Of a DNA stretch of 64,000 nt, positions 1-64,000 are shown piece after piece; position 1 is the first letter of the stretch, and the number at the start of each line of letters is the position of its first letter. The DNA comes from an uncultured Bacteroidota bacterium. GTDB taxonomy: Bacteria > Bacteroidota > Bacteroidia > Chitinophagales > Chitinophagaceae. Location: assembly GCA_903837525.1 (NCBI GenBank), contig CAILUU010000055.1:54380-118379 (forward strand), in the 5' to 3' direction. The notes beneath the pieces are model-generated. The model was not told where the DNA came from, searched no databases, and saw only the letters and a list, made by a program, of their open reading frames with translations. The position numbers were made by a program, and so were the translations under genes.

Positions 1-462
1 GGTGCTAATAGTAATGCATTTGATGCCTATTTATTAATACAAGGTATAAAAACACTAGAAGTGCGTATGGAACGACATTGCCACAATGCAATGGAAGTAG
101 CCAATTTTTTAGAGCAACATGCTGGTGTACATAAAGTAAATTATTTAGGCCTTACCAGCCACCCCGATTTTGCTGTTGCAACTAAGCAAATGAAACACCC
201 AGGAGCAATGCTTAGTTTTGAATTAAAAGGTGGTTTAGACGCAGGTAAAAACTTTATAGATAAATTGCAAATGTGTGTTAGGGCAGTATCCTTAGGCACT
301 TGCGATACACTTATAAGCCACCCAGCAAGTATGACACACTATGGAGTACCAAAAGAAAAAAGAGAGCAATATGGTATTTCCGATGGATTAATAAGAATGA
401 GTGTGGGCATAGAAAATGTGCAAGATATTATTGCAGATTTAGAACAAGCGTTAGTCAATTAA
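1..462 (+). CDS. trans-sulfuration enzyme family PLP protein (cystathionine gamma-synthase / methionine gamma-lyase-like), C-terminal part; 5' end outside window
   Basis: Frame +1 is open from base 1 (GANSNAFDAYLLIQGIKTLEVRMERHCHNAMEVANFLEQH... SLGTCDTLISHPASMTHYGVPKEKREQYGISDGLIRMSVGIEN), the typical Cys/Met metabolism PLP C-terminus. The listed GTG at 61 is internal. Confidence 0.93.
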   Translation, partial: GANSNAFDAYLLIQGIKTLEVRMERHCHNAMEVANFLEQHAGVHKVNYLGLTSHPDFAVATKQMKHPGAMLSFELKGGLDAGKNFIDKLQMCVRAVSLGTCDTLISHPASMTHYGVPKEKREQYGISDGLIRMSVGIENVQDIIADLEQALVN

Positions 463-484
463 AAATTAAGAATTAAGAATTATG
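457..484. repeat. 7-nt tandem array AATTAAA/AATTAAG/AATTAAG/AATTATG
   Basis: Four consecutive heptamers; contains the upstream stop TAA and the downstream start ATG. Confidence 0.8.
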
Positions 485-937
485 GATGTTATAATTAGAA
501 AAGCTGTAAAAGAAGATTGCCCACGTATGATGGAACTAATTAAGGAATTAGCTATATATGAAAAAGCCCCAGATGCTGTTACAGTTGATTTTAATCATTT
601 TGTAGAAAGTGGTTTTGGCGATAAACCAATTTGGTGGGCATTTTTAGCCGAAGTTGATGGAAGGGTTGAAGGTTTTGCATTATGGTACATTAGATATAGC
701 ACCTGGAAAGGGCAACGCCTTTACTTAGAAGATATAATAGTAACCGATAAAATGAGAGGACAAGGCATTGGTAAATTATTATTAGATAGGTTAAAAGAAG
801 AATGCAAAGAAAAAAAATTCAGCGGTATGCTTTGGCAGGTATTAGATTGGAATGAACCTGCGATCAATTTTTACAAAAAATATGGGAGTGTAAATTTTGA
901 TGGTGAGTGGGTTAATTGTAGTGTTGAGATGTGCTAG
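482..937 (+). CDS. GNAT family N-acetyltransferase (diamine acetyltransferase-like)
   Basis: DIIVTDKMRGQGIGKLLLDRLKEE acetyl-CoA loop; LDWNEPAINFYKKYG motif. Confidence 0.9.
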   Translation: MDVIIRKAVKEDCPRMMELIKELAIYEKAPDAVTVDFNHFVESGFGDKPIWWAFLAEVDGRVEGFALWYIRYSTWKGQRLYLEDIIVTDKMRGQGIGKLLLDRLKEECKEKKFSGMLWQVLDWNEPAINFYKKYGSVNFDGEWVNCSVEMC

Positions 938-1110
938 TTAGTCGTAATTTTGCACCTTGAAATATAGGCTTAAAGGCTCACTAAATATTTACTGTACAAG
1001 AGTGATTAATTTTATTATTTTACTATTTACTAAAAGAATAAAATTAATAAACGGGTGTTGCCAATGAACTCCAATAGAGTTTCAAAAGCGCCTTTACAAA
1101 AGAAAAAAAT

Positions 1111-2421
1111 ATGGCACAAAAAATTACCATGGGCAGCAATGCCAAACTAAATGTTCCTAACAACCCCATTATTCCGTTTATTGAAGGCGATGGTATTGGG
1201 CCAGAAATTTGGAAAGTGGCAGTAAAAGTATTTGATACAGCTGTTGAAAAAGTCTACAGGGGCACTCGTAAAATTGAGTGGAAAGAAATGTTTGCAGGCG
1301 AAAAAGCATTTAATCAAACTGGCGAATGGTTGCCTGCCGAAACCTTGCAAATTGCAAAAGATTATATCGTTTCAATTAAAGGACCATTAACCACACCTAT
1401 TAGCGGTGGTATTCGTAGTTTAAATGTTGCTATGCGGCAAGATTTAGATTTGTATGCTTGTGTACGCCCAGTAAAATGGTTTAAAGGTGTGCCATCTCCA
1501 GTTTTACATCCCGAGCAGGTGGATATGACCATTTTTAGAGAAAATACCGAAGATATTTATGCAGGTATTGAATGGAAAGCCGGTACACCAGAAGCACAAA
1601 AATTTGAAAAATTTTTGATCGAAGAAATGGGTGTAAAAAATATTCGATTTCCAGGGGATAGTAGCTATGGTGTAAAACCTGTAAGCAACGAGGGTAGTAA
1701 AAGATTAGTAAGAGCAGCTATTATTTATGCGTTAGAAAATAATTTACCATCGGTAAGTTTAGTACACAAGGGCAACATTATGAAATTTACCGAAGGCGGT
1801 TTTAAAATCTGGGGATACGAGGTTGCAAGGGAAGAGTATGCTGATAAAACCTTTACATGGGAAGAGTGGGATGAACTTAAAAAAGAACATGGCGAAGCAC
1901 ATGCCAACGAAGTACAACGTAAAGCATTACACGAAGGGAAATTATTAATAAAAGATATTATTGCGGATAATTTTTTACAACAAATTTTAATTGCCCCTAA
2001 AGATTATTCGGTGGTAGCAACCCTAAACCTAAATGGCGATTATATTAGTGATGCATTAGCTGCAGAGGTTGGTGGTATTGGTATTGCACCAGGTGCTAAT
2101 ATTAATTACAAAACGGGTTATGCCGTGTTTGAAGCTACACATGGTACCGCTCCAAAATTTGCTGGCACCAATAGTATGAATCCATCATCGGTAATATTAA
2201 GTGGTTGTATGATGTTGGAATATATGGGATGGAAAGAAGCTGCAGATTTAATTACTTCAGCATTACAAGCTACCATAATGCGTAAAACAGTTACCATTGA
2301 TTTTTATAATTTAATGACTGGTGCAACCTTACTTAAAACAACTGAATTTGGCGATGCTATTATTGAAAATATGGGAACGGTTACGGCAGAGGTTACGTTG
2401 AAAAAGAGTAGTAGTTTGTAG
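1111..2421 (+). CDS. icd: isocitrate dehydrogenase, bacterial type I family (E. coli Icd-like)
   Basis: [46 protein letters not shown]..., [42 protein letters not shown]. Confidence 0.95.
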
Positions 2422-2616
2422 GAGATGCTGAGTTAATAAGTATTGTAGAGGTAAGGTATTAAAGTCCTTTCCTTTTTAGAAGACGAATGAAGGCTTTTTA
2501 GGACATTTCTATTCAGTACAATCTTTGCTTCTGTCATACTGAGGAACGAAGCATCTATTACGTTGATTACATTTTATTGTTAATAAATTACATTTGTAAA
2601 AAATAAAACAAGCTTT

Positions 2617-3852
2617 ATGAGCAAAATTAAAGTAACAAACCCCGTTGTAGAATTAGACGGTGATGAAATGACCAGAATAATTTGGAAGTTTATTAAAGAC
2701 AAATTAATTCTCCCGTATTTAGATGTTTCTATTCAGTATTTTGATTTAGGTATGGAGTATAGAGATGAAACCAACGACCAAGTAACCATTGATGCAGCCA
2801 ATGCAATAAAGGCTTGTGGTGTAGGTATAAAGTGTGCAACTATTACACCCGATGAGCAACGTGTAGAGGAATTTAAGCTAAAACAAATGTGGAAATCGCC
2901 TAACGGCACTATTCGTAATATTTTAGATGGTACTGTTTTTAGAGAGCCTATTGTAATGCAAAATGTACCAAGGTTAGTAACTAATTGGACGGCTCCAATT
3001 ATTGTTGGCCGTCATGCATTTGGTGATCAATATAGAGCTACCGACGCAGTAATAAAAGGCAAAGGAAAATTAACGATGACTTTTACGCCAGAAGGCGGCG
3101 GAGAAGCACAAGTTTTTGAAGTGTATAATTACAAAGGCGATGGTGTTGCCCTGTGTATGTATAATATTGACGAAAGTATTTATGGCTTTGCCCGTAGTTG
3201 TTTTAACATGGCGTTAAGTAAAAAATGGCCATTATATCTTTCTACAAAAAATACGATTCTTAAAAAATACGATGGACGGTTTAAAGATATTTTTGAAGAA
3301 GTTTATCAAAATGAATTTAAACAAAGTTTTAAAAATGCTGGCATTACTTACGAGCATCGTTTAATTGATGATATGGTAGCGAGTGCTTTAAAGTGGAATG
3401 GAAATTTTGTATGGGCTTGTAAAAATTACGATGGCGATGTACAAAGTGATACGGTTGCACAAGGCTTTGGTAGCCTAGGTTTAATGACTTCTGTTTTAGT
3501 AACACCCGATGGCGAAACTATGGAAGCAGAAGCTGCACATGGTACCGTTACTCGTCATTACAGAGAACATCAAGCTGGTAAACCAACAAGCACTAATCCT
3601 ATTGCATCCATCTTTGCATGGACAAGAGGCCTTGCTTTTAGAGGCAAAAAAGATAGCAACCAACCCCTAATAGATTTTTGTAACGCATTAGAAGCTGTAT
3701 GTATAGAAACAGTTGAAAGCGGTAAAATGACTAAGGACTTAGCAGTATGTATTCATGGCAATAAAGTTAACCATGGAGAACATTATTTATATACCGAAGA
3801 GTTTTTGGATGCTATTGATGCAAATTTGAAAAAGAAAATGGGGATTCAATAA
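2617..3852 (+). CDS. NADP-dependent isocitrate dehydrogenase, type II (eukaryotic IDH1-like) family
   Basis: [50 protein letters not shown]..., [36 protein letters not shown]. Confidence 0.95.
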
Positions 3853-3883
3853 TGGATAATTATTTAAATGATAATGAATAATT

Positions 3884-3920
3884 AAAACGCCTTGCTAACT
3901 TAATACTGCAAGGCGTTTTT
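3884..3920 (+). terminator. intrinsic terminator after type II IDH
   Basis: AAAACGCCTTGC / GCAAGGCGTTTT perfect 12-bp stem followed by T-run. Confidence 0.85.
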
Positions 3921-3940
3921 GCTTTTATATTTTTATAAAG

Positions 3941-4165
3941 ATGATAAATAATTCAAACAAAGACCCACTCCACAGCGTGACACTCAAAACAATTCTTGAA
4001 CGCCTTGTTAATAAATACGGCTGGCAAGAGTTAGGCAAAATGATTAAAATAAACTGCTTTACAGATAACCCTAGCATAATCTCTTCTTTAAAATTTTTGC
4101 GTAAGCAAGAATGGGCTCGTAAAAAAGTAGAAGCACTATATATTGAAGCCATTGAAAAACTGTAG
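3941..4165 (+). CDS. VF530 (DUF2132) family small DNA-binding-like protein
   Basis: KDPLHSVTLKTILERLVNKYGWQELGKMIKINCFTDNPSIISSLKFLRKQEWARKKVEALYI. Confidence 0.88.
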   Translation: MINNSNKDPLHSVTLKTILERLVNKYGWQELGKMIKINCFTDNPSIISSLKFLRKQEWARKKVEALYIEAIEKL

Positions 4166-4280
4166 GCTTTAAGAAATACCCTGTTTAGGTTAGTTCACAC
4201 TCTTTTTATTCAATTAATTTTGGAATATAAATTTTTATTATGCTGCGTTTATTGATTTTTGTAGTAGTATTTATTATTTT

Positions 4281-5744
4281 TTACCCTATCTTCCCTAACA
4301 CCAAACCCTTTACCTCACTCATCTTTACCCTTTCTTGTGTCATGGTATCTCTGTAACGAATAGTAACTGTACCATCTTCTTTTGTTTGATGGTCTATGGT
4401 TACACAAAATGGTGTACCTATTGCATCCATTCGGCGGTAGCGTTTACCTATAGCGTCTTTTTCTTCGTAAAAACAATGGAAGCTTTGCTTACATTCATCC
4501 ATTAATTCTTTTGCAATTTCTGGTAAATTATCTTTTTTAAGTAATGGTAAAATAGCCAATTTGGTAGGAGCAATTTTTGTAGGTATTTTTAATACCACAC
4601 GGCTATCTTCTGCACCATCTTCTTTAGTCCATTTTTCTTCGACATAAGCCAAGCTCATGATGGTTAAAAACAAACGATCTAACCCTACAGAAGTTTCTAC
4701 CACAAACGGAGTGTAGTTGCCGTAAGCCTTGCCAGTAGATTCATCAATGTCATTATCAAAATATTGTATTTTCTTTTTGCTATGCTCTTGATGTTGCTTT
4801 AAATCAAAATCGGTACGGCTATGTATGCCTTCTAATTCTTTCCAACCAAACGGAAATTCAAATTCAATATCCAATGCCGCATCGGCATAGTGGGCAAGCT
4901 TTACATGATTATGATAACGTAATTTTCCTGCTGGTAAGCCCATACTTTCTAGCCATTTTTTACGTTCGGTTTTCCAATATTCGTACCACTGCATTTGCGA
5001 ACCTGGGCGTACAAAAAATTGCATTTCCATTTGTTCAAACTCTCTCATTCTAAAAATAAACTGCCTTGCTACAATTTCATTTCTAAACGCCTTACCCGTT
5101 TGTGCAATACCAAATGGTATTTTCATACGTCCAGTTTTTTGCACATTTAAAAAATTTACAAAAATACCTTGTGCGGTTTCTGGTCGTAAATAAATGGTTT
5201 CACTTTCTTCTGCTACGCTACCTATTTGTGTGCTAAACATTAAATTAAATTCTCTAACCTCCGTCCAGTTAGAGGTTTTACTAAGGGCACATTTTATTTT
5301 ATTATCTTCTATTAATTTTTTTAGGCCAGCGTAATCATTAGCAGCTAGTAAAGCATCCATGGCAGTAATAGTGTCGTTTGCCAATTGTTCATTGCCCATT
5401 GCCTTTTGTTCCTCAGCAAATCCTTCAATTAAATGATCAACCCTGTAACGTTTATTACTGTCTTTATTGTCAATCATTGGGTCGCTAAAATTATCCACAT
5501 GTCCACTAGCTTTCCACGTAGTTGGGTGCATAAAAATTGCCGCATCAATACCCACAATATTATCGTTTAGTTGGGTCATACTTTTCCACCACTCATCTCT
5601 AATATTCTTTTTTAATTGAGCACCATTTTGCCCATAATCGTACACGGCAGCAAGGCCATCATAGATTTCACTACTTTGAAAAATATAACCATACTCTTTA
5701 CAATGTGCAATAAGGGCCGCAAAAATGTTTGTTTCGTTTGCCAT
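4281..5744 (-). CDS. glyS: glycine--tRNA ligase (homodimeric alpha2 type)
   Basis: LRPETAQGIFVNFLNV, RNEIVARQFIFRMREFEQMEMQFFV, SVGLDRLFL. Confidence 0.96.
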   Translation of the reverse strand: MANETNIFAALIAHCKEYGYIFQSSEIYDGLAAVYDYGQNGAQLKKNIRDEWWKSMTQLNDNIVGIDAAIFMHPTTWKASGHVDNFSDPMIDNKDSNKRYRVDHLIEGFAEEQKAMGNEQLANDTITAMDALLAANDYAGLKKLIEDNKIKCALSKTSNWTEVREFNLMFSTQIGSVAEESETIYLRPETAQGIFVNFLNVQKTGRMKIPFGIAQTGKAFRNEIVARQFIFRMREFEQMEMQFFVRPGSQMQWYEYWKTERKKWLESMGLPAGKLRYHNHVKLAHYADAALDIEFEFPFGWKELEGIHSRTDFDLKQHQEHSKKKIQYFDNDIDESTGKAYGNYTPFVVETSVGLDRLFLTIMSLAYVEEKWTKEDGAEDSRVVLKIPTKIAPTKLAILPLLKKDNLPEIAKELMDECKQSFHCFYEEKDAIGKRYRRMDAIGTPFCVTIDHQTKEDGTVTIRYRDTMTQERVKMSEVKGLVLGKIG

Positions 5745-5751
5745 AAGAGTA

Positions 5752-5759
5752 CAAAGATA
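5752..5759 (-). promoter_or_regulatory. TAnnTTTG -7-like element (TATCTTTG) upstream of glyS
   Basis: CAAAGATA on + strand; 7 nt before the start codon. Confidence 0.6.
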
Positions 5760-5817
5760 CCTTGATAAAGTGTAAAGATAAAATCAACGATATTTGAATT
5801 AATTATAGCAGTATATA

Positions 5818-6960
5818 GTGCAAAACATCATTAATGTCCCCAAGGCCAAGCCATCTCGATTAGAAAGATTTGGGCTTTTCTATCTTAACCTTTTTAAACG
5901 GTTAGATACCAACCATAGTGTATTTGACCTAACCGATGCCCAAATAGCCAAACGTACAAAACGTATTACTTGGAAGGGGATTATTCTTAGTAGTATTGTG
6001 GGCATTGTTTGTGTTTTTCCTACGGTGTGGGTAGATGTGTATTTTGAAAACAAACCCTGGTATGTGCATTACGGCTGGGTAACGGTGGTTACTATTTTAT
6101 CAATTGTAATAGAATTTTACTTACTATTTATTATTGCCTTAAAAGCAGTTTACCAAGTAAGCAAAATAATTAATATACATGCCACTGAAGACGAGTTAGT
6201 AGAAAATGAACTATTTAGTGTAAAAAATATTTTAGCAAGAGCTGCATTAGAATTACCAGACCCAGAATTAAAAATTTTAGGTATTGATCCCTTTAAGCGA
6301 GTAAATAAAAAAAATTTATTAGTACTAGGGCTTTTATATAAAGCAAAAATTTTATTAACCAACTTAGTATCAAAATACGTGCTACGGCTTATTTCAGACA
6401 AAACTATTTTTGGTGTTTCTATTTTATACGAAGCATTGTTTGTAGAAGCCTTTTGGAATGGTGTAGTTATTGTACGTGTAATTAAGGAAGCAAGGCTTAG
6501 GCTTTTTGGCTTTGCTTTAGCCAATAAAATTGCATTAGAAACCTTAAATGAAAATGACTTACAACAACTTTCCCCTTTAGCAAAAGTGGGATGCTTACGA
6601 GCCATTGGCAATGCGGTGATCATGACAAAAAATTATCATCCAAATATGATTATTCTTTTATTTCGTTTTCAACAAATGCTACATATTACCAAAGAAAATA
6701 AATATGACGATTGGCATTTATTTTTGGAAACTTTAAATACTGTTTCAGAAAAAGAACGAAATTTTTTACTTGATTTATTTACAGTATCTGCTGCGTTTGA
6801 TGGAAAACTTTCCGATTTGGAAGAGGAGAATTTGAAAACCGTTTATGGTAAAGATTATGGAATTTATCACCCAAGATTAGTAAAACTTACAGCATGTTTA
6901 AAAGAAGGTAAATTAAATGAGGCGCTAAGTTTATGTAAACTTGATTTTGTGGTAGGATAA
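5818..6960 (+). CDS. conserved membrane protein (possibly LBF_2804-like family), unknown function
   Basis: GTG start; two N-terminal TM segments, long soluble region; no catalytic motif recognised. Confidence 0.6.
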   Translation: MQNIINVPKAKPSRLERFGLFYLNLFKRLDTNHSVFDLTDAQIAKRTKRITWKGIILSSIVGIVCVFPTVWVDVYFENKPWYVHYGWVTVVTILSIVIEFYLLFIIALKAVYQVSKIINIHATEDELVENELFSVKNILARAALELPDPELKILGIDPFKRVNKKNLLVLGLLYKAKILLTNLVSKYVLRLISDKTIFGVSILYEALFVEAFWNGVVIVRVIKEARLRLFGFALANKIALETLNENDLQQLSPLAKVGCLRAIGNAVIMTKNYHPNMIILLFRFQQMLHITKENKYDDWHLFLETLNTVSEKERNFLLDLFTVSAAFDGKLSDLEEENLKTVYGKDYGIYHPRLVKLTACLKEGKLNEALSLCKLDFVVG

Positions 6961-6972
6961 TATGGGATGCTG

Positions 6973-6990
6973 ACCTGTCTGCCGACAGGT
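6973..6990. repeat. REP-like palindrome ACCTGTC-TGCC-GACAGGT
   Basis: Perfect 7-bp inverted repeat in intergenic space; related elements at 19472 and 22632. Confidence 0.7.
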
Positions 6991-7065
6991 AGTTTTTTAT
7001 GATTGTTAAGATAAACGCAGATAAAAAAATCTTATTGAATCATCACCATCATAATAATTTGCGTT

Positions 7066-7401
7066 CTATCCCAATTTTTCATTGTCTTTATGTCTCTCAC
7101 CATCTCTCAAATTTTTCTTCTCAAAATTCTTTTGCAATGCATCGGTTAAGTTTACGCCTGTTTGGTTGGCAAGGCAAATCAATACCCAAAGTACATCTGC
7201 CATTTCATCACCTAAATCTTTTCCCTTATCACTTTCTTTAAAACTTTGTTCGCCATACGTACGAACCATTAATCGACTAAGCTCTCCAACCTCTTCCATT
7301 AAAATACCAAGGTTAGTAAGTTCGGAAAAGTATTTTATGCCTACAGTTTTTATCCATTTATCAACTTGCTCTTGAGCCTGATTTAATGTTATATCCTTCA
7401 T
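7066..7401 (-). CDS. MazG-like nucleotide pyrophosphohydrolase
   Basis: EEVGELSRLM ... DLGDEMADVLWVLICLANQTGVNL. Confidence 0.9.
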   Translation of the reverse strand: MKDITLNQAQEQVDKWIKTVGIKYFSELTNLGILMEEVGELSRLMVRTYGEQSFKESDKGKDLGDEMADVLWVLICLANQTGVNLTDALQKNFEKKNLRDGERHKDNEKLG

Positions 7402-7428
7402 TGTTTCAATTTTTTATTTATGTTGTTA

Positions 7429-7463
7429 TGGGTTGCTTTGGACTTAAGCCCAAAGCAATCCAT
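7429..7463. terminator. long near-perfect palindrome, probable terminator for dtd
   Basis: ATGGGTTGCTTTGGACTT/AAGCCCAAAGCAATCCAT arms, with A/T-rich flanks. Confidence 0.6.
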
Positions 7464-7464
7464 T

Positions 7465-7917
7465 TTATTCTTTATTTTTAGAATCTATAAAAATCGTTAC
7501 TGGTCCATCATTCAACAATTCCACTTTCATGTCTGCCCCAAATTCTCCAGTAAAAACTTTTTTACCTAAATCATGTTGTAATTGCTCAATCATTTTTTTA
7601 TAGATAGGTTTAGCTATAGCAGGTTTGCTAGCTTTTATGTACGATGGACGATTGCCTTTTTTTGTAGCAGCATGTAGGGTAAACTGACTTACCAATAAAA
7701 TATCGCCATCAATTTCTTTTACAGATATGTTGGGTACTTTATTTTCATCATCAAAAATGCGGAGGTTAATTATTTTATTACTAAGCCATTCAATATCGTC
7801 TAATGTATCGGCATCCTCTATACCTAAAAATATAAGCAAACCTTTATTTATTGAAGATGTTAATGCTCCATTAATGGTTACACTAGCTTTACTTACTCGT
7901 TGTAGTACAACTCTCAT
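7465..7917 (-). CDS. dtd: D-aminoacyl-tRNA deacylase
   Basis: MRVVLQRVSKASVTI..., LLVSQFTLHAATKKGNRPSY, VFTGEFGADMKVELLNDGPVTIFIDS. Confidence 0.96.
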   Translation of the reverse strand: MRVVLQRVSKASVTINGALTSSINKGLLIFLGIEDADTLDDIEWLSNKIINLRIFDDENKVPNISVKEIDGDILLVSQFTLHAATKKGNRPSYIKASKPAIAKPIYKKMIEQLQHDLGKKVFTGEFGADMKVELLNDGPVTIFIDSKNKE

Positions 7918-7921
7918 AAAG

Positions 7922-7929
7922 CAAATGTA
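7922..7929 (-). promoter_or_regulatory. TAnnTTTG -7-like element (TACATTTG) upstream of dtd
   Basis: 4 nt before the start codon. Confidence 0.6.
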
Positions 7930-8282
7930 GTAAACAAATAAATTGGTTAGTTACGTTTTGTGGCTAATAAAAATGAAATACCACCAAGTGGTAAAGGCGC
8001 CCACCAAAAATCTTTTAACTCACTTAAGTGGCTACTTATTTTGCCAATCATAATATAGGGCAACTCAGGCAACAACACATAATAAAGCTTAGTGCATTAA
8101 ACAATGATTTCTTATTCTTATAATGTAGGTTTTAGTAAATGCACCAATTACTTTTTTGTAATGCAATCCTTTTAACCCATTTAATCCAAAAACGCTGAAA
8201 TGCACTAAAATGTGCATATACATATTTTTATGAATTTTCCAACATTTTAAACAAACATTTTTTTAATTTAATGGGGAAAATT

Positions 8283-8307
8283 ATGCAAATGCCCTACCCA
8301 TTTGCAT
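8283..8307. promoter_or_regulatory. perfect inverted repeat ATGCAAATG-N7-CATTTGCAT upstream of nrdJ
   Basis: 9-bp arms, read directly. Confidence 0.6.
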
Positions 8308-8434
8308 CTTGTAAATTATCCACCATTTTTATGCACAGGTGTTAATATTTAAACCTTTGTTTGTTCATCCACAACAGATATTTTCGTTTTAGCTTAACTA
8401 TTTGTTAAACTACTAACCAAGTATTATCTTTTTT

Positions 8435-11400
8435 ATGTCTACAAAAAAACAATCACAAAAGGGGCTACAGTTTAGCCGGCAATTTACCCAAGAGGGTGTA
8501 AGTCCATACAATATGTTCGACTATGATTATCGAACATCCGTAATTAAAAACCCTACCGGCGAAGTGGTGTTTCAAATGGATAATGTAGAGGTTCCAAAAC
8601 AATGGAGCCAAATTGCTACAGATATATTAGCACAAAAATATTTTAGAAAAGCTGGTGTACCCAATGAGGATGGTACAACAGGAAGAGAAACAACTGTGAA
8701 ACAAGTTGCCCATCGTATGGCTCATTGCTGGCGAGTATGGGGCGAAAGATATAATTATTTTGTAACCCCTAAAGATGCAGAAATTTTTTACGATGAGTTG
8801 GTGTACTCTATATTAAATCAAGCCTGTGTGCCTAACAGTCCACAATGGTTTAATACAGGCTTACACGAAGTGTATGGCATTACAGGAAAACCACAAGGGC
8901 ATTATTATGTAGATGCAATTGATGGCGTATTAAAAAAATCGGCAAACGCCTACGAACGACCACAGCCACATGCTTGCTTTATTTTAAGTGTAGATGATGA
9001 TTTGGTTAACGAAGGTGGTATTATGGATTTGTGGGTACGTGAAGCTAGAATTTTTAAATACGGAAGTGGCGTAGGTACAAACTTTAGTAGCATACGTGGC
9101 GAAGGGGAAAAATTAAGTGGCGGTGGTACAAGTAGTGGCTTAATGAGTTTTTTAAAAATTGGAGATAGAGCAGCGGGTGCAATAAAAAGTGGTGGTACCA
9201 CTCGTAGAGCCGCTAAAATGGTTTGCTTAGATTTAGACCATCCAGAGATTGAAGAATTTGTAAGTTGGAAAACTAAAGAAGAAGATAAAGTAGCTGCGTT
9301 AATTGCTGCAGGTTATGCAAGCGATTACGAAGGCGAAGCATACAAAACGGTTAGCGGACAAAACAGTAACAACTCTGTACGTATACCAAATAGTTTCTTT
9401 AAAGTGTTAGATGAAGGAGGAGAATGGGAATTAAAAGGAAGAAGCGATGGACGTACAATGCGTAAAGTAAGTGCACAAGATTTATGGGATAAAATTAACC
9501 ATGCCGCTTGGCGTTGTGCAGATCCTGGAACACAATACGATACTACCATTAACGAATGGCATACTTGCCCTGAAGGTGGACCAATAAGAGCAAGTAACCC
9601 TTGCAGTGAGTACATGTTTTTAGATAACACCGCTTGTAATTTAGCTAGTGTAAATCTTCGTCAGTTTTTTGATGAGAGCACCAATACATTTAATGTAGAA
9701 GGGTTTGAACATACTTGCCGTTTATGGACAACCGTGTTAGAAATTTCTGTATTAATGGCACAGTTTCCTAGTAAAGAAGTAGCACAATTAAGTTACGATT
9801 ATCGTACACTTGGTTTAGGTTATGCAAACTTAGGAAGTATGCTTATGGTATTAGGCATTGCTTACGATAGCGAAGAGGCAAGAGGCATTGCAGGAGCTAT
9901 TACGGCTATTATGACAGGGGTTGCCTACAAAACATCGGCAGAGTTAGCAAGTTTCCTTGGTGCTTTTAGTAAGTACAAGGATAATAAAACTCATATGCTA
10001 CGTGTAATGCGTAACCACCGTGCCGCTGCATACGATGCACAAGATGCGTTTGAAGGAATTGAAATAAAACCACAAGGAATTCAAGCAAAATATTGCCCTG
10101 ATTATTTATTGAAGGCAGCAACCAAAGCATGGGACGATGCCGTGCAAATGGGAGAAAAATATGGTTACCGTAATGCACAAACTACTGTAATTGCACCAAC
10201 AGGTACAATTGGCTTAGTAATGGATTGCGATACCACTGGCGTTGAACCTGATTTTGCGTTGGTTAAATTTAAAAAATTAAGTGGTGGTGGTTATTTTAAA
10301 ATAATCAACCAAAGTGTGCCAGCAGCTTTACGTAATTTAAAATATACCGAAGAGCAAATTGAAAAAATTGTAAATTATGCAAAAGGCCATGCCACATTAA
10401 ATGGAGCTCCATATATTAATTCAGCTTCTTTATTAGCCAAAGGATTTACACAAGCCGAATTAGATAAAATAGAAACTACATTAGGCAGTGCTTTTGAAAT
10501 TGGTTTTGTATTTAATGTATATGCATTTGGCGAAGAAACTATGCAGCGCCTTGGCTTTAAACCATCGGAGTACAACGATTTTGGATGGAGTATGTTAGAA
10601 GCGCTAGGCTATAGCGATGAGGAAATAGAAGCAGCCAACATCTTTGTTTGTGGAACAATGACCGTAGAAGGTGCTCCAGAATTAAAGGACGAACATTTAT
10701 CTATTTTTGATTGTGCCAACAAGTGTGGCCAAATAGGGCAACGTTACATACATGCACATGGGCATATACGTATGATGGGTGCAGCACAACCTTTTTTAAG
10801 TGGTGCAATATCTAAAACAATTAATTTACCAAACGAGGCAACAGTAGAAGAAATTGCAGACTCTTACAGAATGAGTTGGGAGTTAGGTTTAAAGGCTTGT
10901 GCATTATATAGAGATGGTAGTAAATTAAGCCAACCACTAAGCAATAAATCGGATAAGAAAAAGAAATTAGATGATGTAATTAGCGAAGATAAAGCGGCCG
11001 AGTTAGCAGCAAATATTTCTACAATTGTAGATATGGGTAAGCTAACGATTGATGAGTTGTTAGATGAAATGAATAAGAGAGTACAAAGCAGTGCAGATAC
11101 ATCTTTAAAGCGTCAACTAGCTATGATTGTAGAGCGTAGAGCTTTACCAGCAAAGCGTAGAGGCTTTACACAAAAAGCAAAAATAAATGGGCAAGCCTTG
11201 TTTTTACGTACAGGTGAATATAATGATGGAACCTTAGGAGAAATTTTTATAGACATGGCTAAAGAAGGAGCTACTATGAGAAGTATGCTTAACTGTTTTG
11301 CCATTGCTATTTCTATAGGGTTACAATATGGTGTTCCACTAGAAGAGTACGTAGAAAAATTTGTGTTCACTCGTTTTGAACCAGCAGGAATGGTAGAGCA

Positions 11401-11797
11401 TCCAAACATTAAATCAACAACTTCTATCATCGACTTTATGTTCCGTTCCTTAGCGTACGAATATTTAGGCCGTAACGATTTAGTTCATGTATTAGACAAG
11501 CCAGAGGTACAGAACTTAGGCAACGAACCTTGGGATATAGACACACCAACCATTGGCGAACGTAAGCAAGAGCTTAGCGATGTACGAATTGTTGCCAGCG
11601 TAGTACCAGTCGCAACCAAGGCAGAGCATAGAATGGCAAGCACAAAGCCAAGCTTTAACCCGATGGATGCTGTAAACGCTGCTGCTAAAAGCATGCAAAG
11701 CGATGCACCAGCTTGTAACACTTGCGGCCACATTACAGTACGAAGCGGTACTTGCTACAAATGTTTAAATTGTGGCAATAGTATGGGATGTAGTTAA
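8435..11797 (+). CDS. nrdJ: vitamin B12-dependent (class II) ribonucleotide reductase
   Basis: NSPQWFNTGL, SNPCSEYMFLDNTACNLASVNL, APTGTIGLVMDCDTTGVEPDFALVKFKKL, C-terminal CNTCGHITVRSGTCYKCLNCGNSMGCS. Confidence 0.96.
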   Translation: MSTKKQSQKGLQFSRQFTQEGVSPYNMFDYDYRTSVIKNPTGEVVFQMDNVEVPKQWSQIATDILAQKYFRKAGVPNEDGTTGRETTVKQVAHRMAHCWRVWGERYNYFVTPKDAEIFYDELVYSILNQACVPNSPQWFNTGLHEVYGITGKPQGHYYVDAIDGVLKKSANAYERPQPHACFILSVDDDLVNEGGIMDLWVREARIFKYGSGVGTNFSSIRGEGEKLSGGGTSSGLMSFLKIGDRAAGAIKSGGTTRRAAKMVCLDLDHPEIEEFVSWKTKEEDKVAALIAAGYASDYEGEAYKTVSGQNSNNSVRIPNSFFKVLDEGGEWELKGRSDGRTMRKVSAQDLWDKINHAAWRCADPGTQYDTTINEWHTCPEGGPIRASNPCSEYMFLDNTACNLASVNLRQFFDESTNTFNVEGFEHTCRLWTTVLEISVLMAQFPSKEVAQLSYDYRTLGLGYANLGSMLMVLGIAYDSEEARGIAGAITAIMTGVAYKTSAELASFLGAFSKYKDNKTHMLRVMRNHRAAAYDAQDAFEGIEIKPQGIQAKYCPDYLLKAATKAWDDAVQMGEKYGYRNAQTTVIAPTGTIGLVMDCDTTGVEPDFALVKFKKLSGGGYFKIINQSVPAALRNLKYTEEQIEKIVNYAKGHATLNGAPYINSASLLAKGFTQAELDKIETTLGSAFEIGFVFNVYAFGEETMQRLGFKPSEYNDFGWSMLEALGYSDEEIEAANIFVCGTMTVEGAPELKDEHLSIFDCANKCGQIGQRYIHAHGHIRMMGAAQPFLSGAISKTINLPNEATVEEIADSYRMSWELGLKACALYRDGSKLSQPLSNKSDKKKKLDDVISEDKAAELAANISTIVDMGKLTIDELLDEMNKRVQSSADTSLKRQLAMIVERRALPAKRRGFTQKAKINGQALFLRTGEYNDGTLGEIFIDMAKEGATMRSMLNCFAIAISIGLQYGVPLEEYVEKFVFTRFEPAGMVEHPNIKSTTSIIDFMFRSLAYEYLGRNDLVHVLDKPEVQNLGNEPWDIDTPTIGERKQELSDVRIVASVVPVATKAEHRMASTKPSFNPMDAVNAAAKSMQSDAPACNTCGHITVRSGTCYKCLNCGNSMGCS

Positions 11798-11851
11798 ACC
11801 CCAAATGCTTAAAGGGCATTAAAAAATTTAGATAACATAAGCACAATAAAA

Positions 11852-11882
11852 AAACCATCAGTTTAAAAGCTGGTGGTTTTTT
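11852..11882 (+). terminator. intrinsic terminator after nrdJ
   Basis: AAACCATCAG/CTGGTGGTTT stem (one wobble) plus T-run. Confidence 0.75.
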
Positions 11883-11917
11883 GTATAAAGAATAGTAATA
11901 TAAATTAAATCCTGTAT

Positions 11918-12255
11918 TTATTTCTTATTCACAAAATCCCTCAAATAACTACAGCTATTAAATGCCTCTTTGTACAAATGTTTTGTTGCATTGGCTTTAT
12001 CCGTTTTTACTAATCCTTGTAAGCGTAGCATTTCTTGAGCAAATACTAGCTTTGATATTGTAAATTTTTTCTCAGTTGGCAATTGTTCTTCTAAATCGTA
12101 CAATAAATCTATTCCACTTGTGCTACCCATTACATAATTGCTGCCATACGTCTTATCTGCTGTACCATAAGCTAATGCCTCTTTATATACATCCCCTTGC
12201 TTATTGTAACGTTCGGCTAGTATAGTGTTAAAAAGATAACAAAAGCATCAACTTA
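11918..12255 (-). pseudogene. truncated remnant of a secreted/helical repeat-type protein (no start codon in frame)
   Basis: Frame stays open upstream of the listed ATG: YLFNTILAERYNKQGDVYKEALAYGTADKTYGSNYVMGSTSGIDLLYDLEEQLP...; a TGA closes the 5' side without a convincing start or signal peptide. Confidence 0.4.
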
Positions 12256-12303
12256 AAAAAATAGACTTTGTTTGTATCTTTACGCATATTCAATTTCAAA
12301 TTT

Positions 12304-13665
12304 ATGCCAATTAAAAAACTATTTGTTGCTTTATTTTTAATCGTATCAACAACTTTATTTGCACAACCAAAAAATGGTATTGTTAGTGGCCCTTGGGCTG
12401 GTAATGTGGAGTTGCGTAATGCTAGTATTTGGGTAGAAGTTACACCAAATGTGAAAGCTGTTGCCGTAAATTATACTATGGCAGGCGGCATCCCCCAACT
12501 AAAAAAATATACGGGTGAATTAGGTAAAGATTTTAATCCACTTAAAATAGAATTGAATGGCCTTGAAATGAATAAAACGTATAGTTACACTGTACTAATT
12601 GATGGCAAACCCATTAAAACAAACTACCCAACACAATTTACTACCAAAGAACTTTGGCAGTTTAGAAAGCCAGCACCGGACTTTAGTTTTTTAACAGGCA
12701 GCTGCTCCTACTTTAATGAACCGGTTTTCGATAGGCCTGGAAAGCCCTACGGTGGGGACTCTTCTATATTTGAAACAATGGCAAATACACCGGCAAATTT
12801 TCATTTGTGGTTGGGCGATAATTGGTACACCAGAGAGGTTGATTATTTTACACCATGGGGTTTAAATTATAGAGCAAGTAGAGATAGAAGTTTGCCAATA
12901 CTTCAAAAATTTTGGGCAAGTATGCCGCAATACGCCATTTGGGATGACCATGATTTTGGGCCGAATGATGGCAACAGTAGTTTTGTATTTAAGGACGAAA
13001 GTAGAGAAGTATTTAAAAACTATTGGCTTAACCCCAGCTATGGCGAAAATGGAAAAGGGGTGTACACTAAATTTAGTTTTAGCGATGTTGATTTCTTTTT
13101 ATTAGATGATCGTTTTTTTAGAGATGCTGATAATTTACCCGATAGTATAAATGGACAACCAAACACACAAAAAAGAATGTATGGAGATGAGCAGCTGCGT
13201 TGGTTGCAAAATGCATTGGCAACCAGTAGTGCAACCTTTAAAATTATAGCAACGGGTAGTCAGGTATTAAACCCTTATAGCCCTTACGATTGTGTACGAA
13301 GTTTTCCTGTTGATTATAGTATGCTAATGAAAACAATTAGTGAAAATAAAATTAATGGCGTTTTATTTTTTACTGGCGATAGGCACCATAGCGAAGTAAT
13401 TAAGCAAGAGAGAAATGGAACATATCCGTTGTATGATGTAACTGTATCGCCCTATACAAGCGGTACACACAAATTTAGTGGCCCCGAAAAAAATAATATT
13501 GCTAGAGTATTTGGATTAGATGAAAAACAAAATTTTGGCAAAGTAAGTGTTACAGGTAAAGCAAAAGAAAGAGTTTTAAAAGTTGATTTTATTGGCACCA
13601 AAGGCGAAAATTTAGGGCAATGGAGTGTTAGTGAAAAAGAATTGAAAACACCAAAAGCAAATTAA
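12304..13665 (+). CDS. alkaline phosphatase D (PhoD-like) family secreted metallophosphatase
   Basis: Start re-assigned to ATG 12304 (MPIKKLFVALFLIVSTTLFAQ signal peptide); GSCSYFNEP, WLGDNWYTRE, YAIWDDHDFGPND, FFTGDRHHSE. Confidence 0.88.
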   Translation: MPIKKLFVALFLIVSTTLFAQPKNGIVSGPWAGNVELRNASIWVEVTPNVKAVAVNYTMAGGIPQLKKYTGELGKDFNPLKIELNGLEMNKTYSYTVLIDGKPIKTNYPTQFTTKELWQFRKPAPDFSFLTGSCSYFNEPVFDRPGKPYGGDSSIFETMANTPANFHLWLGDNWYTREVDYFTPWGLNYRASRDRSLPILQKFWASMPQYAIWDDHDFGPNDGNSSFVFKDESREVFKNYWLNPSYGENGKGVYTKFSFSDVDFFLLDDRFFRDADNLPDSINGQPNTQKRMYGDEQLRWLQNALATSSATFKIIATGSQVLNPYSPYDCVRSFPVDYSMLMKTISENKINGVLFFTGDRHHSEVIKQERNGTYPLYDVTVSPYTSGTHKFSGPEKNNIARVFGLDEKQNFGKVSVTGKAKERVLKVDFIGTKGENLGQWSVSEKELKTPKAN

Positions 13666-13749
13666 ATAACACAATTTCGCTAAACGGCGGCAATGTAATA
13701 AATGAAAAATTAGAGCAAGATTCCACCATCTACTATTTATCTTTATACC

Positions 13750-14229
13750 ATGATATCTAATTATTTTACGTACAATAAAGGGAAAGTTTTACAAGCCTTA
13801 CGTTATCATTTTATTACTCGTAAAGAAATAAAAATAATGATGATATTGGTAAATGTATTTTCAATAGTATCTGCTGCACTTTTTTTCTTTAAAAAAATAA
13901 CACCACTAGCGTTTTTAGTAAGTGCAATTTTGTGGTTTTCCTTAATGATTTTATTTTGGTTTTTACTACCAAAAATGATTTATAGAAAAGCACAAACTTT
14001 TCAGGATACGTTTAAAGCTATTATTAACGAAGATGAGTTTGCTTTAGAAAATGAAAGAGGTCGAAAAGGATGGGCTTGGCAACAGTTTAGTACGTTTATA
14101 GAAAGCCCGCATTTTTTTCATTTGTATTTTAACAGCCGTAGTTTTTTTATTGTGCCTAAAGAAGCATTTGATGGCGATGCTGAGCATGAAGCTAGAAGAT
14201 TATTTAAGGAAAAAATAAAAGGCAAATAG
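13750..14229 (+). CDS. YcxB-like membrane protein
   Basis: Two TM segments followed by FSTFIESPHFFHLYFNSRSFFIVPKEAF. Confidence 0.75.
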   Translation: MISNYFTYNKGKVLQALRYHFITRKEIKIMMILVNVFSIVSAALFFFKKITPLAFLVSAILWFSLMILFWFLLPKMIYRKAQTFQDTFKAIINEDEFALENERGRKGWAWQQFSTFIESPHFFHLYFNSRSFFIVPKEAFDGDAEHEARRLFKEKIKGK

Positions 14230-14247
14230 GGAGTAGAAAGTAGAGCG
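14227..14247. repeat. 7-nt array TAGGGAG/TAGAAAG/TAGAGCG
   Basis: Begins at the stop codon of the preceding CDS. Confidence 0.55.
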
Positions 14248-14352
14248 TATTTAGTTAATAATAGTGATATAATTATTGGTTCAATAAATATAACTTTTTT
14301 TATAAAAATTATTATTTTAATTCCTTAAAATCTTATTACTAAATTCCGTTTC

Positions 14353-14514
14353 TTATTTTTTAGAAAAGATAAATAAAGCGATAGCAATTATAACTATTAT
14401 TAGTACTATAGTTCCACAACCAGAACCTAAAGTATCTAAAAAATTATCTCCTTTGTTTCTTGATAATAGCCCAATAATGAATGCTACGATTATAATTCCA
14501 ATTAAAAATTCCAT
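14353..14514 (-). CDS. 53-aa small membrane protein (not in the supplied ORF track)
   Basis: ATG at 14514: MEFLIGIIIVAFIIGLLSRNKGDNFLDTLGSGCGTIVLIIVIIAIALFIFSKK*; two hydrophobic helices joined by a Gly-rich turn. Confidence 0.6.
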   Translation of the reverse strand: MEFLIGIIIVAFIIGLLSRNKGDNFLDTLGSGCGTIVLIIVIIAIALFIFSKK

Positions 14515-14654
14515 ATAAAATATTAAAAATTATTATTAAAGTTTAAACAAGCATAAAAAAAATATTGAAGTCTGAAGTATTCAAACGTCTAATTATTAAT
14601 AATTTACGAAAAAGGTTAATTATTTATTGTTTAATCCATTTCAAATACTATAAT

Positions 14655-14689
14655 CTGACTACTAAAGACTAATTACTTACTACTATTTT
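14655..14689. repeat. 7-nt array CTGACTA/CTAAAGA/CTAATTA/CTTACTA/CTATTTT
   Basis: Five heptamers sharing leading CT; ends 1 nt before the 3' boundary of the GNAT CDS. Confidence 0.6.
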
Positions 14690-14690
14690 A

Positions 14691-15119
14691 TCAAAGTTTT
14701 TTCTCCATTACATAGTGTGGCAAAGTAACTTCTTCAAACTCATTTCCGATAGCTTTGTAGCCTAATTTTTCATAAAAGCCCATGGCATTTTTGCGGGCAT
14801 GCATCATTAGTTTTTTGTACCCTTTATCTCTAGCTAAGGTTTCGGCAAAGTTCATAAGGCTTGCACCAATACCTTTTCCTTGTACATTATTTTGCACCGC
14901 CATTTGGCGTAATTTAAGCGTTTTGTTATCAGTTTTTGTGAGTAAACAGCAGGCCAAAATTTGGTCTTCGTCAAAGGCCCCAATTAATATATCTTCTTTT
15001 TCTTTAGCCAGTTCATCGGGTGTAAAAGTTAAGCCCAAAGGGCGGCGTAGCATATCGTTACGCAAATTTACCATTTGCTCATACTCCTTTGTACCGTGGT
15101 CTATTTGCTTTAAGGCCAT
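14691..15119 (-). CDS. GNAT family N-acetyltransferase
   Basis: LRQMAVQNNVQGKGIGASLMNFAETLARDKGYKKLMMHARKNAMGFYEKLGY. Confidence 0.9.
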   Translation of the reverse strand: MALKQIDHGTKEYEQMVNLRNDMLRRPLGLTFTPDELAKEKEDILIGAFDEDQILACCLLTKTDNKTLKLRQMAVQNNVQGKGIGASLMNFAETLARDKGYKKLMMHARKNAMGFYEKLGYKAIGNEFEEVTLPHYVMEKKL

Positions 15120-15284
15120 AACAAATTGTTTAGTTTTTTGGTAAGTTTAGGCTAGTAGGATTTACAATATACATTTTTTTTGAAAAATTACCCATTTTCG
15201 GGTGCTTTTTTCATTCATATATATTTCTTTGTGTTTATTACAAAAAGTATATTTTTGCGTTAGTAAAAACTAAATTTTATTATC

Positions 15285-15521
15285 ATGTCAGACATTGCAA
15301 CAAGAGTAAAGAAAATTATTGTTGACAAATTAGGGGTAGATGAAGCAGAGGTAACTCCAGAAGCTTCTTTTACAAATGATTTAGGTGCCGATAGTTTGGA
15401 CACAGTTGAATTAATTATGGAATTTGAAAAGGAATTTAATATTTCTATTCCCGATGAACAAGCTGAAACCATAACTACTGTTGGCCAAGCTAATACTTAC
15501 TTGGAGGAGCACGCTAAGTAA
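15285..15521 (+). CDS. acpP: acyl carrier protein
   Basis: [53 protein letters not shown] with DSL phosphopantetheine site. Confidence 0.98.
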
Positions 15522-15553
15522 TTAAAAACTATTAACGATCACAGGCAAATTTT

Positions 15554-16807
15554 ATGGATTTAAAACGAGTTGTAGTAACCGGATTAGGTGCCCTTACTCC
15601 ATTAGGTAAAAGTGTAGCCGAGTATTGGCAAGCTTTGGAAGATGGTGTAAGTGGGTGCGATGACATTAAACAATTCGATTGCAGCAAGTTTAAAACTAGG
15701 TTTGCCTGTGAGGTTAAAGATTTTGACCCCACCACGTATTTAGATAGAAAAGAAGCCCGAAAAATGGATCGTTATTGTCAGTTTGCTTTAATAGCAAGCG
15801 ATGAAGCAGTAAAAGATGCTGGCATTACCAAAGAAAATGTTGATGCCGATAGAGTAGGCGTAATTTTTGCAAGCGGAATTGGTGGGCTAATTACTTTTCA
15901 AGAAGAGGTAATAAACTTTGCCTCTGGCGATGGTACACCACGTTTTAATCCTTTCTTTATTCCAAAAATGATTTTGGATATTGCTGCAGGGCAAATATCT
16001 ATGCGTCACGGATTTAGAGGGCCAAACTATGCTGTAGTTTCTGCTTGTGCAAGTAGTACTAATGCCATTATAGATTCGTTTGATGTAATACGATTAGGCA
16101 AAGCCGATATTGTACTTACTGGGGGTAGTGAAGCGGTCATAAGTGCAAGTGGTATGGGAGGCTTTAATGCTATGAAAGCACTTAGCGAAAGAAACGACGA
16201 CCCTAAAACAGCAAGCCGCCCATTTGATAAAGATCGAGATGGATTTGTTATGGGAGAAGGTAGTGGTGCCCTAGTGTTGGAAAGTCTTGAGCATGCCCTT
16301 GCCCGAGGTGCAAAAATTTATTGCGAAATTGCTGGTGGTGGTGCAACTGCCGATGCTCATCATATTACAGCCCCACACCCCGAGGGTTTAGGTGCCAATA
16401 ATGTAATGAAAGTAGCATTGAAAGATGCTAATATGCAACCTACCCAAATTGATTATATAAATGTACATGGCACAAGCACCCCACTGGGTGATATTGCCGA
16501 AACAAAAGCTATACTAAACGTTTTTGGCGACCATGCTTACAACTTAAACATAAGCAGTACAAAAAGTATGACAGGCCATTGCCTTGGTGCAGCCGGTGCT
16601 TTAGAAGCCTTAGCTTGTATAATGGCGGTTTATAAAGATATTATACCTCCAACTATAAACCACTTTACCGACGATCCCGAGCTTGACCCCAAGCTAAACT
16701 TTACTTTCCATAAAGCACAAAACAAAACTGTAAATGCAGCACTTAGCAATACGTTCGGTTTTGGCGGCCATAATGCAAGTGTAATTGTAAAGAAGTATAA
16801 GGGGTAG
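15554..16807 (+). CDS. fabF: beta-ketoacyl-ACP synthase II
   Basis: MDLKRVVVTGLGALTPLG..., SACASSTNAI active-site Cys, NVHGTSTPLGD, KSMTGHCLGAAGA. Confidence 0.98.
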   Translation: MDLKRVVVTGLGALTPLGKSVAEYWQALEDGVSGCDDIKQFDCSKFKTRFACEVKDFDPTTYLDRKEARKMDRYCQFALIASDEAVKDAGITKENVDADRVGVIFASGIGGLITFQEEVINFASGDGTPRFNPFFIPKMILDIAAGQISMRHGFRGPNYAVVSACASSTNAIIDSFDVIRLGKADIVLTGGSEAVISASGMGGFNAMKALSERNDDPKTASRPFDKDRDGFVMGEGSGALVLESLEHALARGAKIYCEIAGGGATADAHHITAPHPEGLGANNVMKVALKDANMQPTQIDYINVHGTSTPLGDIAETKAILNVFGDHAYNLNISSTKSMTGHCLGAAGALEALACIMAVYKDIIPPTINHFTDDPELDPKLNFTFHKAQNKTVNAALSNTFGFGGHNASVIVKKYKG

Positions 16808-17124
16808 AAGTACAACACTATTTTTCTTAGCTAAATTTTAGTGAACTATTTGTTTTGATAGCGGCCTACTCATGCCATTTACGTATCCATAACTTATTGC
16901 CTACCTTATCAACTATTTTTGAAAACTATATTATAGTTACTTAAGTAAAAAATATAAAGCTAAAATAAATACTTGGCCTTTTTTTGAAAATTTATGACTG
17001 TGATTGGCTGAATTATTGAATAATACTATATTAATTACTATTTAAAAGTGTGGAGAATTCTTAACAAGTAATTAAGTGTTAAAATCAACAAAATATTGCA
17101 TCTTTGTTACTTAATAATTACATA

Positions 17125-18057
17125 ATGAAGAAATTATTTAGTCTCCTATTTTTGCTGCCATTTTTTGCTATGGCACAAGAAAAAATAATTAATCATACCG
17201 TAGCCCCAAAAGAAAGTTATAGCAGCATTGGTCGTTTGTACAATATTAATGGACGAGAATTAGCTAATTACAACAATTTAGAATACGAAAAAGGATTAGC
17301 TATTGGTCAAGTTTTAAAAGTGCTTGTTAAAGAAGGTACACCAATAGTCGCTCAACAACCCATTATAAAAACTGAAACGGTTATTCCAAAAAATACACCA
17401 AGTGTGAAGCCAAATGGCGAAGCTATCTACCATAGTGTAGCCTCAAAAGAAACTTTATATGGCGTAAGTAAAAAATATAATGTTTCTATAGCAGATATTA
17501 AAAAATGGAACAGTTTAACAGTAGATGACTTAAGTGAAGGTGCAAAAATTATTGTAGGTTATTCAGGTACTAATAGTAAAGCTGTAACTATCGTTAAAAA
17601 AGAAGTAGCTCCCGAGGAAGTTAAAAACCCAGTAATTGAAACACCTAAAGTAACAGAAGTTAAAAAAATAGAACCTGCAAATGAAATAAAACCTATTGCT
17701 ACAACAATAAGTGTAAAAAGTATAGGTACTGGGTTTGATGGCGGTTTCTTTAAAACAGCATTTGATACAAAAGAAGGTTGGGAAGTAACCAAAGAAAATG
17801 GCACTGCTGCCGTATTTAAAAGTACTAGCGGTTGGGATGATGGAAAATATTATTGCTTACACAATAGTGCTGTACAAGGCTCCATTGCAAAAATTACAAA
17901 TAATGCCAACGGTAAAATTATTTATGCAAAAGTGCTTGATTTAATACCCGATATAAAACAAAATTCGGGTATAGTTTTGCGTATAAGTAATGCCGCAGCT
18001 AGTGAGTTAGGTGTTGTCGAAAATCAGTTTGATTGCACTATTAATTATTCAAAATAA
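17125..18057 (+). CDS. secreted LysM domain protein (two LysM repeats, C-terminal conserved domain)
   Basis: Start re-assigned to ATG 17125 (MKKLFSLLFLLPFFAMAQ); HTVAPKESYSSIGRLYNINGRELANYNNL and HSVASKETLYGVSKKYNVSIADIKKWNSL. Confidence 0.85.
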   Translation: MKKLFSLLFLLPFFAMAQEKIINHTVAPKESYSSIGRLYNINGRELANYNNLEYEKGLAIGQVLKVLVKEGTPIVAQQPIIKTETVIPKNTPSVKPNGEAIYHSVASKETLYGVSKKYNVSIADIKKWNSLTVDDLSEGAKIIVGYSGTNSKAVTIVKKEVAPEEVKNPVIETPKVTEVKKIEPANEIKPIATTISVKSIGTGFDGGFFKTAFDTKEGWEVTKENGTAAVFKSTSGWDDGKYYCLHNSAVQGSIAKITNNANGKIIYAKVLDLIPDIKQNSGIVLRISNAAASELGVVENQFDCTINYSK

Positions 18058-18062
18058 AAAAA

Positions 18063-19361
18063 ATGAAAAAAATTGTATGGTGTTTAGTCTGTGGATTTTT
18101 TAGTTTTTATGGGTATGCACAAACCGATGTAGAAGCTGGAAACCCAGCTTTGCAAAAAGCAAATGCAGAAAAAGCAAAAATTGAAAAAGTTGAGCAAAGA
18201 AAAAAGACTACAGAAAGTTTTGTAGACGTAAAAATAGTACCAGCTACCGATATAAAAAATCAAGGAATGACAGGTACTTGTTGGTGCTTTTCTGGAACAT
18301 CTTTAGTGGAAAGCCAGTGTGTAAAAAATAATTTAGGCACTTTTGATTTAAGTGAAATGTATTCGGTAAGGAATACCTATTTAGGTAAAGCTAAAAATTA
18401 TATTTTACGACAAGGCCGCACTCAATTTAGTGAAGGAGGTTTAGGGCATGATTTAATTAACGCAATTGTAAAATATGGTGCAATTCCAGAAGCTATTTAT
18501 AGCGGAGCAAAACCTGCTACTAGCAACATACCTTCTAAATTTGCTAGTAAGGTTACCACTGAAACAAAGCCAATTGCCGAAGTTAAATCTAGCGACGCAC
18601 CAACTACAATAGCTGAACATAACCATGTAAAATTAATTACTAGCTTAAAGCGTTACTTAGATAGTATTATTGGATTAAAAATAATTCCAGAAAATTGGGA
18701 TACTGGTTTTGAACGTATTTTAGATACCGAGTTAGGGGTAGCACCATCTAAATTTATTTATGATGGAAAGGAGTATACGCCCAAAACATTTGCTAGTAAC
18801 ATTTTAAAGTTTAACGCTGATGATTATGTTAACATAACTTCTTTTACAGATCACCCTTACTACAAGCCCTTTATTTTACAAGTGCCTGATAATTTTAGTA
18901 ATGGGGCATATTATAACTTGCCTTTAGACGAAATGATGCAACTTACCAAAGATGCACTTAATAAAGGGTATAGTGTTTTATGGGATGCCGATGTAAGTAA
19001 TGATGGGTTTATGCAAAAAATTGGCGTTGCAATTAATATGAATAAGATGGATATGGGGAATTTGAAAAAGGCACAATTTGTTACAGGAAATGCTACAGAA
19101 GGTAAATGGGATGCAGAAGAAAGACAACGTCTTTTTGAAAACCTAACAACACAAGATGATCATTTAATGCACATTATTGGTATGGGTAAAAATAAAGAAG
19201 GCAAATCTTTTTTTAATGTAAAAAATTCTTGGGGAGATATAGGGCCAAACCATGGTTTTATAAATGTATCGGAAGGGTATTTTGCTATAAATACAATTAG
19301 CCTTATTGTACCAAAGGCTGCACTAAGTAAAGCAGTGTTGGAAAAATTAAAAATGAAGTAA
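18063..19361 (+). CDS. secreted C1-family cysteine peptidase (bleomycin hydrolase/PepC-like)
   Basis: Signal peptide; KNQGMTGTCWCFSGTSLVES; HLMHIIGMGKN; FFNVKNSWGD. Confidence 0.9.
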   Translation: MKKIVWCLVCGFFSFYGYAQTDVEAGNPALQKANAEKAKIEKVEQRKKTTESFVDVKIVPATDIKNQGMTGTCWCFSGTSLVESQCVKNNLGTFDLSEMYSVRNTYLGKAKNYILRQGRTQFSEGGLGHDLINAIVKYGAIPEAIYSGAKPATSNIPSKFASKVTTETKPIAEVKSSDAPTTIAEHNHVKLITSLKRYLDSIIGLKIIPENWDTGFERILDTELGVAPSKFIYDGKEYTPKTFASNILKFNADDYVNITSFTDHPYYKPFILQVPDNFSNGAYYNLPLDEMMQLTKDALNKGYSVLWDADVSNDGFMQKIGVAINMNKMDMGNLKKAQFVTGNATEGKWDAEERQRLFENLTTQDDHLMHIIGMGKNKEGKSFFNVKNSWGDIGPNHGFINVSEGYFAINTISLIVPKAALSKAVLEKLKMK

Positions 19362-19379
19362 CTACATGATAGCGTATAA

Positions 19380-19412
19380 AAAGCTGCAATTAAATATTGC
19401 GGCTTTTTTATT
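19380..19412 (+). terminator. intrinsic terminator after C1 peptidase
   Basis: GCTGCAAT/ATTGCGGC stem plus T-run. Confidence 0.75.
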
Positions 19413-19471
19413 TTGTAATACCATCTTGATTTAATAAGTAATCCAAAGGACTACGTTGAAATCTTAGATGT

Positions 19472-19491
19472 TACCTGCCTACTAGCAGGTA
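19472..19491. repeat. REP-like palindrome TACCTGC-CTACTA-GCAGGTA
   Basis: Perfect 7-bp inverted repeat. Confidence 0.65.
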
Positions 19492-19529
19492 CGTTATGCC
19501 GATAGAAAAAAGTCGACTTATTTATTATA

Positions 19530-20480
19530 TCACATCGCTGTAAACCTGTAGCCTCGTAAAAATTCTTCAATAGTCATTTTTTTCTTACCTTCTAATTGTA
19601 GTTCTTTAACTTGTATTAAGCCGTTGGAGCAAGTAAAATGTAAAAATGTTTTTTCATCGGTCTGGTAAACACCTAGAGGTTCAATGTCATCTTGGCGAAT
19701 AATATCGGCTTTAAAAATCTTAAGCACTTTTCCATCAAAAAAAGTAAATGCACCAGGAAAAGGAGATAGGCCTCTGATTAAATTGTGAACTTCATTCACT
19801 GTTTTGGTGAAATCTATTTTGCATGTTTCCGTAAAAATTTTAGGAGCATGTTTTAGAGTTGAGAGTTGAGAGTTGAGAGTTGAACGTTGTGGCGTTTCTT
19901 TTAACGTTTTATCGGCTAAGCCTTTTACAGTTTTTACTAAAAGTTGTGCTCCAATTTCTTTCATTCTATCATGCACATCTCCTGCAGTATCATTTTCGCC
20001 TATGGCAAAAAGTTCTTGTAATAAAATATCACCCGTATCTATTTCATGTTTTAATTTAAAGGTGGTTACACCCGTTTCATTTTCGCCATTAATAACGGCC
20101 CAGTTAATGGGTGCAGCACCACGGTATTGTGGTAATAAACTACCATGTAAATTTACACTGCCCATTGGCGGCATACTCCAAACAACTTCGGGCAACATTC
20201 TAAAAGCTACAACAATTTGCAAATCGGCTCTTAAATATTTTAATTGTGCTAAAAATTCATGGTTTTTTAATTTCTCTGGTTGCAGAATAAATAAATCATT
20301 TTCAACAGCATATTTTTTTACAGCGCTTTGCTGTAAGTGCATCCCTCTGCCCCCAGTTTTGTCTGGTGCAGTTACTACGCCAACAATAGTGCACCCTGCT
20401 TTTACTAACGCATCAATCGATGCAACTGCAAATTCGGGTGTGCCCATAAAAATAATACGTAAGTCTTTGTACTCTTTCAT
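19530..20480 (-). CDS. fmt: methionyl-tRNA formyltransferase
   Basis: IIFMGTPEFAVASIDALVKAG, VNLHGSLLPQYRGAAPINWAVINGE, ETGVTTFKLKHEIDTGDIL. Confidence 0.97.
   Translation of the reverse strand: MKEYKDLRIIFMGTPEFAVASIDALVKAGCTIVGVVTAPDKTGGRGMHLQQSAVKKYAVENDLFILQPEKLKNHEFLAQLKYLRADLQIVVAFRMLPEVVWSMPPMGSVNLHGSLLPQYRGAAPINWAVINGENETGVTTFKLKHEIDTGDILLQELFAIGENDTAGDVHDRMKEIGAQLLVKTVKGLADKTLKETPQRSTLNSQLSTLKHAPKIFTETCKIDFTKTVNEVHNLIRGLSPFPGAFTFFDGKVLKIFKADIIRQDDIEPLGVYQTDEKTFLHFTCSNGLIQVKELQLEGKKKMTIEEFLRGYRFTAM
19855..19889. repeat. 7-nt tandem array (AGAGTTG)x4 + AACGTTG inside fmt
   Basis: Encodes STLNSQLSTL in frame. Confidence 0.85.
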
Positions 20481-20496
20481 TAAAGTGCTTCAAAAG

Positions 20497-20531
20497 GTTA
20501 AGAAAGCAAAGTTAACAGTTAAGGGCTTAAT
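20497..20531. repeat. 7-nt array GTTAAGA/AAGCAAA/GTTAACA/GTTAAGG/GCTTAAT upstream of fmt
   Basis: Read directly; degenerate units in phase. Confidence 0.5.
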
Positions 20532-20672
20532 TTAGATTATTGTAAAATGAACTGTAATACCAGCTAACAATTGCGGCATACTTAAATTTCTTTTAGGCAT
20601 CCCTTGTTATAAATAAAAATTATCTTCTTTTAGAAATGTATCTGAGTATACTAAAAAGTGGCTTATTTATAA

Positions 20673-21911
20673 CTATTCAAAATCTTTGTATAATAAATAT
20701 TTTTTACGAATAGCTTTAAACTTTGTTAAATCTGTCTGCCAGCTTTTTTTTATTTCAGCTTCGGTCTTTTTTTGTTTTACTTGTAAAACAAAACTATCAT
20801 TACCTGCTAGCTTATTAATAAAATTATTTTTCAAAAAAAAGGAATCTTTGCCTGGAAATAATTTGTAGGCTGTTAAAAAATAACTTAATTGAATTTTGTT
20901 ATTTATTTTTTTGAGTACTTCCTCAGCAGAGCCATTTACAAACCATCCATAACATTGTTGATAAAAGCATTTACTGCTTTTAGCACCAGCATTGGGCATT
21001 GGTGTGAATTTATATAAATTTTGGGGTAAAGTGGGGTGACCAAATAGTTGAAAAGGATAATCGGTTCCTCTGCCCTCACTACAAACTGTACCTTCAAAAA
21101 AACAAGTGCTTGGGTACATATATATGGCTTGCATACTTTTTAAATTTGGGGATGGCATTACCGGTAAAACATATTTACTAGCATGATCGTAGCCTTTGCA
21201 TTTAATTACTAAGAAATGAAATGGAGTATCGTTGGTTGGTTGAGTGGTTGTGTTGTAACTGTTAATAGCATTGGCTTGTGGCGATAACCATTTTTCGCCT
21301 GCAAGCATCATAGCGTATTCGCCAATCGTCATACCATACACAATCGGCACAGGTTGCATGCCAACAAAACTTTTAAACTTCATATTTAACACAGGGCCAT
21401 CCACATAAAAACCATTGGGGTTTGGCCTGTCTAAAATCAATAAAGGTTTGTGAAATTCTAATGCAGCTTCTAAGTAATATTGTAAAGATGATATGAATGT
21501 ATAAAAGCGTACACCCACATCTTGTATATCAAATAATAAAACATCTACATCTTTTACATCATCTGCCGTTGGTTTTTTATGATCGCCATAAAGGCTAATA
21601 ACAGGTATGCCTGTTTTTTTATCTACTGCATTTGTTACATGTTCACCAGCATCGGCAGTGCCTCTAAAGCCATGCTCTGGACCAAATATTTTTACAATTT
21701 TTATTCCGCTTTTAAGTAAGGTATCTACCAAATGTGTATAGCCTACAATACTTGTTTGGTTTGCAAAAACAGCTACATTTTTGCCTTTAAGTAAAGGGAG
21801 ATAAACTTCCATTCTATCGGCACCAGTAATAATTTTTGATTTGGTAGCTGTTTGAGAAAAAGCAAACAGGCTAAAACATACTAAACAAAGAAAAATAGAA
21901 GCTTTTTTCAT
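20673..21911 (-). CDS. DUF1343 domain secreted protein (NamZ-type exo-beta-N-acetylmuramidase family)
   Basis: Signal peptide; VAVFANQTSIVG, KIFGPEHGFRGTADAGEHV, DVLLFDIQDVGVRFYTFISSL, LDRPNPNG, CSEGRGTDYPFQLFGHP. Confidence 0.9.
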   Translation of the reverse strand: MKKASIFLCLVCFSLFAFSQTATKSKIITGADRMEVYLPLLKGKNVAVFANQTSIVGYTHLVDTLLKSGIKIVKIFGPEHGFRGTADAGEHVTNAVDKKTGIPVISLYGDHKKPTADDVKDVDVLLFDIQDVGVRFYTFISSLQYYLEAALEFHKPLLILDRPNPNGFYVDGPVLNMKFKSFVGMQPVPIVYGMTIGEYAMMLAGEKWLSPQANAINSYNTTTQPTNDTPFHFLVIKCKGYDHASKYVLPVMPSPNLKSMQAIYMYPSTCFFEGTVCSEGRGTDYPFQLFGHPTLPQNLYKFTPMPNAGAKSSKCFYQQCYGWFVNGSAEEVLKKINNKIQLSYFLTAYKLFPGKDSFFLKNNFINKLAGNDSFVLQVKQKKTEAEIKKSWQTDLTKFKAIRKKYLLYKDFE

Positions 21912-22135
21912 ATAGTAAAGATGCTAAATTTTTTTTGAATGATTTTACTAATTCTTCTAAATTTGCACAAATTTTATAAGTTCAGAACAGTTGTGCATCT
22001 GACACTGACGTTTAGCATTGAAGTGATGTACAAGATTGATTAAAATAATCTGATTTAAAAAGGTGTATTTTAATTGTGTTGCATTTACTAATGAAGTTGA
22101 ATAATAAAAATTAATTGAATAATAAAAAAATTAAC

Positions 22136-22564
22136 ATGAGTATTGCAAAAAATGGAGATAATGTAACTGTACATTACACAGGTAAATTAACAACCGGAGA
22201 ACAATTTGATTCCAGTAATGGTAGAGACCCTTTGGGTTTTACTATTGGAGCTGGACAAATGATTAAAGGTTTTGATGCTGCTCTGCCAGGTATGGCAATT
22301 GGCGATAAAAAAACGGTTACAATTGTTGCTGCAGAAGCCTATGGAGAAACTAATCCTGAAGCTATCATTCAATTTCCTAAAACAAATGTGCCTGCTGATA
22401 TGGTTTTAGAACCTGGTATGCCGTTAACGCTTACCGACCAAAATGGCCATCCAGTGCAAGTTGTAGTGGTAGAGGTACAGGAAGATATTATAGTTTTAGA
22501 TGCTAATCATGAATTGGCAGGTAAAGATCTGGTATTTGATATTGAATTAGTTTCTATTAACTGA
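22136..22564 (+). CDS. FKBP-type peptidyl-prolyl cis-trans isomerase (SlyD-like)
   Basis: VTVHYTGKLTTGEQFDSS, DPLGFTIGAGQMIKGFDAALPGMAIGDKKTVTI. Confidence 0.92.
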   Translation: MSIAKNGDNVTVHYTGKLTTGEQFDSSNGRDPLGFTIGAGQMIKGFDAALPGMAIGDKKTVTIVAAEAYGETNPEAIIQFPKTNVPADMVLEPGMPLTLTDQNGHPVQVVVVEVQEDIIVLDANHELAGKDLVFDIELVSIN

Positions 22565-22587
22565 TAAAAAATTAGAAAGATAATTTT

Positions 22588-22617
22588 AGCAGTTTACGAA
22601 AGTGAACTGCTTTTTTA
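22588..22617 (+). terminator. intrinsic terminator after FKBP gene
   Basis: AGCAGTTTAC-GAAA-GTGAACTGCT plus T-run. Confidence 0.75.
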
Positions 22618-22631
22618 TTTTGGTACCCTCG

Positions 22632-22655
22632 ACCTGACTGCCGACAAAGGCAGGT
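22632..22655. repeat. REP-like element ACCTGACTGCC-GACAAA-GGCAGGT
   Basis: CTGCC/GGCAG stem within ACCTG...CAGGT. Confidence 0.55.
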
Positions 22656-22672
22656 ACGGCTTAATAAAATTT

Positions 22673-22700
22673 TTAATTCCTAATTTTTAATTCCTAATTT
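22673..22700. repeat. 7-nt array TTAATTC/CTAATTT/TTAATTC/CTAATTT just upstream of pepT
   Basis: Exact alternation of two heptamers. Confidence 0.8.
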
Positions 22701-22706
22701 TATTTT

Positions 22707-23957
22707 ATGATAAAAATTAGCCCCGATCAAGTAGCCGAACGCTTTATTAGGTATGTGCAAATAGATACACAAAGCGATCCTACAAGTGCAAAACACCCTA
22801 CTACCGAAAAGCAAAAAGACTTAAGTAAATTATTGCAAAGAGAGCTTTTAGGTATGGGTATTACCAACGCCACAAGTGATGCGTATGGTTATGTTTATGC
22901 AACTATACCAAGCAATAGTACTAAAGGCAATATACCAGCTATTTGTTTTTGCAGCCATGTAGATACAGCACCAGATTGTAGCGGAACAAATGTTAAGCCT
23001 ATTTACCATCGATATTATGATGGAAATGATATTATATTGCCAGATGATTCTTCGCAAGTGCTTACCCTTGCTAATTCTCCTTATTTAAAGCAACACATAA
23101 ATCATGGTGTAATTACTGCAAGTGGTTTAACCCTGTTGGGTGCAGATGATAAAGCAGGGGTAAGTGCAATCATGGAAGCGGCATTATTCTTTATACAAAA
23201 CCCAGCAGTAAAACATGGGGATATTAAAATTTTATTTACACCAGATGAGGAAGTAGGACAAGGCACTGCAAAGATTGATATGCAAAAACTAGGAGCAAGT
23301 TTTGGTTATACCTTAGATGGTGGCGAAGCTGGAAGTTTTGAAGATGAAACCTTTAGTGCCGATGGTAGTACTATTACAATTAACGGTGTAATTACTCACC
23401 CAGGTTATGCAAAAAATAAATTAGTAAATGCTTTAAAAATTGCTGGCGAAATTTTAGCTGCATTGCCTATAAACGAGTGGAGCCCAGAAACTACAGATGG
23501 CAGAGAAGGTTTTGTACATCCAGTAGCTGTAAATGGTATTTCGGAAAAGGCTACCATACAATTTATTGTAAGAGATTTTGTAACAGCTGAGTTAGCTAAC
23601 CACCATGCAAGTCTTAAAAAAATCGCAGAAGATGTTATTGCAAAACATATTGGTGCAACCATGGAATATAGTGTACAAGAACAATATAGAAACATGAAAG
23701 ATATACTAGTGCAATATCCTCAAGTGTCAGCCTATGCCAAAGAAGCTATTGAACGAGCAGGACTAACGGTTACCAATGATAGCATACGTGGTGGTACAGA
23801 TGGTAGCCGATTAAGTTATATGGGAATGCCCTGCCCCAATATTTTTACTGGTATGCAAAATATCCACAGTAAATTGGAGTGGGTGGGTACAAAAGATATG
23901 GCAAAAGCTGCAGAAACTATTGTGCATTTGTCTATGATTTGGGAGGAGAGGAGTTAG
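22707..23957 (+). CDS. pepT: peptidase T (tripeptide aminopeptidase)
   Basis: CFCSHVDTAPDCSG, LLGADDKAGVSAIMEA, ILFTPDEEVGQGTAKID, IRGGTDGSRLSYMGMPCPNIFTG. Confidence 0.95.
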   Translation: MIKISPDQVAERFIRYVQIDTQSDPTSAKHPTTEKQKDLSKLLQRELLGMGITNATSDAYGYVYATIPSNSTKGNIPAICFCSHVDTAPDCSGTNVKPIYHRYYDGNDIILPDDSSQVLTLANSPYLKQHINHGVITASGLTLLGADDKAGVSAIMEAALFFIQNPAVKHGDIKILFTPDEEVGQGTAKIDMQKLGASFGYTLDGGEAGSFEDETFSADGSTITINGVITHPGYAKNKLVNALKIAGEILAALPINEWSPETTDGREGFVHPVAVNGISEKATIQFIVRDFVTAELANHHASLKKIAEDVIAKHIGATMEYSVQEQYRNMKDILVQYPQVSAYAKEAIERAGLTVTNDSIRGGTDGSRLSYMGMPCPNIFTGMQNIHSKLEWVGTKDMAKAAETIVHLSMIWEERS

Positions 23958-23979
23958 TTTTTATAGTACCATATTTTCA

Positions 23980-24031
23980 CGCAGAGGTGGAGAGCCGCAG
24001 AGAAAAGCCACTGCGTCTCTCCGCCTCTGCG
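23980..24031. repeat. CGCAGAG-type inverted repeat (hairpin)
   Basis: CGCAGAGGTGGAGAG (23980-23994) vs CTCTCCGCCTCTGCG (24017-24031), 14/15 complementary plus one wobble. Confidence 0.7.
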
Positions 24032-24041
24032 GTTATTTAAC

Positions 24042-24049
24042 TAATTTTG
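24042..24049 (+). promoter_or_regulatory. TAnnTTTG -7-like element (TAATTTTG) 4 nt before start
   Basis: TAATTTTGccgcATG. Confidence 0.55.
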
Positions 24050-24053
24050 CCGC

Positions 24054-25265
24054 ATGACCAATCGCCAACTTTTTTTACAACACATAGGGCAAACTTCCGA
24101 AGCACCTTTAGCATTAGAAATTGTAAAAGCCGAAGGTTGCAAATTGTATGATGTAAATGGGGCAGCATATATTGATTTAATTGGAGGAATTAGTGTTTGT
24201 AATATTGGGCATAAACATCCAAAAGTTGTAGAAGCCATAAAAAAACAAGCCGATGATTATTTACACATTATGGTTTATGGAGAGTTGGTACAAAGCCCTC
24301 AAGTACAATATGCAAAAGCATTAACCAAACATTTACCAGCAACATTAAACTCCGTATTTTTTACCGCAAGTGGGAGTGAGGCTACCGAAGGCGCCATGAA
24401 ATTAGCCAAACGCTTTACCAAGCGTACACAAATAATTTCATTTAAAAATAGTTACCATGGTAGCACACAAGGTGCATTAAGTATTATGGGTGATGAGTAT
24501 TGGCGAAATGCTTTTAGGCCATTATTGCCTAACACCATGCAACTTAATTATAATTCGTTTGAAGATTTAGAAAATATAACTACACAAACAGCTTGTGTAA
24601 TTGCCGAAACGGTGCAAGCCGAAGCTGGAGTTTTAATACCAAAAAATAATTGGCTAAAAGCATTGCGTAAAAAATGTACTGAAACGGCAACACTTTTAAT
24701 TTTAGATGAAATACAATGTGGCTTTGGTCGTAACGGAACACTTTGGGCTTTTGAACAATTTGATATTGTGCCAGATGTATTGTTATTGGGTAAAGCTTTA
24801 GGTGGTGGCATGCCCTTAGGAGCTTTTGTAGCCGATAAAAAAATAATGGATTTCTTATCGCATAATCCTGTGCTAGGACATATCAATACATTTGGAGGGC
24901 ACCCGGTTTGTTGTGCCGCTGGTTTAGCTGCATTTAATGTATTGTTAGATGAAAAATTAATTGATGCTGTAAATAGAAAAGGAGAATTATTTGTTTCGTT
25001 GCTAACAAAGTGGTCAGACGGTTCTAAACCGTCAAGACCCCTAGAGATAGATAAAGTAAATGCCTGTGGATTAATGATTGCGGTTTACTTTAAAGATTTT
25101 GAAACAAATAAGAAAATAATTGATGCATTAATTACAGAAGGTGTTTTTACTGATTGGTTTTTGTTTGCTAGTAATTGTTTGCGTATAGCACCACCGTTAA
25201 CTATTAGTGAGGAGGAGATAAAATTAGCTTGTGAAAAAATTATGTCAGTAGTGGCTCAGTTTTAA
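24054..25265 (+). CDS. class III aminotransferase (acetylornithine aminotransferase-like)
   Basis: FFTASGSEATEGAMKLAKRFT, FKNSYHGSTQGALS, LILDEIQCGFGRNGTLWAFEQF, LLGKALGGGMPLGAFVA. Confidence 0.92.
   Translation: MTNRQLFLQHIGQTSEAPLALEIVKAEGCKLYDVNGAAYIDLIGGISVCNIGHKHPKVVEAIKKQADDYLHIMVYGELVQSPQVQYAKALTKHLPATLNSVFFTASGSEATEGAMKLAKRFTKRTQIISFKNSYHGSTQGALSIMGDEYWRNAFRPLLPNTMQLNYNSFEDLENITTQTACVIAETVQAEAGVLIPKNNWLKALRKKCTETATLLILDEIQCGFGRNGTLWAFEQFDIVPDVLLLGKALGGGMPLGAFVADKKIMDFLSHNPVLGHINTFGGHPVCCAAGLAAFNVLLDEKLIDAVNRKGELFVSLLTKWSDGSKPSRPLEIDKVNACGLMIAVYFKDFETNKKIIDALITEGVFTDWFLFASNCLRIAPPLTISEEEIKLACEKIMSVVAQF
25012..25039. repeat. REP-like palindrome inside the aminotransferase CDS: GGTC-A-GACGGTT-CTA-AACCGTC-AA-GACC
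   Basis: 7-bp perfect core plus GGTC/GACC outer arms; encodes WSDGSKPSRP in frame. Confidence 0.75.
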
Positions 25266-25513
25266 TTCGGATGACAAACCCTCTCCGCCGTTCTATAAAC
25301 CTCTTTTTTATCCAAACTTATACTTTTTGTTTATTGCTTTAAATACATTTCTACCTGATCATTAAAGTGTTTGCTGTTAGGGTTTGCACGTGCACCATAT
25401 ATATTTCTGCTTTCAATTTTTGGCAAACAGTTTTTTGCAAAGCCTACAAACATTATTAACCCATCACCACCAATAGATTTTAATTTTCCATCTTTATGTT
25501 TCTCTGTCCATTG
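25262..25513 (-). pseudogene. C-terminal remnant of penicillin acylase / AHL-acylase family protein
   Basis: Minus frame: QWTEKHKDGKLKSIGGDGLIMFVGFAKNCLPKIESRNIYGARANPNSKHFNDQVEMYLKQ*TKSISLDKKEVYRTAERVCHPN*; internal TAA at 25331-25333, no upstream body. Confidence 0.6.
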
Positions 25514-25586
25514 TTAGCTTAGACCCAAAAAATAATTTGTATAAGTCAAAATCTATATCGTACTTTGTATTTCAAAGTGCTTTTTT

Positions 25587-26230
25587 ATGAATGAGCAACA
25601 ACAGTCTTTACAAGACATACAACAAATAAAACAAATGATGGAGCCTAGTAGTCGTTTCATTAGCTTAAGCGGCTTAAGTGGTATTGCTGCTGGCACATGT
25701 GCCTTAATTGGGGCATGGCTTGCAAATAGTATTATTATCGATAATGAGGGCCCGTCAGGTTACAGAGAAGCTATTGTTAAAGGAATAGGTTCGGAAACGT
25801 TGCAAGATTTTTGGGCCATAAATTGTTTCAGGTGGCTGCAATTACTTTTTGTGCGGTATTACTCTTTTCTTTTTTGTTTACCTATTTGCGTAGTAAAAAA
25901 AATATGATTCCGTTATGGGGTTCTACCTCTAAACGTTTGCTAATTAACTTAGCAGTACCCATGTTTGCAGGTGCTATATATTTATTTAAACAAATGCAGT
26001 TTGGTAACTATGGTTTAATTGCTCCTGGTTGTTTAATTTTTTATGGCTTGGCATTGGTTAATGCTAGTAAATATACATTGGGCGAAATTAGGTACTTAGG
26101 CTATTGCCAGATTGTAATAGGTATTATAAACTGTTGGTTTGTTGGCTATGGCTTATATTTTTGGGCAATGGGTTTTGGGGTATTGCATATAATTTATGGA
26201 CTAGTTATGTGGTATAGGTATGAGCGGTGA
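25587..26230 (+). pseudogene. multi-TM membrane protein split by a frameshift (ORFs 25587-25907 and 25811-26230)
   Basis: Hydrophobic N-terminal half continues naturally in the other frame as ...LQDF/LGHKLFQVAAITFCAVLLFSFLFTYLRSKK...; shift at TTTTTGGG near 25810. Confidence 0.65.
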
Positions 26231-26270
26231 GTGGTGAATAGTGAGTTTAGTAAAAAATTATAAATTATTA
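26222..26270. repeat. 7-nt array GAGCGGT/GAGTGGT/GAATAGT/GAGTTTA... continuing to ATTATAA/ATTATTA
   Basis: Overlaps the stop codon of the split membrane protein. Confidence 0.65.
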
Positions 26271-26279
26271 TAAACTAAA

Positions 26280-26300
26280 GCCCCTTCAGGGGTCTGGGGC
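26280..26300 (+). promoter_or_regulatory. GC-rich hairpin GCCCC/GGGGC directly upstream of the wHTH start codon
   Basis: GCCCCttcaggggtctGGGGC, 2 nt before ATG 26303; alternative CCCC-TTCA-GGGG stem. Confidence 0.5.
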
Positions 26301-26302
26301 AA

Positions 26303-26599
26303 ATGAATTTAATAGAAAACTTAAATAAAATTTTTGATAGTAGAATACGACTAGGTATAATGAGTGCCTTAGTTGTAAATGCTGAATTAAATTTTAATGA
26401 GTTAAAAGAGTTATTAGATATTACCGATGGTAACCTGGCTAGTCATATAAAAACGCTAGAAGAAAGTGCTTTTATAAAAGTACAAAAGGGTTTTATTGGC
26501 CGTAAAACCAACACAACCTATAGTATTACAAAACTGGGTGAAAAATCTTTTAAGATACATTTAACAGCATTGGAAAAAATGATTGGCACTATAAAATAA
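26303..26599 (+). CDS. winged-helix transcriptional regulator
   Basis: IRLGIMSALVVNAELNFNELKELLDITDGNLASHIKTLEESAFIKVQKGFIGRKTNTTYSITKLGEKSF. Confidence 0.85.
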   Translation: MNLIENLNKIFDSRIRLGIMSALVVNAELNFNELKELLDITDGNLASHIKTLEESAFIKVQKGFIGRKTNTTYSITKLGEKSFKIHLTALEKMIGTIK

Positions 26600-26725
26600 A
26601 TTATTTATTTACGAATCTGGGGCCTAACTTTTACTTTAACAGGGTTATTTTATTTAATTTATCTAGTTATAAAAAAAATGCCCACTTATGTAAAGCAGGC
26701 AATCTAATATAGTAAAAAGAAACGT

Positions 26726-29700
26726 TTAAAAATCTACACCCAAGGCTAAATACAATTGTGGTTTGCCTCTAAAAAAGCCTTTCATTGTCCATGCTGCATC
26801 AAGCTTTACAAAGTAGCCTAGTAAGCTACTTCTAGCACCAAAACCATACCCACCTGCAAATGGCCCTACACCTCCAACTTTTTGTTTTACTAAAATGGCT
26901 GGGTTATTAGGGTCTGTTACTGTTATAATAGGTCTAGATAGACTGTTATATGCACCATTCCAAGCAGTGCCCAAATCTATAAACTGCGTTAATTGAAAAT
27001 CTCTTATAAATTTATTATTAAAAGGTCTATTAAATAGGGTAGAAAATACGGGTAATCTAAATTCACTATTAAGCACTAAAGCATTATTTCCGTTAGCTAC
27101 ATTTTGTATAAAGCCCCTCATATTTAATGCAAGGCTTTCAAACGCATAAGTTTGGTCGTTAGCTGGTGTATTATTTTGATTAAAATATCTATACTTTTTT
27201 AAATTACCGTTTGCATCTAATTTTTCATTAGGACCAAACATTGCCCACCCATCAACTCCACCTAAATAATACAATAGTTTTTGATTACCAAAGCTAAAAT
27301 CACCAGAGGCTCTACCAGCCCAAATAAAATTGCGGTAAATAGGGTAATAATATCTAGCATCAAAACCAACATTAAAGGTTTGTGGTCCATCTGCATTTAC
27401 CAATTTATTTATTTGCGAATTCCAATCAACATAAACCTTATAGCGTAAGCCATGCCAAATATTCAATGCAGGGTTTTGAGAGTTGTCGTACACATATTCT
27501 AAATGGGTAACTGAAAAAATTGTTTTCTCATTATCAATTGCAGCGGTAGTTGTATCTACTGAACTTAAAACAAAATTATCGGATCGTATACCTGTTGTAA
27601 AACGAATACTTTTATTATTATCAAATGGGTAAGCAATATTTCCTTGGTACAAATTTGTTAATTGTTTACCTGGAAAACCACCAAAGTTTACTTCCTGTGA
27701 GCTACGGTAATAAGTTAATCCCCAATCAATTCTTCTACGTAAATTTTGATAACTCATTAACCATTCATTACTTTTTAAATTGGTGCCAAATCTAAACCCA
27801 CCTGTTACTCTAATATCTTCCATTAATTCAGTTGTACCTAAGCGTATTAGTCCACTAAGTGGTGTGCCAGAGTTTAAGCGTACTGGTCCGGCTCCTCCAT
27901 TGTAGGGTTGAAATCTATTTATTAAAACATTATTATTAAAGGTAGCCGAAGCAGCATCTGCACCCCATTTTTGTGGTTTGTAAACAAATAGTTTTGCCTT
28001 TTTTAAAATACTTTCGTTACCCATTTCTTTAGCGTCAAAAATTTTGCCTATAATGGAACTGTCGGTTTTTTCATTGGCAAATTCTGTTTGAAAAATATCT
28101 TCTATATTTTTTGCAGTATCAGCACCATTTAATTTATCCTCTGAAGTAAGCTGCATATTTTTTCCAGCTTCGGCAGCGGTATATTCATCTATTAATCTTT
28201 TTTGATAGGCTGTTGGTTTTGATCCCATATTTCGCCTTCTTAAAACATCATCATTAATTTTTAATTTATACAAAATCTTTTCATCGCTTTGTCTGGTTAC
28301 TTCACTCACTTGATTATTATCTCCAGCAATTCTTGTTTCGCCAAGTGTGCTTTGGTAATTAGTTAGGGGAAAAGTATAAGCACTATCACTACTTACTGCT
28401 ACCACTGCAATACTATCTACATCTGTTTTTTTATAGGCTAATAAAGTGCTATCTACTTCTTTAGCACTAGGGTTTCGTAAAATATCATCTCCAATTAAAA
28501 CTAAGGTATCTAAGCCTTCAGCTTTGGTAGTAAAAAATCCGGCATAGCGGTTACCAATACCATTTTCATCGCTTACAAACGTAAAATGGTTTACGTTGTA
28601 TTGCATCGGAAACCTAGCATTACCATATTTTAAGTTACTAAGTTGCGATAGTTGATTAAGCTCTGACTTATCGCCAAAGTTGGTAATTAAAAATACGTTG
28701 TACCTATTATCACTTGGTAAGGTAGTACTATCGCTTTTTGCATTAGCAGTTGGCCGGTTACTGCTAAAAATTATTCCCGATTTACCCGGGAATGCAACAA
28801 ACGATGCATCCATATCGTCATACACATCATTGGTAATTTGCTCAACTTTTTCTTTCAATAAATCTAAAATAAAAATATCGGTATGGCCATTTTTTACAGC
28901 AGTAATAAGCATTTTACGGCTATCGCTGCTGTATTTCATATCCTGTATTTGATCAAATAGTTTGGTTAAATCTATTTTAATAGGTTTAACTTTTGTAACA
29001 ATATCATATACAAAAAATTGTAAAGTTCCTTCTTTTGCATAGGCTACTGCAATTCGAGTACCCTTATTATCCCATGCCATTAAAGGATAGTTTGGGTTCA
29101 TTTCATTTTGGTAGGCTCTACTACCAAATTTTACTAATGTTTTATTTACATCTCCATCATTATAAATTACTCTTACAATTCCTTTTTTAAATTGCGTTAC
29201 TACATAACTATTATTTTTTTTAATGGGGTTTACATTAAATCTAAAATAGTTTAAACGCTTATTTATATCAAATCCGTCAACAACACTTCCTTTTGGGTAT
29301 GGCTTGCGTCTGTTTATATCGTTATTATATTTCTCATCTTGATACTCCATAAAATCGCTAAGCACTTCTTTAAAACTTTTTTTACACACTTGTATGCAAG
29401 CCTTATTCATGCTTTTATATTGTGTTGCTAAATAAAGTAAATAAGTAGTGTTTTCTTTTTTATACAATTCATCTATATAATACCAAAAAGCATGGCCAGC
29501 AATTTCTGGCTTTTCAAAAGTAAACTGATAAAAGTTTTTGTAATTACCACTTAGTATTTCACTTTTTATGTCATCATCTTTTTCGGTACTCCATCTTTCC
29601 GCCAGGTAGCTAATGTATCCATCGGTAAGCCATTTTGGCAAGTCTAGCAAAGCTTGATTGCTAGCAATTTCTGTAAGGTCGTCGCCAAATAATTTATTAT

Positions 29701-30178
29701 CGGTAAGCACACGAGCAATGCCACCCCGTACTTGAGTTTTTAATTTTTTATGGTCTGCATCAAAGTATAGTACAATTTTATTATTTACCAATTTAGTACC
29801 GCCACTGGTATTTTGCCACTCTTGACCAAGACCAATATTACTTTGTTGAAAATCGTGGTAGTTATTGTACAAAATTATATTTGCCCTTCGTTGTAAACTA
29901 TACTCTGCAGCCGTTTCAATTTGTGGTAATTCTTTTTCGGCAACTTGCAGTACATATTGTGCTAACGCCGCACCTCCTTCGTTAAAGTAAACATTAAAAT
30001 TGCTAGTTTGATAATACTGCCACTTAAATTTTTTGTACTGCACTCTATTTTTTCCAAACTCTACACTATTTACTTGAGCACTACTTAAAAAAGGCAAAAG
30101 GCAAAAGGCAAATAGCAAATAGGAGCAAATAAGTACTACTCTTTTATTGGTAAAAATATTTTTATCATTGGTTATCAT
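26726..30178 (-). CDS. TolB-like beta-propeller / BamA-like beta-barrel outer-membrane protein with N-terminal gluzincin-like domain; start uncertain (30277 or internal ATG 30178)
   Basis: Signal peptide SYLLFAFCLLPFLSSAQ; PD40-like repeats (SSDSRKMLITAVKNGHTDIFILDL); C-terminal barrel ending GYFVKLDAAWTMKGFFRGKPQLYLALGVDF. Confidence 0.75.
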   Translation of the reverse strand: MITNDKNIFTNKRVVLICSYLLFAFCLLPFLSSAQVNSVEFGKNRVQYKKFKWQYYQTSNFNVYFNEGGAALAQYVLQVAEKELPQIETAAEYSLQRRANIILYNNYHDFQQSNIGLGQEWQNTSGGTKLVNNKIVLYFDADHKKLKTQVRGGIARVLTDNKLFGDDLTEIASNQALLDLPKWLTDGYISYLAERWSTEKDDDIKSEILSGNYKNFYQFTFEKPEIAGHAFWYYIDELYKKENTTYLLYLATQYKSMNKACIQVCKKSFKEVLSDFMEYQDEKYNNDINRRKPYPKGSVVDGFDINKRLNYFRFNVNPIKKNNSYVVTQFKKGIVRVIYNDGDVNKTLVKFGSRAYQNEMNPNYPLMAWDNKGTRIAVAYAKEGTLQFFVYDIVTKVKPIKIDLTKLFDQIQDMKYSSDSRKMLITAVKNGHTDIFILDLLKEKVEQITNDVYDDMDASFVAFPGKSGIIFSSNRPTANAKSDSTTLPSDNRYNVFLITNFGDKSELNQLSQLSNLKYGNARFPMQYNVNHFTFVSDENGIGNRYAGFFTTKAEGLDTLVLIGDDILRNPSAKEVDSTLLAYKKTDVDSIAVVAVSSDSAYTFPLTNYQSTLGETRIAGDNNQVSEVTRQSDEKILYKLKINDDVLRRRNMGSKPTAYQKRLIDEYTAAEAGKNMQLTSEDKLNGADTAKNIEDIFQTEFANEKTDSSIIGKIFDAKEMGNESILKKAKLFVYKPQKWGADAASATFNNNVLINRFQPYNGGAGPVRLNSGTPLSGLIRLGTTELMEDIRVTGGFRFGTNLKSNEWLMSYQNLRRRIDWGLTYYRSSQEVNFGGFPGKQLTNLYQGNIAYPFDNNKSIRFTTGIRSDNFVLSSVDTTTAAIDNEKTIFSVTHLEYVYDNSQNPALNIWHGLRYKVYVDWNSQINKLVNADGPQTFNVGFDARYYYPIYRNFIWAGRASGDFSFGNQKLLYYLGGVDGWAMFGPNEKLDANGNLKKYRYFNQNNTPANDQTYAFESLALNMRGFIQNVANGNNALVLNSEFRLPVFSTLFNRPFNNKFIRDFQLTQFIDLGTAWNGAYNSLSRPIITVTDPNNPAILVKQKVGGVGPFAGGYGFGARSSLLGYFVKLDAAWTMKGFFRGKPQLYLALGVDF
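30089..30123. repeat. 7-nt array (AAAAGGC)x3 + AAATAGC + AAATAGG inside CDS
   Basis: Encodes LLFAFCLLPF on the minus strand, the hydrophobic core of the signal peptide. Confidence 0.85.
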
Positions 30179-30368
30179 CGATATAAACTTGTTTTGTTTA
30201 TGTTTTATACAAACGAAATTGGGAATTGTATTTTTTAAATCTTTCATTGTTATAGAATTATCCTGTGGTATTATCATTTACTTTTGTAGCTACTCCCCAA
30301 TTTCGGGGTAATTAATACTTAAAAATAGTTTATTTCTATTAAACTAAAACCATCAAAATTTTAAGCCT

Positions 30369-31007
30369 GTGTTAAAAATTAAGTCTTTTATTTTCAGTCC
30401 TATACAAGAAAATACGTATTTACTTTACAACGAGTTTAACCATTGTGCTATTGTTGACCCTGGCTGTTACTTTGATGCCGAAAAAGAGGAGCTTACACAA
30501 TTTATTAAAGACAATAGTTTAAGGGTAATACACTTACTAAATACCCATTGCCATTTAGATCACGTTTTTGGTAATAAATATGTGGCCAAAACGTATAGTT
30601 TAACGCCACAAATACATAAAAACGAAGAGCAAGTTTTAGCTTTTGCACCAACAAGTGGCCTTATGTATGATTTGCCATTTGATAATTACACAGGCCAACT
30701 TCTCTTTTTAAAAGAAGGCGATGTGGTAACTATTGGTAAAGATGAATTAGTAGTAATTGAAGCGCCTGGGCACAGCCCCGGTCATATCTGTTTTTATAAC
30801 AAGGCACAAGGTTTTTTAATAGGCGGAGATGTATTGTTTAATAGAAGTATTGGCCGCACAGATTTGCCAGGGGGAAATTATGACGAGTTGATTAAAAATA
30901 TAAAAGAAAAGCTGTTGGTTTTACCTAACAAAACTATAGTTTATAGTGGCCACGGAGAAACAACCACCATTGGGGAGGAAAAAGTAGAAAATCCTTATCT
31001 TAACTAA
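30369..31007 (+). CDS. MBL-fold metallo-hydrolase (GloB-like)
   Basis: LLNTHCHLDHVFGN, EAPGHSPGHICFY, GGDVLFNRSIGRTDLPGGN, YSGHGETTTIGEEK; GTG start. Confidence 0.93.
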   Translation: MLKIKSFIFSPIQENTYLLYNEFNHCAIVDPGCYFDAEKEELTQFIKDNSLRVIHLLNTHCHLDHVFGNKYVAKTYSLTPQIHKNEEQVLAFAPTSGLMYDLPFDNYTGQLLFLKEGDVVTIGKDELVVIEAPGHSPGHICFYNKAQGFLIGGDVLFNRSIGRTDLPGGNYDELIKNIKEKLLVLPNKTIVYSGHGETTTIGEEKVENPYLN

Positions 31008-31019
31008 AAATATATAATT

Positions 31020-31754
31020 ATGTTAATGCCCATTGGAGATGATAATAGTGCAATAACACAAAGACCATATGTTACCTATGTATTAATAGCAGTAAACGTT
31101 TTGGTGTGGGTATTGTTTCAGCAAATGAGTGGGGATGGTTCGTTTACTTATGCTTTTAGTACAGTGCCTGCTGAAATTATTACGGGTAACGATATTATAA
31201 CACAATCGCAAAATTATACCGACCCAAACTCTGGCATTGAATATTTTATACCGGGACTAAATGCTACGCCAATACCTGTTTACTTTACCATAATTACAAG
31301 TATGTTTATGCATGGTGGCTGGGGCCATTTATTGGGCAATATGCTATACCTTTTTATTTTTGGCGATAATTTAGAGCACCGTTTAGGCAAAGGAAGGTTT
31401 TTAGCTTTTTATTTAATTACAGGCATCATTGCATCTTTAAGCCATGTTTTTTCTACTTATGTTCAACCACAAAGTTCCATAATACCAAGCCTTGGTGCAA
31501 GTGGTGCCATTAGCGGTGTATTGGGGGGTTATATGTTATTGTTTCCAAAATTAAAAGTAAAGGCACTCTTCCTTTACCAAATAGTTGTTATACCTGCCTA
31601 TTTGGCTTTAGGTGTTTGGATAGGCTTTCAAATTGTAAGCGGTTTATTAAGTGGTAGCGGCAGTGGAGTTGCCTATGCAGCACATGTTGGCGGTTTTTTA
31701 GCCGGCATATTACTTATAAAATTGTTTGATAAAAGACAGGTAGCTGTAACTTAA
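31020..31754 (+). CDS. rhomboid family intramembrane serine protease
   Basis: MFMHGGWGHLLGNMLYLFIFGDNLEHRLG, GASGAISGVLGGY, AYAAHVGGFLAGI. Confidence 0.95.
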   Translation: MLMPIGDDNSAITQRPYVTYVLIAVNVLVWVLFQQMSGDGSFTYAFSTVPAEIITGNDIITQSQNYTDPNSGIEYFIPGLNATPIPVYFTIITSMFMHGGWGHLLGNMLYLFIFGDNLEHRLGKGRFLAFYLITGIIASLSHVFSTYVQPQSSIIPSLGASGAISGVLGGYMLLFPKLKVKALFLYQIVVIPAYLALGVWIGFQIVSGLLSGSGSGVAYAAHVGGFLAGILLIKLFDKRQVAVT

Positions 31755-31789
31755 CCTTATCGTTTTTTTTTATGGTAAAAATCAATAAA

Positions 31790-32191
31790 TTATTTTTTGT
31801 CTTGGCATAATTCTATTAAAACTCCATTGGTATTTTTTGGGTGTAAAAAACATACCAGTTTATTATCAGCCCCATTTTTTGGGGTTTCGTTTAGCAAAAT
31901 AAAACCCTCACTTTTTAAGCGTTCCATTTCGGCATAAATATCGGTTACGGCAAAGGCAATATGATGCATACCTTCTCCTTTTTTATCTATATATTTTGCA
32001 ATTACACCATCGGCTGTAGTACTTTGCACTAGCTCAATTTTACTTTCGCCAGTTTTAAAAAATGCAGTATTCACCTTTTCACTTTCTACCAACTCTGTCT
32101 TATAACACTGACTATTCAACAGTTTTTCAAATAATGGTATAGATATTGACAAATCTTTCACAGCAATTCCTATGTGTTCTATTTTTTGCAT
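31790..32191 (-). CDS. mce: methylmalonyl-CoA epimerase
   Basis: MQKIEHIGIAVKDLSISIPLFEKLL, KGEGMHHIAFAVTDI, NGVLIELCQ. Confidence 0.92.
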   Translation of the reverse strand: MQKIEHIGIAVKDLSISIPLFEKLLNSQCYKTELVESEKVNTAFFKTGESKIELVQSTTADGVIAKYIDKKGEGMHHIAFAVTDIYAEMERLKSEGFILLNETPKNGADNKLVCFLHPKNTNGVLIELCQDKK

Positions 32192-32318
32192 AGTTTTTTG
32201 ATGATTTATTAACTTTTAGTTACGAAATAAGTAAAATAGCAACTATCTAACTCTTTCAAAAGCTAAAATAGAACCTTTTGTAGTAAATTTGCATTATACA
32301 AGAAAGAATATAAATTAT

Positions 32319-33536
32319 ATGTTGAAATTACCCATTTACTTAGATAACAATTCTACAACTCCAATGGATCCGAGAGTTTTAGAAGCTATGACGCCGTACT
32401 TTTTAAACCACTACGGAAATGCGGCTAGCCGTAACCATCCCTTTGGTTGGGAAGCTGAAGAAGCTGTGGATTATGCAAGGGAGCAGGTGGCTAAATTAAT
32501 TGGAGCCGACCCTAAAGAAATTATTTTTACTAGCGGTGCTACCGAAGGTGATAATTTAGGCATAAAAGGTATTTACGAAATGTATGCTAGCAAAGGCAAT
32601 CATATAATTACCGCAACTACCGAGCATAAAGCTGTGTTAGATACCTGTAAGCATATTGAAAAATCAGGCGGAGAAGTTACCTATTTACAAGTACAACCTG
32701 ATGGTTTAATTGATTTAAAAGAACTAGAAGCAGCAATAAAACCAACCACTATTTTAATTGCTATTATGTATGCCAATAACGAAATTGGTACCGTAATGCC
32801 TATTAAAGAAATTAGTGCAATTGCTCGTAAGCACGGGGTTTTAGTGTTTACAGATGGTACACAAGCAGTAGGTAAAATTCCTGTTGATGTTAATAAAGAT
32901 GGGATTGATTTAATGGCTTTTACTGCACATAAAATGTACGGACCTAAAGGTGTTGGTGCATTATATGTACGCCGTAAAAACCCAAGAGTAAAAGTTACTG
33001 CACAAATAGATGGTGGCGGCCACGAAAGAGGAATGCGTAGCGGTACTTTAAATGTACCTGGTATTGTAGGTTTTGGTAAGGCATGTGAAATTTGCATGAC
33101 GGATATGGAAGCCGATAACAAACGTATTGTAGTGATGAGAGATAAATTAGAAACAGAATTAATGAAGTTGGAAGAGGCTTATATAAATGGAAGTACAGAG
33201 CATCGTTTACCACATGTAACTAATATTAGTTTTAAGCATGTAGAGGGCGAAGGATTGTTAATGGGCTTTAATAAAAATATTGCATTAAGTAGCGGCAGTG
33301 CTTGTACCAGTGCATCTTTAGAGCCTAGCTATGTTTTAAAAGCTTTAGGCTTAGGCGATGATTTAGCACATAGTAGCTTACGTTTTGGGCTTAGCCGTTT
33401 TACAAAAGACGAAGAAATTGATTACACTATAAAAGCCATTAGCGAAACCGTTTTAAAATTAAGAGAAATGAGTCCGCTTTGGGAAATGTATAAAGAAGGA
33501 ATTGATTTAAGCACTATTGAGTGGGCACACCATTAA
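32319..33536 (+). CDS. iscS: cysteine desulfurase
   Basis: Start re-assigned to ATG 32319 (MLKLPIYLDNNSTTPMDPRVLEAM); AFTAHKMYGPKGVGALY, SSGSACTSASLEPSYVL. Confidence 0.95.
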   Translation: MLKLPIYLDNNSTTPMDPRVLEAMTPYFLNHYGNAASRNHPFGWEAEEAVDYAREQVAKLIGADPKEIIFTSGATEGDNLGIKGIYEMYASKGNHIITATTEHKAVLDTCKHIEKSGGEVTYLQVQPDGLIDLKELEAAIKPTTILIAIMYANNEIGTVMPIKEISAIARKHGVLVFTDGTQAVGKIPVDVNKDGIDLMAFTAHKMYGPKGVGALYVRRKNPRVKVTAQIDGGGHERGMRSGTLNVPGIVGFGKACEICMTDMEADNKRIVVMRDKLETELMKLEEAYINGSTEHRLPHVTNISFKHVEGEGLLMGFNKNIALSSGSACTSASLEPSYVLKALGLGDDLAHSSLRFGLSRFTKDEEIDYTIKAISETVLKLREMSPLWEMYKEGIDLSTIEWAHH

Positions 33537-33538
33537 AT

Positions 33539-33566
33539 GTACGATTTGTGATTTACGACGTACGAC
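33539..33566. repeat. 7-nt array GTACGAT/TTGTGAT/TTACGAC/GTACGAC after iscS stop
   Basis: Degenerate heptamers in phase. Confidence 0.6.
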
Positions 33567-33626
33567 CGTTTTTCATATTTTAAAGTTATCAATGTCGCAC
33601 ATTAAACATCTAAAATCGAAAATAAA

Positions 33627-34046
33627 ATGGCATATTCAGAAAAAGTAATCGATCACTACCAAAATCCAAAAAATGTTGGTACGTTAGACAAGTCAAGCAA
33701 AACAGTAGGTACAGGCCTTGTAGGAGCACCAGAGTGTGGTGATGTAATGCGTTTACAAATTGAGGTTGATGATGCAACAGGTATGATTACCGATGCAAAA
33801 TTTAAAACCTTTGGTTGTGGAAGTGCAATAGCATCATCAAGCTTAGCTACCGAGTGGCTTAAAGGTAAAAGTATTGATGAGGCACTTACGGTAGATAATA
33901 TGGATTTTGTAGAAGAATTAAATCTCCCTCCTGTAAAAATACATTGCAGCGTATTAGCGGAAGACGCTATTAAAGCAGCTATTAACGATTACCGTGTAAA
34001 AAATGGTAAAGAGGCTATTAAATTTGAGGAGAGTTTAGTACACTAA
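33627..34046 (+). CDS. iscU: Fe-S cluster assembly scaffold IscU
   Basis: MAYSEKVIDHYQNPKNVGTLDK, GAPECGDVMRLQIEVD, FGCGSAIASSSLATEWLKGK, PPVKIHCSVLAEDAI. Confidence 0.96.
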   Translation: MAYSEKVIDHYQNPKNVGTLDKSSKTVGTGLVGAPECGDVMRLQIEVDDATGMITDAKFKTFGCGSAIASSSLATEWLKGKSIDEALTVDNMDFVEELNLPPVKIHCSVLAEDAIKAAINDYRVKNGKEAIKFEESLVH

Positions 34047-34049
34047 GAA

Positions 34050-34077
34050 AGTTAAAAGTTAAAAATCAAAATATAAA
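34050..34077. repeat. 7-nt array AGTTAAA/AGTTAAA/AATCAAA/ATATAAA (iscU 3' side)
   Basis: Four heptamers in phase, 3 nt after the stop. Confidence 0.7.
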
Positions 34078-34091
34078 ACAAGGGAAATCAA

Positions 34092-34126
34092 TTTTGATTT
34101 TTGCCTTTGTAATTTTGAATTATCAT
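34092..34126. repeat. 7-nt array TTTTGAT/TTTTGCC/TTTGTAA/TTTTGAA/TTATCAT (iscA 5' side)
   Basis: Five heptamers in phase; the last runs into the iscA ATG; inverted relative to 34050-34077. Confidence 0.7.
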
Positions 34127-34475
34127 GGTAGCAACTGAAAATAGCATTTTTATTAGCGATAAAGCAAAAGCAAAAGTTATCCAATTAATGACAGATGCTG
34201 GTGTAGCCGATGACACATCGTATTTTTTACGTGTAGGTGTTGTGGGTGGAGGTTGTAGTGGCCTTAGCTATAAAATGGATTTTGATAATGAGGTAAAACC
34301 AATGGATCAGGTTTTTGAGGATAAAGGGATAAAAATTGTTTGCGATCTTAAAAGTTTTTTATACCTAGTAAATACTGAGCTTGAATTTAGCGATGGATTA
34401 AATGGAAAAGGATTTTTCTTTAATAATCCTAATGCTAGTAGAAGTTGTGGTTGCGGAGAGAGCTTTGCAGTTTAG
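34125..34475 (+). CDS. iscA: HesB/IscA family iron-sulfur assembly protein
   Basis: LRVGVVGGGCSGLSYKMDFD, NPNASRSCGCGESFAV. Confidence 0.95.
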   Translation: MVATENSIFISDKAKAKVIQLMTDAGVADDTSYFLRVGVVGGGCSGLSYKMDFDNEVKPMDQVFEDKGIKIVCDLKSFLYLVNTELEFSDGLNGKGFFFNNPNASRSCGCGESFAV

Positions 34476-34493
34476 ATGTCTAGAAAAATAAGT

Positions 34494-37400
34494 ATGAAAA
34501 AAATATACCTCTTTTGCATTTTTTTTGTAGTTATAAAAACACTTTTTGGACAAATAGTTTTTACAAATAATTTTAATACAAGTACTGGGGCAACTTACTC
34601 TACAACTCCCGGAGGTATAGGCACTAGTACAGTTTGGAATTTTAATAGAAGTGGGGTTGATTTTGGTACCCGTATTGATGGGGGAATTTTAGATTGTACA
34701 AACGACGGTAGTGGTGCTACTTCAAATGTTATAGGATGGGTTTTTAGCCATACTTCTACAAGCTCATTCACTACTCCTTTCAACACAACTTTAAATGCAA
34801 ATACAAGTAAAATAACATGGACGTTTAACATGCGTCAAATTAGAACTGACCCTGCAGGCTTTGTTGTTGGCAGTTATGGAGTAGCTTTTATTTTAGCAGG
34901 ATCAGCTTCAACAGGTGCAACAGCTGGTAGCGGTTATGCAGTTGCTTTAGGTCAAAGTGGCACAACTGATCCTATTCGTTTAATTAAGTATAACAATGGT
35001 GTTCAAGGAACAATTACAAATATTATTACCTCCAATACTTTAGGCCTTTCAGATTTTGGAGCTGAATATTTAAGTATAAAAATTACTTATATACCAAGCA
35101 CAGATACTTGGGAACTTTTTGTAAGAAATGATGGAACAACCGCCTTTGCAGATCCTGCCACTGGAGTGTTAATTTCTCAAGGCACCGCTGTTGATAATAC
35201 GTTTACGTCACAAGTATTGGGGTTTATGGGTGGTTATTGGCAAGGAACAACAGCTGATACGCAAACTGCTTTTTTTGATAATATCAATGTTTCATTAGCC
35301 TCCACCAACTCAGCCAACTCTGATATTATTGCCGATGGCGCTTTTTCTGCACCCACAAATATTAATTATAGCCTTTACCAAGGTACTGTTTTAACATTAG
35401 CCAATAGTGTTGAAATTGCTAGGTTTACTATAAGAGATGGAGGAGGAGTTGCAGATGCCGATGGTGTAGGTACAACATTAAATTCAATTAGTTTTAGCTT
35501 ATCTAACTCAGCTAATATACGTCGTGTAGCCATTATGGATGGAACTACACAACTACAAGAAGTTGCTGGGGCAGCTACTATAAATTTTACAGGACTAAAT
35601 ATTGTAGCCGCCGATGATGGTTCAAAAAATTTCTCCTTACGAGTTATTTTTGTAAACAACGTTACCGATAATCAGCAATACCAATTTACTATAACTTCTG
35701 TTACGGCAGATGTTGCAGGCTCTCAATTCGCCGCAAGTAATGCAGGTGGTGCCACTTCGTCAATTGCTGGCGACAATAATAGAATTGAAGTAATTGCCGA
35801 TGGACTTAGTTATGTCGCCAATACATTTTCGCCAACAGGCAATGGCGTAGCTATGGCACCAGCCGTACAAGTGGCTGGTATAGATACATTGAATTTTGGC
35901 GGTAATTTATACACAAATGTAGATGCAGATTTTAATCAAGATATTGCCATTACATCCACAGGTACCCTTACTGGTACTCCCGTAATACTCTCACCAACGG
36001 CTGGTATAGCTGCATTTACAACATTAACACATACTATAAATGGAACTGCACTTACACTTACGGCTAAACGAAATACTACTAACGATTGGGATGCAGTAAG
36101 TAATCCGTTTGATATTATTAATTCATCCAACACTACAGATTACTTTAGATCGGTACAAAATGGTAATTGGAATAACCCAACAACTTGGGAAAGTAGCCCA
36201 GATAATATTGGTTGGCAAGCTTCAACCCTAACGCCCAATAGTTTAGCAAATACAATAACCATTAGAAATACAGATACGGTTACTATTACTACCAATACCG
36301 ATGCTGACCAGTTAAGTATAGAAAATGGGGGTAAATTAATACAAAATAACACACCTATTTTTACTATAAATAATGGAACTGCTCCCTATGATATGACTGT
36401 AGAAATTGGAGGAACCTTCGAAATGAATGGACGACAACCAGTTGGGGCAGGTAGTATAATTATTGCAGGAGGAGGTCGAATTCGTGTAGCCTCTAACCCT
36501 TCACCTTCTGAGGGAGATGATTTTGCTTTTGGAAATGTGGGAGGGGTTGCGAGTGTTACATTTTTAAGTGCTAGTTTTTATGACTGGGCTACAACCACCA
36601 CTCCATCTTGGTCTAATAGAACGTATTTCACTTCAGGCAATAATACGTATTTTACATTTTTAGTAACACCAGGGTTTAGTTTGGGAGGGAATAGCCCTAC
36701 TGTAATTAATGGAACCTTAGTAGCAAATGACACTATTACCATTGCAAACACAGGTGCAAAAACTTTTGTAAATGGAATAATTAATGCTGCCCTTATTGAC
36801 GCCTCACTTGCTACAGGCGGCTCTTTAAATATTACAGGAACGGGCGCAGCCCTTGGTGATACAGGTACAATTTTATTGCCACCTGCTGGGCTTAATATTG
36901 GAGCCTCTACTGTTATAGGTTGTACAACTAATCCTGCAACACCAACTAAAACAATTAATGGGAATGTTAATTTTTCAGTAAATAGCTATCTGTTTTTAAC
37001 AGATACCGACCTTACCATTACGGGCAATATTACAGGTGCAAATTCAACAGCTTTTTTTATTACAAATGGTCTTAGCAATGCAGGTAAATTATTTAGGCCA
37101 AATATTGGTGCTACACCAGTCACCTTTCCTATTGGTTTTAGCACCGGTACCTATAATCCTGTAACTATTTCAAATGCTAGTAATTTAACCTATGGAGTTA
37201 GAGTTTCTAACGTAATCAATCCTCCAATAATTGATGATTCAAGGGTAGTAAATAGAACATGGGTAATTATACCATCGGCTACACCCGCCGGCCCAGTAAA
37301 TGTTATATTTAATTATGCAGGTACTCATGCTAATCCCGGGTTTAACTATGGACTTGATGTGGAAGTAGGTTTATATACAAGTGTATGGAATGTTATACAA

Positions 37401-38039
37401 ACAGGTTTGGCAGCTTCAGGTTCTGACCCTTACGATGTTGCTACTATAATAAATGCTTTTGGAGCAAATATAGAAGCTCCCATTATTATAGGAAATTTAG
37501 GTTCAATATTGTCTGTTCAAAAATCTATACAGTTAACTGCAGTAAACCAAAATAATATCGTTAAATTAAATTGGACTACCACTAACATAGCTACGGTTAA
37601 GCAATTTATTATAGAATATTCTACTAACGGTATTAATTATTTTCCGTTATCTACAAAAAATTCTAGTACGTTTAGTTTTGTAGATGATAGACCACTTAAC
37701 CAAAAAAATTATTATAGAATAAAAGGGATTGGTTTAAACAACTTAATTGTTTACTCTAATATAATATCTATAAACAGTAATAGTTTAACATCGGTTTTTT
37801 TAACTCCATCTAGTACAACTTCTTCAATAACACTTAATGCAAATAGTAATAAGCAACAAATTGTTCAACTTGTATTGGTAGATGCTGTTGGCAAACAACT
37901 AGAACAACAAACTACTCCATTAGTAATTGGGCAAAACAGAATTTTAAAAAATGTTGCTTACTTAAGTAAGGGCATATATTATATGGTGGTTTACTACAGC
38001 AATGGCGATAAATCAACTTTACGATTTATAAAAATGTAG
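34494..38039 (+). CDS. large secreted protein with lectin-like N-terminus and T9SS type A C-terminal sorting domain
   Basis: MKKIYLFCIFFVVIKTLFGQ signal; C-terminus LVLVDAVGKQLEQQTTPLVIGQNRILKNVAYLSKGIYYMVVYYSNGDKSTLRFIKM. Confidence 0.8.
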   Translation: MKKIYLFCIFFVVIKTLFGQIVFTNNFNTSTGATYSTTPGGIGTSTVWNFNRSGVDFGTRIDGGILDCTNDGSGATSNVIGWVFSHTSTSSFTTPFNTTLNANTSKITWTFNMRQIRTDPAGFVVGSYGVAFILAGSASTGATAGSGYAVALGQSGTTDPIRLIKYNNGVQGTITNIITSNTLGLSDFGAEYLSIKITYIPSTDTWELFVRNDGTTAFADPATGVLISQGTAVDNTFTSQVLGFMGGYWQGTTADTQTAFFDNINVSLASTNSANSDIIADGAFSAPTNINYSLYQGTVLTLANSVEIARFTIRDGGGVADADGVGTTLNSISFSLSNSANIRRVAIMDGTTQLQEVAGAATINFTGLNIVAADDGSKNFSLRVIFVNNVTDNQQYQFTITSVTADVAGSQFAASNAGGATSSIAGDNNRIEVIADGLSYVANTFSPTGNGVAMAPAVQVAGIDTLNFGGNLYTNVDADFNQDIAITSTGTLTGTPVILSPTAGIAAFTTLTHTINGTALTLTAKRNTTNDWDAVSNPFDIINSSNTTDYFRSVQNGNWNNPTTWESSPDNIGWQASTLTPNSLANTITIRNTDTVTITTNTDADQLSIENGGKLIQNNTPIFTINNGTAPYDMTVEIGGTFEMNGRQPVGAGSIIIAGGGRIRVASNPSPSEGDDFAFGNVGGVASVTFLSASFYDWATTTTPSWSNRTYFTSGNNTYFTFLVTPGFSLGGNSPTVINGTLVANDTITIANTGAKTFVNGIINAALIDASLATGGSLNITGTGAALGDTGTILLPPAGLNIGASTVIGCTTNPATPTKTINGNVNFSVNSYLFLTDTDLTITGNITGANSTAFFITNGLSNAGKLFRPNIGATPVTFPIGFSTGTYNPVTISNASNLTYGVRVSNVINPPIIDDSRVVNRTWVIIPSATPAGPVNVIFNYAGTHANPGFNYGLDVEVGLYTSVWNVIQTGLAASGSDPYDVATIINAFGANIEAPIIIGNLGSILSVQKSIQLTAVNQNNIVKLNWTTTNIATVKQFIIEYSTNGINYFPLSTKNSSTFSFVDDRPLNQKNYYRIKGIGLNNLIVYSNIISINSNSLTSVFLTPSSTTSSITLNANSNKQQIVQLVLVDAVGKQLEQQTTPLVIGQNRILKNVAYLSKGIYYMVVYYSNGDKSTLRFIKM

Positions 38040-38060
38040 CTATCTAAGTACATACCTCGA

Positions 38061-38095
38061 AAACCACAAGGTGCTTAAGCCTTGTGGTTTTTTTA
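38061..38095 (+). terminator. intrinsic terminator after T9SS substrate
   Basis: AAACCACAAGG/CCTTGTGGTTT 11-bp perfect stem plus T-run. Confidence 0.85.
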
Positions 38096-38140
38096 TTTAT
38101 ATACCCTTTTAGTTTAAATTGCATCAATTTTATACCAACG

Positions 38141-38863
38141 ATGTACAGTATTTGTAAAAAAGAGTTACGACAGTTTTTTAGTGGGCTTACAGGATATATC
38201 GCCATCATTTTATTTTTGGTGGTTAATGGGCTATTCCTTTTTGTATTAAAGGATAGTAATATTTTTGATTTTGGGTATGCAAGCCTAGATAAATTTTTTG
38301 AATTAGCTCCTTGGATTTTACTTTTTTTATTACCTGCACTTACTATGCGTTCCCTTTCCGACGAATTTAAAGGTGGAACGTTTGAAATATTAAAAACAAA
38401 ACCTATCACATTAGTGCAAATTGTTTTAGGTAAATATTTTGCTATACTAGTTATTCTTCTTTTTGTTATTTTACCCACATTGGTTTACATAATTGCTATA
38501 AAAGCGTTAAGCACACAGGGGGGAATAGATGGCGGAGGAATTTTAGGAAGTTACATTGGTTTGTTTTTTTTAGGTGCTGTGTTTGCAGCTATAAGCCTTT
38601 GTTGCAGCGGCTTTACCAACAATGCAGTTGTAGCTTTTTTAATTAGTGTGTTTGGTTGCATTATTTTATATTTTGGTTTTAATGCCTTAAGTAAATTGCC
38701 TCTTTTTGAAAATGGAGTAGATTATTATGTAGAAATGTTAGGGATAGATTTTCATTATAGTAGTATAAGTAGAGGTGTGTTTGATAGTAGAGATGTAGTT
38801 TATTTTTTTAGTATGATTTTTCTATTTTTATTGGTAACCGTTAAAACGTTGAGCAAAAAATAA
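38141..38863 (+). CDS. gldF: gliding-motility-type ABC transporter permease GldF
   Basis: MYSICKKELRQFFSGLTGYIAIILFLVVNGLFLFVL, LTMRSLSDEFKGGTFEILKTKPI. Confidence 0.9.
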   Translation: MYSICKKELRQFFSGLTGYIAIILFLVVNGLFLFVLKDSNIFDFGYASLDKFFELAPWILLFLLPALTMRSLSDEFKGGTFEILKTKPITLVQIVLGKYFAILVILLFVILPTLVYIIAIKALSTQGGIDGGGILGSYIGLFFLGAVFAAISLCCSGFTNNAVVAFLISVFGCIILYFGFNALSKLPLFENGVDYYVEMLGIDFHYSSISRGVFDSRDVVYFFSMIFLFLLVTVKTLSKK

Positions 38864-40585
38864 ATGGCATTATTAAATAAAATTTGGAAAAGTAAATTTT
38901 GGTTACCCATAACAATTGCAGCAATGGTGGCTATTAATTGGCTGGCATCAATTTATCATACTAGACTAGATTTTACGAATGAAAAACGTTTTACCCTATC
39001 TTCTCCTACAAAAAAAATAGTAAAACAATTGGATGATGTGGTATTGATTGATGTTTTTTTAAAAGGAGAATTTCCAAGTGGCTTTAAAAAGTTAGCCAAT
39101 AGTACTGCAGAAATTTTACAAGAGTTTAAAGAAATTGGGGGAAAAAACATTCAATATAATTTCATTAGTCCTGATGATGAACTTGAAGGAACAAACATAA
39201 AATGGGGCGATACGTTAACAGCCTCTGGCCTTTACCCTATAAATTTAAAATCTCAACTTAAAGCTGGGGAGCAGCAACAATTGGTTTATCCAGTAGCATT
39301 GGTGCATTACAAACAAAATAGTTTACCCGTTGTATTGTTTGAGCAAAAAGGAATGGACGTAAAAAAATCATATGCCGATGCTATGAAAGATTTGAATAGT
39401 GCAGAAGCATTAATGGAATTTAAATTTGCCGATGCAATTTATAAAGCATCGCAAACTACAAAGCCTATGATTGCTTATGTAATAGGAAATGGGGAGCCAC
39501 AAGATGTACGAATTTACGATTTAGCAGAAAACACATTAAGCCAAGATTATAATTTACAACAATTTAATTTAGCTACATTACCCTTAATACCCGATACATT
39601 TAAACTTTTATTGTTAGTAAAACCAACTGAAAAATTTAGCGACGACGAAAAATTAAAGATTGATCAATTTGTAATGAGAGGTGGAAAGGTAATTATGTTT
39701 TTAGATAAGCTTAATGCTGAAATGGACAGTCTTCGCATTAAAAATAAAGTAATTGCTTACGATAGGGGGTTAGAATTGAATGATTTATTATTTAAATACG
39801 GAGTTAGAGTTAATAATGATTTAGTAATGGATTTGCAATGCGATTTTTTACCTTTTGATGTAAATGGTAACGGGCAGTTCGATTTTTTACATTGGAATTA
39901 TTTTCCACTTTTCGAATCAAAATCGAATCATGTAATTAATAAAAATTTAGGTTTAGTAAGCGGACGATTTGTAAACTCAATAGATACTATTGAGGTAGAA
40001 GGAATTAAAAAAACAATTTTATTAAGTTCATCATCTAATGCTAAAACTATTGCCACACCTGCATTAATAAGCGGTAAAGAAAATAGTAACGAACCCGAGA
40101 GCGATAAATTTAAAAAAGCAAATATTCCAGTGGCTGTATTGTTAGAAGGAAAATTTACTTCTCTTTTTAAAAATAGAGTATCACAAGCCATTACCGATAG
40201 TTTGGAGCAGTATGGAGTATCATTTATGCAAGAGTGTATTTCCGATAATAAAATAATTGTAGTGGCAGATGGTGATATGGTTTTAAATAGTATATCAAAA
40301 AACGAGCCCTTACCAATGGGTGTAAATCCGCTAACGGTTGGGTCGCAATATCAATATCAATTTGCAAACGCCACTTTTTTACAAAACTGTTTAGATTATT
40401 TATTAAATCCCTCAAACCTGTCCGAGGCAAAAGCCAAAGATTATACGTTACGATTATTAGATAGTAAAAAAGTAACTGCTAACAAAACGATATGGCAATT
40501 AATAACGATAGCCTTACCAATTGCATTAGTCATTTTATTTGCATTTATTTTTCAATGGTTACATAAAAGAAAACATACGATTTAA
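38864..40585 (+). CDS. gldG: gliding-motility-associated ABC transporter substrate-binding protein GldG
   Basis: RLDFTNEKRFTLSSPTKKIVKQLDDVVLIDVFLKGEFPSGFKKLANSTAEILQEF; C-terminal TM; adjacent to gldF. Confidence 0.9.
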   Translation: MALLNKIWKSKFWLPITIAAMVAINWLASIYHTRLDFTNEKRFTLSSPTKKIVKQLDDVVLIDVFLKGEFPSGFKKLANSTAEILQEFKEIGGKNIQYNFISPDDELEGTNIKWGDTLTASGLYPINLKSQLKAGEQQQLVYPVALVHYKQNSLPVVLFEQKGMDVKKSYADAMKDLNSAEALMEFKFADAIYKASQTTKPMIAYVIGNGEPQDVRIYDLAENTLSQDYNLQQFNLATLPLIPDTFKLLLLVKPTEKFSDDEKLKIDQFVMRGGKVIMFLDKLNAEMDSLRIKNKVIAYDRGLELNDLLFKYGVRVNNDLVMDLQCDFLPFDVNGNGQFDFLHWNYFPLFESKSNHVINKNLGLVSGRFVNSIDTIEVEGIKKTILLSSSSNAKTIATPALISGKENSNEPESDKFKKANIPVAVLLEGKFTSLFKNRVSQAITDSLEQYGVSFMQECISDNKIIVVADGDMVLNSISKNEPLPMGVNPLTVGSQYQYQFANATFLQNCLDYLLNPSNLSEAKAKDYTLRLLDSKKVTANKTIWQLITIALPIALVILFAFIFQWLHKRKHTI

Positions 40586-40591
40586 CTTAAA

Positions 40592-41578
40592 ATGGATAAA
40601 ACTCAACTCACTTATATTGTTTTTGCTGCAGTAATTTGTATTGCATTAGTTTTTGATTTAGGGTTACTTAGCAAAAAAAACACAACCATAAGTTTAAAAG
40701 CGGCATTGTTGCAAACTATTTTTTGGGTTGCCCTTTCCTTTGCATTCTGTGGGTTTATTTGGTACGAAAATATTGATGGAAATGGCAAGCAAGATGCTAT
40801 TTCTTTTATATCTGCTTATCTACTAGAGTGGTCACTCTCTATTGATAATATTTTTGTGTTCATTATAATTTTCAACTTTTTTAAAGTAAAGGAAAATAGT
40901 TATAGCAGGGTTTTATTGCTAGGTATTTTAATGGCCATAGTATTTCGTATTTTATTTATTGCAATTGGTAGCGCCGCAGTTGCTAAATACGATTGGATAA
41001 TGTATGTATTCGGTATTTTTTTGGCCTATACGGGTATAAAAATGTTTGCTGCAGGCGATGAAGAAGAATTTGATCCGGGAACTAACTGGGCATTCAAATT
41101 TATGCGTAAGTATATGCGTACAACAGATGAGGAACCTAATGGACGCTTTATTATTAACAAAGGCAACAAAGCATTTTTTACAAAACTAAGTATGGTTGTA
41201 TTAATGCTAGGTTTAATAGATATTGTTTTTGCAGTAGATTCTATTCCAGCGGTATTTTCTATTATACCCGACCCTAGCAAAAAATTATTAATTTATTCTA
41301 GCAATATTTTTGCAGTATTAGGTTTGCGTAGTTTGTTCTTTTTATTAAGAGGAGCTGCAAGTAAGTTTGATTATTTACAACAGGGTATAGCCATTGTATT
41401 GTTATTTATTGGGTTAAAAATGTTGTTACCGTTATTAAAATTTGCTGGTGTAAATGAGCATTATTTACACTTACCCGTTTGGATTTCTTTATTAATGATT
41501 TTAGTTTGTATTAGCGGTTCAATTTTTTATTCTATTTATCACAAGCGCAAGGGCATACCAAACGATGTAGTTGAATAA
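40592..41578 (+). CDS. TerC/Alx family integral membrane protein
   Basis: LLEWSLSIDNIFVFIIIF, VDSIPAVFSI, SSNIFAVLGLRSLFFLL. Confidence 0.94.
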   Translation: MDKTQLTYIVFAAVICIALVFDLGLLSKKNTTISLKAALLQTIFWVALSFAFCGFIWYENIDGNGKQDAISFISAYLLEWSLSIDNIFVFIIIFNFFKVKENSYSRVLLLGILMAIVFRILFIAIGSAAVAKYDWIMYVFGIFLAYTGIKMFAAGDEEEFDPGTNWAFKFMRKYMRTTDEEPNGRFIINKGNKAFFTKLSMVVLMLGLIDIVFAVDSIPAVFSIIPDPSKKLLIYSSNIFAVLGLRSLFFLLRGAASKFDYLQQGIAIVLLFIGLKMLLPLLKFAGVNEHYLHLPVWISLLMILVCISGSIFYSIYHKRKGIPNDVVE

Positions 41579-44040
41579 TGTATACCATCTTTAACATAGC
41601 CACAGTTATTAATGCAACCTTTATACAAAAAGGTAACGATACCGCTATAGAACATTTATTAATTGACAGTAGAAGATTACTCTTTCCTCGTGCTTCTTTA
41701 TTTTTTGCTATTGCAACGCCACAAAGAAATGCTGCTACGTTTATTGAGGAACTATACCAAAAAGGGGTACGTAATTTTATAGTAGATGCATCTTATACTG
41801 CTCATCAAAGTTTTAATGAGGCAACAATTTTACAAGTGCCTAATGTGGTAGATGCATTGCAGCAAATAACAGCTTACCATCGTAATCAATTTACTTATCC
41901 GGTAATTGGTATTACGGGTAGCAATGGAAAAACGATTGTAAAAGAATGGTTGTACCAACTGTTACAAAATAAGTATACTATTGTACGCAGCCCCAAAAGT
42001 TATAACTCACAAATTGGCGTGCCACTAAGTGTATGGCAAATGAGTACAGTACATAACTTGGCCATTTTTGAGGCAGGTATTTCTATGCCTCATGAAATGG
42101 ATAAACTTCAAAAAGTAATACAACCAACTATTGGAATATTTACTAGCATAGGCGATGCACATAACGAAGGGTTTGCGGATGTAGTACAAAAAATTGATGA
42201 AAAATCAAAACTATTTTTAGGCTGTACCTCTATTATTTATTCTAAAGATAGTATAGGCGTAGCACAAGCTATAGAAGGAAAATTCACTACCTGTCATTTA
42301 TTTAGTTGGAGTAAAAATGAAGATGCAACTTTACGAATAACCGCTATTCAAATACAACATTTTAATACCGTAATTAAAGGCGTTTATAAAGGAATAAAAG
42401 TAAGTATAGCTGTACCATTTACTAACGATGCGGCCATTGAAAACGCCATTACCTGTTGGTGTGTATTATTACATTTAGGTATTGATGATGAAACTATTTC
42501 GGCAAAAATGTTAGAGCTACGTTCGGTGGAAATGCGTTTAGAGCTAAAGCAAGGTATAAATAATTGTAGTGTAATAAATGATAGTTATAGTGCAGATATA
42601 AATTCGTTAACCATTGCATTAGATTTTTTACAGCAGCAACAGCAACATCAAAAGCGTACGGTAATATTAAGCGATATTTTACAGTCTGGTAAAAAAAATG
42701 CAGCGTTATATGCTGACGTTGCAGCAATTTTGCAACAAAAAAATATTAATCGCTTTATAGGGGTTGGTCCAGAAATATCTAAACAAAAAAATGCATTTAG
42801 TGGCATTGCCGATGTTCGCTTTTTTGCTAGCACAAACGATTTTAAACAAAACTTTTATGCCCTACATTTTAATAACGAAACTATTTTATTAAAAGGGGCA
42901 AGAGTTTTTGAGTTTGAACAACTTAGTCATTTGCTTGAGCAAAAAGTACATCAAACTATTTTAGAAATTAACTTAAATGCCATTGCTCATAATTTAAAAA
43001 TATACAAACAGCAACTAAACCCAGGGGTTAAGCTAATGGCTATGGTTAAAGCGTTTAGTTACGGAAATGGAGGGTTCGAAATTGCCAATCTATTACAATT
43101 TCATAAGGTGGATTATTTGACTGTTGCATACGCAGATGAGGGTGTAGAGCTACGCAAAGCTGGCATTACCTTGCCCATAATGGTTATGAATGTTGAAGAT
43201 GCTACGTTTGATGTATTGGTACAACATAATTTAGAGCCTGAGTTATTTTCATTTGAACTTTTTTATAGCTTCGATAATTACTTACAACAAGGTGGTATTA
43301 CAAACTTTCCGGTTCACATAAAAATAGATACTGGTATGAAACGGTTGGGGTTTGAACTATACGAAATAGAAACCCTTTGTACAAAAATCAAAGAAACAAC
43401 ATCCTTTAAAATACAATCTGTTTTTTCTCATTTAGCAGCAAGCGATGCTGCAGAGCATGATGATTTTACACAACAGCAAGCAATCATTTTTAACGAGGCT
43501 TGTGCTCAATTACAACACGTTATTTCGTACTCATTTATTAAACATATAGCAAATACAAGTGCCATACACAGGCATAATGAGTTGCAATACAATATGGTAA
43601 GGCTAGGTATTGGTTTATATGGCGTAGATAATTTTTTGCAAACACAATTAAAAAATGTGACTACATTAAAAACGACCATATCTCAATTAAAAAAAATAAA
43701 AAAGGGCGAAAGTGTTGGCTACAGCCGTAAAGGAATAACCACCACTGATGCAACTATTGCTACCGTTTGTATTGGTTATGCAGACGGTTACCCCAGAGCC
43801 TTAAGCAATGGCAAAGGCAGCATGTTAGTTAATGGTAAATTAGCTCCTGTAATTGGTAACGTGTGTATGGATATGACGATGCTTGATGTTACGGGTATTG
43901 AGGTTAAAGAAGGAGGGGATGTAATTGTATTTGGAGAAGATTTACCCGTAAATAATTTAGCCCGTTGTGCAGATACTATTGCCTACGAAATTTTAACAGG
44001 TATATCGCAACGAGTGAAGAGGGTTTATTTTGAGGAATAA
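41578..44040 (+). CDS. murF-alr: bifunctional MurF ligase / alanine racemase fusion
   Basis: MurF part GITGSNGKTIVKEWLYQLL; Alr part LEINLNAIAHNLKIYKQQLNPGVKLMAMVKAFSYGNG ... VCMDMTMLDVTG; start overlaps the TerC stop. Confidence 0.95.
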   Translation: MYTIFNIATVINATFIQKGNDTAIEHLLIDSRRLLFPRASLFFAIATPQRNAATFIEELYQKGVRNFIVDASYTAHQSFNEATILQVPNVVDALQQITAYHRNQFTYPVIGITGSNGKTIVKEWLYQLLQNKYTIVRSPKSYNSQIGVPLSVWQMSTVHNLAIFEAGISMPHEMDKLQKVIQPTIGIFTSIGDAHNEGFADVVQKIDEKSKLFLGCTSIIYSKDSIGVAQAIEGKFTTCHLFSWSKNEDATLRITAIQIQHFNTVIKGVYKGIKVSIAVPFTNDAAIENAITCWCVLLHLGIDDETISAKMLELRSVEMRLELKQGINNCSVINDSYSADINSLTIALDFLQQQQQHQKRTVILSDILQSGKKNAALYADVAAILQQKNINRFIGVGPEISKQKNAFSGIADVRFFASTNDFKQNFYALHFNNETILLKGARVFEFEQLSHLLEQKVHQTILEINLNAIAHNLKIYKQQLNPGVKLMAMVKAFSYGNGGFEIANLLQFHKVDYLTVAYADEGVELRKAGITLPIMVMNVEDATFDVLVQHNLEPELFSFELFYSFDNYLQQGGITNFPVHIKIDTGMKRLGFELYEIETLCTKIKETTSFKIQSVFSHLAASDAAEHDDFTQQQAIIFNEACAQLQHVISYSFIKHIANTSAIHRHNELQYNMVRLGIGLYGVDNFLQTQLKNVTTLKTTISQLKKIKKGESVGYSRKGITTTDATIATVCIGYADGYPRALSNGKGSMLVNGKLAPVIGNVCMDMTMLDVTGIEVKEGGDVIVFGEDLPVNNLARCADTIAYEILTGISQRVKRVYFEE

Positions 44041-44105
44041 ATAGGCTGTAAATATTTAAATTATATACATTAATACTTCAAATTCATCAAAAGCCTAATT
44101 CCCAC

Positions 44106-44113
44106 TATCTTTG
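44106..44113 (+). promoter_or_regulatory. TAnnTTTG -7-like element (TATCTTTG) 6 nt before lspA ATG
   Basis: TATCTTTGtccattATG. Confidence 0.6.
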
Positions 44114-44119
44114 TCCATT

Positions 44120-44815
44120 ATGAAACGTATAAACGTAACACTACTTGTTTTATTAATTCTTTTTGCCGACCAAGCCTTAAAAATTTGGGTAAAAACGAGT
44201 TTTAATTTACACGAAAACAGGCAAATGCTAGGGAGCGGTGCACAATTATACTTTGTAGAAAATATGGGCATGGCTTATGGCTGGAGTTTTGGTGGTAATT
44301 GGGGTAAATTGGCTTTAACCGTATTTAGAATGGTGGCTGTAGTTTTTGGCACCTGGTATATTGGTAGAATAATTGCAGAGAAATATCATAAAGGCTTTAT
44401 TATTTGTGCTGCATTAATTTATGCTGGGGCAATTGGTAATTTATTGGATAGCATGTTTTACGGAATTATTTTTGATAAAGGCATGTTGCTAGATAATGCT
44501 ACAAATGGCTACATTTATTATGATGGGGTGGCAAAAATTGGAGGCAAAGGATATGCATCTTTTTTGTATGGTAATGTGGTAGATATGTTGTATTTCCCTA
44601 TCATAAAAGGGCATTATCCAAAATGGTTTCCCTTTAAAGCTGGAGAGTACTTCGAATTTTTTAGGCCCATTTTTAACATTGCCGACGCATCCATTTCTAC
44701 AGGAGTAATCTCTATACTAGTGTTTCAACGCAGGTTTTTTAAAAAGAAAGAAGCTATCACCAACTCCACCGTAGAAACTAAGGCATTGGTTAATGATGAA
44801 AGCCAGATATCGTAA
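44120..44815 (+). CDS. lspA: lipoprotein signal peptidase (signal peptidase II)
   Basis: LLILFADQALKIWVKTSF, FVENMGMAYGW, AGAIGNLLDSMFYG, NIADASISTGVI. Confidence 0.9.
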   Translation: MKRINVTLLVLLILFADQALKIWVKTSFNLHENRQMLGSGAQLYFVENMGMAYGWSFGGNWGKLALTVFRMVAVVFGTWYIGRIIAEKYHKGFIICAALIYAGAIGNLLDSMFYGIIFDKGMLLDNATNGYIYYDGVAKIGGKGYASFLYGNVVDMLYFPIIKGHYPKWFPFKAGEYFEFFRPIFNIADASISTGVISILVFQRRFFKKKEAITNSTVETKALVNDESQIS

Positions 44816-44879
44816 TTGCAAAATTGATGCTTTGTATCGGTATAAAAGTTGTAAATTTAGCCACTATAAAATAGTTTTC

Positions 44880-46229
44880 ATGAAGCGTTTATTTGCCTAT
44901 TTTTTTATTGTACTAGTTGTTGTTTTTTTTGCAGCTTGCCAAAAAGAATTACAATTTGATGCAATACCAGATGATGGTTTAGCTTTGGGTACATTAAAGA
45001 GTTCATCGGATAATTGTTTACCTAGTAGTGTAAGCGGAGATTATACAAAAGATACTATACTAAAATCAACCAACTTTGTAGAAGTCACTATTGATGTTAC
45101 TAAAATCGGTAATTATACCATTAAAACCGATACCATTTCAGGTATGTCATTCAGTGCTATTGGCACTGTAAATGCATTAGGTTTAAACATAGTAAAACTT
45201 ATTGGGGTTGGTACCCCAACAAGTATAGGTACAAAAATATTTACAGTAAAATTTGGTACTAGTATATGCAGAATATTTGTACCTGTTGTAAGTGGCGCAA
45301 ACCCAAATTCAATTTATACCCTTGGCGGTGCACCCGGTAATTGCTCTGGTGTAACTACTGGTTTAGGCATATATACTGCCGGTACAACTGTAGGCGCAAC
45401 ACATACGGTTACCCTTAGTGCAACAGTAACAAATCCTGGAATTTATACGCTAAATACAGGGGCTTCAATTAATGGGTTATCCTTTTCTGGTACAGGAAGT
45501 TTTGCAGCCAATGGCACTTTTCCAGTGGTTTTAACTGCTATTGGTACGCCAGCTGTTGCAGGTTCATTTAATTATACGGCTAGCAATGGTACATCTAGTT
45601 GTACATTTACTATTACCGTAATTGCTGCACCACCTACACCTAATTTAGATTATATACCACAAACCAGTTTTACCAATTGGACTACTAGGCTGGTTGGCGG
45701 TACCCCAGCAGATACCACTTTTATACAAGTAAGTGCAAACTCAAGAACATTTGGCACAAATACGTATAAAATTTTCGAACGAAAAGTTTTAGGCAACCCA
45801 ACAGATTCATTTTTTAATAGAAAAAATGGTGGATTATATTATCAATACATAGACGGTAATTTAGGCGTGTTAGATAACTCCGTTAATAAAGAATATTTAG
45901 TGTTAGATTCTACTAAGCTTGTTGCACAAAATTGGACGAGTAATAATTTAGGACCAAATTCGGCAATGGGATTTATTATCACAGATATTAGAATAAAAGC
46001 TACCATAATAGCAAAAGGAGCAACATTTACAGTTAATGGTATTACATATACTAATGTAATTGAAGTTGATTATGCTTACGAAGTAACCATTCTTGGGTTA
46101 GGTAATTTGCCCATAGCTAATGAAACAAGACGCTTTGCAAAAGGCATTGGTGTAATCTATTCAAGTATTCAAAATTTAATAGCTCCTGCCATTATCCAAA
46201 ATGAATTAACTCGGTCACAAATATTTTAA
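44880..46229 (+). CDS. lipoprotein with two ~90-aa beta-sandwich-like modules and a unique C-terminal domain
   Basis: Lipobox VVVFFAACQK; modules at GDYTKDTILK...CRIFVPVV and GIYTAGTTVG...CTFTITVI. Confidence 0.7.
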   Translation: MKRLFAYFFIVLVVVFFAACQKELQFDAIPDDGLALGTLKSSSDNCLPSSVSGDYTKDTILKSTNFVEVTIDVTKIGNYTIKTDTISGMSFSAIGTVNALGLNIVKLIGVGTPTSIGTKIFTVKFGTSICRIFVPVVSGANPNSIYTLGGAPGNCSGVTTGLGIYTAGTTVGATHTVTLSATVTNPGIYTLNTGASINGLSFSGTGSFAANGTFPVVLTAIGTPAVAGSFNYTASNGTSSCTFTITVIAAPPTPNLDYIPQTSFTNWTTRLVGGTPADTTFIQVSANSRTFGTNTYKIFERKVLGNPTDSFFNRKNGGLYYQYIDGNLGVLDNSVNKEYLVLDSTKLVAQNWTSNNLGPNSAMGFIITDIRIKATIIAKGATFTVNGITYTNVIEVDYAYEVTILGLGNLPIANETRRFAKGIGVIYSSIQNLIAPAIIQNELTRSQIF

Positions 46230-46253
46230 TAGAAAATTATCTAAAAAATAAAT

Positions 46254-46994
46254 ATGAAGAATTTCTTTTTTATTGCCCTTGTTTTAAGTGCTACTCTCTT
46301 TTTTAGTTGTACAAAAGATGATGTTGATGAAAACGCACTATCAAGTGGCAATTTAACCACCGACTCTATTGGCGGTTGTAAGCAAATTTTAATACATGGC
46401 AATTATGAAAAAGATTCAGCATTAACTGCCGATAATTATTTAGATGTAAGTGTAAATATAAAAGCTGCTGGTACCTATACTATACAAACAAATACGGTAA
46501 ATGGCATGTCGTTTAAAGGTACAGGCCGTTTGGGTTATGGTGGAGGCAATACCGTACGTTTGTACGGATCGGGGAAGCCTTTATTAAATGGATTATTTCC
46601 GTTTAGAGTAACCTATGGTGGTAGCCTTTGTATAGCTAATATTAGCATTGGCGGCGGCGGTGGGGCCAATGCAATTTTTTCAATGGGTGGTGCACCTAAT
46701 ACTTGTAGTGGGTTTAATAGCAGTGGCATATACCAAGCTGGGCAAATAATACTAGCTGGCGTAAACTATGTAGTAGCCAATGTAAATGTAACTTCAATAG
46801 GCACATACCAAATAAGAACCACACCAATAAATGGGGTAACTTTTTCAACAGGTGCAACATTAAATACCTTTACTTCGTTAGGTGTACAAAGCGTTATACT
46901 TTTTGCAAGCGGTACACCTATAGCAAGCGGAAATTTTAATTATATACTAAACAGCCCAAATACCAATTGTAGATTTACCATTACCTATTTATAA
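46254..46994 (+). CDS. lipoprotein paralog with the same two modules, no C-terminal domain
   Basis: Lipobox SATLFFSCTK; GNYEKDSALT... and GIYQAGQIIL...CRFTITYL. Confidence 0.7.
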   Translation: MKNFFFIALVLSATLFFSCTKDDVDENALSSGNLTTDSIGGCKQILIHGNYEKDSALTADNYLDVSVNIKAAGTYTIQTNTVNGMSFKGTGRLGYGGGNTVRLYGSGKPLLNGLFPFRVTYGGSLCIANISIGGGGGANAIFSMGGAPNTCSGFNSSGIYQAGQIILAGVNYVVANVNVTSIGTYQIRTTPINGVTFSTGATLNTFTSLGVQSVILFASGTPIASGNFNYILNSPNTNCRFTITYL

Positions 46995-47076
46995 AATTGG
47001 CAAATGTTTTGCATTATTAAATGGGTTAAAATAATAATAATAAATACTTTTAGGCGTAAAATCTTTTGAAAAAGAA

Positions 47077-47937
47077 ATGAAAAAAAAATTAATCAATATA
47101 TTAATATTATCAGCAGTAATTTTTTTATCTGCCTGCGAAAAAGAGCTAAGTACAGAAAACTCTACACTTATTGGCAATGAATTAATTGTTGGTAAAAATT
47201 GCCGGATAGCTAAATTGGTTTATAACGATACCGCAACTGGCATAAATTTAGGATCGTTAGCGGCTACTATCAATATTTTAGATAGGGTAGATCAAATTAA
47301 TGCATTTGATAGCTTAGCAGTTGCCTTAACTTTTGCGGCAGATATTACATACTCTAATGATACTATTTATTTAAATGTGGATGAATATTTTGTATTGGAT
47401 TTAGTAAATAACAGAATAAAACGTTTGCATGGTTTAACAGATCCTACAGATATTTTATCGCCACAGTTTGATGCCGATTATTCCTATAATGCAAATGGGT
47501 ATTTAATACAAAAAAACTATTTGCTTTCTCCTGGTGCATTCCCATTAATAAATGTAGCCTATACTTACACAGGTAATAATCTTACTAAAATGACGTATAC
47601 TAATTTAGTAAGTGGAGAAGTAGAGGTAGATGCTGATATGCAGTATTATCCAACTATATCTCCTCAAAATTATTTGTATATTTTTCCAGATGAATTTACA
47701 CATCCAGAATATGTACAATTTTTTAATTTTGGTAAAAAATCAGCTAATGCCATAAAAAAAATAAAGCTAAGTTTTTATAACAGTGGTGTAGCTGTAGATT
47801 CGTTGGTATCTAACTTTGCTAGTTATAGAATGAGCAGAGATAATTATGTGTTAGATGTAATTATGAGTGGAGATGATCAACCAGCCATACCGGCACCTGG
47901 GGGTTCTAAAATTAAGTTTTCGTATAAATGTAAATAA
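47077..47937 (+). CDS. lipoprotein of unknown function
   Basis: MKKKLINILILSAVIFLSACEKEL lipobox. Confidence 0.7.
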   Translation: MKKKLINILILSAVIFLSACEKELSTENSTLIGNELIVGKNCRIAKLVYNDTATGINLGSLAATINILDRVDQINAFDSLAVALTFAADITYSNDTIYLNVDEYFVLDLVNNRIKRLHGLTDPTDILSPQFDADYSYNANGYLIQKNYLLSPGAFPLINVAYTYTGNNLTKMTYTNLVSGEVEVDADMQYYPTISPQNYLYIFPDEFTHPEYVQFFNFGKKSANAIKKIKLSFYNSGVAVDSLVSNFASYRMSRDNYVLDVIMSGDDQPAIPAPGGSKIKFSYKCK

Positions 47938-47954
47938 TTCATTTTTTGCAATAA

Positions 47955-47986
47955 AAAAGCACTTCTTTACAAGAAGTACTTTTTAC
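47955..47986. terminator. bidirectional terminator between lipoprotein and fumC
   Basis: AAAAGCACTTCTT-TACA-AAGAAGTACTTTT. Confidence 0.75.
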
Positions 47987-48010
47987 TTAATCCAATCTAT
48001 AAGTTGTTAT

Positions 48011-49408
48011 TCATATTTTCCCTACCATATTCTCTGGCTTAACCCACTCATCAAATTCTTTAGGGGTTACATAACCAAGTTTTACAGCCATTTCTTTTAA
48101 AGTAGTATTTTCTTTATGTGCTTTTTGTGCAATTTCGGCAGCCTTGTAATAACCAATTTTTGTATTTAGTGCAGTAACTAACATTAAGCTATTATCAACA
48201 TGCTTTTTAATGTTTGCTTTTAATGGCTCAATCCCTATTGCACATTTATCATTAAAGCTAACACAGCCATCACCTATTAATCTAGCACTATGTAAAAAAT
48301 TATAAATCATTACAGGCTTAAAAACATTCAATTCAAAATGTCCGTTGCTGCCACTAATGCCAATCGTAACATCATTACCCATTACTTGTGCGGCAATCAT
48401 GGTTAAGGCTTCACATTGTGTAGGGTTTACTTTACCGGGCATAATAGAACTACCGGGCTCATTATCGGGAATATGTAATTCGCCAATACCGCTTCTTGGC
48501 CCACTCGATAACATACGAATATCATTAGCAATTTTCATTAAACTAACGGCTACAGTTTTTAATGCACCATGTGCCTCTACTATAGCATCATGAGCAGCTA
48601 ATGCTTCAAATTTATTTTCGGCAGTTTTAAAAGGTAGTTTAGTAAGCTTTGCAATATGTTTGGCCACATTTACATCGTATTTAGGAGGTGTGTTTATACC
48701 AGTACCCACAGCAGTACCACCTAATGCTAATTCACTCAAATGCGCTAATGTATTTTTTATAGCCCTCATCCCATGGTCTAACTGCGATACATAGCCGCTA
48801 AACTCTTGCCCTAAAGTAAGTGGTGTTGCATCCATAAAATGGGTACGACCAATTTTTACTACTTTCTTAAAAGCTTTAGCTTTTTTATCTAACGTATCTC
48901 TTAATTTTTTTATGCCGGGCAGTGTTGTTTCTATTAAAATTTTATATGCCGAAATATGCATTGCCGTAGGAAAAGTATCATTACTTGATTGTGATTTGTT
49001 TACATCATCATTAGGGTGTAAATACTTTTCTTTATCGCTTAATTTACCACCATTTAAAACATGCCCACGGTAAGCAATTACTTCATTGCAATTCATATTG
49101 CTTTGTGTACCGCTTCCTGTTTGCCATACCACCAACGGAAAATAATCATCTAATTTTCTTTCCAAAATTTCTTTACATACTTTTCCTATTAAATCAGCTT
49201 TCTTTTTGGTAAGTATACCTGCGTCTGCATTGGTTAATGCTGCTGCATGTTTTAAGTAAGCAAATGCAGCAATAATTTCTTTAGGCATTTTATTAATGTC
49301 TTCAGCAATTTTAAAATTATCTATGCTACGTTGGGTTTGTGCACCATAATAGGCCTTAACGGGAACTTTTACTTCTCCCATGGTATCTTTTTCAATTCTA
49401 AATTCCAT
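48011..49408 (-). CDS. fumC: class II fumarate hydratase
   Basis: [53 protein letters not shown]. Confidence 0.97.
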
Positions 49409-49454
49409 ATATTTTTTTATAAATTATTTTTAAATAAGGTTTAGTATAAATCAA

Positions 49455-50249
49455 TTAATTCCCTGTAAAATTTGCCTTCCTTTTTTCTAAAAATGCCGTA
49501 GTGCCTTCTTTCATATCTTCCGTAATAAAGCAATCGCCAAAAGCTTCAACCTCTTTATCGTAGCCGCTTTTACCGGCGGTGTATGCACTATCACTCACAA
49601 CGGCAATATTTATACATTCAATAACTTTTGCAATAGCAATAGGAGCTTTACTCATTATTATTTGTAAAATATCTTTTGTTCTTTCTAGTAGACTTTCTGG
49701 TGTGGTTACATGATTTACTAAACCAATTTGTAAAGCCTCATTAGCATCAATTAAATGTGCAGTCATTTGTAACTCCATACTTTTTCCTTTACCAACTAAT
49801 TGAGTAAGGCGTTGAGTGCCTCCGTAGCCTGGTAATAACCCAAGGTTAACTTCGGGCTGACCAAACTTTGCATTTTCACTACACAATCTAAAGTGGCAAG
49901 CCATAGCTAACTCACATCCACCGCCTAATGCAAAACCATTCACCGCTGCTACAATTGGCTTTTTACTATTTTCTATTTTAAAAAAAACATCTTGTCCTCT
50001 TTTTGCTAATGCCATAGCTTCTTCTTTAGTTAATCCGCCAAATTCTGTAATATCTGCACCAGCAACAAATGCTTTTGCACCAGCACCAGTAATTAATACG
50101 GTTTTAATTTCAGCATTATTGTATACTTCATCTATGGCATGATCTAAATCGGTAAATACTTGTTTGTTTAAAGCATTTAGTTTATCGGGCCGGTTAATGG
50201 TAATAGTGAAAATGCCATTTTCTAAGGTTGTTAAAAGTGTTTGATACAT
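49455..50249 (-). CDS. enoyl-CoA hydratase/isomerase family (crotonase)
   Basis: GAGAKAFVAGADITEFG, AVNGFALGGGCELAMACHFRL, GLLPGYGGTQRL. Confidence 0.95.
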   Translation of the reverse strand: MYQTLLTTLENGIFTITINRPDKLNALNKQVFTDLDHAIDEVYNNAEIKTVLITGAGAKAFVAGADITEFGGLTKEEAMALAKRGQDVFFKIENSKKPIVAAVNGFALGGGCELAMACHFRLCSENAKFGQPEVNLGLLPGYGGTQRLTQLVGKGKSMELQMTAHLIDANEALQIGLVNHVTTPESLLERTKDILQIIMSKAPIAIAKVIECINIAVVSDSAYTAGKSGYDKEVEAFGDCFITEDMKEGTTAFLEKRKANFTGN

Positions 50250-50257
50250 ATAAATAA

Positions 50258-50665
50258 TTAAAAATTTCTATTTTCCTTTACCCAAGTTTTTATATAAGTT
50301 GCAATTTCGATAGTTGGTGTACCAGGTGCAAATAATTTTCCTATACCCATCTCATTCAATGTTTTCATATCATCATCCGGTATTATGCCGCCGCCAGTTA
50401 ATAAAACGTCATTCATTTCTTTAGCCTTCATTAAGGCAATTACTTTAGGGAAAACCGTGTTGTGGGCACCACTTAAAATACTTACTCCAATAGCATCCAC
50501 ATCTTCTTGCAACGCAGCATTTACAACCATTTCGGGAGTTTGGCGTAAGCCGGTATAAATTACTTCCATACCAGCATCTCGTAATGCAGTAGCAATCACT
50601 TTAGCACCACGGTCATGACCATCTAAGCCTACTTTTGCAATTAATACTCTTACGGGTCTATTCAT
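50258..50665 (-). CDS. stand-alone cobalamin B12-binding subunit (methylmalonyl-CoA mutase C-terminal domain)
   Basis: [39 protein letters not shown] (DxHxxG motif). Confidence 0.93.
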
Positions 50666-50666
50666 A

Positions 50667-50694
50667 CAACAATTTACAATTAATAATTAATAAC
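50667..50694. repeat. 7-nt array CAACAAT/TTACAAT/TAATAAT/TAATAAC upstream of B12-binding CDS
   Basis: Heptamers in phase, 1 nt before the start codon (minus strand). Confidence 0.65.
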
Positions 50695-50713
50695 CTCGGT
50701 AATAACAGGCAGG

Positions 50714-52237
50714 TTAAAATAAGTTTAATGCATAATTTATTCTGTTCACTGTTTCTTTTTTTCCAATAATAGCAGCAATGTCAACTACAGGAGGACCAAA
50801 TTTTCCTCCAACCAACATTATTCTAAAGGGTAACTGTAATTCACCTGGTTTAATAGCTTTTTCTATTGCTAATTCTTTAAAACTATTTTCAATAGAAACT
50901 GCATCCCAATTTTTTAAACCATTTAAAGCAACAATCCAGTCTACAAAAAATTGATTTTTATCGGCACTCCATTTTGGTTTTACAGCATCAGCATCCAGCG
51001 TTTCGGGTGCGTTATAAAAAAATGAAGCTTGTACATAAAAATCTGTTAATAAGGTACATCTTTCTTTTACCAAATTTAATATCATTTCAAATTTTGCATT
51101 GTCATTTATGGTAATACCCTTTGAATTGAAATCTTCTTTTACTGCCCACTGCCATTTGCCCACTGCCAACTTCTTTATCCATTCTGCATTAAACCACTTT
51201 GCTTTTTCGTAATCAAATTTTGCACCAGCACTATGCACTCGTTCTAAACTAAAATTTTCTATTAATTCTTCTTTGGTAAATAATTCCTGCTCTGTGCCAG
51301 CATTCCACCCAAGTAATGCAAGTAAATTTATAAATGCCTCTGGTAAAAATCCTTTCTCTTTAAATCCCTCAATAAGTTCATTGGTTTTAGGGTCGGTCCA
51401 ATTCATTGCAAATACGGGAAAGCCATATTTTGCTCCATCTCTTTTACTTAATTTTCCGCTAGGGCCAAGTATTAAAGGCAAGTGAGCCCATTTTGGCATC
51501 TTACTTAGTCCAAATAAATACTTCCAAAGTAATACATGCACAGGTGCACTTGGTAACCATTCCTCACCTCTAAAGGCATGTGTAATTTGCATTAAATAAT
51601 CATCAACTACAACCGCTAAATGGTAGGTTGGCATACCATCGGCTTTTAGTAAAACTTTATCATCTACCAATCCTGTTTCGTTTTTTATTTCGCCACGAAT
51701 GATATCATCAAAACTAATTATTTCATTTTCTGGCATTTTTATTCTTACTACATATCTTGTGCTAGCAGCTAATAATTGTTCTACTTCATTTGGCAAAAGC
51801 GATAGCGAATTTTTCATTTTTAATCGTATCGTATGGTCGTATTGTGGGCTAGGGTTTTTTTCACTCTTATTTTCACTCCTCATTTTTTCTAGTTCCTCTG
51901 GCGTATCAAAAGCATAATAGGCGTAACCGTCCTTAATTAATTGCTCGGCATATTGGTTGTAAATTCCTTGCTCTTTACGTTCACTTTGGCGGTAAGGGCC
52001 AAAATTACCTCCGTTTAGTGGGCTTTCATCAGGCTCAATACCACACCATTTTAAGCAATCAAAAATATATTGTTCAGCACCCTCAACAAATCTTGTTTGG
52101 TCGGTGTCTTCAATCCTCACAATAAAATCGCCACCATGTTTTTTGGCAAATAAATAATTGTACAAAACCGTTCTTACCCCACCTAAATGCAAACCACCTG
52201 TTGGGCTTGGTGCAAAACGAACTCTAACTTTACTCAT
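50714..52237 (-). CDS. gltX: glutamate--tRNA ligase
   Basis: Start re-assigned to ATG at 52237 (MSKVRVRFAPSPTGGLHLGGVRTVLYNYLFA); KLSKRDGAKYG. Confidence 0.96.
   Translation of the reverse strand: MSKVRVRFAPSPTGGLHLGGVRTVLYNYLFAKKHGGDFIVRIEDTDQTRFVEGAEQYIFDCLKWCGIEPDESPLNGGNFGPYRQSERKEQGIYNQYAEQLIKDGYAYYAFDTPEELEKMRSENKSEKNPSPQYDHTIRLKMKNSLSLLPNEVEQLLAASTRYVVRIKMPENEIISFDDIIRGEIKNETGLVDDKVLLKADGMPTYHLAVVVDDYLMQITHAFRGEEWLPSAPVHVLLWKYLFGLSKMPKWAHLPLILGPSGKLSKRDGAKYGFPVFAMNWTDPKTNELIEGFKEKGFLPEAFINLLALLGWNAGTEQELFTKEELIENFSLERVHSAGAKFDYEKAKWFNAEWIKKLAVGKWQWAVKEDFNSKGITINDNAKFEMILNLVKERCTLLTDFYVQASFFYNAPETLDADAVKPKWSADKNQFFVDWIVALNGLKNWDAVSIENSFKELAIEKAIKPGELQLPFRIMLVGGKFGPPVVDIAAIIGKKETVNRINYALNLF
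51141..51168. repeat. 7-nt array ACTGCCC/ACTGCCA/TTTGCCC/ACTGCCA inside gltX
   Basis: Encodes AVGKWQWAV in frame. Confidence 0.8.
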
Positions 52238-52241
52238 ACTG

Positions 52242-52249
52242 CAAAGATA
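52242..52249 (-). promoter_or_regulatory. TAnnTTTG -7-like element (TATCTTTG) 4 nt before gltX ATG
   Basis: TATCTTTGcagtATG on minus strand. Confidence 0.6.
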
Positions 52250-52395
52250 CTGCTCAAAACCCTTCCCGAAAAATCGAGATGTGCCAAAAGGGGCTTTAAC
52301 GCTCAACTATTTTTGAGTTACTTTTGTTTTATTATAGATTTGTTTTTGGTAAAAAATTTAATTTATTAAAAACCCTTAAGAGAGTTTGAGTTATT

Positions 52396-53088
52396 ATGAC
52401 TTCAATAGCACCACATTATTGGCAAAAAAATAAAAATTTAATCTTTAATTTTTTAAAGAGAGATTTATATTTTGTTAAAACTCCTTGGTGGATAAAAAAA
52501 CTATACCCAAATTGTGTGTGGGATATTCCTACAAAAGAAAAAATATTGCACCTCACCTTTGATGATGGACCTCACCCAACCATTACACCATTTGTTTTGC
52601 AACAATTAAAAAAGTATAATGCTAAAGCCACTTTTTTTTGCATTGGCGATAATGCAAAAAAATATCCGGCTGTAATGCAACAAATAGTTAATGAAGGGCA
52701 TACAATTGGCAACCACACCATGCATCATTTAAACGGCTGGAAAACAGATGATGAAATTTATTTGAGTAATATTAAAGAAGCACAGCAATATATTAATTCA
52801 ACATTATTTCGTCCGCCTTACGGCAGAATAAAAAAATCACAGCTAACTAAACTTTCCTCTTTCCACGCTCCCCTTTCAATTATCATGTGGTCTATTTTAG
52901 CAGGTGATTGGGAGCAGTCTTTAAGCCCTGAAAAATGTTTTAATCAAATAAAAAATAAAATTTACCCTGGTGCAATTGTAGTATTTCACGATAGCGAAAA
53001 AGCAATAGAAAGAATGGAATATGCTTTTCCTAAACTACTGGAATATGCATTTAAACAAGGCTATAGCTTTAAACGAATAGAAGAATAG
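52396..53088 (+). CDS. polysaccharide deacetylase family protein
   Basis: LHLTFDDGPHPTITPFVLQQLKKYNAKATFFCIGDN, HTIGNHTMHH, FRPPYGR. Confidence 0.95.
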   Translation: MTSIAPHYWQKNKNLIFNFLKRDLYFVKTPWWIKKLYPNCVWDIPTKEKILHLTFDDGPHPTITPFVLQQLKKYNAKATFFCIGDNAKKYPAVMQQIVNEGHTIGNHTMHHLNGWKTDDEIYLSNIKEAQQYINSTLFRPPYGRIKKSQLTKLSSFHAPLSIIMWSILAGDWEQSLSPEKCFNQIKNKIYPGAIVVFHDSEKAIERMEYAFPKLLEYAFKQGYSFKRIEE

Positions 53089-53089
53089 C

Positions 53090-53394
53090 TTAATCTGTTA
53101 TTTTTTTATTAAGTACCGAAAACTTTAAATACGAATAGTATTCAACTAAATCAGATCTTGATTTTATTATTTTTAAATAATCTTCAGTGGAGTTAAATTG
53201 TTGATTTTTCCAAAATGAATCGATCACCTTTTTTTACATCATTTAAAAAACTAACCTTATTTGAGATAGAAAAGTAAGTACCCACCTCCAATGTATTAAT
53301 AGCTGCTTTATTGAGTTCAACTTGACTAAATAGGTTAGTAGAAAAAAATAGTAAAGAAATTAAAAGAATAGGGATATGGTTTTCAAATAAACAT
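53090..53394 (-). pseudogene. small secreted protein gene with apparent frameshifts
   Basis: Frames join as MFI/..ENHIPILLISLLFFSTNLFSQVELNKAAINTLEVGTYFSISNKVSFLNDVKK / IDSFWKNQQFNSTEDYLKIIKSRSDLVEYYSYLKFSVLNKKITD*; shift within GTAAAAAAAGG. Confidence 0.5.
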
Positions 53395-53477
53395 GGTTTA
53401 GTTCAAACTTACTAAAAACGAACAATATTGTCTAAAATATTATCTTAATTCATTATTTTTTACAATAAAGGTTTTTA

Positions 53478-53485
53478 TATCTTTG
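53478..53485 (+). promoter_or_regulatory. TAnnTTTG -7-like element (TATCTTTG) 5 nt before ftsK ATG
   Basis: TATCTTTGttacaATG. Confidence 0.6.
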
Positions 53486-53490
53486 TTACA

Positions 53491-56010
53491 ATGGTTAATA
53501 AGTTAAAATCGGCAAAACCCAAAGCGGAGGCTAAAGAACAATTTAAACAAGAGAAGGAAGAAGTAGTTGAAGTAAAGCAGCTACTTAAAGACGAACGTAC
53601 CCATAAAATTGCCGGCACTTTTTTTCTATTAATATCCATACTATTATTTGTTGCGTTTACATCTTATTTATTTACTTGGGAGGAGGATCAAGACAAAGTA
53701 TTTAAAAATGGCTATAAATTATTGCTGGGCACTGATGTTAAAGTGGCAAATTTATTAGGAACACTTGGAGCTTTTTTAGCGCATTTCTTTATTTATAAGG
53801 GATTTGGCATTGCCGCTTATTTAATTTGCACATTCTTTTTTATTATAGGGATTAATTTCTTTTTTGGGAAAAAGATTTTTTCTACCATTCGTAATTTAAA
53901 ATATTTAATAGTTGGCTTGCCTTTATTAAGTGTATTGGCTTCGGTTTTATTTTCATCAAAAGCATTTGCTTGGGGTGGTGCAGTTGGGGATATTACAAAA
54001 GAGTGGATGTATAAAGTGATTGGCGAAATAGGAACGTATGGTATTTTATTACTTGCGGCAGTAAGTTATATAATTTGGCGATTTAATCCCGTATTTAAAT
54101 TACCTCAAAAAAATCAAGTTGAAGCAGGGGATATAAGTAACCAACTTGATGAAGTAGATGACGAAAGCACTTCATTATCCACAAACGAAAACCAAGATGA
54201 TGTAATAAGTTCAAAATCGAATGTTTTAAAAGAAGAAGGGAATATATTGATTATTCCTCCTCAGGAAAACCCTTTGTTGAACCATGAAATTAATTTACTA
54301 GAAAAAGAAGGGTTAGATAAAACTAAACCTGCAGAGGTTAGTTTAGCTATTGAGCCCATACAGCCTATTGAAAAATCAATGGAGTTGCCTATTAAAGAAA
54401 AGCCTACGTTTAAAAATAATAATTTAGAACCACTAGAATTAGAAATAAAAGTAGTGCCAGAAAAATTAGATGAAGAAGTGGAAATGCCAAAGCAAATTAC
54501 CCCAGCTCCTTATGATCCTATTTTAGATTTAAGAGATTATAAATACCCTACGCTTGATTTATTAGAAAATCACGGCAGCGAAAAAATTGTACAAGATGTC
54601 AATGAGCTAGAGAATAATAAAAATCAAATTATAGGTACCTTAAAAAATTACGATATTGATATTCAAAAAATTTCGGCAACAGTGGGGCCTACTGTAACCT
54701 TGTACGAAATTATTCCTGCTGCTGGTGTGCGAATTAGTCGAATCAAAAATTTAGAAGATGATATTGCCTTAAGTCTTGCTGCATTAGGTATTCGTATTAT
54801 AGCGCCAATACCCGGCAAAGGTACCATTGGTATTGAAGTACCCAATGCAAAGAAAACGGTGGTTAGTATGAAAACCCTCTTGGCATCTGAAAAATTTCAA
54901 CAAAACAACTTTTCTTTACCCATTGCAATTGGGAAAAAAATTGATAACGAAAATTTTATTGTAGACTTAGCAAGTATGCCTCATTTGCTTATGGCTGGTG
55001 CAACGGGACAAGGAAAATCTGTTGGCTTAAATGCTATATTGGTTTCATTATTATATAAAAAACATCCATCTCAATTAAAATTTGTTTTAGTAGATCCTAA
55101 AAAAGTTGAGCTTAGTATTTATAAAACAATTGAAAATCATTTTTTAGCAAAATTGCCCGGCGAAGAAGATGCTATTATTACCGATACAAAAAAAGTAGTA
55201 CATACCCTTAATGCACTTTGTATTGAAATGGATAATAGATACGATTTACTCAAAGAGGCAGGCGTACGAAACATAAAAGAGTATAACGAAAAATTTGTAG
55301 CACGTAAATTAAATCCAGAAAAAGGTCATCAGTTTTTACCTTTTATAGTATTGGTGGTAGATGAATTTGCAGATTTAATTATGACAGCTGGTAAGGAAGT
55401 TGAAATGCCTATTGCAAGATTAGCACAGTTGGCTAGGGCAGTAGGTATACATTTAATTATTGCAACACAACGGCCAAGTGTTAATATTATTACTGGTACA
55501 ATTAAAGCAAACTTCCCTGCAAGAATTGCATTTAAAGTGAGTAGTAAAATAGACAGCCGTACCATTTTAGATGCTGGTGGTGCAGAGCAATTAATTGGTA
55601 AAGGCGATATGTTGATTAGTTACAATGGCGAATTAGTTCGTTTACAATGTGCATTTGTTGACACACCGGAAGTTGATAAAATTGTTGATTTTATTGGAAA
55701 ACAACGAGGCTATCCACAAGCCTTTTTATTGCCAGAATATGTGGATGAAAAAGAAATGGAAGGAAAAGATTTTGACCTAAATGATAAAGATCCGTTGTTT
55801 GAAGATGCAGCAAGATTAATAGTAGCAAGCCAAGTTGGTAGCACATCTTTATTACAACGCCGAATGAAATTAGGATATAACAGAGCTGGCCGATTAATGG
55901 ATCAATTAGAAGCAGCTGGTGTAGTAGGAGGTAGCCAAGGTAGTAAAGCAAGAGACGTATTAATTCAAACCGAAGTAGATTTAAACATGTTGCTAAATAG
56001 CATTGGATAA
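53491..56010 (+). CDS. ftsK: DNA translocase FtsK
   Basis: Four TM segments; MAGATGQGKSVGLNAILVSLLYKKHP Walker A; VLVVDEFADLIM; C-terminal gamma wHTH. Confidence 0.96.
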   Translation: MVNKLKSAKPKAEAKEQFKQEKEEVVEVKQLLKDERTHKIAGTFFLLISILLFVAFTSYLFTWEEDQDKVFKNGYKLLLGTDVKVANLLGTLGAFLAHFFIYKGFGIAAYLICTFFFIIGINFFFGKKIFSTIRNLKYLIVGLPLLSVLASVLFSSKAFAWGGAVGDITKEWMYKVIGEIGTYGILLLAAVSYIIWRFNPVFKLPQKNQVEAGDISNQLDEVDDESTSLSTNENQDDVISSKSNVLKEEGNILIIPPQENPLLNHEINLLEKEGLDKTKPAEVSLAIEPIQPIEKSMELPIKEKPTFKNNNLEPLELEIKVVPEKLDEEVEMPKQITPAPYDPILDLRDYKYPTLDLLENHGSEKIVQDVNELENNKNQIIGTLKNYDIDIQKISATVGPTVTLYEIIPAAGVRISRIKNLEDDIALSLAALGIRIIAPIPGKGTIGIEVPNAKKTVVSMKTLLASEKFQQNNFSLPIAIGKKIDNENFIVDLASMPHLLMAGATGQGKSVGLNAILVSLLYKKHPSQLKFVLVDPKKVELSIYKTIENHFLAKLPGEEDAIITDTKKVVHTLNALCIEMDNRYDLLKEAGVRNIKEYNEKFVARKLNPEKGHQFLPFIVLVVDEFADLIMTAGKEVEMPIARLAQLARAVGIHLIIATQRPSVNIITGTIKANFPARIAFKVSSKIDSRTILDAGGAEQLIGKGDMLISYNGELVRLQCAFVDTPEVDKIVDFIGKQRGYPQAFLLPEYVDEKEMEGKDFDLNDKDPLFEDAARLIVASQVGSTSLLQRRMKLGYNRAGRLMDQLEAAGVVGGSQGSKARDVLIQTEVDLNMLLNSIG

Positions 56011-56114
56011 TAGTTGTTGTTGATAAGGAGAAATTGCTCATTAGCTTTTAACTATATACATTTCTTTCAACTAATATTTTTCTACAGTAAAAAAAATCAA
56101 ATTTTAATTTAAAC

Positions 56115-56135
56115 ATTCACAATTCATCACTCACC
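56115..56135. repeat. 7-nt array ATTCACA/ATTCATC/ACTCACC just upstream of pth
   Basis: Three heptamers in phase, 3 nt before ATG. Confidence 0.6.
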
Positions 56136-56138
56136 GTA

Positions 56139-56717
56139 ATGTCCAAATTTTTAATAGTAGGCTTAGGTAATATTGGGGCAGAATACGCCAACACAAGGCA
56201 TAATATTGGTTTTGATGTTGTGCATGCTTTTGTTACCAAGCATGGCGGAAGTTTTAGAGTAGATAGGCTGGCTTATGTTGCCGATATAAAATGGAAAGGA
56301 AAACAAATTGTATGTATTTGCCCAACTACTTTTATGAATTTAAGTGGAAAAGCATTTAAGTATTGGTTAGATAAAGAAAAAGTTTTAATAGAAAATACAT
56401 TAACAGTTGTAGATGATTTGGCTTTACCCATTGATAAAATACGCCTTCGTAAAGCAGGTACTCATGCTGGGCATAATGGCTTAAAAGATATACAGGCTAT
56501 TCTAGGATCAGATGCTTATGCAAAACTACGCTTTGGTATCGGGGATAATTATCCAAAAGGAATGCAAGCTGATTTTGTTTTAAGCAAATGGCTTAAAACA
56601 GAAGAGCCAACCATAAAATTAAAAATAGAAACTTGTATTGAAATTATAGAAAATTTTATTATAGTCGGAATAGATCAAACAATGAGTAAATACAATAATT
56701 TAGTTATAAATCCATAA
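56139..56717 (+). CDS. pth: peptidyl-tRNA hydrolase
   Basis: FLIVGLGNIGAEYANTRHNIGFDVV, TFMNLSGKAF, GTHAGHNGLKDI. Confidence 0.96.
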   Translation: MSKFLIVGLGNIGAEYANTRHNIGFDVVHAFVTKHGGSFRVDRLAYVADIKWKGKQIVCICPTTFMNLSGKAFKYWLDKEKVLIENTLTVVDDLALPIDKIRLRKAGTHAGHNGLKDIQAILGSDAYAKLRFGIGDNYPKGMQADFVLSKWLKTEEPTIKLKIETCIEIIENFIIVGIDQTMSKYNNLVINP

Positions 56718-56812
56718 TAAATAAACCTCCTTTTAAACATAGAGTTTTGCTGCATTTTAATTACTTTCATAGTATTTACTATCCCTATTTTAGTTTTAAA
56801 TGAAATAAACAG

Positions 56813-57427
56813 ATGAAAATTTTTTGTATAGGAAGAAATTATGCTGAACATGCTAAAGAATTGGGGAATGCTGTGCCAACAAATGAGCCTGTAATATTTA
56901 TGAAGCCTAAAAATGCATTATTGCAAGCGCATACTCCACTTTACTATCCAGAGTTTACGAATCAATTACATTACGAATGTGAGTTGGTGTTGCGTATTTG
57001 TAAAAATGGAAAACATGTTCAATCAGGCTTTGCAAGTAATTATTATAATGGTATTGGAGTAGGAATAGATTTTACAGCTAGAGATATTCAAGATGAGTGT
57101 AAGAAAAAAGGCTTGCCTTGGGAAAAAGCAAAGGCATTTGATAACTCTGCAGCGGTTAGTACTTTTTTAAACATTACCCCAGCATTAAATAAAAAAAATA
57201 TCAATTTTAGTTTGAAAAAAAATGGGGAACTCATGCAAAAAGGGTTAAGTGGCGATATGATTTTTAGCTTCGATTCCATCATTGAACATATTTCTAACTA
57301 TTTTTCCTTGAATAATGGCGATCTTATTTTTACAGGTACGCCAGCAGGAGTAGGCGAATGTGTTGTAGGAGACGAATTAGATTGTTACATCGAAAATGAA
57401 AAATTACTCTCGGTACAAATAAAATAA
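56813..57427 (+). CDS. fumarylacetoacetate hydrolase family protein
   Basis: KIFCIGRNYAEHAKELGN, HYECELVLRI, DFTARDIQDECKKKGLPWEKAKAFD, LIFTGTPAGVG. Confidence 0.93.
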   Translation: MKIFCIGRNYAEHAKELGNAVPTNEPVIFMKPKNALLQAHTPLYYPEFTNQLHYECELVLRICKNGKHVQSGFASNYYNGIGVGIDFTARDIQDECKKKGLPWEKAKAFDNSAAVSTFLNITPALNKKNINFSLKKNGELMQKGLSGDMIFSFDSIIEHISNYFSLNNGDLIFTGTPAGVGECVVGDELDCYIENEKLLSVQIK

Positions 57428-57473
57428 ATTGTTTCAAATACGTTACATTATTTTCTGCTACTTATAAATAATT

Positions 57474-57481
57474 TACTTTTG
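57474..57481 (+). promoter_or_regulatory. TAnnTTTG -7-like element (TACTTTTG) 4 nt before E1 ATG
   Basis: TACTTTTGcccaATG. Confidence 0.55.
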
Positions 57482-57485
57482 CCCA

Positions 57486-59576
57486 ATGGTTGATACAAGT
57501 ATTTTATTAAACGCCTATCGTTTAATGTGCACTGCCTATGCAATGGCAGATACATATGAAAATAATAGACAAATTTGCAAATACGTTCACTCCACTTCAA
57601 GAGGGCACGAAGCTATTCAACTAGCTACAGCGTTTCAATTATTACCACAAGATTATGTAAGCCCTTACTACAGAGATGAAAGTATGTTGTTAGGATTAGG
57701 CTTTTCTCCCTACGAATTAATGTTGCAATTATTAGCCAAAGGCAATGATATTTTTACCGGCGGAAGAGAGTATTACAGCCATCCTAATTATAACGGAAAC
57801 GATAAGCCAACAATAATTCATCAAAGCAGTGCAACAGGTATGCAAGCCATACCCACAACAGGCGTTGCACAAGGAATAAAGTATAAAGAGCAGCAAATGG
57901 CTCATAGTTCATTGTTCATGAAAGGCTCACAGTATGAACCATCAGCTATCAACCATCAACCAATTGTCCTTTGCTCCCTTGGGGATGCATCGGTTACCGA
58001 AGGTGAAGTAAGCGAAGCCTTACAATTTGCCGCATTACACCAATTACCTATTATTTTTTTAGTACAAGATAATGGTTGGGGCATAAGCGTTACAAAAGAA
58101 GAAGCAAGATTAACCAACGCTAGTGAATTTGTAAAAGGCTTTGGAGGAATAAGTCGTATAAGTATAGATGGTAGCGATTTTGCACAAAGTTTTGAAGTAA
58201 TGAAAAATGTGGTGGATGAAGTGAGAAGAGAGCGTCATCCGTTTTTAGTATGTGCAAAAGTGCCCTTACTTGGCCATCATACAAGTGGTGTACGTAAAGA
58301 ATTTTATAGAACTGAAGAAGATTTAGCTAAGCATTATTTAGATGACCCAAAACCAAAGCTTAGAAAAAAATTAATAGAATTAGGCGTTACAGAAAATGAT
58401 TTACTACAAATAGAAAATGAAACTGCACAAAACGTAGCAACTGATTTTTCTAATGCAGTTGCGGCGCCAGAGCCCATTGCTTCAACAGTAAGCGATTTTG
58501 TTTTTGTGCCAACAACAGTTACCGAAGAAAAGGGAGAACGTTCTCCAATAAATAACGAAAAAGTATTAATGGTAGATGCAGCCTTATTTGCTATAAGAGA
58601 AATAATGGAAGAATTTCCTGAGGCTGTATTATATGGGCAAGATGTAGGACGTAGACTAGGAGGCGTTTTTAGAGAAGCAGCTACCTTAGCAGAACAATTT
58701 GGCGATTATAGAGTTTTTAATACAGCTATACAAGAAGCTTATATAATTGGTAGCACAGTTGGTATGAGTGCAGTAGGTTTAAAGCCCATTGTGGAGGTTC
58801 AGTTTGCCGATTATATTTACCCTGGTTTAAATCAATTAGTAACCGAAATAAGCAAAAGTTGTTATTTAAGTTGTGGCAAATTTCCAATACAAACATTAAT
58901 ACGTATACCAATAGGTGCTTATGGCGGCGGTGGTCCTTATCATAGCGGTAGCATAGAAACTACCTTGCTTTCTATTAAAGGAATTAAAATAGTTTACCCA
59001 AGTAATGCAGCCGATATAAAAGGTTTAATGAAGGCTGCTTTTTTAGATCCTAATCCTGTTGTAATGTTAGAGCATAAAGGATTATACTGGAGCAAAGTAC
59101 CCGGTACAGAAGAGGCTAAAACTGTTGAGCCTTCGGCAGATTATATTATTCCGTTAGGCAAAGCAACTATTGTTTTACAAGCCAATGCAGCGTGTATTGA
59201 AAACGGCGAAAGCTGTTGTATAATTACCTACGGCATGGGAGTGTATTGGGCAAAAGCTGCGGTAAAAAGTTTTGTAGGTAAAGTAGAGGTAATAGATTTA
59301 CGTACCTTATTTCCGTTAGATGAAGAACTCATTTTTGCTACTGTAAAAAAACATGGCAAATGTTTAATAGTAACCGAGGAGCAACAAAATAATAGCTTTG
59401 CAGAAGCTTTAGCTGGTAGAATTAGTAAAGCTTGTTTTAGAAACTTAGATGCACCTGTAGAAGTTTTAGGCGCTTTAAATTTACCTGCAGTACCCATGAA
59501 TGTACTTTTAGAAAAAGAGATGTTACCCAATGCAGAAAAGGTAGCAGAAAGAATTAGCCAACTTTTACAGAATTAG
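57486..59576 (+). CDS. 2-oxoacid dehydrogenase E1 component, alpha/beta fusion
   Basis: SLGDASVTEGEVSEALQFAALHQLPIIFLVQDNGWGIS (alpha); EAVLYGQDVGRRLGGVFREAATLAEQFGDYRVFNTAIQEAYIIGSTVGMS (beta). Confidence 0.94.
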   Translation: MVDTSILLNAYRLMCTAYAMADTYENNRQICKYVHSTSRGHEAIQLATAFQLLPQDYVSPYYRDESMLLGLGFSPYELMLQLLAKGNDIFTGGREYYSHPNYNGNDKPTIIHQSSATGMQAIPTTGVAQGIKYKEQQMAHSSLFMKGSQYEPSAINHQPIVLCSLGDASVTEGEVSEALQFAALHQLPIIFLVQDNGWGISVTKEEARLTNASEFVKGFGGISRISIDGSDFAQSFEVMKNVVDEVRRERHPFLVCAKVPLLGHHTSGVRKEFYRTEEDLAKHYLDDPKPKLRKKLIELGVTENDLLQIENETAQNVATDFSNAVAAPEPIASTVSDFVFVPTTVTEEKGERSPINNEKVLMVDAALFAIREIMEEFPEAVLYGQDVGRRLGGVFREAATLAEQFGDYRVFNTAIQEAYIIGSTVGMSAVGLKPIVEVQFADYIYPGLNQLVTEISKSCYLSCGKFPIQTLIRIPIGAYGGGGPYHSGSIETTLLSIKGIKIVYPSNAADIKGLMKAAFLDPNPVVMLEHKGLYWSKVPGTEEAKTVEPSADYIIPLGKATIVLQANAACIENGESCCIITYGMGVYWAKAAVKSFVGKVEVIDLRTLFPLDEELIFATVKKHGKCLIVTEEQQNNSFAEALAGRISKACFRNLDAPVEVLGALNLPAVPMNVLLEKEMLPNAEKVAERISQLLQN
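57902..57964. repeat. 63-nt, 9-unit degenerate 7-nt array inside E1 CDS
   Basis: TCATAGT/TCATTGT/TCATGAA/AGGCTCA/CAGTATG/AACCATC/AGCTATC/AACCATC/AACCAAT; length is exactly 21 codons. Confidence 0.75.
58533..58546. repeat. perfect 14-bp palindrome GGAGAACGTTCTCC in the E1 alpha/beta linker
   Basis: Self-complementary, in frame (encodes part of EKGERSPIN). Confidence 0.7.
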
Positions 59577-59680
59577 CTTTTCCCCTTTTGAGAAAATGGC
59601 CTATATTTGCAGCCCGTAAAACGGATTAAGCTATGTCAGTCTGAGCTTGTCGAAGACGAGGTAGCTAATTTTTTACGAAT

Positions 59681-59754
59681 GTCGGGGTAGCTCAGCTGGT
59701 TAGAGCATCGGATTCATAACCCGAAGGTCGGCAGTTCAAGTCTGCTTCCCGATA
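59681..59754 (+). tRNA. tRNA-Met (CAT anticodon)
   Basis: GTCGGGG acceptor, GCTC-AGCTGGTTA-GAGC D-arm, TTCATAA anticodon loop, GGCAG-TTCAAGT-CTGCT T-arm, TCCCGAT acceptor 3' strand. Confidence 0.9.
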
Positions 59755-59755
59755 C

Positions 59756-59785
59756 AAAGCCTTTTGAATGAAAGGCTTTTTTATT
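59756..59785 (+). terminator. intrinsic terminator after tRNA-Met
   Basis: AAAGCCTTT/AAAGGCTTT plus T-run. Confidence 0.75.
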
Positions 59786-59792
59786 TATAAAA

Positions 59793-59867
59793 TAAGGTGT
59801 AGCTCAGCTGATTAGAGCATCCCGATTGCTATCGGGAAGGTCGGCAGTTCAAGTCTGCTTCCTTTGC
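59793..59867 (+). pseudogene. tRNA-Met-derived tRNA-like element with anticodon arm replaced by palindrome TCCCGAT-TGCT-ATCGGGA
   Basis: D-arm 22/23 and variable/T-arm 27/27 identical to 59681-59754; anticodon arm is a 7-bp stem/4-nt loop; acceptor poorly paired. Confidence 0.7.
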
Positions 59868-59872
59868 CTTAG

Positions 59873-59954
59873 TTCGTGGCACACGAAACATTCTAATGAC
59901 TTGGTTCATGTCAACTTATCCAAATACATCGGTTCGTGAAGATACGAACCGATG
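59873..59954. repeat. two REP-like hairpins: TTCGTG-GCA-CACGAA and CATCGGTTCGT-GAAGAT-ACGAACCGATG
   Basis: 6-bp and 11-bp perfect stems sharing the TTCGTG/ACGAA core. Confidence 0.7.
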
Positions 59955-59961
59955 CTAAGAG

Positions 59962-59987
59962 AAAGCCTCACATTTCTGTGAGGCTTT
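59962..59987. terminator. bidirectional terminator (rpsA 3' end)
   Basis: AAAGCCTCAC-ATTTCT-GTGAGGCTTT. Confidence 0.8.
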
Positions 59988-60032
59988 CTTTATCAACTTT
60001 TTCTGTAATACTATTTAAAAGTGTTTTATTAA

Positions 60033-61994
60033 TTATTCACTCTTTGCAGCATCTGCAGCGTCAGCAGCATCGCCATCCATTTTAGCTTTTAAACTGGCTA
60101 GTGCACCAATATCACCTAAAGTAGATTTTTCAACTTTGCTTTGCAAGTTTTTAACTGCTTTTTTGGTTACTTCAGCATCTGCTTTCTTTTCTTTAACAAT
60201 CGCTTGTTTTTCTTCTTCAATTACAGCCTCCCACATACGGGTGTGGCTTAAAACAATACGCTTATCATTTCTATCAAACTCAATAACCATAAACTTAGCT
60301 GTTTCATCAATTCCTATACTCTTGCCATCTTCTTTTTGTAAATGACGAGTAGGTGCAAAACCTTCTAAACCGTATGGCAATTGAACAATAGCACCTTTGT
60401 CATCTTTTTTAACAACCGTTGCATCATGCTCACTACCTACAGGGAAAGTTCCCTCCAATGTATTCCAAGGATCTTCTTCAATTTGCTTATGACCTAATTG
60501 TAATTTACGATTTTCCTTGTCGATATTCATAATAACTACATCAATAGTGTTACCTACTTTCGTGTACTCATTAGGGTTATTAAAACGCTTTAACCAACTT
60601 AAATCGCTAATATGAATCATACCGCCAATACCAGTAGTTAACTCAATAAATACACCATAAGGGGTAATATTTTTAACAGTACCGGTGTGCTTGCTATTTT
60701 CTGGAAAGGTGGTTTCAATACCAGCCCAAGGATCTTCAGTCATTTGCTTAATACTTAAACTCATTTTACGAGTTTCTTTATCAAGGGTTACAACTTTAGC
60801 TTCATGCTCATCGCCTAATTTAAAGAATTCTTTAGCATTAATAGGTGTGTTAGCCCAAGTAATTTCACTTACGTGTACTAAACCTTCAACACCAGGTGTA
60901 ATTTCTAAGAAAGCACCATAGTCTTCAATATTTACTACTTTACCTTTTACAATTTCGCCTTCCTTTAATCCTTCTGCCAAGGTATCCCAAGGGTGAGGAG
61001 TTAATTGTTTTAAACCAAGGCTAATACGTTTTTTATCATCATCAAAATCTAATACTACTACATTTACTTTTTGATCCATCTTTAACACCTCACTTGGGTG
61101 AGTAATTCTACCCCAGCTAATATCGGTAATGTATAGTAAACCATCAAGGCCACCTAAATCTAAGAAAGCGCCAAAATCAGTAATGTTTTTGATGGTACCT
61201 TCTAATACTTGTCCTTTCTCTAATTTACCAATAATTTCAGCTCTTTGAGCTTCAATATCGCTTTCAATTAACGCTTTGTGAGATACAACAGCATTCTTAA
61301 TAGCCTCGTTAATCTTAACTACTTTAAATTCCATTGTTTTGTTTACAAACTGATCGTAATCTGTAACAGGTTTAACATCAATTTGACTACCTGGTAAAAA
61401 AGTTTCCATACCAAATACATCAACAATTAAACCACCCTTAGTTTTGCTAGTAACCAAACCAGTAACAATTTCACCAGTTTTGTGTACTTCTACAATACGC
61501 TCCCAAGCTCTGCTAGTACGGGCTTGTTTACGACTTAAGTTAAGGTTGCCATCTCTATCTTCTTTTTGTACAACCATTACCTCAATAACATCACCAACTT
61601 TAATTCCGCCAATAATGTCTCTAAATTCATTTAAAGAAATAAGGCCATCACTTTTAAAACCAATGTTTACAACAGCGTCTGTTTTAGTTAATGATTCTAT
61701 CGTAGCTTGAATCATTTCGCCATCATTAATTTGTTTAAAAGTGTCATCGTACACTTTATCGTACTTAACCCTTTCTTCTTCTTTGTAGCTGGTTACGTTA
61801 CGCTTGTCTACCGACCAATCAAAATCATCGTGTGCAGTAGCAATAACTTCTTCAACTGGTTTTACAGCAACTACAGGCTCTGTAGTCACCACTTCTTCAA
61901 CAGGCACATTTGTTGTCGCAGCAGTTACCGCTTCTTCTGAAGCAGCACCTTCCTGTGCATCTGCGTTTAGTTGTTTGTTAATAGTAAATGACAT
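60033..61994 (-). CDS. rpsA: 30S ribosomal protein S1
   Basis: Multiple S1 repeats (GTIKNITDFGAFLDLGGLDGLLYITDISWGRITHPSEVL, GKVVNIEDYGAFLEITPGVEGLVHVSEITW). Confidence 0.97.
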   Translation of the reverse strand: MSFTINKQLNADAQEGAASEEAVTAATTNVPVEEVVTTEPVVAVKPVEEVIATAHDDFDWSVDKRNVTSYKEEERVKYDKVYDDTFKQINDGEMIQATIESLTKTDAVVNIGFKSDGLISLNEFRDIIGGIKVGDVIEVMVVQKEDRDGNLNLSRKQARTSRAWERIVEVHKTGEIVTGLVTSKTKGGLIVDVFGMETFLPGSQIDVKPVTDYDQFVNKTMEFKVVKINEAIKNAVVSHKALIESDIEAQRAEIIGKLEKGQVLEGTIKNITDFGAFLDLGGLDGLLYITDISWGRITHPSEVLKMDQKVNVVVLDFDDDKKRISLGLKQLTPHPWDTLAEGLKEGEIVKGKVVNIEDYGAFLEITPGVEGLVHVSEITWANTPINAKEFFKLGDEHEAKVVTLDKETRKMSLSIKQMTEDPWAGIETTFPENSKHTGTVKNITPYGVFIELTTGIGGMIHISDLSWLKRFNNPNEYTKVGNTIDVVIMNIDKENRKLQLGHKQIEEDPWNTLEGTFPVGSEHDATVVKKDDKGAIVQLPYGLEGFAPTRHLQKEDGKSIGIDETAKFMVIEFDRNDKRIVLSHTRMWEAVIEEEKQAIVKEKKADAEVTKKAVKNLQSKVEKSTLGDIGALASLKAKMDGDAADAADAAKSE

Positions 61995-62025
61995 AAAATT
62001 ATCCGTTTGTTTTTTTAACGGAGGG

Positions 62026-62033
62026 CAAAGGTA
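62026..62033 (-). promoter_or_regulatory. TAnnTTTG -7-like element (TACCTTTG) upstream of rpsA
   Basis: CAAAGGTA on + strand. Confidence 0.55.
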
Positions 62034-62314
62034 CTATTTTTTAGCTTTTTAGCCAGTAAAATCAAGGGTTTTATTTAAATACCAGCGGTAGATTTGTTTT
62101 AGAGCTTCAGTGGCAGCCTGTCCCGATAGTTATTTGGATCACAATCCGTTCATCTTCAACAATATAAAAGCATTATAGACCTTTATAGAAGGTTAACATC
62201 CAATCAACACGAAATTTTTGTTACAGATAACCAAGATAAATTCTCTAATATTTAGAAGTTCTAAAACAAAAAAATCCCATAAGCTGTAACCTAAATCTGT
62301 GGTAAAAATTAAAA

Positions 62315-62341
62315 AAGCTGCCCCCAAAAAGGAGGCAGCTT
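62315..62341 (-). terminator. intrinsic terminator for T9SS Ig-repeat gene
   Basis: AAGCTGCC/GGCAGCTT stem, T-run on minus strand. Confidence 0.75.
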
Positions 62342-62364
62342 ATCAATATTAAATCTTCTATTTT

Positions 62365-64000
62365 TTAATTGATCAACACTTCACCAGTGGTAATTTGTTT
62401 ACCATTAGCATCTCTAATTACTACATAATATACACCAGCGCCATGGTTACGTAAATCAATATTAATATTTTTCCATGGTTGTGTTATAGTATAAACATTG
62501 TTATATACTTTTTTACCCAAACTGCTATAAATAGTAATACCCTGCTTAACAGAAGCTCCACCTGGGTTGTAATAGGCTACACTAAATCTTCCATTATTTG
62601 GGCTAGGGTAAATAAATAATTTAGTGCTTGCACTATCTTTAACCGTAATTTTTGCAGGTAAACTTGTACAACCTAAATCACTCGTTCCTACAACAGTATA
62701 TTCACCTAATCTATCTACATTAACTAAATAGTTATTGCTAGCATTGTTTATGTTAGTAGTATTTAATTGCCATACATAAGTAGCATTTGGTCCTGTACTC
62801 ATGGTTGCAGTTATAGTTGTTGTCCAGCCGGGTAATAAACTTAATGTAGTTGCAGGGCTAGCATTAGTTGAAAGCGCCGCTAACGATAAGGTAGGGAAGG
62901 CATTTACAACAATTGTTTTTGAAATACTATCTGTACAACCATTACCGTTAGTAAAAATGTACCAAAGTGTTTTTGTACCAATTCCAGCAACAGATGCATT
63001 AAAATTTGTACCCGTTACGCCAATGCCTTTGTAGGTACCTCCAGCTGGCAAACCACCAGTTAAAGCATACGTTGTTGCATTGGCACATTGGTTAGCTAAA
63101 GCATTAGGCCAAGTAACAACTGGTAAAGCGTTTACAGTAAGGGTAACTACATTACTAGGTGCTGCCACAGCACAGGTAACATTATTTAATTGAATTCGGT
63201 ATCTATTATTATTCAGTGCAATTGTAGCGCCTGTAATAGTTAGCGTTGGTGTTGTAGCACCAGTATACACTCCGGTATTTGGTACGTTGGTATAATTAAC
63301 ACCACCATCGGTACTTACTTGCCATTGATAGGTAATAGTTTCTGTACTTGTTGCAGTAACACTAAAGTTTGTATTTAACGTAGCACAAACTGTTTTACTG
63401 GTAGGTTGTACCGTAACATTTACAGGGTTTACAACATTTAATGTTGCAGCACCTGAATTTACAGCAGGTGTACAAGTACCACTTAAAACACAACGGTATC
63501 TGTAGTTATTCATAACCGCTGTAATAGATGTAATAGTTAATGTAGCAGTATTTACTCCACTGTAAGGAGCACCATTGCTTAAGTTATTATAGTTAGCACC
63601 ACCATCTATACTTACTTGCCATTGATAAGTCAACACAGTACCTGTACCAGTAGCAGAAAAATTAACTGTGCTGCCTAAGCAAGATGTTAGATTAGTAGGA
63701 CTACCAGTAACAAGTGGTAAAGTATTTACAGTAAGTATTGCGCCGTTACTAATACCAGGTGTTGTACACGTACTGTTGCTTAATAAACAACGGTATCTAT
63801 AAGTGTTCATTGCAAAAGTAACTGGGCTAACATTTAACGTAGCCGTTGTTACACCACTGTAAGGAGCAGCGTTAGCTAAATTGCTATAGTTAGCACCACC
63901 ATCTGTACTTAGTTGCCATTGATAAATTACACCACTACCACTACCAGCGGTTGTAAAGCTTGTACCAGCATTTTCACATGCGGTAGCGTTACTAGGTTGA
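62365..64000 (-). CDS. T9SS-secreted protein with tandem Ig-like repeats; N-terminus beyond window
   Basis: Repeats YQWQVSTDGGxNYxNVxN..Y.G..T.TLTIT......N.YR; frame open to the window end; C-terminus LFIYPSPNNGRFSVAYYNPGGASVKQGITIYSSLGKKVYNN...GVYYVVIRDANGKQITTGEVLIN. Confidence 0.9.
   Translation of the reverse strand, partial: QPSNATACENAGTSFTTAGSGSGVIYQWQLSTDGGANYSNLANAAPYSGVTTATLNVSPVTFAMNTYRYRCLLSNSTCTTPGISNGAILTVNTLPLVTGSPTNLTSCLGSTVNFSATGTGTVLTYQWQVSIDGGANYNNLSNGAPYSGVNTATLTITSITAVMNNYRYRCVLSGTCTPAVNSGAATLNVVNPVNVTVQPTSKTVCATLNTNFSVTATSTETITYQWQVSTDGGVNYTNVPNTGVYTGATTPTLTITGATIALNNNRYRIQLNNVTCAVAAPSNVVTLTVNALPVVTWPNALANQCANATTYALTGGLPAGGTYKGIGVTGTNFNASVAGIGTKTLWYIFTNGNGCTDSISKTIVVNAFPTLSLAALSTNASPATTLSLLPGWTTTITATMSTGPNATYVWQLNTTNINNASNNYLVNVDRLGEYTVVGTSDLGCTSLPAKITVKDSASTKLFIYPSPNNGRFSVAYYNPGGASVKQGITIYSSLGKKVYNNVYTITQPWKNINIDLRNHGAGVYYVVIRDANGKQITTGEVLIN

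Follow-up and report, generated by a model that had tools for sequence, protein, structure and literature searches.

SLX1 is a branch-specific nuclease whose partner is SLX4. To our knowledge, GIY-YIG domains of the UPF0213/SLX1 type have no tie to tRNA genes or palindromes. RAYTs, considered here together with REP elements, are Y1 tyrosine transposases. In T-even phages, SegB is a free-standing GIY-YIG homing endonuclease adjoining tRNA genes. SegB promotes tandem amplification of tRNA-containing segments, for which its authors propose cutting and recombination between short homologies (PMC13096335).

The locus compared here with these systems lies in a window of 64,000 nucleotides (the whole stretch of DNA analyzed) from an uncultured bacterium of the Chitinophagaceae. 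An intact parent tRNA-Met gene with the anticodon CAT was located at 59681..59755 (+ strand) by ARAGORN and by Rfam RF00005, with a score of 61 bits. The spacer behind it contains an intrinsic terminator, read from the sequence as AAGCCTTTTGAATGAAAGGCTT followed by a T run (59757..59786, +), and the same kind of stem-loop was found 3' of this tRNA-Met in congener G014. A tRNA-Met-like copy without a usable anticodon loop follows at 59793..59867 (+), separated from the parent by 37 nt and not by 39 nt as originally predicted. A single REP of a second family, TGAGCTTGTCGAAG, is situated 25 nt upstream of the tRNA-Met gene (59642..59655, +).

Alignment of the copy to the parent showed that homology spans GTAGCTCAG to CTGCTTCC. 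The D arm differs from that of the parent by one change (GG to GA) and the T arm is identical, while the acceptor stem has lost its 5' strand as well as its 3' end, which agrees with the decayed acceptor stem of the original prediction. In place of the anticodon arm, at 59820..59837 (+), the sequence, the pattern match and folding all indicated the palindrome TCCCGATTGCTATCGGGA; when folded, the arm TCCCGAT-TGCT-ATCGGGA pairs over 7 bp around a 4-nt loop. Alignment and folding thus bore out the predicted D- and T-arm homology, stem and loop, and the palindrome pattern found no match in 100 shuffles of the window. The tRNA copy is followed at 59866-59960 by a different dispersed palindromic repeat, GTTCGTG..CACGAAC, of which the genome has several related copies in other places.

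With Rfam, the copy scored 30.9 bits, against a gathering score of 29, and it is a clear outlier, since all other tRNAs of the genome reached at least 50.8 bits under the same scoring. ARAGORN reported it as 'tRNA-???' and assigned no amino acid. The 7-nt anticodon loop on a 5-bp stem, the readable anticodon and the 7-bp acceptor stem of a functional tRNA are all missing; the ends have diverged, and the congeners lack the copy, so that it is not a functional tRNA conserved across the genus. The window copy is unable to decode normally. An atypical but working tRNA whose loop has 8 nt (a frameshift suppressor, for instance) would agree with a score just above the gathering threshold; however, the acceptor end is unconserved, the loop closes to 4 nt, the score is 20 bits below that of the weakest other tRNA and the genus shows no conservation, and this reading appears exceedingly improbable. 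A functional tRNA was rejected on the ARAGORN call and the bit scores.

Integrase-type elements are another conceivable source, since the partial tRNAs that they leave behind (attR) are common in prokaryotes (PMC9897764) and are often mis-annotated as tRNAs. The copy, however, has kept its D arm and is missing the 3' end of the tRNA, the part duplicated by integrases. The genes flanking the locus encode a dehydrogenase E1 and a multi-S1-domain (ribosomal S1-like) protein, with no integrase between them. An integrase att site was rejected on the differing 3' end and the absence of a nearby integrase, and we regard this origin as very improbable.

The palindrome itself had been described as a dispersed element, which held for sister genomes and not for this one. 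CCCGATNGCTATCGGG occurs once in this 2.17-Mb genome, near-matches are no commoner than in the reversed control, and the supposed half-like copy near 62119-62130 corresponds to a weak match at 62121 that covers only 15 of 18 bases. A REP family within the genome, with many intergenic copies, was rejected on this single exact copy and the control-level near-matches; the genome search found the palindrome absent elsewhere, an outcome named beforehand as counting against the within-genome version, which fails. Among 39 relatives, the palindrome was dispersed in 11, with a maximum of 17 copies in G003 and none in the reversed control. Across relatives, the correlation between REP counts and GIY-YIG counts was weak by eye, and literature searches for the palindrome and for the second REP sequence returned nothing relevant.

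These results bear on the reading of the locus as a plain tandem duplicate of tRNA-Met whose anticodon hairpin subsequently took up a REP-like palindrome, with no nuclease involved. In its favour, the dispersed REP TCCCGATNGCTATCGGGA, common in congeners, agrees exactly with the loop TGCT, and no GIY-YIG ORF lies at the window locus. On the other hand, this genome has only one exact copy of the palindrome, and replacement of this arm is found again in various phyla and tRNA types, with loops that are not of the REP kind and with a tie to GIY-YIG ORFs, so that we consider this history rather unlikely.

For the recurrence, a pattern composed of D stem, CCCGATNNNNATCGGG and T loop was searched. 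It matched 8 of 399 genomes of the order, with none in the reversed control, and at least 117 stretches of GTDB genomes. Ten matches of the form GAGCGGCCCGAT were removed as carB-like coding sequence, after which at least 144 unique copies in 110 loci were retained, 58 with a tandem neighbour. Among the matches listed, the copies were mostly from Bacteroidota, with some from Patescibacteria, Ignavibacteria, Chloroflexota and others. Searches of the open-licence literature combining GIY-YIG with Bacteroidetes/tRNA gene, REP, UPF0213 or palindromes found no description of this class, which is apparently undescribed and widespread, mainly in Bacteroidota.

Hairpin-armed copies often adjoin the intact parent tRNA. 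Five of them directly precede an intact tRNA-Ala in Niastella caeni, six lie 3' of a tRNA-Arg in Chryseobacterium, and those of Algoriphagus adjoin tRNA-Lys and tRNA-Pro genes. The replaced arm is the anticodon arm, sometimes the D arm or the T loop. The window copy shares with the class a tRNA-like body with a hairpin-replaced arm next to an intact parent, and it differs in having no GIY-YIG ORF between the two. At locus L081 (G014:C40, 1495-1670), three 57-nt tandem units were observed before a tRNA-Met, with the palindrome replacing the D-stem side and not the anticodon arm.

The anticodon of the nearby parent was present in the copy loop in 15 of 59 cases, compared with 5.4 in shuffles, and in 11 of 45 compared with 3.2 after repeats were collapsed. 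Since parental anticodons are kept above chance, the loop tends to derive from the parent while the stem is replaced, and simple capture of one REP sequence does not account for the class. The original suggestion of a palindromic element recombined into a tRNA copy is therefore insufficient for the class, and it may still apply to the window copy, whose loop TGCT fits the REP loop NGCT. Retained anticodons would also suit copies that are expressed and act as RNAs in their own right, e.g. as anticodon-nuclease decoys or regulators stabilized by the hairpin, as would the arrays directly before intact tRNA genes and the stable folding of the window copy. However, the copies are truncated variably, with the acceptor stem or the 5' half missing from many, the window copy is placed behind a terminator, and the anticodon is gone from many loops; such a role appears improbable.

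The class hairpins often have TCC..GGA ends, and their interior varies among GAT/ATC, GAC/GTC, GAA/TTC, GCC/GGC, GCA/TGC and CAC/GTG. When right halves were swapped among loci, the mean stem length dropped from 5.05 to 4.20, and none of 200 swaps reached the real value. A predicted GAC/GTC variant in the tRNA frame was found in 5 of 93 congeners and not in the reversed control. Judged from these sequence comparisons, the hairpin, and not its letters, seems to be what the class retains. The original prediction missed the recurrence in many genomes and tRNAs, this variety of hairpin sequences and the link to GIY-YIG ORFs.

Among the matches listed, a small GIY-YIG ORF was close to 53 of 144 copies, whereas about 63% of the palindromic copies surveyed had no such ORF in reach. 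The ORF was upstream of the copy in 39 of the listed cases, and in 19 of these 39 its stop codon was at an identical position, overlapping the D arm. A second survey was anchored on the GIY-YIG ORFs and drew on the best-scoring matches, with a few repeated loci included, and not on a random sample; because of this choice, its counts are not population frequencies. With this reservation, an intact tRNA was present within 200 nt upstream or directly downstream in 51 of 71 ORFs with enough flank, and a GC-rich non-terminator hairpin in 50 of 71 distinct 3' windows, compared with 11 of 239 control windows from the same loci. As a second control, windows on the tRNAs of this genome gave such a hairpin in 5 of 30 cases.

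The cassette ORF consists of a single GIY-YIG domain of 80-100 aa. PF01541 matched all 16 of 16 GIY-YIG members, profile A1 matched 78 of 118 relatives, and the family's expected Tyr, Gly, Arg, His and Glu are among the invariant residues of the class ORFs. The GIY-YIG fold was predicted with a pLDDT of 95. An intact GIY-YIG catalytic domain is thus found in the class and not in the window. The nearest solved structures were UPF0213, SLX1 and I-TevI, of which only the UPF0213 match was below E = 0.001, and by sequence the closest solved relatives were 1zg2, 1ywl and SLX1. In L184, L222 and similar loci, the N-terminal end of the GIY-YIG reading frame was observed to run through the T arm of the preceding tRNA (e.g. 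RRSGVQVPSAPP), a likely source of wrong gene starts.

The same tRNA-Met site differs among congeners. GIY-YIG cassettes ending in a tRNA-Met fragment are present in G003 and one cassette in G438; G016 carries a decayed GIY-YIG with a tRNA fragment, G006 fragments only, and neither G014 nor G015 has anything at the site. With regard to homing (cutting and copying into an element-less allele), this one tRNA thus showed occupied, decayed and empty sites. The window copy fits the end of this decay series, although its palindrome differs from the TCCGCC..GGCGGA type carried by the congener cassettes at this tRNA-Met, and because of this difference direct descent from those cassettes is not claimed. 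Tandem repetition was most regular in G293, a 7-contig genome, where five GIY-YIG/tRNA-Asp-like units follow one another at an exact 365-bp spacing (L260, G293:C3:41300-45200); the four full unit-to-unit intervals are identical, which points to recent amplification.

Our preferred explanation, held with moderate confidence, is that the window copy is the leftover, non-decoding tRNA-Met-derived end of a small, mobile GIY-YIG cassette of the homing type, from a class whose nuclease would cut DNA and which would spread by recombination. The cassette would comprise an intact tRNA, a terminator, the GIY-YIG nuclease ORF and the modified tRNA copy, and in this genome the ORF would have been lost or never present. 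The most likely targets of the class nuclease are tRNA genes or DNA close to them, and repair by recombination via the duplicated tRNA arms would copy the cassette or amplify it in tandem, as proposed for phage SegB. One side of the cassette would keep the intact tRNA, and on the other side the copy would have its arm rebuilt as a strong hairpin of varying sequence. With this hairpin, the copy is probably hard to target and ill suited as a partner in conversion with the functional tRNA; alternatively, the hairpin may be the structure recognized by the nuclease.

A further GIY-YIG gene, L227/L330 (G000:C54:28900-29193), the only small free-standing one in this genome, lies far away from all tRNA genes. 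On either side it has the second-family REP TGAGCTTGTCGAAG in the form of an exact 26-nt inverted repeat, so that two of the six exact copies of this REP in the genome flank it. The motif TGAGC-N4-6-CGAA occurred within 200 nt in 24 of 26 loci homologous to L227, on both sides in 12, and its density was 5.4 per kb near the gene compared with 0.67 per kb elsewhere in the same loci; none was found in 83 tRNA-type loci. Together with L331-L350, L227/L330 forms a GIY-YIG subfamily located off tRNAs with flanking TGAGC..CGAAG REPs, which in several loci occur as long exact inverted pairs of 25-34 nt.

This arrangement suggests that GIY-YIG genes and REP-like hairpins are linked more widely. Small GIY-YIG nucleases might even be a second, independent kind of enzyme that maintains and spreads REP-like hairpins, with the hairpin in the rebuilt copy in the tRNA branch and the gene between inverted REPs in the other; hairpin or branched DNA would then be recognized in the manner of SLX1, with no fixed sequence. 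We offer this idea tentatively, leaning against it at present. If the nucleases act on hairpins, they would be candidate enzymes for REP-like families of unexplained spread.

For the many tRNA-like genes listed as 'undetermined' in Bacteroidota genomes, and for their tandem arrays of tRNA pseudogenes, the class offers a testable reason, and it connects tRNA genes and dispersed palindromes with a large family of small GIY-YIG proteins that are unassigned. For annotators, it carries the warning that tRNA sequence encodes the ends of these GIY-YIG ORFs.

Compared with known systems, the cassette ORFs have their closest solved relatives, by both sequence and fold, in GIY-YIG domains of the UPF0213/SLX1 type. 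Fragments at integrase att sites (PMC9897764) are likewise partial tRNA copies that score as odd tRNAs, whereas the window copy has no integrase, no conserved 3' end and an arm replaced by a palindrome. With REP elements and RAYTs, the class shares short dispersed GC-rich hairpins, and the palindrome of the window is such a sequence in sister genomes; in contrast, the linked enzyme here is a GIY-YIG protein and the hairpins lie inside tRNA copies. SegB is phage-borne, whereas the cassettes here are chromosomal and encode a single domain of 80-100 aa, often with the stop codon in a tRNA D arm; the portions of the SegB report considered here describe no tRNA copy with a hairpin-replaced arm (PMC13096335). 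The cassette nevertheless appears most like phage SegB, with which it shares a GIY-YIG gene beside tRNA genes and tandem amplification of tRNA-containing segments (PMC13096335), and by analogy the same mechanism is proposed here.
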